Made by a program: the position numbers and the translations under genes
Shown: positions 1 through 64,000 of the stretch, piece after piece
Layout of the letters: the number at the start of each line of letters is the position of its first letter
Position numbering within the stretch: the stretch's first letter is position 1
DNA from: Chiridota heheva
Taxonomy: Eukaryota; Echinodermata; Holothuroidea; Apodida; Chiridotidae
Assembly (NCBI GenBank): GCA_020152595.1
Contig: JAIGNY010001437.1
Span: 1,962,501-2,026,500 of the forward strand
Direction of reading: 5' to 3'
DNA length: 64,000 nucleotides
Notes under the pieces: generated by a model
Database searches by the model: none
Told to the model about the DNA's origin: nothing
Seen by the model: only the letters and a program-made list of their open reading frames with translations

Positions 1-349
1 TTGACATTAGCATTCAGACATTTTAAGGAGGTCTCAGTACTGTAAACCAAGACCTGTTAAGTGGTTTATAACATGGCTGTGGGCATCTTGACTTTAATAT
101 TCCAAGTTTCAAACCAAACCAAACTTCAGAATGAGAATACTTACCCCCTGAGGAGAAAATTAGGCCTAGGGCATTCAATTACTAACTTAGTCTGAATTGA
201 CATAAGCGTTCAGACATTTTAAGGAGGTCTCAGTACTGTATACCAAGACCTGTTAAGTGGTTTATAACATGGTGGGCATCTTGACTTTAATATTCCAAGT
301 TTCAAACCAAACTTTAGAATGAGAATACGTACCCCCTGAAGAGAAAATT
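1..349. repeat. Direct duplication, two ~150-bp copies
   Basis: Bases 1-161 recur with few changes at 197-349, each copy beginning TTGACAT and ending near GAGAAAATTA. The copies differ by small indels (for example an extra AACCA and CTGT in the first). About 35 bp of unrelated sequence lies between them. No coding potential is seen. The first copy may be cut by the window edge. Confidence 0.85.
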
Positions 350-497
350 ACAGTTGGAACCAGCTAAGATTTCCAACTGGTTCACAGTTGGAACCAGCTA
401 AGATTCCCAACTGGTTCCAGCTGGAAGTGTTTTCCATCTGGAAATGGTATTTTCCAGCTGGAAATAATAATTTCCAGCTGGAAATTATGTTTTCCAA
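350..497. repeat. Cluster of palindromic TTCCAGCTGGAA motifs
   Basis: The stretch is built from variants of the self-complementary motif TTTCCAGCTGGAAA (CAGCTG E-box core) and its derivative CCAACTGG, about ten times in 150 bp. A second small cluster lies at 1108-1175. Many motifs pair with each other, so the strand could fold into several alternative hairpins. Confidence 0.7.
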
Positions 498-3400
498 CTG
501 CAAAAAATATTAATGATAAATATGATGGGCAGAGTCACATTTATTGACACCAAGAAATGTTCCTGCAGAAATAGAGACTGCATTAATATATATCTAAATT
601 TATATGATTAGTCTAGTTTCTATTTACTTAATCTTTGAGATTTCATACCTTTAATATTTGATTTAATAATTTATGCTGAATTTTTAATTTTTCCTAATGA
701 AACTAAGAAACTAGAATAATTATAGAGATTTATCATTTTCTAACTCAATATTTAAAATTTGTCTCATTTAGTTGTGACTGATTGGCAAGAGGCAGTTTGG
801 ACAAATGAAAGCCCTTCATAAAGGGTTAATCTTCATACTAATTGATAAGTTCTTTCTTTACTAACTCTGGGCAACTTTGATTTTTTTTTTTTTTTGTGTG
901 GTGGTGTTAGTTTGGGCTCCCTTCTTAGCCTGTAATCTTGTTATGTTATGTTGTGTTGGTTTAACAATGTCACATATTGAAAGACATTTGCTTTTTATGC
1001 GAACATTTTTGCAAAGTCTCTTTGGAAATTTATAATTCCATGGTATGGTAAAAGCATAGTACAATTGAGAACTTCTGTTGCCAACTGGGAAATGTGCCAA
1101 ATTCCAGAGTAAAAAATTTCAGCTGGAACCAGCAGGATAATTCCCAGCTGGATAATTTCCAGCTGGAATTTTCTCCTGGGCCATGTCTCTGAGAGTTTGA
1201 GTGACTTGCTATAGTGCAAATTTTGAAGATCAATCTTTAAAGGTATATGGACAGGTAGATATTTTGCCATAAATATGTTCCTTTTTAAATTCTGAACAAT
1301 TCATCAACCCCAAAAAAATGGCTGGACTTCCACTAATACAAAAAAAAGGCATGTGATGTTAGAATAAGGACACAGTGAGGCCTACAATGCATACCTTTCA
1401 CTGTGTCACATTGACCTAGATTACGTAAAAACATCAGTTTCATTGCATCAGACATCAGAATATATCATAATATCTTTAATCATACATTTGCTAATTATTT
1501 TATGACATTTTCTTGTGATAAAGAAGAAATATGAACTTGAACTCAAGTTCAGTTTCATTATTTCTTTATGATTGGCAAACTCCACTGTTATATCAGGTTG
1601 TAAGTATTACTGTATGGTACACTAACTTTCACATAACATTAGTGTTGTGCTGTTTTACTCTTACATCACGAAGAAAAAAAAAACAGTTAGTAATGAATGG
1701 GCATACCTTTGGAGACCTTAAAAATCAGTCGGATTTTTCACATTTTGAGATCGATTTTGTAAGAAAGTGTTTTTGTGGTGAGTGTTTTTGAAAGGCATTT
1801 GTATCAATTTATGCAAAGTGGTTGTTACATGTCCATATACAGTACCTTTAAAAAGTTAATCATGTGACCCTTTTTGAACATTTCTCCTCAAGCTACACAA
1901 TGCTATAGATTTGTTTTTTACCATTGAGTGTTGACCATTTAACATGTTGTTTACAGGCCCTTTTATTCCCAACTGCTGTTTTTGGCTATTTTGGGCAGTT
2001 TAGTAAAATAACACTTTAATGTCACTCTGCACAGTAAATATACTGTAAATATTGAGTGGATAAATTGTTTACAGAAGCAATTGATCAATAAATAATAAGT
2101 GGCTGGTATATAAAATGTGTTTTCATAGCAAGGAGGAAAGTGGGATATCTGCATGATTTTAAGCATGTATGTACATGATATGAAGGGTTCTTGGTGCTAT
2201 TGCAATGTCTGTAAACTAGGATATATATATACTGTACATGTAGACTTAAAGTTATAGGCTACACCGGGGCTGCATTCTATGTAATTCAAAACAACCATGA
2301 ATGCACAATATCTTTTTTTCACTTTTTGCTTTTACTTCCTTTCAAAGTCATGCATTTATTTTGCTTAAAGGGCACTAGACTGAAAAGTGAGGGCGTATTT
2401 TAAAGGGGTCTCCCCAACATCAAATGCTTATTTAGCACGATACGGTATAGCAATTTTGTGGTTAATATGAATATTCAGTGATCTTTGCCCTCATGTCATC
2501 TGTGTGCTATAGAGGCATGAAGTTTATCGATCTTTTGTGACTAATATATCTGTGAAATTTGCAAAAATGAGCATTTCGGTCTAGCACTCCTTTAAAAATT
2601 TTTTTTGTGTGTATCTTTATTAGAGTTACAGACTATTGTACATGTTGATCATATCATGGAAAATAACCAAATTGGGGAAATGGAACATAAAACTATTTAC
2701 TATTATTGTTCATTTTCAAGGGCCAGACTAAGATTACTAATTTCTGGTCCTTTATCTTCTTTCAGATAGTATACCACATGTTTATAGCTATTAAGTGTGT
2801 GTTCTATTTACTCATGTTTCAAACAATTATTTTTTCTTTTTTAATTCTATTGTATCTATGATTTATGTATATATTGTTGTAAACTAATTTGAAGATGAAA
2901 AATCAATCAATCAATCAAAACAATCAATCAAAACAAGGTTCATGAACTACTGTATAAATATAAGTAGATTGTTGAGTAGAAACTACAAAAAGGTGCACTG
3001 TTAAACATACAAAATAGGTTTATAACCTTTTCTAGTCTAATCCTGCTAAAATGAAAGTTTGAAGTGCAGTTTCCTTCCTTGTCACCAGTGCACATATTTG
3101 TGGATCAGATTAAATTTGACCAAAATCAGTAGTTGATGGTAATAACTTGAGTTGTCAGTCCCGGTTGTCTGCATCAGAAACTATCTGTTTCTTCTCTTTT
3201 CAAGTCAAGTACAGTATCTTACATTGAGTCCTTGTGTGTGTGATAGCACTTAAACTGCATAAAAATGATAATCTCCAAAGAATAAAGAAATAAATGTCAC
3301 TGAATTATGAATGAAAAAGTTACTGATTCATAAATTAAAAAGTTGTAAGTTTATTCATACTAGTTGAGATCGATGGTAAATGTGTAATTTTATCTGGAAG

Positions 3401-4917
3401 GCAATTCCATGGTTTTTTGTGACTATTAATATGTTGTCAAATATTAATGGAATTATCATTCAAGAATAAAGAAAACCTTTAAAATATCCCTATTTTAGTA
3501 AGATACCTTTTTGATAACTTGACTTATGGCTTAGGCCTAATCTTCGAAATACATATTTTTCAACAATCTGAGCCCCATAATGTTTGACACTGATTCAAAA
3601 TTCTGAAATCCCTCAATTATTTGAGGTTTGTAGTAATGATACCAGCTGTTCACTAAGGACATAAATTTGTTTTTGTTTTTGTGTGTGTGTCAGGATGTAA
3701 AATGAAATCTTTTTACCCTTATACACCCACCCTAGGATCCATCCCTCATGGTCTCAATTCCTGGTCTCACCTCTGCTTTCAGGAAACTAATCTAGTTCTT
3801 AAAAGATGAAGAAAATCATTTAATTAAGTATTTTTACAAACAGCCAGGGACATAGTGAGGAGGTTTCCATTGAGGGGAGTGAGGGAAGGGGGGGGTGTGT
3901 GAAAGCTTTTATTTGCCAACAGGCATGTTCAATTTGCAGACGACTACAAAGTTGGGGAAACAGCACCCCCACGCCCCCCCCCCTCTCCTTTAGTTATCCC
4001 TCTGGCTGGGGCATAGCAAGGTTTTCAATGGCAGTGCAAGCTTTTAGTTGCCGACAGGCATGTTCAATTTTCCAGAGACCACAAATGGGGTGTGGCACAC
4101 ATACCCTCCCCCCTTTGGCTACACCTCTGCAAACAGCCACTCTTAATCTTAGTTCTCCTTTTAAGCTAAGACCCCCCTTGTTGCATTGTGCAGTCAAACT
4201 TAACTTTTGGGTAGGAGTCAAGCACCCACTTCAGATGTTTTGTAGAGACCTCTAGTAGCCAAGAGATACCTCCCTAACATCAAGAATGTTTGTAAAACCC
4301 CACTTGAAATTATTTAAGTTTGTGTACTAAGTGCCAGCAAATGTATTTGATCTTTTGCAGTTTAGTGCTGAAAAAACAAATCAAGTATTTGCAGAGCAAT
4401 TGTACATCTTATAGGGATACCTCTCATGGTTAACTTGAGATTTGTTAGTGAATGGCAGTCTGTCAGCTGAATTAAAATATTTGAAAGGGAAAAATGCAGT
4501 TGGACTGTTTTGCTGGATGATGGGTCACCTCTTGGACCTAGGGATGAGCACTTTTCTAGTTTCACCAGGGGTACATGATTATCGTGCTAATTTCCATAGT
4601 TTGATACTGTTTTTCTTTGAAATGGGGAAATTATGCTCAATGGAAGGAGGAGAAATTATGCTGGAGATAAAGGATCCATTGGTGTGGAGAGGGAGGGGGG
4701 GGGTGGTAGGGTATTAGACCATGCTGTCCATTGCTTGTATAGGCCTATGTGTTTGTTTGCCCTTACAGTATTCCTTACTTTATATTTCATGCACACATTT
4801 TGTTATGAGTTTGTTTGATATTATTTTTATTTTTTTACAAAAGTGCAGTAGAACTGTTTTACATTGAGAAGTTTATTGATTGATGTACTGTAGCACCTGC
4901 TATACTCTTTTTTACAG
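498..4917. other. AT-rich region upstream of BTBD16-like gene; no gene seen
   Basis: No exon with a supported frame and splice sites was recognised. Minor content: an (ATCA)n-type tail at about 2900-2935, which looks like the 3' end of an old non-LTR retroelement, and a degenerate duplication of about 140 bp at 3898-4135 in which an AAGCTTTTA(G/T)TTGCC(A/G)ACAGGCATG block occurs twice. The promoter or 5' UTR exon of the downstream gene may lie here but could not be located. Confidence 0.5.
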
Positions 4918-4984
4918 AGCACTACAGGATGCACCATACACTGCCTTAATGGGTGTTGTAGTTGACGGTAGACAGCCCTCACAG
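4918..4984 (+). CDS. BTBD16: BTBD16-like exon 1 (first recognised; start uncertain)
   Basis: Acceptor CTTTTTTACAG ends at 4917 and donor CAG|GTGAGT follows 4984. The frame that joins in phase 0 to the next exon reads through the whole exon, with one ATG at 4949. The acceptor implies an upstream exon, either 5' UTR or more coding sequence. The Kozak context of the ATG is weak (T at -3, G at +4). Confidence 0.6.
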
Positions 4985-7900
4985 GTGAGTTTGATAGTTT
5001 TGTGCTATACAGCTGTATAGTATTTGATACATTTTTATATATATTTTTTATGATATTGGTTTCTTTGTGTACCTGTATCTATTCTGAAAAAATAAAAATT
5101 GATGAATAATTTCATCTTGTCAAGCTGGAGACATGGTCAAAAATTATTGATAAACTAGGGATGTCTCTTCAGTAATTAATATGTTAAAACACTTCAAATA
5201 TTGATAGAAAATGCATTATGAATAGTAATAAAAAGTGGGTTAAGACTCAGACAATCAAAAGTAACAAGTATGAAATATGTCAACAGATAAATGCAAAATG
5301 GCATAAGAATTAAGAACATGGTTGAAAAACAGAGTAGAAAGTTTAAGGCATAAAACATCATCAAAAAAAATCAAAATCCAAACATAACTGGCAAAATAAA
5401 GCAATATTGGCAGGAAAACCGACAATTTTATGATCAGAAACTTCCTGAGAGAGAATTGCTTGTTTTAGGGACCTTTTAAATGTACAATTAACTGATAAAC
5501 TTTTTTTAAATTTTATTCAATACTATTCCATGATGTAATTCCTCTTAAGGCAAATGAACTTGTGTAATATTCAGTATGACAGAAAGTCATCTTGATGTGG
5601 TTGTGGTTAGCTTGACATGTGTAATGTGAATGGACATCTTCAATTTTTGTAAATTTATATTTAGGGAGGGGGGGGGGTGAGACATTGTCAGAAATAGCAG
5701 CAGAGCCAACAACACTATTGAAATAAGAATGGGAAAGTGGAACACAAAAATACAACAATGATAATTTATATTTCATTCAAAGCATCTTACAAAGATAATG
5801 TAATTAATTTCACATGCTCCTGAACACAGCACTCTACATCACCCAGATACCGCATTAGAAATCAAGTCGGAGGAACTAACAGGTGGAGGCTGCCAGAATC
5901 CCTGGGTGGGGATCTACTGGGGACAGCACAGGCAGTGAAAGCATTGAATGAGCCCTACAACGAAAGCATGATCAATATCATGACAGGTGAGTTGTGTCCA
6001 AGCTGGGTTGGGCAGTGGGGTAATGCTTGGTATTTACCCCTCCTACATTATATCCAGAATGCTTTTGCCTCAGTTCTCAAAACAAAATTTGAATGAGTGA
6101 AATTTGTCTGATTGACAAATATTGTTTGTCCTGTATGAGGCACAGTTGGCCTTTTCTGTCCCCCAAAAACATCTGGTGCTGCCACTAAGATTGAATAAAA
6201 TACCTGTTGGAAACAAGAATACTGTACATGTACATATAGATTAATGGATGTAATTAATGAAAATCTTAGCTGTCAAAAGTTAAGCTTCATGATCATCAAT
6301 ATCTTGCACTATAAAAATGTCACCTCTGATCTTTTTAGTAATATGTTTTGTTAATCATTATTTTAATGATTTGCAAGATAACTGGTCATTTTGGGATTTT
6401 TTTTTTTTTTTTTTTTTGGGGAAGGGGGAGTGATGGAAATGGGGATTTTCCTCCTCTTGTTTCTGTATATTTACACAATCTTGCCCTTGAATATGGTCTG
6501 ACAACCAATTGTTCTTTTTCTTCCTTTAAAGCTGATAATCCCGCTACCTCACTAAATCAGGATCCAGGGGACCCCTACCACTTTCCTGCTGTTTCACCGA
6601 GCAGAAGACCATTCACTACTCAAGAAAAATCAACGCAACACCTATCCAATCAGAGATACCCAATTTCCAAGGTTCCAGAAACAGCACCTGCACGAGTGAG
6701 TGAGCCAGCTCCTCTCCCAAAATATGAACCCTCATCAGCAAGACCCCCATCACCTGCAGATATTTTCCATTATCACTCTGCACCTACGCACAGTTTACTT
6801 GGCCCAGGTAAGCAATGCATTTGTTATCTCAATGGTCAGACATTGCGTACAATTAGGTTACTTCATTCAGGGGCGTAGGAATGGTAACCTCTCAGAGGTG
6901 TTTACTAGTTACATGCAGAAAAATTGCACTGGTAAATTAAGTTTCCAATGGAATTTTCTTTAATTTTTGGAAAATCTCTTTCAATTTGAGGAAGATCTTT
7001 ATTTTGAGGAAAATCAATTGAAGTTTTGAAAAATTCTTTTTAGTGTTGAGGAAATCATGCCAAAATTTTAATAATTTTACCAAACTTTTATTCAATTTTA
7101 CCAATTTTTTTTAAATTTTATTTAAAATTTTACTTCCCACCTGGGCAGGTGAAATCCTCTCAGAGGGGGCATTCTGCCCCCAACTTTTTACACCTCTGAC
7201 GAGTCAATATCTTGTCACAATGAAAAGATATTGACTAAGTTTGAAAGAATTTGTTTTTAAATGTCTGGTATAGAGCATCTTTTTCAGAAGTGCTGTTACA
7301 TGCAGCTCAGTTACTCAGTGCTCAGTTTCTTTCAAATTGTTACACATTATTTTTACAATTAAATTGTTTATTAAAAATTTCTTCAGATGGTACATCAGAA
7401 TTATGAATTCACACAATATTCAAGTAATAGATTCACACAATATTCAAGTAATAGATTCACACAATATTCAAGTAATAGATTCACACAATATTCAAGTAAT
7501 AGATTCACACAATATTCAAGTAATAGATTCACACAATATTCAAGTAATAGATTCACACAATATTCAAGTAATAGATTCACACAATATTCAAGTAATAGAT
7601 TCACACAATATTCAAGTAATAGATTCACACAATATTCAAGTAATAGATTCACAATATTCAATTCACACAATATTCAAGTAATAGATTCACACAATATTCA
7701 AGTAATAGATTCACACAATATTCAAGTAATAGATTCACACAATATTCAAGTAATAGATTCACACAATATTCAAGTAATAGATTCACACAATATTCAAGTA
7801 ATAGATTCACACAATATTCAAGTAATAGATTCACAATACAATATTCAAGTAATAGATTCACACAATATTCAAGTAATAGATTCACACAATATTCAAGTAA

Positions 7901-10900
7901 TAGATTCACACAATATTCAAGTAATAGATTCACACAATATTCAAGTAATAGATTCACACAATATTCAAGTAATAGATTCACACAATATTCAAGTAATAGA
8001 TTCACACAATAATACATAACATGCAAAAAGTACATTGGTGCTTGTTGGTTATATCACTTTTATTACTGACATGGATGTGTTATTTTGCTAGACAACTGTG
8101 AATATCGGTTTCACCTGTCTCTATTGCAAATGAACCAAAGTAATTCATACTCTGTTCTCTTCTCCTAATCACAGACATCTTATTAACCTGTCTTGGCACA
8201 AGCTGGGAACTACACAGGCCATACATCAGTAAATCTTCAGTGCTTACAGAAATTCTACGCAAAGCAGAAACCAAACCACACCAACAATTATATTACCGAG
8301 ACCCTAACTCGGCCACTGTCGATAAATATATCAGTCAGAGTGACCACTACAGCAAGGAATACAGGGATCTGAGCCGGAAGCTAAGCGTAAAACAAAATGC
8401 AGATGACCTTCAGGACCAAAAGAGTGAAAGGAGAGGGATCGACCATCCATCACATCTGGTGGAAGCAAGAACAGCAAATATGACAAAGCTCAAATTAAAA
8501 GTTCGGGATTCTTTAGTGACAAAAGAGGGTATGTATATTATAGGAGGAGGGCAGATTTTGAAGTAAAAGGGGAGGGGGAAACAATTGGAAAATTTTCAAA
8601 ATCCCTGACTAGTGTTTGATTTTTTTTTTTTTTTTTTTTTGATGAATATTGAAACACAAAAGTTAAAACATGATTAATATAAGCACTGTATTTTCTTCAC
8701 ATAAATTTGGTAAACACATCAAATTTTTGTTTCATTTTTACACAGTAAACACTGCCAAAGCTAGTATACTATTGTATTGGAAAAATTCAAAAGATAACAA
8801 AATTTCAAAAAAGTCTAGTTAAATTTGACAACATATTGACTAAGTGTTTGATTTGTTATGCTTATACTATCATGAATATTTATGTTTATATTGTACATGT
8901 CTTTAAAAGTTTGTCATCAAATCAATAGACATTACACAACTTGCATTTTGTTCATTTTGAAAGGTATCAAGAACTAACCTGTACATGTACTGTGAAATAC
9001 TGGTATAAAGAAGTAACCTTTACATAAACTGTGAAATACTGCAGACAGAAAGAAATAATGGAACATTGTGTCAAAGATAAGGGAATACAGGAATACATGT
9101 TTGAGTCAAACATGATGCAGAATTATTCTCCTTTTTTATGCATTATTTATTTCTCTTATTCTAGCTTTTGCTGTTACCCTTGGCAACCTTTACCATGACG
9201 ATGTTGATCCTAAGAGCTGTGATGTAGTTGGCGTTCTTGCCTCAGCCAATGTGCTTGGATTTAAGGATTTGATTAAAAGGTAAGAACGATTTGAACAGCA
9301 TTTTCAAATATCATTTCCACAGAAATAACTTTTCTAGAAGGAAAATGTCAAGCATTTAGACCGAGTACTGATTGCCATCAGTTGTATGGCCATGGTACCA
9401 GAAGCTGATCCAGATGCTTTCAAAGGTGTACATGTTTTTCTTGTTTGGTTTTATGAAAGGGGAAGTACAAATTTGAAAGGGAAAACCTGTATTCTTTATA
9501 TTAGCATATATACTATATTATTACTCAGTACCACCAACAAGGGGGGTTAAGGGGGTGCTTAATGGAACCTTATGTCAAAAATACCCGGGGTCATAGGGGG
9601 CCTGGGTCATTGGGGCCCAAACAAATTGTGTAAAAAGGAGTAAAATATCTAACATACTGTGTATTCATTTTTTGCGTATCAAAGGGACCTGTATGTTCAA
9701 GATACTATGACTAATTGAAATCTGTTTGTGGGATGTGGATGTGGGCAGGGGTGGGACAAAAGTTGGACAGCAAAGGGGATACCTCCAATATAGAGGAGGG
9801 GGAAGCCTCCAAGATAAGGTAACTAAAACCTGAAGTCATCCTAATTTTCTTATTTGTGTGATTATGAATCAAGGTCCTAGATATCAAACCTAAAACTTGA
9901 TATAGCAAAGGCATCACAATAATGAGGGAACAGGTTTGCACAATACTGAAAACTTTCTTGAGGGTGATTTTAAAGTAAAAGATTTCTTACATTGAAGTTG
10001 TAACCATCATTCGTTTCTCATTTCAGATGTACTGAGGTCATGACAATGAACATCAAAGCAAGCACAGTGTGCAAGTACCATCATGCAGCACTGAAAGTAA
10101 GTGATGTTTATCTTTATCATACTAGAGAAACATGGTGAGTCTACTACCCTTTGTTTGCTAGGTTTAAGTACTAATTGACCTTAAATCAGGGAAATATCAT
10201 TTGATAATTTGAGAGGGGACACATCATTTAAGAGGAAAATTGAGATAGAAGATAGCTCAAAATAAACCATTCAATAAATTGATGAAAAATGTAAAATCAA
10301 ATGTTCTTGGATATCAAGATGCCGAATTGGTACTGGTAAGGGGGAGGGTTATTGCAATTCAACATTTTTTTTATTTTAAAAGATATGAAATGTGACAGTG
10401 AATTTGATGCTTTTTTAATCATCTACAGCGGGAACCAGTATGCCAATGATTTCTGGGGGAGGGGTCCCACTTTTAAGACATGAACATTGTCTCTCTTTAG
10501 GTAGAGGTTGGACCTCCTCCTTCCTCACACTCTTTGGGCATACCCCTAGTGTGAAACTAAATGAAAATATATATATAACATGGGGAATATCAAGACTGCC
10601 TTTTCTGGAGGTGTTTAGGCCCCTGACTATGGGCCTGGATGAAAGTGACACAATGTTTCAATAAAAAAAAGAACTTGCAGATTGTGAAGCTTTAAACTCA
10701 ATTGAGAGCTGATATCAGGCATTTCTACACATATTTGGGTTCAAACTTATAGTAGATTAGTAAATCAAGGAACCAAAGCATTTTACTCTTCAAAGATATC
10801 TCTTCAAAATTTTGGTGATGTTCCTACTAAAACTATGTTAAAACTATTTAACTACAAAATGCAACCTGTTCTCCACTTTGGCTCTGAAATGAGGAAGCTA

Positions 10901-13900
10901 GTGAGATAGAATATTGTATGTTTTGTAAAAATGTTTTGAAGCTGCCTATTAGCGTGAGAAATTGTGTAGTGAGGGGAGAATTAGGGCGCCACCTTCTTTT
11001 TGTAAATAGAGCCTTGTCTGTTTTAGAATATTGGTTGAGACTTCTTCGTTTGCCTGGCGATCGTTTATGTTCTCTAGCTTAACAGGAGCAGTTTACTTGG
11101 CGATCGTTTATGTTCTCTAGCAATACCAGGAGCAGTTTACCTGGTGATCATTTATGTTCTCTAGCTCACCAGGAGCAGGTTACTTAGCGATCATTTATGT
11201 TCTCTAGCTTACCAGTAGCAGTTTACCTGGTGATCATTTATGTTCTCTAACTTACCAGGAGCAATTTACTTGGCGATCATTTATGTTCTGTAGCTTACCA
11301 GGAGCAGTTTACCTGGCGATCAGTTATAATCTCTAGCTTACCAGGAGCAGTTTACCTGGCGATCACTTATGTTCTCTAGCTTACCAGGAGCAGTTTACCT
11401 GGCGATCAGTTATATTCTCTAGCTTACCAGGAGCAGTTTACCTGGCGATCATTTATGTTCTCTAGCTTACCAGGAGCAGTTTACCTGGCGATCGTTTATG
11501 TTCTCTAGCTTACTTGGAGTAGTTTACCTGGCAATCACTTATGTTCTCTAGCTTACCAGGAGCAGTTTACCTGGTGATCATTTATGTTCTCTAGCTTACC
11601 AGGCGCAGTTTACCTGGTGATCATTTATGTTCTCAAGCTTACCAGGAGCAGTTTACCTGGCGATCATTTATGTTCTCTAGCCTAGCTTTCCTATTGTTGA
11701 AAATAGGCTCCAAATCGGCCTCAATCAGCTGCAAGTCTGGAGCAACAATAACGGTTTTAAATTCTCCAAAGACAAGAAGGTCTGCATGCACTTTTGTCAT
11801 TTCAACAACCTCCACCCCAACCTGAACTTTGTGCTCAATGGCAATCGCATCCCTGAAGTTGAACTTACAAAGTTCATGGGTCTAACTCTAGACCCCAAGC
11901 TCACCTACAAGCAACACATCACCAACCCTAAACTAAAATGCAACAGCTCCCTCAACATCCTCCGACTCCTCTCCAACACCACTTGGGGTGCGAACCGCTA
12001 TGCTCTCCTCAAAATTTTCAGGCTCACCATTCGTGCCAAGCTTGACTACGGCAATATTGTCTACTGTGTCACTCACAACTCATACCTCAACCACATCAAC
12101 ACCATCCAAAATGAAGCCCTCAGGCTTTGTCTGGGTGCCTACAGGACTTCTCCAATCACCAGCCTTCATGTTGAAGCCAACGAGCCCCCTTTCTACTTAG
12201 ATGTAGAAAGCTTAGCCTCTCCTATGCTGTTAGAGTTCAACACCCAGAACCCTGTTTTCAACCTCATTAGGTACCCCAATTTCTACACCCTCTTTGATAG
12301 GACTAAAACTTATCCCTTCTCTTCAGCTTACGCATTAAATCAGATCTCTTCCATCTCGGCATCAATCCCGCTACTCTCGGCACCTTCTCCTGGCCCTTTT
12401 TTCCTCCTTGGGCCACCCCCTCCCTTCTGTCCACCTGGGCCTCTCCACTCATTACAAAACTCAAACCCACCCTTACCTCTTTATCAATCTCCACAACCAA
12501 ATCAAAGACCAACCCTTAAATTACACCTCCATCTATACTGATGGCTCCAAGGAAGGCAACAAGACAACTGCTGCTGCCTTCATTCAACACATCACCCTCA
12601 GTAGCAGACTTTCTGACTACTCATCCATCTTTTCAGCCAAGGCTAAGGCCATTCTCCTCGCCCTCAACTTGATTGAGTACTCTCCGCTCAGCCACTTTGC
12701 CATTTTCTCCGACTTAAAGGCTGTTCTTACTTCAGTTTACCTGGCGATCATTTATTTTCTCTATCTTACCAGGAGCAGTTTACTTGGTAATCATTTATGT
12801 TCTCTAGCTTACCAAGAGCAACTTTCTTTAGAAGAGAGAGGTTTTGTTTGTTGGACCTTTAAAGTTTATTGTTTCCTGTGGGTTTTGGGGAAGCATGGTT
12901 GAACCAGGGGATTGGGAGCTAAAAAGCTTCTACAATACCTTTTGAGCAAACACTTAAAGACATTTATGTTCAAAATTGGACTGGGGAAATAAAATCAAGA
13001 AGGAGATTGGTAGCGTATCGCACCTTTAAAGCTGATTTCATTTGTGAAAAATATTCAAGTTGCATCTCAGTTTGTGAATATAAGCAAAGTATTTGTAAAT
13101 TTCTTTTTCTAGTCTTGATTTAAGAGTTGATACTGGGCGATGGAATAATACCCCATTTAAGGAAAGAATTTGTGTGCTTTAGGTTTTGTCCAAGATGATT
13201 TTCATGAATAATGAAGGCCTCTCTGAGCAATTCCTGCAAATCTAAAAGAGCGAACTTTTCCAACAAACTTTCTAATCATATTCTTTTTCTCTTCACAGTA
13301 TAGAGAAGGACCATTGGTGAACAGCTGTGAAAGATGGTTGGAGATGAACATGGTCCCAAATGTAAGTTTGCTTTCTGTCACTCTTTGGAGATTCACAAAC
13401 CCGATGCAGTAGAGCACGGGTTCTGAATTAGTTTTTTCCAAGGCCATGATTTCACAACAGCCTCAGCTGCAGGCCAATCGCATGGCAAAACCAGCATGAC
13501 AAACCAAATCCCTCAAAACAATCCCTGAATACAATTAAGCTGAGAGCGTGCATGTGATAAGAAGGATGTACGCCAGATGTCAGTGGTTTTCAATATCCGC
13601 CTTCCTTTGACAAGTCCAGTGGCGTCGCCAGAGATTTTAATTTGGGGGGCACAGCAGTTCAGAGGAGGAAAATGGGGGCAACTATAAAAGTGGCAGTTAT
13701 TGTGGCACTCGAAGCGTGCATGTAACGGCATGGGTCCAGGGCCCACTTAAGGGCTCTGGTGGGGTCCAGGGGCGAAGCCCTGGTAGGGGTCCAGGGGGCG
13801 AAGCGAAGCTCTGCAGGTTTCTTGTTTTTCATGCCCCAAAATGGCTTAAAATCAAACACAGAAATTTTAAAATTAGATTGAAGACAGGAAGAAAATTTTG

Positions 13901-16900
13901 TGCCTCCCCTTAGCGACACCACTGGACAAGCCGCGATTCTGCCCAATTTATATCAGCACTGAAGATAACATTTTATTAGATAAGCTGCTGATCTGCCTAG
14001 AAAAAACCCAAGTAAACGAGTATTTTGCGATTTTTACCAATCTCTTTCAGATTGATCGGTATGATATATATTTTTTTCCAATGCCACTACTGTTCGCGGG
14101 CTAGATTGGATTGTCTGGTGGGCCAGATTTAACCTGCGGGCTGTCTATTAAGACTTGCTGCAGTAGAGGATACATACATGATGTCATGTCATACAGGCTT
14201 TTACATGGCCCTCCTAGGATCAATTGATTTTCCAAAGTTTGTTTTGTCTCATTGCTTATCTTCATGGGCAGGATTTGCCCACCGGAATTGAGTGTGTGTG
14301 TGTGTTGGGGAAAGAGGGGGGGAGGGGGAAAAGTCACAAAATGAAATTTATTTTCCCTACCAAAGTAGGGTCAGGGGGAAAAATCATAAAATCACACTAG
14401 GATGTAAATGCAGCAGATTTAGACAGTTAAAAATACCTCCCTTTCACCCCAAAATCCTCTGTATGCTTATCTGGAACACTTTTGAGGCAAATTTGACAAG
14501 AAATAGCAAGGAAAAAAAATAAGACATTCTTTTGGCATTTGGTACTCCTTATGGGGCTTGATTTGCTTGCAAAAAATATGTTTTCCACGTGTGTTTAAAT
14601 CTGATACTATTGTATGATGCAATAATGAATGTCTTCATTTCATGCACTCAATACCACTTACTTCCTTTTCTTTTATTAGCTGTCTGTTCAAATTCATTTG
14701 CGGGAGCTGCCTTTACATCTGCTCTGTAGAATTATCAAATCATCAAGGTATAGTATCTAAGAATTATTATGTATCAAATACATATAAAACATCCAGTTTA
14801 TCAACTATAAAACAACATTGTCTTACATATGAAATCTCTTCTTTCCTCATTTGCTGTTTGTTGACATGCAGGCAGGCCTCAAACTTTAAATATTTGTTAA
14901 TGCAACATTGTTCAGATCTGCTGCCCATCTCAAATTGCAGTTGTTCAGAATTTATGCAAATAAATGAATGTCCTCGTCCAATTAAAAATGCATTTCTGAC
15001 TTGTGCAGATGGCGAACTATATAAAAAACTTTGCTCCCCAAAGTACACAGTTGAATGAAAAATAGTTTGATTAGAAATTGCAATACAATCAACCATTTTA
15101 CCAATTGTAAACATCTAAGTTTTCAGATCAGTCAAACATATCATCACATCACTCTACCTAATTGAAATTTACCAGGCACAGACAGCTATTTAGACTTTGA
15201 TGGAATTTTGAGTTGCCTAGCAGGCATGCTGTTCATGGGAGATTATTGTCTGCTTTAAATTGGTAATCATTCCAAGCATCCAGGCTGGCAATATGTTGCA
15301 TGCAAGATTAAGGAACGATTATATTTTAACTTATTGAAGGTTGCATATCCATCCAATGGTGCAACTGAACAACCATAATAAACATATCACAGTTCAGGCT
15401 CCAAAATAACGATTTTTGCTCTGGGCCCATGGAGTTTCCCACCCATCTCACCCTATTTTTGGTCCACTGAATGCATCTATAAATTTTTGAGACAGTGAAA
15501 GAATTGTTTGTTTGACTATTTCTGAATTTTTCAAATCAAAGAAATTGGACTTATTTGGGATAGATTTACTTCACTTTTGGACAGGCATTTCACCATGTGG
15601 CCTCAACCAGGAAGCTAGCTAGCACTCATGAAGATATCCCCACTAAGGGTCTTTTCTATGTTTCTGTTTATAAAATGTTCCCAACCCTATCCACCTAAAA
15701 ACAAAAAGGGGAAGGATTTCAAATGATTGGTCTGCCATAAGAATAAGCCATGACATGAGTCCTACCTATGTAAATAGTCCTACCAATGTAAATAGCATGA
15801 CGTGTCCTTCTCCTTAAAAATTTGTTCCAGCAAATCATAACCACAAACTTACTGTAGCAAATAGTGAGACCACTTTATCTTAATTAAAATAACCACACAA
15901 TAAGACTTCATCCATTGCTAATATGATACTCAGCACCAACTTCCACAACTGACTAAGGTTTTTCAGAATAAAGGAAATAAATGAGGTCCTGACCCGACCT
16001 GGTTATTTATCAGGTCGGGTCTGGCTGTTTGAAACTTTAAGGAGCAGAACAACTAATGGGCCTACCTATGTAATAGTCCTACCTATGTAAATAGTCCTAC
16101 CTATGTAAATAGTCCTACCTATGTAAATAGTCCTACCTATGTAAATAGTCCTACCTGTAAATAGTCTACCTGTCCTGATGAGTCCTACTATGAGTCTACC
16201 TATGAGTCCTACCTATGAGTCCTACCTATGAGTCCTACCTATGAGTCCCTACCTGAGTCCTACCTATGAGTCTATGAGTCCAGTCCCCATGAGTCCCACC
16301 TATGAGTCCCACCCATGAGTCCCACCCTATGAGTCCCACCCTATGAGTCTGCCCATGAGTCCTACCTATGAGTCCCACCCTATGAGTCCTGCCTATGAGT
16401 CCTGCCTGAGTCCATGAGTCCTACCTATGAGTCCCACCTATGAGTCCTACCTATGAGTCCCACCTGAGTCCTACCTATGAGTCCTGCCTATGAGTCCTAC
16501 CTATGAGTCCTACCTATGAGTCCCACCTATGAGTCCTACCTATGAGTCCTACCTATGAGTCCTACCTATGAGTCCCTACCTATGAGTCCTACCTATGAGT
16601 CCTACCTATGAGTCCTACCTATGAGTCCTACCTATGAGTCCCACCTATGAGTCACCTGAGTCCTACCTATGAGTCCTACCTATGAGTCCTACCTATGAGT
16701 CCTGAGTCCCTATGAGTCCTACCTATGAGTCCCACCTATGAGTCCCACCTATGAGTCCCACCTATGAGTCCTACCTATGAGTCCTACCTATGAGTCCTAC
16801 CTATGAGTCCCACCTATGAGTCCTACCTATGAGTCCTACCTATGAGTCCTACCTATGAGTCCTACCTATGAGTCCACCTATGAGTCCCACCTATGAGTCC

Positions 16901-19900
16901 CACCTATGAGTCCCACCTATGAGTCCCACCTATGAGTCCTGCCTATGAGTCCTACCATGAGTCCCTACCTATGAGTCCTACCTATGAGTCCTACCTATGA
17001 GTCCCCTATGTGTCCTACCAATGAGTCCCACCTATGAGTCCCACCTATGAGTCCCACCTATGAGTCCTACCTATGAGTCCTACCTATGAGTCCTACCTGA
17101 GTACCTATGAGTCCTACCAGTCCTACCTATGAGTCCCTACCTATGAGTCCTACCTATGAGTCCTACCTATGAGTCCCACCCATGAGTCCTACCTATGAGT
17201 CCTACCTATGAGTCCCTACCTATGAGTCCTACCTATGAGTCCTACCTATGAGTCCTACCTATGAGTCCACCTATGAGTCCCACCTATGGTCCTACCTATG
17301 AGTCCCACCCATGAGTCCTACCTATGTGTCCTACCTATGAGTCCTACCTATGAGTCCTACCTATGTGTCCTACCTATGAGTCCTACCTATGAGTCCTACC
17401 TATGTGTCCTACCTATGAGTCCTACCTATGAGTCCTACCTATGAGTCCTACCTATGAGTACCATGTGTCCACCTATGAGTCCTACCTATGAGTCCTACCA
17501 ATGAGTCCTACCTATGAGTCCCTACCCTATGAGTCCCACCCCATGAGTCCTACCCTATGAGTCCTACCTATGAGTCCCTACCTAATGTCCTACCTATGAG
17601 TCCTACCTATGAGTCCTACCTGAGTCCTACCTATGAGTCCCACCTATGAGTCCTACCTATGAGTCCCACCTATGAGTCCCACCTATGAGTCCTACCTATG
17701 AGTCCCACCCATGAGTCCCACCCATGAGTCCACCTATGAGTCCCACCTATGAGTCCTGCCTATGAGTCCCTGCCTATGAGTCCCACCTATGAGTCCTACC
17801 TATGAGTCCTGCCTATGATGAGTCCTACCTATGAGTCCTACCTATGAGTCCCACCTATGAGATGAGTCCCTGCCTATGAGTCCTACCTATGAGTCCTGCC
17901 TATGAGTCCTACCTATGAGTCCCACCTATGAGTCCCACCTATGAGTCCTACCTATGAGTCCTACCTATGAGTCCACCTATGAGTCCCACCCATGAGTCCC
18001 ACCTATGAGTCCCACCTATGAGTCCTACCTATGAGTCCCACCTATGAGTCCCACCTATGAGTCCTACCTATGAGTCCTACCTATGAGTCCACCTATGAGT
18101 CCCCACCATGAGTCCTACCTATGAGTCCTACCTATGAGTCCTACCTATGAGTATGAGTCCTACCTATGAGTCCTACCTGAGTGAGTCCTACCTATGAGTC
18201 CCACCTATGAGTCCTACCTATGAGTCCTACCTATGAGTCCTACCTATGAGTCCTACCTATGAGTCCCACCTATGAGTCCTACCTATGAGATGAGTCCTAC
18301 CTATGAGTCCCACCTATGAGTCCTACCTATGAGTCCTACCTATGAGTCCCACCTATGAGTCCTACCTATGAGTCCCTACCTATGAGTCCTACCTATGAGT
18401 CCTACCTATGAGTCCTACCTATGAGTCCTACCTATGAGTCCTACCTATGAGTCCTACCTATGAGTCCTACCTATGAGTCCTACCTATGAGTCCTACCTAT
18501 GAGTCCTACCTATGAGTCCTACCTATGAGTCCCTACCTATGAGTCCTACCTATGAGTCCTACCTATGAGTCCTACCTATGAGTCCTACCTATGAGTCCTA
18601 CCTATGAGTCCACCTATGAGTCCTACCTATGAGTCCTACCTATGAGTCCTACCTATGAGTCCTACCTATGAGTCCTACCTATGAGTCCTACCTATGAGTC
18701 CTACCTATGAGTCCTACCTATGAGTCCTACCTATGAGTCCTACCTATGAGTCCTACCTATGAGTCCTACCTGAGTCCTACCTATGAGTCCCACCTATGAG
18801 TCCTACCTGAGTCCTACCTATGAGTCCTACCTATGAGTCCTACCTATGAGTCCTACCTATGAGTCCTACCTATGAGTCCTACCTATGAGTCCTACCTATG
18901 AGTCCTACCTATGAGTCCTACCTATGAGTCCTACCTATGAGTCCTACCTATGAGTCCTACCTATGAGTCCTACCTATGAGTCCTACCTATGAGTCCCTAC
19001 CTATGAGTCCTACCTATGAGTCTACCCATGAGTCCCACCTATGAGTCCCACCCATGAGTCCACCTATGAGTCCCACCTATGAGTCCTACCTATGAGTCCC
19101 TATGAGTCCTGCCATGTCCCCCATGAGTCCCACCTATGAGTCCCACCTATGAGTCCACCTATGAGTCCTACCTATGAGTCCTACCATGAGTCCTACCTAT
19201 GAGTCCTACCTATGAGTCCCACCCATGAGTCCCACCATGAGTCCTGCCATGAGTCCCCATGAGTCCCACCCATGAGTCCCACCTATGAGTCCCACCCATG
19301 AGTCCCATGAGTCCTATGAGTCCCACCATGAGTCCCACCTATGAGTCCCACCTATGAGTCCCACCTATGAGTCCCACCATGAGTCCCACCCATGAGTCCC
19401 ACCCATGAGTCCCCACCTATGAGTCCCACCCATGAGTCCCACCCATGACCCATGAGTCCCACCCTGTGTCCCACCCATGAGTCCCACCCATGAGTCCCAC
19501 CATGAGTCCCACCTGAGTCCACCATGAGTCCCACCCTATGAGTCCTACCTATGAGTCCCACCTATGAGTCCCACCTATGAGTCCCACCTATGAGTCCCAC
19601 CTATGAGTCCCATGAGTCCCACCATGAGTCCCACCATGAGTCCCACCCCATGAGTCCCACCATGAGTCCCACCTATGAGTCCCACCCATGAGTCCCACCC
19701 ATGAGTCCCACCCATGAGTCCATGACCATGAGTCCCACCTATGAGTCCCACCTATGAGTCCCACCATGAGTCCCACCTATGAGTCCCACCTATGAGTCCC
19801 ACCCTATGAGTCCCACCTATGAGTCCTACCTATGAGTCCCACCTATGAGTCCTACCTATGAGTCCTACCTATGAGTCCCCTGAGTCCTATGAGTCCCCAT

Positions 19901-22900
19901 GAGTCCCACCTATGAGTCCCACCATGAGTCCCACCTATGAGTGAGTCCTACCATGAGTCTATGAGTACCTATGAGTCCTACCTATGAGTCCTACCTATGA
20001 GTCCTACCTATGAGTCCCACCTATGAGTCCTACCTATGAGTCCTACCTATGAGTCCTACCCATGAGTCCTACCTATGAGTCTACCATGAGTCCCACCTAT
20101 GAGTCCTACCTATGAGTCCTGAGTCCTACCTATGAGTCCCACCTATGAGTCCTACCTATGAGTCCTACCTATGAGTCCTACCTATGAGTCCTACCTATGA
20201 GTCCTACCTATGAGTCATACCTATGAGTCCTACCTATGAGTCCACCTATGAGTCCTGCCTGAGTGAGTCCCACCCATGAGTCCCACCCATGAGTCCTACC
20301 TATGAGTCCTACCTATGAGTCCCCCCATGAGTCCCACCTATGAGTCCTACCTATGAGTCCCACCCATGAGTCCCACCATGAGTATGAGTCCTATGAGTCC
20401 CACCTATGAGTCCCACCTATGAGTCCCACCTGAGTCCTACCTATGAGTCCTACCTATGAGTCCTACCTATGAGTCCTACCTATGAGTCCTACCTATGAGT
20501 CCTACCTATGAGTCCTACCTATGAGTCCTACCTATGAGTCCTACCTATGAGTCATACCTATGAGTCATACCTATGAGTTATACCTATGAGTCATACCTAT
20601 GAGTTATACCTATGAGTTATACCTATGAGTCATACCTATATTTTACTTTTTAAAACACATAAATTTAAAAACTATTGTAGGAAAGTTTGATTCATCAAAA
20701 CAATTATTTCTTTTATGTGGCCAGAACATTGACTGGTAGTGTTGCACATCTCTCAGTCATATCAATAGGGTTTTCTTCTTTCTCTCTACTCTTAGATTTT
20801 TTACCTTCAATGAATACTACATTTACAGAAGTTTGTGCTACTGGCTGTTCCTGCAGTTAAACCATTCCATTCAACTTATGCCGTCTCACAGCACCATTGT
20901 GACATATTTCAATAGGTAACTTTTTTATATTCAGCATGATAATGTATAAAAGAAGAAAATGTTCAAAGTTGATGCTTGTCAGAAATTGCTTTCATTGTAT
21001 ACAATTGTAAAATGTTTCTAATTTTGAAGATGTGAAAATATGAAAAAGTAGTTTGAATTTATTTTTATTGTATTTATGTATTTTTCTAATTTTGGTGAGG
21101 TGCAAAAAAATACATAGGTCAATTTGCAAAAATCTCATAACCTTAAAATCTGTAATCCAAAGTGGTTAGATTGATAAAAGGCTCTTTTCCGAAGAGGTAT
21201 GATACGGATAGTGACAAAATCGAGTAATTTTTCTTTGGTTTCTTTTATTGGCAACAATGATTGTGCTGTAGTCTTGGTCAATTGCCCTTCTCTATTAGGG
21301 AGCATATAATCTATGTGTCAGCATATGCAAGCCATAACTCTTATGCCATCAGTAAAGCATTCATAATGTAGTAAAAAAGTTAAATGATTTATTTTTAGCA
21401 AAAGTACCCAAAAAGTGAAATTCTGAATTAACTTAGATTTGAATTTTAATTCTTGTGATCATATGTCCTGATGTGTTTAGAAAATTCAAAGTAAATGTTT
21501 TTCAAATGTCAGTTTTGAAATAGATATTTATATTTAATATTTAGGGGCAATTTCATTCCATAGACAGCGAACATAGAAGGTATAATACATCAGAGCAAGA
21601 AACTGGGAAGTACTTAATTTTGTTTTTTTAAGTATGGGCCCATTTTTTCCAAATTTGTAATTGGTGCTGTTGATTTGAAAATGTCAGAAGCCTGGTTGAA
21701 ACAAAAAATGTGTTAATGGTGAATTCACCTTCCCTTTCTATGGGTGTACTTTTTAAATTTGACAATGTGTCATTGTTTGGTAGCTTATCAAGGTCCAGCG
21801 CGTTTATCGAGCGTGATGAAGGTCAGAGGTATGCCAACCTCTTCATGAGTATCAGGATGAGTGGGATCACGGACACCAGACACCTGGATGACATGCTGAG
21901 GATGAACGTTGTACCACAAAGCTGGATACTCAAAGCCCTGAGTCATCATTACCATGCACTACAAGGTGGGGGCGACATGTCACTTATGCTCAATTTCAGC
22001 AGTGATGCGCTTCGATTTGGATTCATAATTGAACAGGTAAATATTTCTGAATGATTATAATTTAGCAAAGAAGCACAGCTCATCTTCTTCGGTCAAACTT
22101 TCTTCCCCTCCTCTCCCTTCCCCTCCTCTCTCTTCCCCTTTTCTTCCTTCCCCTCCTCTTCCTTCCCCTCCTCCCCTTCCCCTCCCTTCCTTTCCCTCTT
22201 CTCCCTCCCCCCTCCTCTCCCTTCCTCTCCTCTTTCTTTCCCTCTTCTTTCTTCCCCCTCCTCTTCCTTCCCCTCCTCTCCCTTCCCCTCCTCTTCCTTT
22301 CCCTCCTCTCCCTCCCCCTCCTCTCCCTTCCCCTCCTCTTCCTTTCCCTCCTCTCCCTTCCCCTCCTCTTCCTTTCCCTCCTCTCCCTCCCCCCTCCTCT
22401 CCCTTCCCCTCCTCTTCCTTCCCCTCCTCTCCCTTCCCCTCCTCTCCCTTCCCCTCCTCTTCCCTTCCCCTCCTCTCCCTTCCCTCCTCTTCCTTTCCCC
22501 TCCTCTCCCTCCCCTCCTCTCCCTTCCCCTCCTCTCCCTTCCCTCCTCTCTCCCCTTCCCTCCTCTCCCTTCCCCTCCTCTTCCTTCCCCTTCTTTCCCT
22601 TCCCTCCTCTCCCTTCCCCTCTTCCCTTCCCCTCCTCTCCCTTCCCCTTCTCTCCCTTCCCCTCCTCTTCCTTCCCCTCTCTTTTCCTTCCCCTCCTTCC
22701 CTTTCCTACTCTCCCATCCCCTCCTCTCCCTTCCCCTCCTCTCCCTTCCTCTCCTCTCCTGGGTCATAGTTTTCAGACAAAATAGATTCATCAATGTTGA
22801 AGCATACTAACTAGTATGTATGATAATTGTAAATAGTATGTATTTCACTTAGGCATATGCCAGGAAAAGCACACGTAAGTCACAACTACTTGTTTTCATT

Positions 22901-25769
22901 GTGTACCTGATGAATTTGCCAGGATGGAAAGTGGATGAACACCAAGTTAACACCCTGCTCTTTTTGAGAAGTGTCAGAGAACCAGACAAGAGAGAGGGGG
23001 GGTGGGAGGTAAAACTACTACCATCGGGCCAATGGCTTTATGTCTCCTCTGAAGGACGGTGAGTAGCACCCAACCATTGGTCACTTTTCACAAAAGTCGG
23101 GTGGGAGGAAGGTGTGATGCAAAAGACAAACCTCTGTGCTTGATGTCAGCGCATATTGTTCTGCATATCTGGGAAAAATCACTGGTTTAAATCGCCGTTA
23201 GACTTGAACCTGGGACCTCCAGCATCTGAGTCATACGCTCAGCCGACTGAGCTACCTGCCCCCCTATGTATGTATGTATGTATGTTTGATTGTATTTCAA
23301 GAATAGGAATCAGATTGGTACTTCTGAACTCCGATTAACACAAGCATATTTGGAATTGCAGGAAAGAGTTACATTGTGCTGCATTGGATGTCACTTAGAG
23401 GTTTACAAACACCATGTGTACAACATGATACCTTCACACTGATACAGATCCCCACTCTCTTTATCCACTGTGTATGCATGTGGCAAAACCCCCTCCTTGT
23501 ATACAGTACATCATTTGTAGAACCCCTCCCCATGTCCTTCTCTAAAACAATTCACTAAAAGATGCCTAACCTTGTAATACAACTCAACTATGTCTTCAGT
23601 GTACTATATCTTCAGTAGAAAACAATTACAGCTACAGTCACAGATGGGACATTCTGCCCTATAATGAGTGTATCTTTTCTGTTACAGGAACCACGGTACC
23701 ATTCAGAAATAGTATCTGTACATGGCTTCCATTTTGAATTGAAAGCTCATCGAGATGGAAAGGACTCCAAATATCAGTTCTACATGCAGGTGAGAATAGA
23801 TTTCATTCTACAGCTTGTCCTTTCAAATAAGAAATGTTTCAAGGTCGAGGCATCATCAAATTGCCTCAAAATCCAGTAAAAAACATCAAAATTGGTTGAA
23901 ACTTGACCATTTAAGAGATTTGAGAAGTTTTGAATGTCAATATGTCAAAGGATGGCAATTTGTGATGTATAAACGGATAAGCCCTTTGTTTTTTAATGAT
24001 GGCAATTGCTTGAAGGAAAGTAGTTGATAAGTTTTTGGATAAAGGTTATACCCCTTCAATCAACATGAAGGCAGAGAAAACAATCTCATGTTTCTAAAGA
24101 CTGATATTAAAAAAACAATATTACAATAAAAGCTGTCTTACCGTTTAAACTACACAAATGTTTAACCCTTACTCTGGTGCCCCATCTTTGGCTCCGCCTC
24201 CCGAGCGCATTTTCAAAAAAGTGCTGGTAGAGTAAGGGTTAATCAACCTGGGAAGAATGCGCCAACTTGAAAATGCATGCAGCATGATCTCGGTGGGCGG
24301 CCCAGCGGGTCACTGAACCGGAACGGCCTGACTCTGCTGCTTGGAAGACAGAGTACCCTTCAATAATCAGCCCTTGACCATGCGGCAATATTATCGCCGT
24401 TTTGCGTGCCATCTTTAGCTCCGCCTCCCAACGCATTTTCAAAAAAGTGCTGGTAGAGTAAGGGTTGATATGTTAAAAAAATGTCAAACTTTGATCAGCT
24501 ATAACTCAAAAACTAAATATGCAGACCTGTAGCCAGGAAAATTAAAGGGAGTTTGTTTATGGTATAAAAGGGTAAACAATCTTGGAATTTTGTTTGCTTT
24601 TTATTTTTTTAGATTTCAAAAGGGCACTTTCTCAACAAAAATGGTTTGTTCGCTCGGACGAACCCTCCCTGGCTACGGGCGTGAAATGTGTTATTTTAGA
24701 TTTTAAAGACATCAAATGTGAGGCTCCTTTTAATAGGAAGTAAAAGAAGACTTTGTTGCTGTCTATACAAACCTTAGATATATGCAGAGGTCTTGGAAGC
24801 TTATGGAAAGTATTAAAGTGTAGAGGAGTGCCAAAGCTAAGATGAAATTGACAAATTTTCACTTGAATGACTTATCAAGCACCAAGATTGTGTGTGTGTA
24901 TCAACACATCCAGATCCCGTATTTTGTGAGAATGATGTTATCACCTTTTGGGCATTGATATCAAAAACACTGTTCATGATGAAATAACCATCCTTACAAG
25001 GAATGGTCCATCAATCATTCATGAGTTATGCACAAAGTTCTCCCAAGCATATAATGTATATTTTTTGTTTAGGCTCTGCCAAGACTAATCTGATTCACAT
25101 CACTGAACAGCAGTTATGTGTCTTGAGCCCAAGATGAATGACCTATTGTGTACAGTGTAACAGTAGCTGGTTGCCAGCAAGTGAACTGTGAATAGACTAT
25201 GAAGATGTTGTCAGTTAAGAAGGTATACATTACCCCTGTGGTGTGTATGGTGTAACAATACCTGGATGCTAGTTAATGAATTGTGAAGAGTCTCTCGGGT
25301 TGAATGGTGTGGATTACCCCTGATTTTAAGAAAATCAGGGGTGTCGGGTTGGAGGGGTTTAAGGGCCAAAAATTCTTAATGTGGATCCCTGTCTGCCACC
25401 ACACCCTTTATGATCTCTGGCCACTCTGCTGCCACCATATAGATTTCATAATTGCGACTTATACAATTATTGATGATAATGAGCACATTGTTTCAACTCT
25501 TGTTTCCTCAGCGATTAAAACCAAATGACTCAACATTGTCTTTCCGCATCTGTGAGCGTCAGACCTTCTCTTTGCGTCAAGATCGTGAGGTGCTCTACGG
25601 AATCCGAGTGCAGTGCCACATCAACAATCAAGATCACTCCTTCAACACCGGCATGAGGAACAAGAAATTTGGCCTCGGGTCCAAGACGAGCAAAAGTGAT
25701 ATCTTTACTCTAGATGGACTCTGCTTGCCCATTTATGTCACCTACCTTGTTTTGTTTCCACCGTCATAA
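4949..25769 (+). CDS. BTBD16: BTBD16-like BTB/POZ domain protein, 12-exon gene model
   Basis: Exons: 4949-4984, 5830-5986, 6532-6807, 8175-8528, 9165-9279, 10027-10096, 13299-13361, 14680-14747, 20796-20915, 21784-22036, 23688-23789, 25512-25769. The sum is 1872 nt (623 residues plus stop), with GT-AG junctions and consistent phase throughout. Residues 1-156 are a proline/serine-rich N-terminal region. The BTB/POZ fold starts at about 157 (DILLTCLG...WELHR), carries a polar insert of about 90 residues, and resumes at about 275 (AFAVTLGNLYHDD). A BACK-like helical region (residues 313-420) and a C-terminal region ending LPIYVTYLVLFPPS follow. The order and motifs match the BTBD16 / germ cell-less-like family; human BTBD16 is about 500 residues, so this N-terminus is longer. 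The family's molecular role is poorly known; BTB proteins often act in dimerisation or as cullin-3 adaptors. The start is uncertain because 4949 lies inside an exon with a good acceptor. Confidence 0.85.
5830..5986 (+). CDS. BTBD16: BTBD16-like exon 2
   Basis: The acceptor AACACAG precedes it and the donor ACAG|GTGAGT follows it; it enters in phase 0 and leaves with one base. Only this frame is open; it includes RYRIRNQVGG and NEPYNESMINIM. It encodes part of the N-terminal region before the BTB domain. Confidence 0.75.
6532..6807 (+). CDS. BTBD16: BTBD16-like exon 3, proline/serine-rich linker
   Basis: Acceptor CTTTAAAG and donor CCCAG|GTAAGC; phase 1 at both ends. The 92 codons are rich in P, S and T (for example APLPKYEPSSARPPSPADIF), suggesting a disordered linker between the N-terminus and the BTB domain. 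Confidence 0.75.
7405..8010. repeat. 24-bp minisatellite, ~25 copies, intronic
   Basis: The unit is AATATTCAAGTAATAGATTCACAC, here shown as AATATTCAAGTAATAG plus ATTCACAC. It is repeated almost without substitution, with two indel breaks near 7650 and 7835. It lies in the intron between exons 3 and 4 of the BTBD16-like gene. Because 24 is a multiple of three and the unit lacks stops in some frames, long low-complexity open frames (VIDSHNIQ repeated) appear on both strands; these are not taken as genes. Confidence 0.95.
8175..8528 (+). CDS. BTBD16: BTBD16-like exon 4, start of BTB/POZ domain
   Basis: Acceptor TAATCACAG ends at 8174; donor GAGG|GTATGT. Phase 1 at both ends. It opens with the BTB signature DILLTCLGTSWELHR followed by SSVLTEIL, the first strand-helix portion of the fold. 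It then runs through a charged insert of roughly 90 residues before LKLKVRDSLVTKE. Confidence 0.88.
9165..9279 (+). CDS. BTBD16: BTBD16-like exon 5, BTB core
   Basis: Acceptor CTTATTCTAG; donor AAAAG|GTAAGA. It encodes AFAVTLGNLYHDDVDPKS and VVGVLASANVLGFKDLIKR, the part of the BTB fold most clearly shared with BTBD16 and germ cell-less-like proteins. It leaves in phase 2. Confidence 0.9.
10027..10096 (+). CDS. BTBD16: BTBD16-like exon 6
   Basis: Acceptor TTTCAG; donor CTGAAA|GTAAGT. The first base completes an Arg codon. It encodes CTEVMTMNIKASTVCKYHHA, the end of the BTB fold passing into the helical BACK-like region. Confidence 0.88.
11050..12815. repeat. 43-bp minisatellite, ~15 + 2 copies, split by an insert
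   Basis: The unit of 43 bp (TTTACCTGGCGATCATTTAT, then GTTCTCTAGC, TTACCAGGAGCAG) is repeated from about 11050 to 11680. Two more copies occur at 12733-12815 after an interruption of about 1050 bp by retroelement sequence. It lies in the intron between exons 6 and 7. Confidence 0.9.
11681..12732 (+). mobile_element. Non-LTR retrotransposon fragment (RT C-terminus plus RNase H)
   Basis: This is part of a LINE carrying an RNase H domain, of the I/Nimb-like group. The frame from 11786 contains the RT thumb region (FMGLTLDPKLTYKQHI, LDYGNIVYC, ALRLCLGAYRTSPI). A shifted frame from about 12513 holds RNase H motifs (IYTDGSKEG, FSDLKAVL). The glutamate seen in the sister copy at 61.4 kb (VEAKAI) is Lys here (AKAKAI), so RNase H is probably dead. 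Both ends are missing: it stops in mid-RNase H. It is embedded in the 43-bp array with no visible target duplication. Sequence from about 12340 to 12732 is the same family as the 61.4-kb copy. Confidence 0.85.
13299..13361 (+). CDS. BTBD16: BTBD16-like exon 7
   Basis: Acceptor CTCTTCACAG; donor CCAAAT|GTAAGT; phase 0 at both ends, 21 codons. It encodes YREGPLVNSCERWLEMNMVPN, a helical segment following the BTB domain. Confidence 0.88.
13616..13925. mobile_element. Small non-autonomous TIR element (MITE)
   Basis: The ends are inverted: TCCAGTGGCGTCGC on the left and the complement of TCCAGTGGTGTCGC on the right, about 310 bp apart. Short flanking repeats (CAAG or ACAAG) occur on both sides. 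The inside has no transposase; it contains GGGTCCAGG repeats. It sits in the intron between exons 7 and 8. The superfamily cannot be fixed from this copy. Confidence 0.65.
14680..14747 (+). CDS. BTBD16: BTBD16-like exon 8
   Basis: Acceptor CTTTTATTAG; donor TCAAG|GTATAG. It enters in phase 0, leaves in phase 2, and encodes LSVQIHLRELPLHLLCRIIK followed by SS. Without it exon 7 (phase 0) could not join exon 9 (needs phase 2). The HLRELP...L motif is expected at this place in the family. Confidence 0.88.
14748..16060. other. Intron sequence before the 13-bp array
   Basis: No exon is recognised. At 15757-15799 there are two divergent copies of the unit that forms the edge of the downstream array (GAGTCCTACCTATGTAAATA). 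Confidence 0.6.
16061..20638. repeat. 4.6-kb minisatellite, 13-bp unit, intronic
   Basis: The core unit is CCTACCTATGAGT (13 bp), roughly 340 copies, with common variants CCCACCTATGAGT and CCCACCCATGAGT. The first 100 bp instead use an 18-bp unit (TCCTACCTATGTAAATAG). The C-rich variants concentrate at about 19.0-20.0 kb, and the last units change to CATACCTATGAGT or TATACCTATGAGT. The array fills most of the intron between exons 8 and 9. Confidence 0.97.
20796..20915 (+). CDS. BTBD16: BTBD16-like exon 9
   Basis: Acceptor CTACTCTTAG; donor AATAG|GTAACT; phase 2 at both ends. It encodes FFTFNEYYIYRSLCYWLFLQ and LNHSIQLMPS, with the W-(L/F)-FLQL motif typical of the helical region after the BTB domain in germ cell-less-like proteins. 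Confidence 0.9.
21784..22036 (+). CDS. BTBD16: BTBD16-like exon 10
   Basis: Acceptor TTTGGTAG; donor GAACAG|GTAAAT. It enters in phase 2 and leaves in phase 0. It encodes AFIERDEGQRYANLFMSIRM, VPQSWILKALSHHYHALQGG and RFGFIIEQ. It joins in frame to exon 11, giving EQ|EPRYHSE. Confidence 0.9.
22098..22760. repeat. ~660-bp polypyrimidine (CT) tract, intronic
   Basis: The plus strand is almost purely C and T, built from CTCTCCCTTCCCCTC and CTCTTCCTTCCCCTC-like units. The long minus-strand open frame rich in E, G, R and K is a by-product and not a gene. Such mirror-like homopyrimidine tracts can form triplex (H-DNA) structures. Confidence 0.95.
23193..23264 (-). mobile_element. tRNA-derived SINE head or tRNA pseudogene
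   Basis: On the minus strand, box A (TAGCTCAGTCGG), a good D arm (GCTC/GAGC) and box B (GGTTCAAGTCT) are present at tRNA spacing. The 5' acceptor strand GGGGGCA has no complement at the 3' side, so it is not a functional tRNA. A (TATG)n microsatellite lies directly at its 5' end (23266-23285). It is in the intron between exons 10 and 11. Confidence 0.7.
23688..23789 (+). CDS. BTBD16: BTBD16-like exon 11
   Basis: Acceptor TTCTGTTACAG; donor ATGCAG|GTGAGA; phase 0 at both ends, 34 codons. It encodes EPRYHSEIVSVHGFHFELKA and KYQFYMQ, a segment well conserved in the family. Confidence 0.9.
24162..24469. repeat. Repeat with inverted TTAACCCTTACTCT ends
   Basis: An 81-bp unit (24162-24242) begins TTAACCCTTACTCT and ends AGAGTAAGGGTTAA, a perfect 14-bp inverted pair. 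Its right-hand two thirds (CATCTTTGGCTCCGCCTCCC through GAGTAAGGGTT) recurs at about 24409-24469. The whole may be a small foldback or MITE-type element. It lies in the last intron. Confidence 0.6.
25512..25769 (+). CDS. BTBD16: BTBD16-like exon 12 (last), with stop codon
   Basis: Acceptor GTTTCCTCAG; phase 0. It encodes RLKPNDSTLSFRICERQTFS and ends LPIYVTYLVLFPPS then TAA. The C-terminal end LPIYV..L.FPP is typical for the group. Length is 85 codons plus stop. Confidence 0.92.
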   Translation, partial: RLKPNDSTLSFRICERQTFSLRQDREVLYGIRVQCHINNQDHSFNTGMRNKKFGLGSKTSKSDIFTLDGLCLPIYVTYLVLFPPS

Positions 25770-25773
25770 TAAA
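25768..25773 (+). terminator. AATAAA overlapping the stop codon
   Basis: The stop codon and an AATAAA signal overlap in TAATAAA (25767-25773). If used, cleavage would leave almost no 3' UTR. Confidence 0.45.
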
Positions 25774-26279
25774 CTTTTAATGTTGTGCAATGAGTATGTA
25801 AAACACTTCATTTAAGACCTGTGATTATTTATAATCTGTAAAGTGGGAAAGTTTATCACCTGTTATGTCTTCTATTTTATATGACATATCTCTGACTGGT
25901 TTTCATTACTCTCATTGGTCAGATTAGCATTTTTGAATATTCAGACCAACATTTTTGAGAATATTTACACTGCTGAAGTCACAGTGGTTTGTTGAAGTGG
26001 TGCAACGGTGGGGGCAGTTTGTTTTAAAGTTATTCATATGATTGTACAGAAATCTAATTTACTTGAGGCTGCAAAGGTCTTCTTCAATCATGGGAAAGAT
26101 GTATTTAATTTGCTTCTGCTCTTTCTGAAATTGTATATCATGTTTGCAAATCATTTCTATGCAATATGGATCTTATTTGAATCATTCTCAGATTCAAAAT
26201 AATATCAAACATTTAAAACAATTTTGTTTTCTTCGATTTATTTTGAAAGATTCTTAAAAATATGAAATGAAGCTGAGTA

Positions 26280-26285
26280 AATAAA
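26280..26285 (+). terminator. Candidate distal poly(A) signal of BTBD16-like gene
   Basis: AATAAA in an AT-rich region about 510 bp beyond the stop codon, which would give a more usual 3' UTR length. Confidence 0.4.
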
Positions 26286-29200
26286 AGCTATGCAACAGTA
26301 CAACTAAGTTATAGATACACAATATCATGTTACAAAGAAGATGATATCCAAGAGGACTAAATGTAAATTGTAAAGAGAAAAATGGACTATATTTTGAAGT
26401 ATTGGTACTGTGTTTGTGGTCTTTGATTGTTGTGATTCAGCTGTGAACATGTGATGTCATATCCTCAATGTAGATACATAGGCTGAAATGCCTCTCTGTA
26501 GGGGTGGGGCAGTAGAGGGGTTTGGAGCTAACATATAGATGAGTAGGAAAACACCTTGGAAGAGGTCTTCTTTCTTTCACTTCCAGGTCATTCATGCATG
26601 GCTTGCCATAGCTGCCTAGTGGCAAGGGGGTGTACTTGGCAGAAAGATTTGTTAATCATTGTGTTTTGTATTGAATTATTTTTACAATTAGAAATCTCTT
26701 CACCCCCCGCCCCCCCTCCCTCCTTCCCCACAAGGGGTGATTTATGGAGGGGTCCAAAATTGGTAACACCAGATTGTTATTAGAATAACACAGTCAGGCG
26801 CTATAAGGTGACACTGTACCATTGTGTGCGCTTAACGGCGTGGGGTCCATCGCTCTGCGATTGAAGCATTTTGCGGGTCCAAAATGTTCTATCTTGATAA
26901 CATATTTTCTATTTTAATCAAACTTTTTCCTACGCCGTCCACTCTGCCAACCACTGGAGATAGTATGAAAAGTTCATTTTCTATATTAAGGGAGACTTGT
27001 TTTGAAGAATGAGAAGAGATTAACTTGCTTTGGGGGTTGAAACTTACCTAACCTGAAAAAAATAATAGACGCTACTGGAAAGTGCATCCAATGGCTTGTG
27101 AAAGGTTGTATGTAACAACGTAAAACGACATTCACAACAGACCAGGTCGTCAGTAGACGCAGAAACAAAGCAACACATCCTAAAATCAATCAAGCGATAA
27201 AGGAAAAAAACTGTCCGCCCTTGCCCCTGAGCAAGGGGCCGTTGGGGCTGTTATCTTTTAAAAGTGATATGAAACCTCATTATATATTAAGGAACAAATT
27301 GTTCATGCTTTAGAGTATGATCTTGCAGGCATTTAATGCTTTACTGGAATCATGGAGATGGCGGGACCGGGGTACACTGTGAGTACATGCGCCCCACACT
27401 TTGTACAAAAGTTAGGTTGGGGCCAAGCAACTCTATACTTTGGGCTTTTTAAACATACTGACAAACCAAGGCATTCACATCTGCCAACCTTTATTTCCCC
27501 ACTTAAAATTTTGTAAAAACTCTTTAAATAAGTCCTTGCTAGGGTGTGTGAGCCACCCCAAATTTCATTTGTGGCGTATTTTTGAAATGGGGTCTGGGCA
27601 AACTCACGATGTATACCCAACCCCTTGTTATAGACTGACATGCCCTCTTCCAACTTTAGATCTTTGCAAAGTTAAAAAAGTGCCCGTTAACAGAGATAAA
27701 ACTTGAGTCCCCTTATTATAATTCATTTTTTCGTTAACAGACAAGACAAGATATAATATTAAAGAAAGTATCACAAAAAGTTGTTATGAGCAAGCTACCT
27801 ACACTTCACCACTAGGCACCTTTAATTTGTCCGAAAACAACAATAGGGACTCTTGCCACTGACCCCCTGAAGACCGACCCTGATTTCGAATCGTGTCAAA
27901 TATGTAATGTATACTGAGTGTAATTGATTTTATACAACTGAGAAAATGATCAAAAAGCTCCTCAATAATTTTAAGGAGCCATTATCAATTTTATTTTATT
28001 TTCACATTATTTAGAACATTGAATATTCCGATCATGATCAGTACAATTGACTAATCGTGATATAAGTATATCAGATTTCGAGACTTATGATCTATAAATT
28101 TCCCAATTCTTATAGATATTGGTATAAGATATACCTATTTTCACACATTTTGGTCCTAAATATATTTTTATTTCAATTCACGAAGTTCAGAAGCTTTGTT
28201 GCTGCAAATTTAAAAAAAAATATAAAAAAATGATCAGTAATTTTCTGACCAATAAAAGTTAAGAAATTTTTTAGTGAACTTCGGTGACAATGTTTCCCTT
28301 AAAATTATGATGCTGTCGTATACCGTGCATGCTTTCAAAATATGTCATTCAAAAAAGTGCCCCCTAAATCCTGTGCGCCACCCCTCCCCTCCCCTCCCCA
28401 CTACCCCGACATGGAACTGAAGACTTTTTTTCCTGCTTTAGATTCTCATTATAAATCTTAAATGAAGGAGTGTCTCACCAGGTTTTCTCCCCTTGCCCGG
28501 AGTTCCTTTCGACACCCCTACCCCTCATACACCCTGTGGAGTTAGCACCAAAGACGTCTCCTCATCCGCATTTTCAAAAATCTTGAGCGCAAACCTTGAC
28601 AACCCGCTCCCTCGATAGAACATAGTGTAGTAGTATACAAACCAGAAAAGCAAGCGGGAGAAAAAATGATCGCATCCATTATTTTGTTTATTTGTTTAAC
28701 ATATGCCTCATTTTTAGGGGCGGGGCTAGGTACCAGGTTAACTTTCGGGGGCAGGGGGCTTAGTCATACCCAGGCCATAGATGATGTAGCAGTTTTGTCA
28801 TCATCAGTGGGGCAACTGGTGCAGTGGTACGGGCAGAGGCGTACAATTTTGGTTAAAGGAAAACCCTTACCTAAAAATGAAGAAATTGAGAAAAATATCC
28901 CCCAAAAAAAGTAATTTCCCAGAAGTTGAAGAAAAAAATCCCGAAAATTGCCAAAAATCAAGACAATTTTCCAGAAATTAGATAGATTTCCCAACGAGAT
29001 TTCGATTAAGTAACATTATTGGAAATATTTGGTAAAATTGAAGGAAAAGCCTCACAAAAATTGACGTGATGATTTCTAGCGCCATATAACCAGTGTGTTA
29101 TTTTCTAGCTGTTGTCAAAAAAAAATTGGAAAAAGGCAAGCTTGATGTGTCAAAGTGTTATTGTTGTGTCTTTACTCCTTTTCTATTATATTTTTTCCGA

Positions 29201-29416
29201 TTATTCCATTTCAAACAATATACCATTTGCCATCGCACCCCTCTTTCTCGTTTAGGAATACATGCATAATACATCCTATCCTCGCCCTTTTTCCCATTAG
29301 AAATAAATTCATTTCAAAAGTGGGTTCAACGCATGGTATGTTTCCAGTGGGGGACGAAATGTGTGGTGTAACTTTCGCTTCAGTTGATAAGCAAAAGAGA
29401 GAGCTATGCCCTATTT
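26286..29416. other. Intergenic; no gene recognised
   Basis: Mixed AT-rich sequence with short G- or C-rich tracts and no frame with supported splice sites or a recognised protein. Small open frames look random. Confidence 0.5.
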
Positions 29417-29617
29417 CGCCAGTGCGCCACAACTGGTTATCAAAGGCCGTGGACATTGACTTGGTTGTCGATGTTATGTCTGTCCCTACGTCGTACCTGT
29501 GTTCTCGTCCGGGTCGTATTAAGCTTTTCGTGATAGCATTGTTACTATCATAAGCGATTACGCAGGTGACGACCCCGATATTGTAATTGTGTGTTCACTC
29601 GTCGTCGTCGCCCTCTC
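29417..29617 (+). mobile_element. tRNA-SINE family copy 1 (5'-truncated)
   Basis: It matches the body of the SINE seen at 34565, 42951 and 46340: CCACAACTGGTTATCAAAGG through GTATTAAG, CGTGATAGCATT and GTAATTGTGTGTTCA. The tRNA-like head is missing, and the CT tail is replaced by a TCG-rich stretch. Confidence 0.85.
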
Positions 29618-31063
29618 AATAAAAGGTTATCAATCAAATGGAATATCGATCGATGAGCAGGTTGATTTGTAGACAATATCGATTGAGAATTATACAGTAT
29701 ATACATTGAGGTACATAATGTGTGATTGAGTTTATCATCGGAAGGGGTGAAGCAAGTGCCTCCTTGCTCCGGGTTTTGCTCCCCTAAAATCCCGCTTATG
29801 TTAAACCATATGTGCAGGAACTGGGGACTAGGGGGTACGTGCCCCACTGCTTCGAAAACTGACAAAAGTGTTTTTGAAAATGAAAAGTGCCACTCAATTG
29901 CTATCAAAAAAGTACCCTCACTTGATGCCCCCTTGCCCCCAAGTTCCTTCTGACGTACCCCTGATTACAACTAGTATTGTAACAGTTTTATTTATTAATG
30001 TATTACAACAGCATTTAGTAATAAACTTAAAACCTGACGTTTATGGTATTAACTTGATATAAACAAAAATAATCAGTAAAATAGTGTTTCAAAATATTCT
30101 TACGAAAATTAGATATAGCCTATAGTATAAACAGATAAAGGCAAAGCCTCCACTTGAATTGCCAAAGTGATGATATTTAAATAGGTTATCTTTCAGGCGA
30201 TATTTAACCTTAATCAGACATTTTTGCAGTATGTACAGCATATTGTCTACTGGCATATCCCGCTACTTTTACTTACGGATTTTCGACAGTGGGAAATTAG
30301 TTCCCCCTACTCTCACCCACTCAATACGCACAAGTTGAGTTTTCTTAAGCTTTTTTTAGTCATCATTATCTCGTGTTTTGTTGTTGAATTACACACGGGC
30401 GTAGAAAGCGGGGGGAGGAGAGGGGGAGAGGGGGAATGGCTGAGGAGGGGCTTTATCCCGAGTCAAAAATGTGAGGGCAAAGGCATGCTTCCGCCCCGCC
30501 CCTACACTTTTCAGGGAAGAAAACCCCATTATTGGGCTTATTTGTACCCTCTGTGATATATACAAATCTTTTCGGCGCTTGTTCTTTTGATTTATTCGAT
30601 TATAATTTGTAATACCTCAGTCCGATCTCAGGTCCGATTTTAGTTTTCCCATTTATAATCATTTGAATTGATACTAACTAAATTGTCTATTCTTCTTTGC
30701 TAAAAAAGAGAGAAAAAAACTTCCCACAATCGTGAAAATACATGGGACAAATATGAGACTTTTGAATGAGGAGGGGGTTGGGGTTCGTGGTAAATAAACT
30801 TTCAGCCCCCCAAGAAAAAAAATGTTCCTACTCCGTTGGAATTACAGTTACAATTACAAAGTTACTCTTATATTTAATGAAAAAAAATATATTTCTCCCC
30901 TTTTCGTATTTCCTGAAGTGAAACTGTAAATGAAGGAAATGAAAACTGTAAATTGAATTACATCGCGTTTTGTTTTTGAATAAAAGTTTACAAAGTTACT
31001 TGAATATAAAACAAAATGTGATACAAATTCCAATCTTATTGTGTTTTCTGAAGTAAAAGAATA
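29618..31063. other. Intergenic; no gene recognised
   Basis: AT-rich sequence with no supportable exon. Confidence 0.5.
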
Positions 31064-31136
31064 TGGAGGAGCGGGGCATCGATCCCCGTACCTCTCGCAT
31101 GCAAAGCGAGCGCTCTCCTATCTGAGCTACACCCCC
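31064..31136 (-). tRNA. tRNA-Ala (anticodon UGC)
   Basis: Read on the minus strand, the 73 nt fold into a full cloverleaf: acceptor GGGGGTG with CTCCTCC, D arm GCTC/GAGC, anticodon stem CTCGC/GCGAG with loop TTTGCAT (anticodon TGC at 31101-31103), T stem CGGGG/CCCCG with loop ATCGATG, and discriminator A. It carries G3:U70, the identity pair of tRNA-Ala. The 6:67 pair is T-T, the only mismatch. A TTTT terminator follows on the minus strand (plus 31055-31058). There is no intron, and the encoded end has no CCA, as in eukaryotes. Confidence 0.93.
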
Positions 31137-32160
31137 TTATTGCTTACCATGTTAGTAATAGATTTATTTATTTATTACAATACGCCTTTGGACGCGTTTA
31201 GTGGTCAAGTAAGTGTATCCGATATAAAAAAAGGGCTCTAAAAGAAACAAAATGATAAAAAAAAAACATTGAAAAATCTTATTACGTTAAGGAGATATCT
31301 AAGTTTAAAATTTGGAATCATTTGTCATTATTTTTCCTCAAACTTTCTTCTTTCCCTATGGTTTTTTAGCCACAAAATCGTAGGACAAAATATGATAGAA
31401 TACAAAAATAGTTTAAAAAAACTCAATAAACTTTCTTTACAATACATCAACAATTGTTAAGAATGTGAGGATGTATTTTAAAAAGGTTTATTTAATTTTT
31501 TCACTATTTAAATTATTTTTCTTCAAACTTTCTTTAGATGGTATACTATAAATACCCTTCCTAGATTCAGTTTTACTACTTTTTCGACATATCCCATGGT
31601 TTTTAAGCCACAAAATCGTGGGACAAAATATGATAGAATGCGTTAAGACTTTTAGGAATCTGAGGCTATGACATCACAACTAGCCTGATTTTGATCGTTT
31701 CTACACAAATGATACCAAACTTTAAATTCGAATATCCCCTTAACGAAAAAAGATTTTGCAATGCTTTCTGCACCATTTTGTATCTTTTGAAGTCCTCTTT
31801 CATATAAGATAAACATGCTTGACCACTGAACTAATCCTTTAAAATTCATGAAAATTTCGTAGAAAAATCAATATCGTAACAATCATTTTTTTTATGTCGT
31901 AGCAGAGATTACGTCGTATCTATTCCATTACATAAGTCTAAACGGTTGATTGGCTGTTTCCTTTTAATAGACATAATCTTACGCGTAAAAAACTAATTTT
32001 ACATAATGCCTATTTTCTTAGGCCTAAACGAAAAAGCCAATTAGCCGTTTTAGACTAGTATGAAATGGAATTGTTGACGACGTAATAACTTATAGTTACG
32101 CCAGGTTGTTATATACGAAGTAAGAATTAATTTGTCTGAGGCGTAATAGGAGACGTTATG
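31137..32160. other. AT-rich intergenic; internal short duplication
   Basis: A block around 31335-31400 (CAAACTTTCTT, CCATGGTTTTTAGCCACAAAATCG, ACAAAATATGATAGAAT) recurs at about 31520-31640. No gene is recognised. Confidence 0.5.
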
Positions 32161-34282
32161 ACATAAAACGAATAAAAGAAGACCTGACCAAATTCAAACT
32201 GCAATATCATACTCAATTCAATAACTTCATTGATGTTGATGAAAAATGGAATTTCTTTGGACAGGAAATTAAACTGATTATTGATAAAAACACGCCTCAC
32301 AAACTCACCTCAACTAAACTAAATCTGCCCTGGTTCACCCGTATCCAACGCCGTCTCTGCAGAGAAAAAACATAAACTGTTAAGACTTATCAACAAACCA
32401 ATGACTGGACTACCTATAAAAGCTTTAGGAAGGTTGTCCGTAAAAATCTCAAAGAAGCTAGAAACACCTTCATCTGTGATCAACTTAAAAGCTCACTTAA
32501 CGAAAACCCAAAGGCATTTTGGTCCTATATTAAAAGATTAAGAAGTAGCTCTGTAGGTGTGTCTGATCTACTAAATAATGGTAAACCCTGCAGAAACAGT
32601 AAAACTAAAGCTAACATTCTAAATGACTAGTTTTTCAGTGTTTTTACAGAAGAAAACACCTCCCAAATCCCTGTAATTAAACCACTCACCAACAGCAAAA
32701 TAAACCAACTTATAATTAGCCCAGAAGGTGTCAAAAAGCAACTGCATTAGCTAGACCCCAACAAAGCCTCAGGTCCTGACCAAATACCACCATGGTTTCT
32801 AAAAACATACGCTGATGACCTCTATGAAATTCTAAGTGATCTCTTTCAAACCTCTGTCGATAATGGTACTATCCCTAACAAGTGGAAAGAAGCAAACATA
32901 TGTGTAGCGTTTTTAAAAAAAAGGTGATAAACAAAATCCAGCTAATAATAGACCAATATCCCTCACCTATATCCCTCACCTGCCTGCCTGCGTTTGTAGT
33001 AAAATCCTTGAGCATATAATCATATAATCCACTCACATGTGATAAAATTCCTTGATGAGCATAATATCTTAACTGATTTACAATATGGCTTCCGTGCACA
33101 AAGATTGACTGAAACACAACTCCTCTTAACAATAAATGATATCTCTAAACAAATTGACCAAAACAGTAACGTCTCTATGGCTATTCCTGACTTCTCAAAA
33201 GCCTTTGATAAAGTCCCACACCAGCGCCTGTTATCCAAACTTTCCGCCTATGGCATTAATGAAAATCTCCTGGCCTGGTTTGCATCCTTTCTCAACAACC
33301 GCATCCAGCGTGTTGTCTGTGATGGTGAAATCTCTGATTCTAAACAGGTTTTATCCGGTGTACCACAAGGTACTGTCTTGGGTCCATTACTTTTCCTCTT
33401 ATATGTAAATGACATCCCTGATGATATAAACAGCACAGTTAGACTGTTTGCTGGTGACTGCCTTGTGTACAAAACAATTGATAACCCCTCTTACCAGCAA
33501 ATCCTTCAAGATGATTAACAAACTTGAACAATGGCAAAACAAATGGCAAATGAATTTCAACCCCTCTAAATGCTACATCTTGTCAATTTCTTCTAACAGT
33601 CTAAGAAATGCTTTAAATCACCTGTTTATACCATATGCAACCAGCTACTAAAACATGTCAACTCCCACCCATACCTAGGTGTTGAAATTGATGATAAACT
33701 TAAATGGGATAAAGATATACATAACATAACCAAGAAAGCTAACTCTGTAATTGGCCTATTAAAACGTAACCTCTCAAACTGTCCCACCGACGTTAAATCC
33801 ACTGCTTATAGAGCTCTAGTCAGGCCAGTGCTTGAGTACGCATCAGCAGTCTGGGACCCCCATCACCAGTGCGATGTGGATAAACTTGAATCTATTCAAA
33901 GGAGAGCAGCCAGGTTCTGTATGGCAGACTACTCTTATAAATCTAGTGTAAAAAACATGCTTCATAAATTAGATTGGCCCCTTTAAAATCAAGAAGATAC
34001 AACACCCGGCTACATGCTATATAAAATCAATAACAATCTTGTCGCCATCAAATAAAGATGAACTTATCCCCGCCGTCAGAACTAATACAAGAAATAATAA
34101 TGACCTTAATTTTCAAGTTCCCTATGCTAAAAAGAATGTATTTAAACACTCTTTTTTCCCTCACACACTAAAGGATTGGAATGCTTTTCCGTCAGACATT
34201 GTACATGCACCAAGTCTCAACTGTTTCAAAGCTAAACTTACTAACACTTGTATTGCTAACTATTTTTTTTTTTTTTTTTTTT
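32160..34282 (+). pseudogene. CR1/L2-like non-LTR retrotransposon, inactive
   Basis: The translation shows the region before the RT (KAFWSYIKRLRSSS, DPNKASGPDQIP), RT core blocks (YGFRAQRLTETQLL, FSKAFDKVPHQRLLSKL, SGVPQGTVLGPLLFLLYVND) and the thumb (PYLGVEIDDKLKWDKDI, AYRALVRPVLEYASAVWDPH). Several frameshifts and stops break the frame (for example TAG at 32628, a 32920 A-run and 33516). The catalytic FADD box reads FAGD, so the first catalytic Asp is lost. The 5' end with the endonuclease is missing. The element ends at a T run of about 20 bp (34262-34282). Family assignment rests on RT motifs only. Confidence 0.85.
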
Positions 34283-34564
34283 GACTCATACTTTTTACGC
34301 TCGGTTGGCGTTCATGTCCTCTTGAAGGATTTTTGCCGACTTAACCGATTCAGATTCAGACTCGCACAGACAACCATATTCGCAGAGCTGCCCTCAGCTG
34401 CGAATAAGACCCACCATAATACGAATGCGAATAAGACCCCCAAAATACACACCTTGGGTGTAAAATGGGAATCGCTTGATTGACTTTGATTTTGTTGGTC
34501 AAATAAGGTCAACTACTCGTCGCACGCAATACCCTGCATCGTGTATGTAATATATCCGTGATCG

Positions 34565-34836
34565 AGAGAGAGAGAGAGAGAGCTGAACACACAATTACAA
34601 TGACGGGGTCGTCGCCTGCGTATTCGGTTATGATAGTAACAATGCTATCACGAAACGCTCAATACGACCCGGACGAGAACACAGGTATCCGGACAGACAT
34701 AACATCGACAACCAAGTCAATGTCCACGGCCTTTGATAACCAGTTGTGGTGCACTGGCGTGTCTACCCACCCCAGGCTTGAACCCGGGGCCTCGTGGTCT
34801 GTAGACAGGTATGCTAACCGCTACTCTACAGTAGGT
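34565..34836 (-). mobile_element. tRNA-SINE family copy 2, full length with TSD
   Basis: A minus-strand SINE of 272 bp, flanked by the 11-bp duplication ATCCGTGATCG (34554-34564 and 34837-34847). On the minus strand the head starts ACCTACTGTAGAG and contains a tRNA-like box A region (GTAGCGGTTAGCATACC) and box B (GGGTTCAAGCC). A body of about 180 bp follows, and the tail ends in (CT)n. Confidence 0.92.
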
Positions 34837-34936
34837 ATCCGTGATCGCGTTGTAGTGGTTCTTAAATAAGCCTGAATGATTATACCGGAAGGAATGACGC
34901 AGAAGGGAGGGGAAGGGGAGGGGGAATTCATATGTG

Positions 34937-35198
<262 letters not shown>

Positions 35199-35204
35199 GA
35201 TGAG

Positions 35205-35345
35205 ATATACGACCTCTCTAAGGTTTAATGATACTTTCATAATCCAACTGTGCTATAGAATATAACGCAAAATATTTCGGTCTGACTTGAGACCTTCTTC
35301 AGTTGCAATTGATTTGTGTGTGAGAAATAGAGTGCAAGTATTAGG
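35205..35345 (-). other. Possible retroelement tail with hammerhead-like core
   Basis: On the minus strand CTGAAGA is followed by A, then GGTCT-CAAGTC-AGACC (a 5-bp stem), then GAAA. That resembles the hammerhead ribozyme core CUGANGA / stem II / GAAA reported at the ends of Penelope-like retroelements. There is one extra A before the stem, and stems I and III are not convincing. No reverse transcriptase was identified next to it. Confidence 0.3.
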
Positions 35346-36814
35346 AATTAGTGGTGGCTTTTCTGAACCATGTGTAGTTGCTCAAGTGTGCTAAATCCTT
35401 ATTTAATCCTGTTAGATAAGTTTTCAGTTTGATAATCATCTTTAATTCCATTGATGTGCGTTGGTGTGTAACAGAGAAGCCTCTATTCTCGTGAAATTTA
35501 TCTTCAATTTTCTGAAATTTTTATGATTGGGCAATGATGTCGGCAATTTTTCTTCGATTTTGATTAATTTTTGGGAAATTTCCTTTAATAAATGTGATAT
35601 CGTTGCAACTGCAATGCTTGGGAAATTTCTTTCATTTTCGGTAATTTTTCTTCATTTTGGGACATTTGTTAGCTGATTACCGTCAAATTTCTTTCAGTTT
35701 TTTTGACATTTCTTTTAATGTGTTATATCTCTTTCACTCTCGCGCAGTTTTCTTCAATTCATTATTACAGGGCGGCGAAGTCGGGGGCAATAATTCTAGG
35801 CATGTTTTATCACATTACCTGGCCTAATTAGCCCCCCAATATTGTTATCACATGTCACCTGACTTCAATAGCCCCCCTTCCCCCCAGCCCCCTGCACTAT
35901 TTTGAACGCTTCACAGCCCCTGTTGAACTAGCTCTGCTCACACCCGCACAACTTTGTGAGCACCGTCGTTCTGAACAGTGCTATTTATTCCTTGCAGCCC
36001 AGAAATGTTTCAATTTTGGCTCATTTATGGTCAAACTGCTGGTCATACCCTGCAAAGTGAAAAATTAAAGGGGCTGATTATAATGGTACAATTCTGCCCC
36101 GTTGACTATTTAATGGTGGGGGAAGGAATCTTTTCATTAAAAAAATAAATAATAATCAATACTCGAAATTGATTCATTAAGACAATTTAGTTAACTACAG
36201 CTAGCTGCATAAATGATCTATTTCATTGGTGAGAGGGACCAGAAACCTTTCGATTGATCATGCGCATGATAATCAATACTTGAAAATAATCAATTACCCC
36301 TAATTAGCTTTTTCATAATGGCACGGCAGGTCACAACGTATGTCAACAGGATTATCATGTGAAAAATTAAAGGGGGCTGGTAATTGGATAGAATGGTATA
36401 AACTTGTGTCCTGTTTGCTATTTCAAGGTCAAAAATTCATTTCTTAAAATGAATCAATTGCTCACAACCTGACAACGGCGAATGTGAGCAGCTTTTAAAT
36501 TGATAGAAAATATTGCGTGTCATGAGTGCTGAGATCAGGAACTATGTGAACTGCATTCTTCTTTGAGATGTTTATAAATTGGTAGATAATTTCTTTTCTT
36601 TTAACCTAGAAATACAAAAAACTTGTTTTATGCAATACATGGAATGAATGACTGAATGAATGAATGAATGTGTGTCAAAAGGTTTTACACTCCCTCCAAA
36701 AAAAAAGTAAAAGTGAATTGATGTAAAGGATAAGTTAAAATATGATAAGTTATTGCTTTTCCTAGAAAAAGAAATGTCAGTGAAAATCCAAACATTTTTG
36801 TGGGTAAACAGCCT
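35346..36814. other. Intergenic; no gene recognised
   Basis: AT-rich sequence. A block from about 36060 (AAAATTAAAGGGGCTG) partly recurs near 36362, and (TGAA)n is at 36648-36669. No supported exon. Confidence 0.5.
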
Positions 36815-39800
36815 TGCTCACAACGGCACGCTGCTCACGACGGCACGCTGCTCACGACGGCACGCTGCTCACGACGGCACGCTGCTCACGACGGCACGCT
36901 GCTCACGACGGCACGCTGCTCACGACGGCACGCTGCTCACGACGGCACGCTGCTCACGACGGCACGCTGCTCACGACGGCACGCTGCTCACGACGGCACG
37001 CTGCTCACGACGGCACGCTGCTCACGACGGCACGCTGCTCACGACGGCACGCTGCTCACGACGGCACGCTGCTCACGACGGCACGCTGCTCACGACGGCA
37101 CGCTGCTCACGACGGCACGCTGCTCGACGGCACGCTGCTCACGACGGCACGCTGCTCACGACGGCACGCTGCTCACGACGGCGCTGCTCACGACGGCACG
37201 CTGCTCACGACGGCACGCTGCTCACGACGGCACGCTGCTCACGACGGCACGCTGCTCACGACGGCACGCTGCTCACGACGGCACGCTGCTCACGACGGCA
37301 CGCTGCTCACGACGGCACGCTGCTCACGACGGCACGCTGCTCACGACGGCACGCTGCTCGACGGCACGCTACTCACGACGGCACGCTACTCACGACGGCA
37401 CGCTGCTCACGACGGCACGCTGCTCACGACGGCACGCTGCTCACGACGGCACGCTGCTCACGACGGCACGCTGCTCACGACGGCACGCCACGACGGCACG
37501 CTGCTCACGACGGCACGCTGCTCACGACGGCACGCTGCTCGACGGCACGCTGCTCGACGGCACGCTGCTCACGACGGCACGCTGCTCGACGGCACGCTGC
37601 TCACGACGGCACGCTGCTCACGACGGCACGCTGCTCACGACGCTGCTCACGACGGCACGCTGCTCACGGACGGCACGCTGCTCACGACGGCACGCTGCTC
37701 GACGACGGCACGCTGCTCACGACGGCACGCTGCTCACGACGGCACGCTGCTCACGACGGCACGCTGCTCACGACGGCACGCTGCTCACGACGGCACGCGC
37801 TCACGACGGCACGCTGCTCACGACGGCACGCTGCTCACGACGACGGCTCACGCTGCTCACGACGGCACGCTGCTCACGACGGCACGCTGCTCACGACGGC
37901 ACGCGACGACGGCACGCTGCTCGACGGCACGCTGCTCACGACGGCACGCTGCTCACGACGGCACTCACGACGGCACGCTGCACTCACGACGGCACGCTGC
38001 TCACGACGGCACGCGCTCACGACGGCACGCTGCTCGACGGACGGCGACGCTGCTCACGACGGCACGCTGCTCACGACGGCACGCTGCTCACGACGGCACG
38101 CTGCTCGACGGCACGCTGCTCGACGGCACGCTGCTCACGACGGCACGCTGCTCACGACGGCACGCTGCTCACGACGGCACGCTGCTCACGACGGCACGCT
38201 GCTCACGACGGCACGCTGCTCACGACGGCACGCTGCTCACGACGGCACGCTGCTCACGACGGCGACGCTGCTCACGACGGCATCACGACGCACGCTGCTC
38301 ACGACGGCACGACGGCACGCTGCTCACGACGGCACGCTGCTCACGACGGGCTCACGACGGCACGCTGCTCACGACGGCACGCTGCTCACGACGGCACGCT
38401 GCTCACGACGGCACGCTCACGACGGCACGCTGCTCGACGGCACGCTGCTCACGACGGCACGCTGCTCACGACGGCACGCTGCTCACGACGGCACGCTGCT
38501 CACGACGGCACGCTGCTCACGACGGCACGCTGCTCACGACGGCACGCTGCTCACGACGGCACGCTGCTCACGACGGCACGCTGCTCACGACGGCACGCTG
38601 CTCACGACGGCACGCTGCTCACGACGGCACGCACGCTCACGACGGCACGCTGCTCACGACGGACGCTGCTCACGACGGCACGCTGCTCACGACGGCACGC
38701 TGCTCACGACGGCACGCTGCTCACGACGGCACGCTGCTCACGACGGCACGCTGCTCACGACGGCACGCTGCTCACGACGGCACGCTGCTCACGACGGCAC
38801 GCTGCTCACGACGGCACGCTGCTCACGACGGCACGCTGCTCACGACGGCACGCTGCTCACGACGGCACGCTGCTCACGACGGCACGCTGCTCACGACGGC
38901 ACGCTGCTCACGACGGCACGCTGCTCACGACGGCACGCTGCTCACGACGGCACGCTGCTCACGACGGCACGCTGCTCACGACGGCACGCTGCTCACGACG
39001 GCACGCTGCTCACGACGGCACGCTGCTCACGACGGCACGCTGCTCACGACGGCACGCTGCTCACGACGGCACGCTGCTCACGACGGCACGCTGCTCACGA
39101 CGGCACGCTGCTCACGACGGCACGCTGCTCACGACGGCACGCTGCTCACGACGGCACGCTGCTCACGACGGCACGCTGCTCACGACGGCACGCTGCTCAC
39201 GACGGCACGCTGCTCACGACGGCACGCTGCTCACGACGGCACGCTGCACGCTGCTCACGACGGCACGCTGCTCACGACGGCACGCTGCTCACGACGGCAC
39301 GCTGCTCACGACGGCACGCTGCTCACGACGGCACGCTGCTCACGACGGCACGCTGCTCACGACGGCACGCTGCTCACGACGGCACGCTGCTCACGACACG
39401 CTGCTCACGACGGCACGCTGCTCACGACGGCACGCTGCTCACGACGGCACGCTGCTCACGACGGCACGCTGCTCACGACGGCACGCTGCTCACGACGGCA
39501 CGCTGCTCACGACGGCACGCTGCTCACGACGGCACGCTGCTCACGACGGCACGCTGCTCACGACGGCACGCTGCTCACGACGGCACGCTGCTCACGACGG
39601 CACGCTGCTCACGACGGCACGCTGCTCACGACGGCACGCTGCTCACGACGGCACGCTGCTCACGACGGCACGCTGCTCACGACGGCACGCTGCTCACGAC
39701 GGCGACGGCACGCTGCTCACGACGGCACGCTGCTCACGACGGCACGCTGCTCACGACGGCACGCTGCTCACGACGGCACGCTGCTCACGACGGCACGCTG

Positions 39801-42158
39801 CTCACGACGGCACGCTGCTCACGACGGCACGCTGCTCACGACGGCACGCTGCTCACGACGGCACGCTGCTCACGACGGCACGCTGCTCACGACGGCACGC
39901 TGCTCACGACGGCACGCTGCTCACGACGGCACGCTGCTCACGACGGCACGCTCACTGACGGCACGCTGCTCACGACGGCACGCTGCTCACGACGGCACGC
40001 GCTGCTCACGACGGCACGCGCTCACGACGGCACGCTGCTCACGACGGCACGCTGCTCACGACGGCACGCTGCTGCTCACGACGGCACGCTGCTCACGACG
40101 GCACGCTCACGACGGCACGCTGCTCACGACGGCACGCTGCTCACGACGGCACGCTGCTCACGACGGCACGCTGCTCACGACGGCACGCTGCTCACGACGG
40201 CACGCTGCTCACGACGGCACGCTGCTCACGACGGCACGCTGCTCACGACGGCACGCTGCTCACGACACGCTGCTCACGACGGCACGCTGCTCACGACGGC
40301 ACGCTGCTCACGACGGCACGACGACGGCACGCTGCTCACGACGGCACGCTGCTCACGACGGCACGCTGCTCACGACGGCACGCTGCTCACGACGGCACGC
40401 TCACGACGGCACGCTGCTCACGACGGCACGCTGCTCACGACGGCACGCTGCTCACGACGGCACGCTGCTCACGACGGCACGCTGCTCACGACGGCACGCT
40501 GCTCACGACGGCACGCTGCTCACGACGGCACGCTGCTCACGACGGCACGCACGCTGCTCACGACGGCACGCTGCTCACGACGGCACGCTGCTCACGACGG
40601 CACGCTGCTCACGACGGCACGCTGCTCACGACGGCACGCTGCTCACGACGGCACGCTGCTCACGACGGCACGCTGCTCACGACGGCACGCTGCTCACGAC
40701 GGCACGCGCTGCTCACGACGGCACGCTGCTCACGACGGCACGCTGCTCACGACGGCACGCTGCTCACGACGGCACGCTGCTCACGACGGCACGCTGCTCA
40801 CGACGGCACGCTGCTCACGACGGCACGCTGCTCACGACGGCACGCTGCTCACGACGGCACGCTGCTCACGACGGCACGCTGCTCACGACGGCACGCTGCT
40901 CACGACGGCACGCTGCTCACGACGGCACGCGCTCACGACGGCACGCGCTCACGACGGCACGCTGCTCACGACGGCACGCTGCTCACGACGGCACGCTGCT
41001 CACGACGGCACGCTGCTCACGACGGCACGCTGCTCACGACGGACGCTGCTCACGACGGCACGCTGCTCACGACGGCATCGCTGCTCACGACGGCTGCTCA
41101 CGACGGCGACGGCACGCTGCTCACGACGGCACGCTGCTCACGACGGCACGCTGCTCACGACGGCACGCTGCTCGACGGCACGCTGCTCACGACGGCACGC
41201 TGCTCACGACGGCACGCTGCTCACGACGGCACGCTGCTCACGACGGCACGCTGCTCACGACGACGGCACGCTGCTCACGACGGCACGCTGCTCACGACGG
41301 CACGCTGCTCACGACGGCACGCTGCTCACGACGGCACGCTGCTCACGACGGCACGCTGCTCACGACGGCACGCTGCTCACGACGGCACGCTGCTCACGAC
41401 GGCACGCCGCTCACGACGGCACGCTGCTGCTCACGACGGCGACGGCACGCTGCTCACGACGGCACGCTGCTCCGACGGCACGCTGCTCACGACGGCACGC
41501 TGCTCACGACGGCACGCTGCTCACGACGGCACGCTGCTCACGACGGCACGCTGCTCACGACGGCACGCTGCTCACGACGGCACGCTGCTCACGACGGCAC
41601 GCTGCTCACGACGGCACGCTGCTCACGACGGCACGCTGCTCACGACGGCACGCTGCTCACGACGGCACGCTGCTCACGACGGCACGCTGCTCACGACGGC
41701 ACGCTGCTCACGACGGCACGCTGCTCACGACGGCACGCTGCTCACGACGGCACGCTGCTCACGACGGCACGCTGCTCACGACGGCACGCTGCTCACGACG
41801 GCACGCTGCTCACGACGGCACGCTGCTCACGACGGCACGCTGCTCACGACGGCACGCTGCTCACGACGGCACGCTGCTCACGACGGCACGCTGCTCACGA
41901 CGGCACGCTGCTCACGACGGCACGCTGCTCACGACGGCACGCTGCTCACGACGGCACGCTGCTCACGACGGCACGCTGCTCACGACGGCACGCTGCTCAC
42001 GACGGCACGCTGCTCACGACGGCACGACGGCACGCTGCTCACGACGGCACGCTGCTCACGACGGCACGCTGCTCACAACGGCACGCTGCTCACGACGGCA
42101 CGCTGCTCACGACGGCACGCTGCTCACAACGGCACGCTGCTCACAACGGCACGCTGTG
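36815..42158. repeat. 5.3-kb minisatellite, 17-bp CpG-dense unit
   Basis: The unit is CACGACGGCACGCTGCT (17 bp, 3 CpG, about 70% GC), roughly 310 copies. Nearly all variation is by deletion of part of a unit; substitutions are rare except at the ends, where the variant CACAACGG is found in the first unit and in several of the last units. Since 17 is not a multiple of three and the unit holds no plus-strand stop, all three plus frames stay open for kilobases. The resulting 1810-, 1793- and 1052-residue frames are artefacts of the repeat. Confidence 0.97.
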
Positions 42159-42179
42159 CAGATCCATTTTAAGTTTTCT

Positions 42180-43660
42180 AAATAACAAGGTGTAATATTT
42201 CTACCCCTTGTTGGCATCTAAACTCCAAACCATGGTTGTTCCCATGTCAATTATTTACTGGATACTGAACTATCTTACTTCTCGTCCGCAGTATGTAAGG
42301 TTGAATCCACATACCTCGGACACTGTCATTTCAAATACAGGAGCACCACAAGGCACTGTACTAGCACCTTTTCTTTTTAGCTTGTACACCTATGATTGCC
42401 AGGCAGTGACCGAGTCATGTTCTATCGTCAAATTTGCTGACGATACAGCTCTGATTGGGCTTGTCACAAATGACGATGACTCACATTATCGAAGTGAAAT
42501 CAGCAATTTTGTTAGCTATTGTGACCAAAACTTCCTTAACCTGAATGTCAGCAAAACAAAAGAGATGGTTATTGATTTTAGACAGCATTGTAATCCTCCT
42601 GACCCAATTACAATTGCTGACTCTGAGGTTGAACGTGTGCAATCTTACAAGTATTTAGGTGTAGTAATCAACAATAAACTCACTTGGTCAGACAATACAG
42701 ATGCCATAATGTCAAAACTCAACTCTCGCCTATATTGCCTCAGAAAACTGAAATCTTTCCACGTCGACAGTAACATTTTACAACTTTTTTATCGTTCCGT
42801 TTTTACATCTGTTTTTAGCTATTGCATCGTTTGCTGGGGTGGTTGTGCCTCCAAGCATGACACCTATAGAATCAATTCTGTCATCAGAAGAGCGATATTA
42901 TTTATACCTGTCCATATATATAGCGGCGCCAGTCTGCCAGTGACGTATCTACCTACTGTGGTGTAGCGGTTATCATACCTGTCTACAAACCACGAGGCCC
43001 CGGGTTCAATCCTGGGGTGGGTAGACACGCCAGTGCACCACAACTGGTTATCAAAGGCCGTGGACATTGACTTGGTTGTCGATGTTATGTCTGTCCGTAC
43101 GTCGTACCTGTGTTCTCGTCCGGGTCGTATTAAGCGTTTCGTGATAGCATTTGTACTATCATAACCGAATACGCAGGCGACGACCCCGTCATTGTAATTG
43201 TGTGTTCAACTCTCTCTCTCTCAGAAGAGCGAGTCAACTTTTCAATGAAAGCAATTTACGAAATATAGACTCATTCTACCACTCCAGTCTCGATCGCAAA
43301 CTTAAGTCCCTCCTCGCGGACACCAACCATCCATTACACAATGAATTTATGAATAGGTTGATTGCCAGGAGTGGTAGAATGAGGCTTCCAGCTCTCGCCA
43401 CAAATCGTTTTAGAAATTCCTTTGTGCCAAAAGCCACTTCCTTTCATAATGCCAACCACTCCAGATAGTCCATGTGCAATATTTCATATGCAATTTTCTA
43501 TTTTATTATTTTCATCATTGTGTATATTTACTCTTTTATCTTTTAAATGTTTTCAGCTTTTTACTCATTTCATTTTATGTATCATGATTGTATCTTGCGA
43601 GCTGAAATTGCCCAGTTTCTGGTGCTTAATAAAGTTGATTGTATTGTATTGTATTGCAAA
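42180..43660 (+). mobile_element. Non-LTR retrotransposon, 5'-truncated (Rex1/CR1-like), split by a SINE
   Basis: The frame from 42208 has RT motifs GAPQGTVLAPFLFSLY, an intact FADD box (FADDTALIG) and YLGVVINNKLTW. The C-terminal part (SVFTSVFSYCIVCWGG, INSVIRRA) is cut by a SINE at 42896-43221. After it the frame resumes with RRASQLFNES and ends at 43468. The 3' end carries AATAAAGTTGATTG followed by (TATTG)n, a typical LINE tail. The 5' part, with the endonuclease and the first RT blocks, is missing where the 17-bp array ends. The clade is inferred from motifs. Confidence 0.85.
42896..43221 (+). mobile_element. tRNA-SINE family copy 3, inside the retrotransposon, with TSD
   Basis: The insertion is flanked by the 11-bp duplication CAGAAGAGCGA (42885-42895 and 43222-43232). 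The SINE proper starts at about 42951. TCTACCT at 42948-42954 pairs with GGGTAGA at 43019-43025 as an acceptor stem, with box A-like GTAGCGGTTATCA and box B-like GGGTTCAATCC between. The tail is (CT)n. About 55 bp of extra sequence lies between the left target duplication and the head. Confidence 0.9.
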
Positions 43661-44235
43661 CATTCAATTTTTTTATCGAATTTAAGCATGTTTATGGACT
43701 TTCAAATACCAAATCCAGGACACTCCTATCGGGGATTCGCCCCTGGATCCCACCAGGGACCTAGACCGATCCCAGGATCCCACGCCTATTGACGGCACAT
43801 CGATGCAAACCATCGCCAATTTAAAAAAGAACCTCGCGCCGGCCCTGCAATAGTCTATTTATTTTTCATACTTATGCCTTATATGACTTGTCATTACCCC
43901 TTAACCTTCAATGTTAATGCCTGAAACTTAAAGGCACATTTCTCTTATTGCAATAAAATATTTGGACAATTTGATAGACAAATATATACAAATTTTATCA
44001 CAATTTCTTTTTTTTGCGAGGAAATTATCAAACAAAATCATGAACTATGCCACATTCAGAAGCTGGAAGTGTATAATATGAATCACTGCAGTGATAAGCC
44101 CGGTGTGACGTCATTGCAAGCACAAAGCGACTCACATAACCACACAAATAGCACATGCACATACTGATCATAGTATACACTTCGTTACAAGCGCCATATC
44201 ATCAATTTGTTATCATCTGAAAATAAAATATAAAA
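43661..44235. other. Spacer; no gene recognised
   Basis: AT-rich sequence with GGATCCCAC-type short repeats near 43740-43785. No supportable exon. Confidence 0.5.
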
Positions 44236-45676
44236 TACATCAGAATTGTCTGAAAGGCCTGAAGATATCTCAGAGGAACTGTTAACCGAGTATGACATGC
44301 ACCTGTTCTTCGAGAAAGGTATGAGAGGTGGTATTTCCATGGTATTCAAGCGCTATGCTAAAGCCAACAACCCCTATGTCTCAGGCTATGACGATTCCAA
44401 GCCTAACAATCATATTCTCTACCTAGATGCAAATAACCTGTATGGTTGGGCGATGAGTCAAGCACTACCCACGGGTAAAATCGAATGGGTGGATAAAGTG
44501 CCCTTGCTGGATACACTTTCACCCAATGCAGAAAAGGCTTACATACTCGAGGTGGACCTTGAGTATCCTCAAGAGCTATACGGCGTCCACAATGCCTACC
44601 CACTTGCTCCGGAACGTATGAAAGTTCCGAAGGAGTGGCGGTCAGATTTTCAGAAAGGACTTTTAAACTCGTCAACTGATGTTGAAAAGTTGGTTCCCAA
44701 TCTCTGCGATAAAAAAACGCTATGTTGTGCACTACCGGAATTTACAACTCTGCCTCTCTCTAGGTATGAAGCTGACAAAAATACATCGTGCAATTCGGTT
44801 CGATCAAAGCAAGTGGATGAAACTCTACATCAGAATGAATAAAGAACTTCAAAAGAAGGCCAAGACCAGCTTTGAGAAGGACTTCTACAAACTTAAGAAC
44901 AATAGCGTTTTTGGTAAGACTATGGAAAATCTGCGTAAGCGTGTAGATGTCAAACTCGCGAGTGCCTCTAAAGATGACAAGCTTCGCCGGTGGATAGCCA
45001 GCCCCGCGTTTGCTAGGCATGTGGTATTTGATGATGATCTAGCCACCCTACACATACACAAACGCCGGCTGATGCTTAACCAGTTAACCGACTAGTCTAC
45101 GTTGGGATGTGTGTTCTGGACCCGAGTAAACATCTAATGTACGACTTTTATTACAACAACCTGAAGAAGCAATATGGGGAGCGGTGCAATCTTCTCTATA
45201 CGGAAACAGATAGTCTTCTACTTGAAATCCAAACCGAGGATGTGTATGCTGATATAAGTTCTGAGTCACACCTCTATGACACGAGTAATTATCCGACAGA
45301 CCACCCGCTCCACAACACCACGAACAAAAAAGGTGCTTGGCAAAATGAAAGACAAATGTGCTGGAGTACCCATTAACGAGTATGTAGGACTTTGACCCAA
45401 AATGTATTATATCCTGAAGGAAGTTGGAGGCGAGATCCGAAAAGCAAAAGGTGTTAAAAAGTATGTTGTGAGATAAAATATACGGCATCAGCAGTACAAA
45501 GAAGCACTGTATGACAGCAAGACATTTCGTCATGGTATGAATCTATTGAAAAGCGAACACCACATTATATATATCATGCGAATAAATATCATACAATTTC
45601 TTTGTCACCTCTTGATACCAAGCGCTGGATTATGAGTGAATCACCCACCACTATGGCCTTTGGCTACAGGAATTAA
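44236..45676 (+). pseudogene. Protein-primed family B DNA polymerase remnant (Polinton/Maverick type)
   Basis: The C-terminal part of a family B DNA polymerase of the protein-primed type found in Polinton/Maverick elements and related viruses. Visible: LYLDANNLYGWAMSQALPTG (motif A region), FYKLKNNSVFGKTMENLRKR (motif B, K-x3-NS-x-G) and LLYTETDSLLLEI (motif C, usually TDTDS; the first Asp is Glu here). At least three breaks are seen: a frame change at an A run (44710-44716), one near 45085-45105, and stops beyond 45376. The N-terminal exonuclease part is absent, and no capsid, integrase or protease gene was found nearby. It is a decayed fragment without coding capacity for a whole enzyme. 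Confidence 0.78.
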
Positions 45677-45764
45677 GTATGCAAAATATATATATAAAGA
45701 AAAGAGAAAGAAATACATATACATATATATATGCAAAATAATAAAAATATAAATAAAGGAATGA

Positions 45765-46339
<575 letters not shown>

Positions 46340-46616
46340 GAGAGAGAGAGAGTTGAACACACAATTACAATGACGGGGTCGTCGCCTGCGTATTCGGTTA
46401 TGGTAGTTCAAATGCTATCACGAAACGCTTAATACGACCCGGACGAGAACACAGGTATGACGTACGGACAGACATAACATCGACAACCAAGTTAATGTCC
46501 ACGGCCTTTGATAAACCAGTTGTGGTGCACTGGCGTGTCTACCCACCCCAGGCTTGAACCCGGGGCCTCGTGGTCTGTAGACAGGTATGATAACCGCTAT
46601 ACCACAGTAGGTAGAT
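46340..46616 (-). mobile_element. tRNA-SINE family copy 4, just upstream of GOT1
   Basis: A minus-strand SINE with (AG)n at 46340-46352, the shared body, and a tRNA-like head reading ACCTACTGTGGTATAGCGG on the minus strand. It ends about 200 bp before the GOT1 start codon. Confidence 0.9.
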
Positions 46617-46815
46617 ACGCCAGAACCAGCCTTTTGTATACTGACTCAATATATGCACTGCGGGCCAACCTTCTCGGCTTCCGTAGATATTAGCATGCAC
46701 GTACGTTACAATATTTTAACCGGGTACCCGGGTGCGTTAATATTTGTTTCGTCAAACAAGGCAAGTAAGATTCCGTACTCACAGCTACGGTCAGTCGGTA
46801 CTTCCTACTTAAAAA
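46617..46815 (+). promoter_or_regulatory. Presumed GOT1 promoter / 5' UTR region
   Basis: About 200 bp between a SINE and the GOT1 ATG. It holds a palindromic CCGGGTACCCGG (46722-46733) and AAAAAATGG at the start codon (A at -3, G at +4). No TATA box is clear. The assignment is from position only. Confidence 0.4.
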
Positions 46816-46927
46816 ATGGCTTCCAGATTTGCAGAAGTGGAACAAGCTCCAGGAGTGGCAGTATTTGCTCTCACAGCTGCCTACAAAGAAGATCCAAGTC
46901 CAGTTAAATACAACCTTGGAGTTGGTG
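46816..46927 (+). CDS. GOT1: Aspartate aminotransferase, cytosolic: first coding exon (partial gene)
   Basis: The ATG opens a 37-codon exon ending in donor G|GTGAGT at 46928. The peptide begins MASRFAEVEQAPGVAVFALT and continues AAYKEDPSPVKYNLGVG. This matches the N-terminus of cytosolic aspartate aminotransferase, where FAEV, a (L/V)FxLTA stretch, EDP and K.NLGVGAYR are conserved. The split codon G|xx would complete the Ala of NLGVGAYR, so phase and site agree with the family. There is no mitochondrial presequence. The enzyme transfers amino groups between aspartate and 2-oxoglutarate using pyridoxal phosphate. No second exon (AYR...) was found in the remaining 17 kb, so the next intron is very long, or the copy is incomplete, or the exon was missed. 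Confidence 0.85.
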
Positions 46928-49865
46928 GTGAGTCAAAATATCGCCTAGGTCTAGGCTGTAACGTAACCAATTCCGCGAAAATTAATTCATTGATTGAATA
47001 TTCTCAAGGTTGGAGAGACGTAGCCGTGTACGAGCTCAGTACGGTTTTGCCAAGTTGGAGGGAAAACTTTATCATTACAGTCAATGGGATATTTTTTTAT
47101 GAATACTTGTGTCGCCATAGCCAGTCAGCGAAAATTAGTGGTACTCATATATGTTGGAAACTATTATCTAATAAACAACATTTGTGAAGAAAAATAAAAT
47201 CTGTCCAGTAATTTTTGAAAAATGACAAAAAATAGGTTTTTCTCCCATTGACTGCAATGATAAGTGGCTGTTTGTTTTCCCCGTTGACTGAAGTTGGAGA
47301 TCGTCAAAAAAGCATTGTTACGCAGTCGGAAAACTGACCTCGTTTGACCTGAAAACATTAAACATTGCGGACGTCATACAATTTTGAATTTGGCTCGAAA
47401 TTCAAATGCAATGTACGGCACAACATCGAGCAAAATTTCACCCTTTATAAGTCAAATTAACTTAAATGATTGAAACTTTATGGAGAAATATCATCAAAGC
47501 AAACACAGAACAGCCTAACCCTTATGCATACTGATATACAAGTGGAAAAAATAAGGTCAAGACCTACCACTAGTCCGATCGAACGTACCGGCCGATGGTC
47601 GAAAATTAGGCCTAAATTGACTTATTCAAAATCAACAAAAGAATTTCATAGCTAAAATTGTGGGAAATTTACTTCTTGACACAAAAAACTAATCGACACT
47701 AGACAGTTACGCTGTGAACGGTAGTTCACAAAACGTTTGCATGCAGATTTCAAATGTTAAACACGCGTGTGATGGTTGCCATTTTGAACGCTGAATATTC
47801 AACATATATGACCAGGTATTTGAATATTAATCATCATTACACTGGTTCTATCAGTGCAGTTGCGGGAGTACACTGGTTCTATCAGTGCAATCGCGGGAGC
47901 AGCCTGGTTCCAACACTCAATTTGGGAGATACAATTATTTGAAAACGATTGAGAAGGGCAAATTAAGTTCGGATAAAACAGTACATCTCAAATGACACTT
48001 TCCTGGTACATTTTAGAAGTATGGTGAACACTTTACAAATAAGCTAAGCTTTTAAATAAAATAAAAAAGACATAATAAAGGTTAGGTAAATTTGGGTTGG
48101 AGGTTATATGGGGGTTCAGTCGGTGGGATTAAGAAAAATTGGATGAGATATTAAATAAAAAAAGAGAAGACTGGGTTAAACATTATGACGAGAAGGGAGA
48201 CAGTTCATAGTTTGCCCCTAATGTGTTATTTCCAACTGGGCTTGCAATAATTATGAAGTTATGGATTCGACCAGGGGCAGATTGGCCAACTGACCCTGGA
48301 CCAGTGGTCCAAGACGCCGGTCCCAACACGCTGATCGACTTTTCCCCCATAACTTGAGTTTGGCCGCTGGCCCATTGGACTAGCTAATGTAATTTTTTTC
48401 AACAAATAAAACAAAAATATTTGTATGCTTCATGCAAATGAACGAATAAACATTATGACACTTATCATTTTTTGCGTGGTAAGGTCAGACGAAGGCACCG
48501 GTCATTTTACCTGGACTGGTATATTTTTATGTGTCAGTCCGCGCCTGGATTCGACCCTCATATATGGTACACAAATGCATTTTGGCAGTTTAGCAAAAAT
48601 TGTTAGATCAAAAGTGGGTGTGGAAATTAAGTCCAACTGAGGCAGGGAGTAAATATTGCTTCTTATCTCCCATTCAATTCCTCCACTGTGTTCGGTATTT
48701 GTTCAGAAAACACAAAATGTAACGTCAAAGTAATCCATGGTGTTGTCCTTCAGTACTTGGTCCGCGGGATACATTATCTTTTCCTCTTGCAAAATAGTAA
48801 CGAATAGATAACATCAGGAGCAAATGACACAGCCAGCCTTAAAAAAAATGAGTGTGGCGGTGATGGGGGAGGGGGAAGGGGTGATGAAGGAGGGTTATGG
48901 GGGAGGAGGTGATGGGGGAGGGGAAGGGGTGGGGAGGGAAAGGTGAGGGGGCAAAATTGTGAGAAGGGTCGAACTGTGATGTCAAGGTCTAGAAATTACA
49001 AGGAAAAAGGTGGGCGTTTCAGCCATTCCCAGTCCTTTTTGAGAGGTTGAGAGGGAAGATCCTTGTTGCAATGGTGGGAAATAGGCGAAACAAAGGAGAG
49101 GAAATATTACTTGGCAATACTTCACATAGAACAAATACATTCCCCCCATAAACCTTTGCATATACACCCACTTTCCTTGGGATGCCCACCACAAGACAAT
49201 GAAGCACCAGGTATCATTTTCTAGCCTGTGGTGTGACTTGGTTCAGGCTTGACCCTGAATCTTTGGGCTAAATAACCATCTGAAAAATTAATGAGGATGG
49301 GAACTTTCAAAAGAAGTTTTAAATCAGTTTAATTAGTTCCAAAAGAATTATCTTTTTTTTCCAGTCAGTTTATAGTTTAAACAAGGTTGCCAACACAATG
49401 CTAAAACAGCTACAGAAAAAACTCAAAATACTTCAAAGGTGAATTCAGGATGAGGTTAACCACAATGGGTACACTGGAAATTGATTCAAACAATACAGAA
49501 GTAAAATTAGCACACCAATACCTTCAATGACTTAATGACCTGGATTGACCATCCTTACATCCACCTTTGGAATACTTTAATTTAAGAAAAGCAATAAATA
49601 AGACACAATGGATACAGATTAAACAATAATAACTCTTGTTATCTTCAAATGCAACAAAATAAGAACCAATCAAAATACATCTTTATCAAGTTAACCTGAA
49701 TAAAGGGTAGTGCTTATGTAAGTCTAGCAATACACAATATAAATATAAACAGCTGGCAAAAAAACTCCACATCAAGTGTGTATTACTGTAAGTTTCTTTA
49801 ATATTATTTGTTATAAATATAACAAATCTGACACTTCTATAAAATTAAAATGAATGGCACTTCCT
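46928..49865. other. Downstream of GOT1 exon 1; nothing else recognised
   Basis: Presumed intron. It contains a direct repeat of ACACTGGTTCTATCAGTGCA at about 47839 and 47871, and G-rich GATGGGGGAGGGG repeats at 48860-48950. No exon with supported sites was seen. Confidence 0.5.
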
Positions 49866-50140
49866 CGTATCACACAGACAGCCTTGGATATATACAGTAT
49901 ATGTCACCCAGACAATATACAGTATGTCACCCAGACAGTCTTTAATAAAACCAATGTCACCCAGATAGCCATAGATATATACAATATGTCACCCAGTCTT
50001 TAATAAATACAATATGTCACCCAGAAAGCCTTAGATATATACAGTATATGTCACCCACACAGTCTTTAATAAAACAATATATGTAACCCAAACCGGCTTT
50101 AATATATGTCACCCAGTCTTTAATACATACAATATAATGG
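49866..50140. repeat. Degenerate tandem repeat, ~30-40-bp unit (GTCACCCAGACAG)
   Basis: Variants of TATGTCACCCAGACAGTCTTTAATAAA and TATGTCACCCAGATAGCCATAGATATATACA alternate about eight times with variable unit length. Confidence 0.7.
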
Positions 50141-51229
50141 ACTTTCCACCTTACACAAATAGAAAACCAGACAGATACAAACAAGACAAAACTTTATACT
50201 ATGACTACTTTGCACAGGAAGCTCACAAGTGATAAATCATGGTACTTCTTAGAAAAATAGACACATTTTCTTTACTGTTCATATGTACATTTATAGTTGT
50301 AAAACTGTACATAGCTAGTATATGTCAAAAATAAACTGCACAGTTTAAAAGGTACAAACATGAAGAGCACAAATATTATGCTGTTAGTCGCTACCAACAC
50401 TTCAAACATACTACAGTTTTACACAGCTTTTTTTTTTTTTTTTTACACAACTGCATTACAAAATAACTTAAAAAAAAAAAACATTCATGTGGCTATTGTA
50501 CACACCAACTCACTTATTGTGACCAAATAATTTATGGGCAGGTCCGGTCAGGTACAAGAAAATTTAAAAGTTGTTGTATTCTGAATTTACAGCTCTTTGT
50601 AAACAACTTGAAACCTGTCCATAGAAAAGTAATCAATTATGTCCTCCCAAGGTACAAGTAAGAAAGAAAGACACTGATTGTAACATCTTTATCAATTGAA
50701 TAACATGTGTTTCTTTACCAGCCAATTACATTTGGAGAGACAAACTTATTTGTACTTTTCACAACTTCTCCACAATCATCCGCAATTCAATGATAAATAA
50801 TGAAGACATCATTGCTAATCCAACTGAATGTATATGGCAAACAATAGTCTTTTAGGCTAACTGCTCTCCAGCACTGGTTAAATTTGTCCATGCCCATAGC
50901 CACTTGCAGGACCCATGCCACTCATTTGTGAATGCACTATCTGGACGGCCCCTGGTTTTACTAAATTCACTTTCAGGATTTAAACTGGACATCACTTATC
51001 TTCAATGTTACTAACTGATCACTCAATAAAAAACAGTAGCAGATCATACAATATCTTGGGGAGGGAGGGAGGGGGCAGAGTGGCATTCAATAAAAGCCCA
51101 GCAATGGTTAATGAAATGACAGGCGTCATGACATTTTCACTTTTGACATACTTACCAATGGCTGCTAAAAAGAGTTCGTAATAGTTTTTTGGTTTAAAAT
51201 ATAAAAAAAAACCATTTAGTATTTAGCAT

Positions 51230-51259
51230 TCATCCATCACTGTACTGATGCATATGTAC
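51230..51259 (-). CDS. Possible second exon of minus-strand small gene
   Basis: On the minus strand TTTTATTTTCACAG precedes a short open stretch ending in TGA. It joins in phase 0 to the candidate exon at 53378-53452, which would give a 34-residue peptide. The pairing is only a guess from phase. Confidence 0.2.
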   Translation of the reverse strand, partial: VHMHQYSDG

Positions 51260-52499
51260 CTGTGAAAATAAAAAAAATTAAAAAAATGTTTGAGTAATCA
51301 TGAGAAAAAAATCATACTGTACATAAACTATTATATACTATATATATGAGCCAAACTTGAAACTTAATTGTAGTGATAACATTAAGTCAATGGGGATTTT
51401 TAATGAGAACGCAGGGGTATTTTTAAAACGAAAAACCAATATTAAATGAATATTCATTAGATTTAACCGCAGACTTTTCAATTTTATTGTGGATAGAATA
51501 ACAAAAGACTTCCGTTGACCTTTTGAGCAACCCTCTCGACACAGGATTTCATGATGGCTCAGTCATCGCTAATACCATGTACATATATCATACGTTACAT
51601 TACACAATTACTACCGTTCTCTTAGTAAAAATCCTATTCATATAACGTTATCACAAGTTAAAATGGCGGCCTTCATGGATCTTAATGAATAGTACGAAGC
51701 TCCAAGTTTTGGTGTATTTTCTTACTACACCAAAAGTCCAGGATTCTCCCTGACTGACGAGGGTTGTTATAGATTAGGTACAATTCCTGTTTTTTTTTAA
51801 ATTCACACGTATAAAATTGATGATTGAAAAATAACTTACTTTTTGGGTGTAGTTATATTACTTAGATTAATAATACACTTTTTCAATAAAAACTTTCCCT
51901 AAATATTTACCTATTTAGCACCACAACAGGATAAAGTTCTCTGAGATTCATATTTTGGTCGTCATTTTCACCGCACGTTTGTGATTAATTATTCAATGTT
52001 CGCAAAAAAATTTTAGAATGTTCCACTAAACTGCAAGTTGATTTTTCACCGACAACATTTAAATCTTTGTTCATATAATTTTATTAAATAGTTTTGCTAA
52101 AAAAAAAAACTGTGTGCGAAAACATATAAAACATCAAGAAATGTTTAGATTATATAATTGTACTTTATAAGTATTATCTAAATTTTTTCCCTTAAATAAT
52201 CTAAAATATAACACCCCTGCTAAAATATTATAGCCACGATGACAGTGCTTGAAGTGACTGTACTTTGAAGAGCTCGTCAGCAATTTTTACGGAAAGAAAG
52301 GTAATCCAAAATAATTCAATAAAAATAACTAAAATCACCTTAAAAACAATTTTTGAAGACATGAATGGGCTTCAAACATTGATTCTAATCATTGTGGGCG
52401 AAAAAGAAGATAGAATGGTTTTGTTTTCATTAAGATCTTAAAACTGAGATTTTCCTATACTTTTAACACCTCGCTTAAAATAGTACAGGAGGGTATAGG

Positions 52500-52740
52500 A
52501 TTTTGTAGCACCCTCGGATGGCCAGCCATCACTAACGGCAGCGCAGCCATACTAACAGGCTGGCATCAGTTCGACGGTACTACAGGGAGTACTAGGTCTT
52601 ACGTAGTTATTATACACATCCCTCAGTACGGGTTGACATTGGGATTGCCATACGGCCAGCCACCACTAACGGCAGTCATACTAACACGGCTGACATCAGC
52701 TCGACGGTACTACGGGAAGTACTACTATTAGGCCTAGGTC
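52500..52740. repeat. Direct repeat, two ~80-bp copies
   Basis: GGCCAGCCA(T/C)CACTAACGGCAG through TCGACGGTACTAC and AGTACTA occurs twice, about 140 bp apart, with small indels. It lies in the presumed intron between the two minus-strand exon candidates. Confidence 0.75.
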
Positions 52741-53377
52741 TAAAAACAGATCATTTGTTTTTTCTAATGTAAATTTAAGACACATTGTGAAACTGAGGCA
52801 TACCCCTTGCTGCATGTACAGGACAAGAGATAAACAACTGCTATAGACAATTCATTAGTACTGATAGTAATGATATGCCCAATGGCAAATTGCCAATGTA
52901 AAATCTGTCTTAAGAAGAGTTAGCATGCACTTGTAGGCCTGTCATTACAGCCTGGCTAAATAATAAGCGTACTACTACTACTCGTTAGGGAACAAACACT
53001 GAATACAGAACCGAGTGATTTGTAAGAATAACAAAACAGGAAGAAGAAAAACTAAGCCCGAATGTTAGACTAGGCTCTATATAAATATCAACTGGCATAA
53101 AACTGGTTAGTATTGCCTTCTCGACCCTAAGCTCCTGTATTAATAGGTACGATAAAAAATGATGTTGGTACTACAACACGTTAGGCTGCGATAAGGAGCC
53201 CCAAACCGGAAGTTCCACAAAAATATTAAATTTACAGGAAACATCACACTCAACAAGTGGGAAAGTAGGATTGAACGATAATTTAAACTTTCGGCCGTTA
53301 CATGGTACTATATGCAAGTCCATATCTGGCTGTCTATGAGAAATTCACAAAACCAAAGTTGCAGACTCGCCACTCAC

Positions 53378-53452
53378 CTCTAAAGCATCTGATGGAAATG
53401 GGATTGCAGTTAAATGCACCTGTTTGATCGCAAAAATGTGCTGAATATCCAT
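53378..53452 (-). CDS. Possible first coding exon, minus strand, unknown protein
   Basis: On the minus strand an ATG in strong context (G at -3, G at +4), with an in-frame TGA upstream, opens 25 codons (MDIQHIFAIKQVHLTAIPFP, then SDALE). These end exactly at a consensus donor GAG|GTGAGT. Two ETS-type CCGGAAGT motifs lie nearby (about 53205 and, as ACTTCCGG, about 53607), as in many CpG-type promoters. I do not recognise the protein. Confidence 0.4.
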
Positions 53453-53589
53453 ATCTCTACACGCACTACATATTCAACACCTCTACTTTCCACAGGTAGC
53501 CATGTAATTTTAATTTGACGTCACTAAATCTGAATATTCAGTACCAAAAACTGACTGATAATTCTAGGTAGCTCAAAACTGCATCTTCG

Positions 53590-53728
53590 GAGTTACTGCA
53601 AAACGACTTCCGGGTCAGCTGTAAATGTTTAATCAACTTGGGATAACGGCGGTATAGCGAGGTCAGATCTCCGACTGTACGTCGCCGTGCACCACAACAT
53701 TCCCGGATGTCCGACCTCCAGAATACTC
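53590..53728 (-). promoter_or_regulatory. Possible promoter for minus-strand exon
   Basis: A locally GC- and CpG-richer stretch in AT-rich surroundings with ACTTCCGGG (ETS/GABP-like) and CGGCGG. It lies 150-250 bp upstream of the candidate ATG at 53452. Inferred from composition and motif only. Confidence 0.35.
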
Positions 53729-53733
53729 AAAGA

Positions 53734-54006
53734 TTGGCCTACTTACAGATCGGCCTACTTACAGATCGGCCTACTTACAGATCGGCCTACTTACAGATCG
53801 GCCTACTTACAGATCGGCCTACTTACAGATCGGCCTACTTACAGATCGACCTACTTACAGATCGGCCTACTTACAGATCGGCCTACTTACAGATCGGCCT
53901 ACTTACAGATCGGCCTACTTACAGATCGGCCTACTTACAGATCGGCCTACTTACAGATCGGCCTACTTACAGATCGGCCTACTTACAGATCGGCCTACTT
54001 ACAGAT
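53734..54006. repeat. 16-bp minisatellite, ~17 copies
   Basis: The unit ATCGGCCTACTTACAG is repeated almost perfectly; one copy has ATCGACC and the first has ATTGGCC. Each unit contains a CTTACAG that looks like a splice acceptor. Open frames across it are artefacts. Confidence 0.95.
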
Positions 54007-54139
54007 CCTCTTCTGACTTAAGGATTCTCCTGGGTGCTCTTCTGTCAGCTCAAAGCTTGTATTTATGCTGAATTGATCTTGTCTTGTTGGGTTAATCTGG
54101 ATGCATTTTTTGTAATCATAAGGGCTGGTTTTTCCCATA

Positions 54140-54976
54140 GGCAATTCCAGAAAATATGTGAAAGGGGGTAGGGGAGGGGGCGGTGACAGGGATTGGGATT
54201 AGCAGTGGGTGGGTAAGTAAAATGACTGGGATTGGAATTAGGGGTGGGTATATGATCAGATTTGGAATTATGGGTGGGTGGGAGGGTAAAATGACCGGGA
54301 TTAGGATTCTGGGTGGGTGGGTGGGTAAAATGACAGAGATTGGGATTCTGGGTGGGTGGGTAAAATGAAAATTGGGATTAAGGGTGGGTAAAATGACTGG
54401 GATTGGGATAAGGGGTGGGTAAAATGACCAGGATTGGGATTAGGGGTGAGTAAAATGACCTGGATTAAGATTATAGGTGGGTGGGTGGGTAAAATGACTG
54501 GATTGGAATTAGGGGTTGTGGGTAAAATGACCAGGGTTAAGATAAGGGGTTGGTGGGTGGGTAAAATGACCGGTATAAGGGGTGTGTGGGTGGGTAAAAT
54601 GACCGGGATTTGGATTCTGGGTGGGTGGGTAAAATGACTAGGATTGGTATTCTGGGTGGGTGGGTAAAATGATTTGGATTCTGGGTGGGTGGGTAAAATG
54701 ACTGGGATTGGGATTCTGGGTTGGTGGGTAAAATGACCGGGATGGGGATTAGGGGTGGGTAAACTGATTGGAATTAGAATTAGGGGTGGGTTGGTGGGTT
54801 AGCTTGCTGGGATTGGGGGTAGGTGGGTGGGTTAGCTCGCTGGGATTGGGGGTGGGTGGGTTGGTTTGCTAGAATTAAAGGTGGGTGGGTGGGTTTGCTC
54901 GCTGGGATTGGGGGTGGTTGGGTGGATACAAGTGGTATCTCACAGATCCCCTCTTCACATATTTTCTGGAATTGCC
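54140..54976. repeat. G-rich array enclosed by perfect 23-bp inverted repeats
   Basis: The left end starts GGCAATTCCAGAAAATATG and runs to 54162; its exact complement is at 54954-54976. Between them is an array of about 30-bp units, GGGTGGGTGGGTAAAATGAC plus CGGGATTGGGATTCT, drifting to a GGGTTAGCTCGCTGGGATTG form near the right end. The layout suggests a foldback or MITE-type element whose interior has become a tandem array. Confidence 0.85.
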
Positions 54977-55009
54977 CAACGTCTGGCTAGTCTTGCCTCA
55001 AATGTGGGT

Positions 55010-56390
55010 ATTGATTTCGATGTTACAACTGAAGTTGGTAAACTGTATTCCATACGTCAACTGAGTGGTGCACAAAAGAGTATTTCCTGATGTTCAGCCG
55101 TGGGCAAATTTTAAAGATCTTATACTCATGTCCCCTAGTTAATGAATCCTCTTTGACTTGTATGAAGTTTGACACTTCCGGGTCATATTTTTGGGTTAAA
55201 ATCTTAAATAGTTCAATCATGTCACCACGAACACGTTTGTAAGCTAAGGTAGGAAGATGAATTTTCTGTAACCTTTGCGAGAAATTTAAGTTTGACATTC
55301 CTGGTAGCTGCTTGGTAGCTCTATATTGTACATTCTCAAGCTGATCGATATGCTTTGCTAAATAAGGACACCAAACCTGGTTTGCGTATTCAGGATGCGG
55401 TCTTACCAAGGCAGTGTACAATAATTTAAATGATGATATGTCCATATACTCCATTGTCCGCCGTATAAGCCCCATTATTGAGTTTGCTTTGTTGACCTTT
55501 TCTGAGATATGCTTGTTGAAAGAAAGTTTGTTATCAATAGTAACTCCAATATCTTTTTCAAAATCTACATACTGTAGTACATTACCATTCTCTTTTAATC
55601 TGTAGGAATGTTGACCGATATGAGATTTGCCTATCCTCATAACTTTACATTTATCTGCAGGTGAAAGCAAAGCAACCACTCATCTGTCCACTTTTGCATA
55701 CTGTGCAGGTCTTCTTGCAACTTGTCACCATCATCTGGTTTAAATATAGCTCTGAATAATTTGGTATTGTCTGCAAATAAGTAAATACATGTACCAGTAT
55801 CCAAGTGTGTTACATCAGGGAGGTCGTTAATAAACATGTACAATACAAATAGGATTGGTCCTAGGACAGATCCTTGTGGTATACCACTGGTCACATTCTT
55901 CCAAACTGAGTATTGCCCATTCACTGAAACTCTTTGCTTGCGGCCCAGTAAAAAAAGATTCAATCCAAGTTGTGATTGGTTCCTCAATACCATACATACT
56001 CAGCTTGTGAATTAGACAGAGATGTGGTACCTTGTCGAAGGCCTTCATGAAATTGCAATAAATGACGTCCACGCATCGTCCTAAATTGGGAATATCTGTC
56101 CACTTATTAATAACTTGTATTAACTGAAGAACTGTGAATCGGCCACTTCTAAATCCAAATTGCTTTTTGCTAAACAGGTTATTAGGTTTCATGTGATTAA
56201 CAATATATTCCTTAATATTGAATTGAAGGACTTTACAAATGATACACGTTAAACTAACTGGTCTGTAATTTCCAGCAACTTTACGATCTCCTTTCTTAAG
56301 TAAAGCAGTCACATTACCATGCTTCCATTCATCGGGTACTAAACCTAAATTAACTGATGCATTAAATATTGCAGATAATATATTTTAGGT
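55010..56390 (-). pseudogene. CR1/Jockey-like non-LTR retrotransposon, inactive, minus strand
   Basis: RT motifs in order on the minus strand: KKGDRKVAGNYRPVSLTCII, KKQFGFRSGRFTVLQL, FMKAFDKVPH, GIPQGSVLGPILFVLY, FADN in place of FADD, DIGVTIDNKLSFNKHISEKV, LYTALVRPHPEYANQVWCPY and KRVRGDMIELFKIL. Three frames are used (56312-55827, 55993-55637, 55679-55023), so at least two frameshifts break it. The second catalytic Asp of the active-site box is changed. The 5' endonuclease region is absent. Confidence 0.88.
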
Positions 56391-56534
56391 CTATTGTCTA
56401 TTAGGCCTAATGTTACTCAAATTTCAAAAGTATGAGATCATTTGCATATAAGTTATTATATGAACTGACAATTTCATACATAGTATGCTCAATCAGGGAC
56501 TGTGATAGCTAGGATGAGACTTCTTATGGAGCCT

Positions 56535-56690
56535 ATGGGATGTTTTGTGGGACATGGGGTGGGATGCCATGTGGGACATTGGTTGGGATGCCATGTGGAA
56601 CAGGGTGGAATACCATGTAGGATATATGGTGGAATGCCATGCGGGACATAGGGTGGAAAGCCATGGGATGGGGATGTCATGTCGGATAGT
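56535..56690. repeat. Minisatellite, GGGATGCCATGTGGGACAT-type unit
   Basis: About seven degenerate copies of a 22-24-bp unit. The same family recurs at 63716-64000. Confidence 0.8.
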
Positions 56691-56694
56691 GTTT

Positions 56695-59600
56695 ACACAG
56701 GTACCCGAAATATCCGGGTACTACCCGAAATATCCGGGTACCCGACCGATTGTGTTGTTACCCGGTTCCAAAAATACAGTCCGGGTATGGATTTTCATAA
56801 TAATACCAATTGTAGACTGTTTCTGTTTTAGAATTGTATGTTAGGGAAGAGGCGATTATTTTATTGCCATGCATCACCAATTTTTTTCTTCTCAGCAAGT
56901 AAATGACTCGTTACTAAGGCTTTAATGGACTAGGCGTTAATGGCCACACATCAATGCCCAAATCTCCCCCCCCCCCTCCTCCCCCGAGTACGAATCACAG
57001 CCAAAACAGTTATAATCTCTCCAGTGCACACACCAGAAATAAGCTCCTAACAGTAACAATAGCAGCTGTACTTTGAACTGACACGTATGGATGGCATCAG
57101 CTTTACAAGTGTGCACAGAAAAAGTTAACATTGATCTTGCTTGCTTTTACCTCCCTTGATGAATATACATTAATAGCCTAAATTTATTTTCTGTATGTAA
57201 CTTTTGTGATTACTGTGCTGTATTTCTTCGCTTTTGTATGATGCTGCACATTTAAATAATGTTTTTTTTTTCTTTTCTCCACAGCTGAAGCTAAAATAAA
57301 AACAGCCGAAGCAACAAAAAAACCTTGCTGCCTAATTTTTCTTTCCAATTCAAATTATGAAAAAATACACCTACAGTAGTATACTAAGGTGATGATCTAC
57401 CTCGTGTGTTTCTTTTGTGTTTGTGTTCAGAATTATATTGAAAACTTGGGCTGCAAGTTACATAAGATTATTTGAGGTTAAGTCCTTCAAGCCTTGAGAA
57501 ACATAATAATGATTAAGTTTTTGTACCTTCAAAATCTTGCTAACCCACGATACAATGAAACTTTCCAAAGGGAAAAGTAAACACACGCTCAAAAATCGGC
57601 CCTCTGAAGTGCTGCTTCAGCAATTAAAGTAGTATATTGCATTTTTTTTATTGCAGCTTTAAACATATTTTCTTCTTCTTCAGATTTGTATTCAATTCCT
57701 GAAGGAAATTTAGAGCCCATTGCCTTTTCTTTCCATTACCTACAGAAAAAGGGTCTTAAAAGTCCCCCCTCCCTAACCTCCACAAGACCTGATTTTAATG
57801 TATCCAGTTTTTAATAGGCCTAGATCCAATATATTCCAAATGTAATGATATCACAAATTCACAAAATAGGCCTATGCACATTTTGATTATCATTGTCCAA
57901 TATGTGTTGTGTCCTGCCTACATAGAGACATCAGTGGACCCCCACCCTCATGGGCCATGGAGAAGGGGGATACTAAAGATTTGCCGTAATGAGAGATTCA
58001 TACATTTTTGGTTTGTCGGGGCAAAAATAAAATCTGGCCACCCAATGTCATATATCTTCCTCGGTGCCGCTGTTGCGATCACATGACATTGTATTTTTTT
58101 TTCCATGTTTCATAACCAAATAAACTATATTCTTTGTCTTCTTTTTGATGGCGAGGGGGGGGGGAGTTAGAAAGGAACCGAAGAGATTAATTATTTACCA
58201 ATTCACTGATTTTGCATTTCCGTCTTTCAGATCAGTCATTTAAAATATGCGTGCCTCCCCCCCTCCCCCCCTCCCATCTTTCTTTTTGAAATACTGCACC
58301 TGGCCCATGGTAATTTAATTATCAGTTTCTTTTCGTTCCCTAATCTTTTTGATAATGACATGATCAACAAAGAAGAAAAAACCATGACCATTTAATTTAT
58401 TTTATAAAGGAAAGCAAATTTATCAAGCTGATAACATTTTTGAAAGCATTTAAAAAAGATTAGAAATATTCCATGTATAGCACCTGTTTTGATTTTTAGG
58501 TAGGCCTATGTAATTTAATAAGATATAATTTTTTTTTTTTTATAGATGCTAGATCGATCATAAATATACAGATGTTTCTTGTTATCAGCAAGTATTGATG
58601 ACCCTCGCTCACCTCACCCTGGCCATTATAATTTGAGTGGGAAATGGTAATATTATTAATGGTATCATTGAAAATTTAGTAAATCAAAACGTTAAATTCA
58701 AACAACATAAAACAAAAACATCAACTTGCTCAAACAGCAAAACAATATGATCTTTAAACTCAATTCTTTGTATAATAACAATGCAGGTTTCGAAATCAAA
58801 ATCATACTGAAAAACGGAAAATCTCTGAACGATAAAACCTAATGGTAAGTTGCAACCTGAAAATATTGAACATTGAACGTGCACAATTTGAACAAAAACA
58901 CAAACTAAATGCAAATACTTACCACAATTGTACAACATATAAAACTTACAGATTTAAAACAATCACAAAAATTACTCCTCATGACTAGGGCGGGTGTGTG
59001 ATTTTTTTCGGAGAGGAGAGGGGGGTAAATAAAATACAAGTTCGTACTAACAACTTTACCTGTCCTCTATACCAAAAAGTGTTAAACCCTTTGGCGAAAA
59101 TTTGATAATGTTATGAGGATGGGGTTTGGAGGGGGCACTAGATTTTTGGTGATTGATGGGGAAAGTATACAATAATAGAAAATATTAGGGATCTTGCCCT
59201 TCTTATGGCCGCCCACCTTCCAATCAAATGTTTGAAGAAAGTCTGCTGGAAATAAAAGTCCACATTTGATTTTTATGTTTGTTGCTGAACTTTATATAAT
59301 TTTAGGAGAGAATAGACACAATCCCATCAAGAAGAAGTTAATCGTTTTTATTTCACTTTAATGTTCCTCCCCCTTCCCCATCCCCCAATGGCCAGTCAAA
59401 TATAATCCGAAAAGCCTCATTTTGTAGAACTAAAAATTATTGTAGTACACAACAAAAACATATTCTACACAATGCATCTTACATACATTATCTACCTCCA
59501 TGATTACTCAACACTAACGATTGCCATGAAATTGATGTTTGTTTTGAGTTACAAATATTAGAAAAACAGATCCCGCCCACAAAAGATTTTGCCATATACT

Positions 59601-60345
59601 TAGTATGAAAACAAACTTATACCCATAAATTAATCCAAATTCTTAATAAATATTAATAATAATTATCTGGTAGTTTTAATGGCTAGGAGGACTTTTTCAT
59701 TTAAAGGGTGAATGAAACCTGGTCTTTTGTAATGTTTCCCATGCAGAAATCAACGTGTGTGAATTGGTTAGTGCATTAAATACCAGGCCTTTTGGAACCG
59801 GGGTTAGGAAATTGTTGTGGAAGCCTGACCACGATGGGAGTTAATTGTTTAAAAAGAACATTTTTATCAAAAGACAGTCATTTATGCATTGTGAGTATTT
59901 GTTATAAATATTTTTTTCCCCTTGTGAATAATCTGTAAAACTGTTGTAAAGTAGAAAAGATGAAGCATTTTTTTCTTTCTTCTTCATGGAAACTTGATTG
60001 GTTTGACAGGAAGAACATAACAATTTTATGTTATATTCAACAACATTAGTGTACGTCATCATACAACTGAAAGTTAAGGGTATTATGGAGCAAATGCAAC
60101 TCATTCAAGAGGTATTGATCAGTATAAATCCTTCCTTTGTTCATGGCAATTAACTTGCTGTTGCTCGTTTGTTTGCCAAACAAAAGACATCCTGCGGATT
60201 GTAAGTACATTTGCTCATTTACACTAGGGGATATAGAGTCTTACATAGTTGTCATAACCAGGGGATTATGCATAGAATATTCACACACAACAGGTCTTTA
60301 AAAATCGGTGATGCACGGTGGTCAAATAATCGACGGTTCCCTTAA
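56695..60345. other. No gene recognised
   Basis: Near 56707-56745 the near-palindrome TACCCGAAATATCCGGGTA occurs twice in tandem. At 57285 a strong acceptor (TTCTTTTCTCCACAG) precedes about 30 open codons in one frame, ending TAG at 57377; this could be a terminal exon, but no partner or homology is seen. The rest is AT-rich with short G- or C-rich tracts. Confidence 0.45.
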
Positions 60346-61374
60346 AAAAAGAAATCTTAAATCTTAAATCAGGAATCACATGTTCACTGAAGACTTGCTT
60401 GAGCGCGATAATTACAGCGAGAATAGAACAGAAGTCTGGCATTTTGCGAATGATGGGATATTAGCTGTAATAGTCTGCAATAATTAGCCATTGGTGTTTG
60501 TCAAAGTCCAATAGGTTTATTTCTGTTACACTCCATGGTTGTGTGGGTATGTCATGCTGCATGAGTGTTCTGATTGTTGGGATGGTTGATGCTACTGGCA
60601 TACAGAGCATGATCGAACCATTAGATCTATATCCTTGTTGATATTTGGCCAGTAGACAGTTTCTTTGTTGAGCAGCTTTGTTTTCTCTTGTCCAAGATAA
60701 GGAGTGTGGAGCTGCTTGAGGATGTTTTGCTGCATGTGTGACAACTCGGCTTCCCTTCAAGATGATGCCTTTGTCAACTGACAGTTCATCACAAAAGGAC
60801 CAAAAGGGCCTGATATCAGTCGAAAGATCTTTTATGTTCTCTGGCCATCCTCTTATGATGATTTCCATCAGATGGCTCAATGTGCCATCATTGTGCATTG
60901 CTTGTTGAAGTTCGTCGACTCTCAGATGAGAAGTATACCAGGTCAACACGCATATCTGGATCGATTGTATTGTGGTTGTCAGGGTTTGGGAATCTTGAGA
61001 GATAGTCAGCGAGTTGATTTTCTGCACCTGGCTGGTGTTGGTTATCAAAGTTGTAGCCTTGTATCTTCACAAGCATTTGTTGCAAACAGGATGGGGCAGT
61101 GATAAGTGGCTTCTGTGTGATCATAAGAAGTGGTTTGTGGTCAGTGATGACATGGAAACTGCACCCATACAGGTAAGTATGAAAACGCTGACATCCGAAA
61201 ACAATTGATAATAGTTCCCTCTCAATGCAAGCATACCATGCTCAGTTGGAGTTAGGCTTTTGCTTGAATAAGCTACCAGTTGTAGTCTTCCATTAGTGGT
61301 GTTGTAGAAAGGCTGCCAAAGACCTTTCAAGCTGGCGTCACAATGCATGTATGCAGGTTTGTCTTGGTCATAGT

Positions 61375-62554
61375 CCTTCTCCATCTTGGTATCAATCTCA
61401 CCACTCTCAGCACTTTCTCATGGCCCACTTTTCCTCCTGGGCCACCCCCCCTACTACCCACCTGGACCTCTCCACTCATCACAAAACCCAAACCCACCCT
61501 AACCTCTTCATCAACCTCCACAACCAAATCAAAGACCAACTCTCAAACTATACCTCCATCTATACTGATGGCTCCGAGGAAGGCGACAAGATAGCTGCTG
61601 CTGCCGCCATTCAAGACATCACCCTCAGTAGCAGGATTCCCGACTACTCATCCATCTTCTTGGTCGAGGCCAAGGCCATCCTCTTCGCCCTCAACTTTAT
61701 TGAATACTCTCCTCTCAGCCACTTTGCCATCTTCTCTGACTCCAAGGCTGTCCTTCATTACTCAATGTTAAATGGGATAACCCCACATCTCACCACATCC
61801 TCCGTCAACTCCTTTCGCCCCCTCCTCCCTCCGTAGGAAAAGTATTTTTTTCTTCTGGATACCCAGCCATGTATCCCTGGCAATGACAGGGCTGATGCAG
61901 CTGCTAAGCTTGCCCTCACCTTTCCCCCTACCCCTTTTCCCAAAACCCTTTCTGACATCAAACCACTTATCACTTCCCTTGTTCGTGGCCGCTGGCAAAC
62001 CTCATGGAACTCCCAAATTGATAACAGACTCCACATCATCCAGCCCACCATTCCGATCAAACCCACTTCTCACAACCTATCCCGTTTTGACAACGTCCAC
62101 ATTACCCGCATTAGAATAGGTCACACCCACCTCACTCACTCCCACCTCCTTAATGGCTCCCCCCTACCCCTCTGCAACGATTGCCATTGCACCCTCACAG
62201 TCCATCACATTATTCTTGCTTGTCCCCTGTACAACCTTCTTAGAGCTTTCCTCGTTGACGACAACTCAGTAGCCAAGCTCTTCCAAAAAAAACCTCAAGA
62301 TAAAATGATCTCCTTCCTTCATCATGCTTCCCTCTACAACCATATTTAGTCCTCCTCTTCCACCCCCTCTCTCTACATTATTTTTCCATCCATACACCTC
62401 CTCTCTCGATCCCAGCTTTGTGGCTTTTAGTTCTCGTGTTTCTCTCAATTTCCCCCTGTTTACTCTCCATCCTACTTCTGGAATGATCTAACCTCTCAGG
62501 CACAATTTGACCCTTGCTGTTGTGGTGCCATTAAACTCTCATCAAACAAACAAA
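61375..62554 (+). mobile_element. 5'-truncated non-LTR retrotransposon (I/Nimb-like) nested in Gypsy, with TSD
   Basis: The insertion of 1180 bp is flanked by CATAGT on both sides (61369-61374 and 62555-62560). Joining the flanks restores the Gypsy reading frame. It carries RNase H (IYTDGSEEGDK, VEAKAILFALNFIEYSPLSH, FSDSKAV) at about 61545-61760. After a frameshift near 61835 come the downstream IPGNDRADAAAKLAL, TRIRIGHTHLTHSHLLNGSP, a degenerate CCHC-like stretch and HHIILACPLYN. It ends in a short A-rich ATCAAACAAACAAA tail. It is the same family as the fragment at 11681-12732. Confidence 0.92.
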
Positions 62555-62940
62555 CATAGTATGTGAGCAAGAATAGGTTGGGGATGTCTTCCTTTAGTTG
62601 TTCGAACACTGATTGATGGTGTGCTTTCCATAAATATTCTGAATCTCTTTTTAGTAGATCACTGAGTGTTGAAGACTTAGCACTGAAGCTTTTTGATGAA
62701 GCATGACAGGTAGGTCATGAAGCCTAGAAACTTAAAATTCCATTTTGGTAGTTGATGGCTTTGCTGTTTGGATGTCCTTCAATTTGGCAGGATCTGGTTG
62801 AATTCCTTGGGCTGTGTAGAGATTGTTAAAGTTTAGTAAGAGACTAGCTGTTTTGCTTGATCCATGAATTGCTTGAGGTTCTTGTTATGCTCTTCTTCTG
62901 TCGCTCCAAATATGACTACGTCATCAGCAATTCCCACGCA

Positions 62941-63306
62941 CCAGTGCATTTCTTGAAGATGCGGTGCATTTCTGGAAGATGCGGTGCATTTCTTGAAGAT
63001 GCGGTGCATTTCTCGAAGATGTGGTGCATTTCTTCAAGATGCATTTCTCCAAGATGCAGTACATTTCTCCAAGATGCAGTGCATTTCTCCAAGATGCAGT
63101 GCATTTCTCCAAGATGCGGTGCATTTCTCGAAGATGTGGTGCATTTCTTCAAGATGCGGTACATTTCTCCAAGGTGGGGTGCATTTCTCCAAGATGCAGT
63201 GCATTTCTCCAAGATGCAGTGTATTTCTCCAAGGTGGGGTGCATTTCTCCAAGATGCAGTGCATTTCTCCAAGGTGCGGTGCATTTCTCCAAGATGCGGT
63301 CCATTT
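62941..63306. repeat. 20-bp minisatellite derived from Gypsy RT sequence
   Basis: About 18 copies of GTGCATTTCTCCAAGATGCG with variants (TTCTTCAAG, TTCTCGAAG, AAGGTGGG) and one short copy near 63040. On the minus strand the first unit is in frame with the Gypsy RT and reads MDRILEKCTA. The last runs into the RT sequence that continues to ADDVVIFG. The unit length is not a multiple of three, so the array disrupts the frame. Confidence 0.9.
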
Positions 63307-63715
63307 CCAGTTGGAAAATATTCTAACTAACAGAAAGTTCAAATGGAAGACTTTGAAAACAATATCTGGCAAATGGTGTTTGGAATGTTGTCAACTTTTG
63401 GCTGCTCTCGTCCAGTTTTACTGACCTGTAGCCTGCTTTTTTTGTGTCAAGTTTGGAAAAGTACTTTGCTCCTGAAGTATGAATGGTCCCTCTACATGGA
63501 TGACAAAATAGGTTGTCTGAACCCACTGGTCCTTGTACCTACTGTTGATTTTGATTGTACCAAAAGTGGATTGGTATGTGGTTGTACACTCTTAGAATGC
63601 TGGTGCTTGGCTCTAAGGTGCCTGGTAGGGTTTTCCATCCTTGCCGATGTTACATGGGTACATTTTCTGGTATGATTGTATTGGCAGGACATTGCCTTCG
63701 GATAAAACATTAATG

Positions 63716-64000
63716 TGGGATATGGGATGTCATGTGGGACATGGGGTCCCACCCCATTTCATGTGTGACATACGGTGGGAGGCTATGTGGGACATAGGGT
63801 AGGGGGACATGGGATGTGATGCCATGTGGGATATAAAGTAGTATGTCATTGGGACATTGAGAGGGATACCTTGTGGAACATTTGGTGGGATCCAATGTGG
63901 GACATAAGGTAGGATGCCATGTGGGACATAAGGTGGGATGCCATGTGGGACAGGTGGGAAGCCACTGATGCAGGACTGAAGGTGAATGCCATAGGGGACA
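63716..64000. repeat. Minisatellite, GGGATGCCATGTGGGACATA-type unit, runs off the window
   Basis: About twelve degenerate 22-30-bp copies of the family also seen at 56535-56690. It continues to the right edge, so its full length is unknown. Confidence 0.85.

Follow-up and report, generated by a model that had tools for sequence, protein, structure and literature searches.

How a minisatellite came to occupy the catalytic part of a retrotransposon gene is the question raised by this locus. Within the window, by which we mean the whole 64,000-base stretch of DNA that was analysed, a 20-bp tandem array interrupts a decayed Ty3/Gypsy reverse transcriptase (RT) gene on the minus strand. Such an array may have been formed from the very gene that it now splits, or it may have been assembled elsewhere and have entered the gene afterwards, and the two origins can be compared through the reading frame, the spacing and the sequence of the units and their flanks.

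The array and its host element

TRF reported the 20-bp tandem array at 62944-63307 (18.5 copies, score 504), and a script cut it into 18 units at 62944-63298, all of 20 bp except for a single 15-bp one, with the minus-strand consensus CGCATCTTGGAGAAATGCAC. An earlier note on this DNA had given the coordinates as 62941-63306; the array is indeed there, and the ends had been misplaced by a few bases. Composed of head-to-tail units that lie within the range of about 10-100 bp, it is a minisatellite. The mean pairwise identity among the 17 full units (the 15-bp unit excluded) is 87.7%, with a minimum of 75%. With up to three mismatches allowed, the 20-bp unit was matched 18 times in the 64-kb window, and all 18 matches fell within the array, one of them spanning the 15-bp unit and overlapping a neighbouring match. 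No such match was obtained in 100 shuffles, by which a chance origin of the array was rejected. The array and the recognizable parts of its host are as follows.

62944..63298, minus strand: 20-bp minisatellite of 18 units, unit CGCATCTTGGAGAAATGCAC (TRF and unit cutting)
63044..63058, minus strand: shortened 15-bp unit (unit cutting)
63279..63298, minus strand: first unit, identical to the consensus and in frame with the RT 5' block (RILEKCT)
63299..63481, minus strand: RT 5' block (KYFSKLD ... LPFELSVS*NIFQLEMD) with one in-frame stop; RVT_1 25.9 bits with the stop read through
62836..62934, minus strand: 3' block of the RT, containing the catalytic ADD motif (GIADDVVIFGATEEEHNKNL...); RVT_1 13.3 bits, E 0.068, under the cut-off, the motif being read directly
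60888..61241, minus strand: RNase H domain, assigned to the same Gypsy element; Pfam RT_RNaseH 45.7 bits
about 61380..62555, plus strand: LINE-like fragment nested in the Gypsy element, lying between thumb and RNase H, with approximate ends placed by eye

On the minus strand, the 5' side of the array reads LPFELSVS*NIFQLEMDRILEKCT, or in longer form KYFSKLDTKKAGYRSVKLDESSQKLTTFQTPFARYCFQSLPFELSVS*NIFQLEMD, and the 3' side reads GIADDVVIFGATEEEHNKNL, in agreement with the earlier claim that the array lies between the LPF(G)LS-type block and the ADD block. The 5' stretch ahead of the stop scored 21.9 bits against RVT_1, under the Pfam cut-off of 29.6 bits; among solved structures, the same stretch matched the RT chain of 8r0s at E 0.011 and, weakly, the Ty3 RT (4ol8) at E 0.85. 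The 3' block matched no RT among the solved structures, giving 0 matches at E 1 and one unrelated match at E 10. An RVT_1 match followed by RT_RNaseH on one strand, here the minus strand, places the element in Ty3/Gypsy. LTRs and, downstream of RNase H, an integrase are expected in this group; Pfam had no match at E 0.1 in the open reading frame at 60461-61066.

The Gypsy element looks dead, as judged from its stop codon, frame changes and nested insertion. The nested fragment, presumably a LINE, carries an RNase_H match under the cut-off and a CAAA-type tail, and its portion at 61380-61755 matches a second LINE-like copy at 12350-12728 with 86% identity. Upstream of the RT block, the region 63440-63675 presumably resembles, in another frame, the end of a Gypsy protease, which suggests an internal deletion of the first part of the RT. 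The Gypsy remains are also flanked by one and the same 24-bp minisatellite family (56546-56665 and 63804-63952), the two sites being about 7 kb apart, in the same orientation and 71-78% alike.

Several other repeats and elements were observed in the window. Tandem arrays form 28 stretches that cover about 15,562 of the 64,000 bases, according to a hand-merged mask in which one stretch includes a gap of about 265 bases, the largest arrays being a 17-bp one at 36815-42156 and a 13-bp one at 16178-20639. In the region 11048-12820, arrays that share a 43-bp unit stand on both sides of a LINE-like fragment (about 11682-12728); either the fragment entered the 43-bp array or the array is mobile. The peptide DITSTTKSMSTAFDNQLW... 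occurs three times (29211-29594, 34507-34869 and 42864-43205), apparently as a dispersed repeat, and two of the three sites gave no Pfam match at E 0.01. Two overlapping open reading frames at 44234-45095 may, we assume, be the remnant of a Polinton/Maverick element; the first gave no Pfam match at E 0.01, and the second matched DNA_pol_B_2 (viral or organellar type B DNA polymerase) with 16.7 bits, under the cut-off.

Homology, register and spacing of the unit

The first unit, which equals the consensus, follows the RT flank without a break and in frame, IFQLEMD being continued by RILEKCT. A unit derived from a transposable element matches that element at the site, and the first unit here extended both the RVT_1 match and the alignments to known RTs. 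When it was added to the 5' block, the RVT_1 score rose from 25.9 to 30.5 bits (cut-off 29.6 bits), both scores being obtained with one stop read through, and the end of the match moved from profile position 135 to 140; this gain of 4.6 bits, from an uncontrolled comparison, is small. In the comparison of the 5' block plus the first unit with solved RTs, which retrieved 180 distinct sequences at E values up to 10, of which 60 were listed and five aligned, the alignment to 8r0s (E 1.1e-05) reached the I of the first unit, and those to the four retroviral chains printed ran through RILE, at E 0.15 and weaker. The alignment to the Ty3 RT (4ol8) ended before the unit. The score of 8r0s increased from 19.4 to 28.9 bits with the longer query, mostly owing to NIFQLEMD and not to the unit.

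The spacing of the catalytic blocks provides another measure. As found, 523 nt separate the D of KLD from the first D of ADD; the distance would be 168 nt with no unit, 188 nt with one unit kept and 208 nt with two. The catalytic residues D151 and D213 of the Ty3 RT are 62 residues apart, as described in PMC5371799, and D151 would correspond to the D that is aligned to KLD here. The Ty3 alignment shows one extra residue in the present Gypsy RT, so the forecast becomes 63 codons, or 189 nt, a value that depends on Ty3 as the single reference. The one-unit spacing is 1 nt short of this forecast, and neither zero nor two units fit; a reading across the one-unit site is 1 nt out of frame. In the RVT_1 profile itself, 12 columns (141-152) separate the 5' match from the 3' match; one unit leaves 20 nt for them and two units would leave 40 nt, a count that fits two units better than one. 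We give it little weight because the profile has 77 columns where the element has 65 residues, being longer than this Gypsy RT throughout, and it slightly lowers our confidence in an amplification in place.

Origin and growth of the array

The frame and homology of the unit, the Ty3 spacing and a direct repeat at the array's edge all support the earlier proposal that the repeated unit was amplified in place from RT coding sequence, and on these sequence comparisons we consider this origin very probable. We propose as the source a single-copy 20-bp stretch of the Ty3/Gypsy RT, coding for RILEKCT and located after the FQ..MD block and before the ADD motif, which would have been duplicated in situ before growing to 18 units. 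Slipped-strand mispairing or unequal exchange between GAAATGGACCG and GAAATGCACTG probably caused the first duplication, and the later increase would have involved slippage as well as the duplication of blocks. From the present arrangement we infer the single-copy ancestor, the slippage and this order of events. The element would either have been dead already or have been killed by the array, which adds 335 bases, not a multiple of three.

The repeats on which the slippage step would depend are located at the two ends of the array.

63299..63307, minus strand: GAAATGGAC, part of the RT coding sequence (EMD), repeating the unit end imperfectly and in direct orientation
62944..62952, minus strand: GAAATGCAC, end of the last unit and partner in the direct repeat

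In the models proposed by Haber and Louis and by Taylor and Breden, as recounted in PMC6947457 and PMC3389668, the source must be surrounded by a direct repeat. Such a repeat is present here in imperfect form: the RT flank GAAATGGAC before the first unit and the unit end GAAATGCAC, 20 bp apart, are identical at 8 of 9 positions, and over a longer stretch GAAATGGACCG and GAAATGCACTG, likewise 20 bp apart, agree at 9 of 11. The unit end is matched equally well by 9 of the 96,410 non-array 9-mers on both strands, the RT flank itself lying within the array mask and not being one of the nine. Pairs of the 9/11 quality were found at 23 of the 47,568 non-array sites at lag 20 and in 1,333 of the 2,404,702 site-lag pairs over lags of 10-60, so repeats of such quality are no rarity in 64 kb. 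At the junction, exact homology extends over AC alone, with a mismatch on each side, and the flanks have decayed. Slippage between these imperfect repeats appears to us moderately probable.

Other accounts of the array have to be weighed against an amplification in place. According to one of them, the 20-bp array had already formed elsewhere and entered the RT gene by insertion. The window is certainly rich in arrays (15,562 of its 64,000 bases by the hand-merged mask), and in one case, that of the 43-bp array at 12733-12820, a LINE-like element is indeed interrupted: the match between the two LINE-like copies stops at 12728, the array starts at 12733, and in the other copy, read from 61380 onwards, its unit finds only chance-level matches of 7-11 bases. 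That junction has the look of a foreign array, or of an end joined to one, and the Gypsy array is unlike it. The 20-bp unit continues both the homology and the frame of the RT, the spacing with one unit is within 1 nt of that forecast from Ty3, no further copy exists in the window at up to three mismatches, and the flanks display no target duplication by eye. Insertion was rejected on register, spacing and flanks, and we regard it as highly improbable. It is also improbable that the array is a property of the whole family, amplified in an ancestral element, or by template slippage during reverse transcription, and then spread by transposition. Arrays shared by a whole family are known in Gmr9/GmOgre of soybean, as reported in PMC3305785, but the 335 extra bases would shift the frame here, so that a carrier could presumably not make RT and would spread only with the help of another copy. 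As such a history would also have started in place, it overlaps with the explanation that we favour.

A further possibility, somewhat doubtful in our view, is that the first duplication occurred in place without a direct repeat, for example by end joining at a break, and that the array grew by unequal crossing-over. Only about 6% of the human tandem repeats derived from transposable elements showed signs of the two slippage models, as the survey in PMC3389668 gives it; in addition, comparable repeats are common enough in the window (1,333 of 2,404,702 site-lag pairs) for this one to be present by chance, and the exact homology at the junction amounts to just 2 bases. The agreement of the flank with the unit end at 8 of 9 positions, equalled by 9 of 96,410 non-array 9-mers, speaks against this possibility.

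After its start, the array seems to have had a history of its own. Units 8-9 reappear as units 14-15 with one difference, units 4 and 7 have CCCACC in common, and units 16-18 form a subgroup, a pattern most readily explained by the duplication of blocks at a later stage than the first event. A mean divergence of 12% between units indicates that the array is not newborn, and the earlier description of the locus as catching the birth of a minisatellite was overstated in view of this divergence and of the later block duplication.

Sister copies of the element were sought within the window by tblastn with four of its pieces, which recovered the pieces themselves and chance matches (E 1.2 and weaker). 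In viral contigs, queries with the RNase H and 5' RT pieces gave 1 and 5 pattern matches, respectively, none of them confirmed, and a degenerate motif pattern gave 0 matches in viral and prokaryotic contigs; the collections scanned for Gypsy relatives were viral and prokaryotic, and absence there says little. A broader idea, which we hold to be quite improbable, is that this genome turns transposon pieces into minisatellites unusually often and that its Gypsy copies form a dated series from segment to array. If true, such a series would make it possible to trace step by step how minisatellites arise and grow.

Comparison with known systems

Growth in place from a piece of a transposable element is a well-known route to repeated DNA, of which the array described here is apparently a further example. 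In a human survey, 7,276 of 31,472 minisatellites were assigned to transposable elements (Ahmed and Liang, 2012; PMC3389668), and further cases are described in PMC6947457. The human arrays, like very probably the present one, grew from a piece of a transposable element, and the likely source here differs in being the RT coding region of a Gypsy element. The survey in PMC3389668 took units longer than 20 bp that were at least 95% alike, and the present array would fall outside it. Among the papers listed in our narrow literature searches, none is on a minisatellite derived from Gypsy RT coding sequence, though one may exist, and a text search for six variants of the catalytic motif returned no paper.

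The soybean retrotransposon Gmr9/GmOgre is, we assume, of the Gypsy type. Its minisatellites also reside within a retrotransposon; as described in PMC3305785, they are situated outside the coding region, between it and the LTR, and are a property of the family, whereas the present array breaks the RT gene. Minisatellites begun between short direct repeats, as modelled by Haber and Louis (1998) and by Taylor and Breden (2000) and recounted in PMC6947457 and PMC3389668, resemble the array in having a short unit, a short direct repeat on either side of the source and, at one end, a partial unit, and in their later growth. The array departs from that model in the imperfection of its direct repeat (9/11), and its partial unit, at 9 of 20 bases, is shorter than the 90-99% counted in the human survey (PMC3389668). 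The locus adds an example and no new principle, and it offers a clear teaching case, in which a likely source, a possible slippage repeat and later duplications are legible at one locus.
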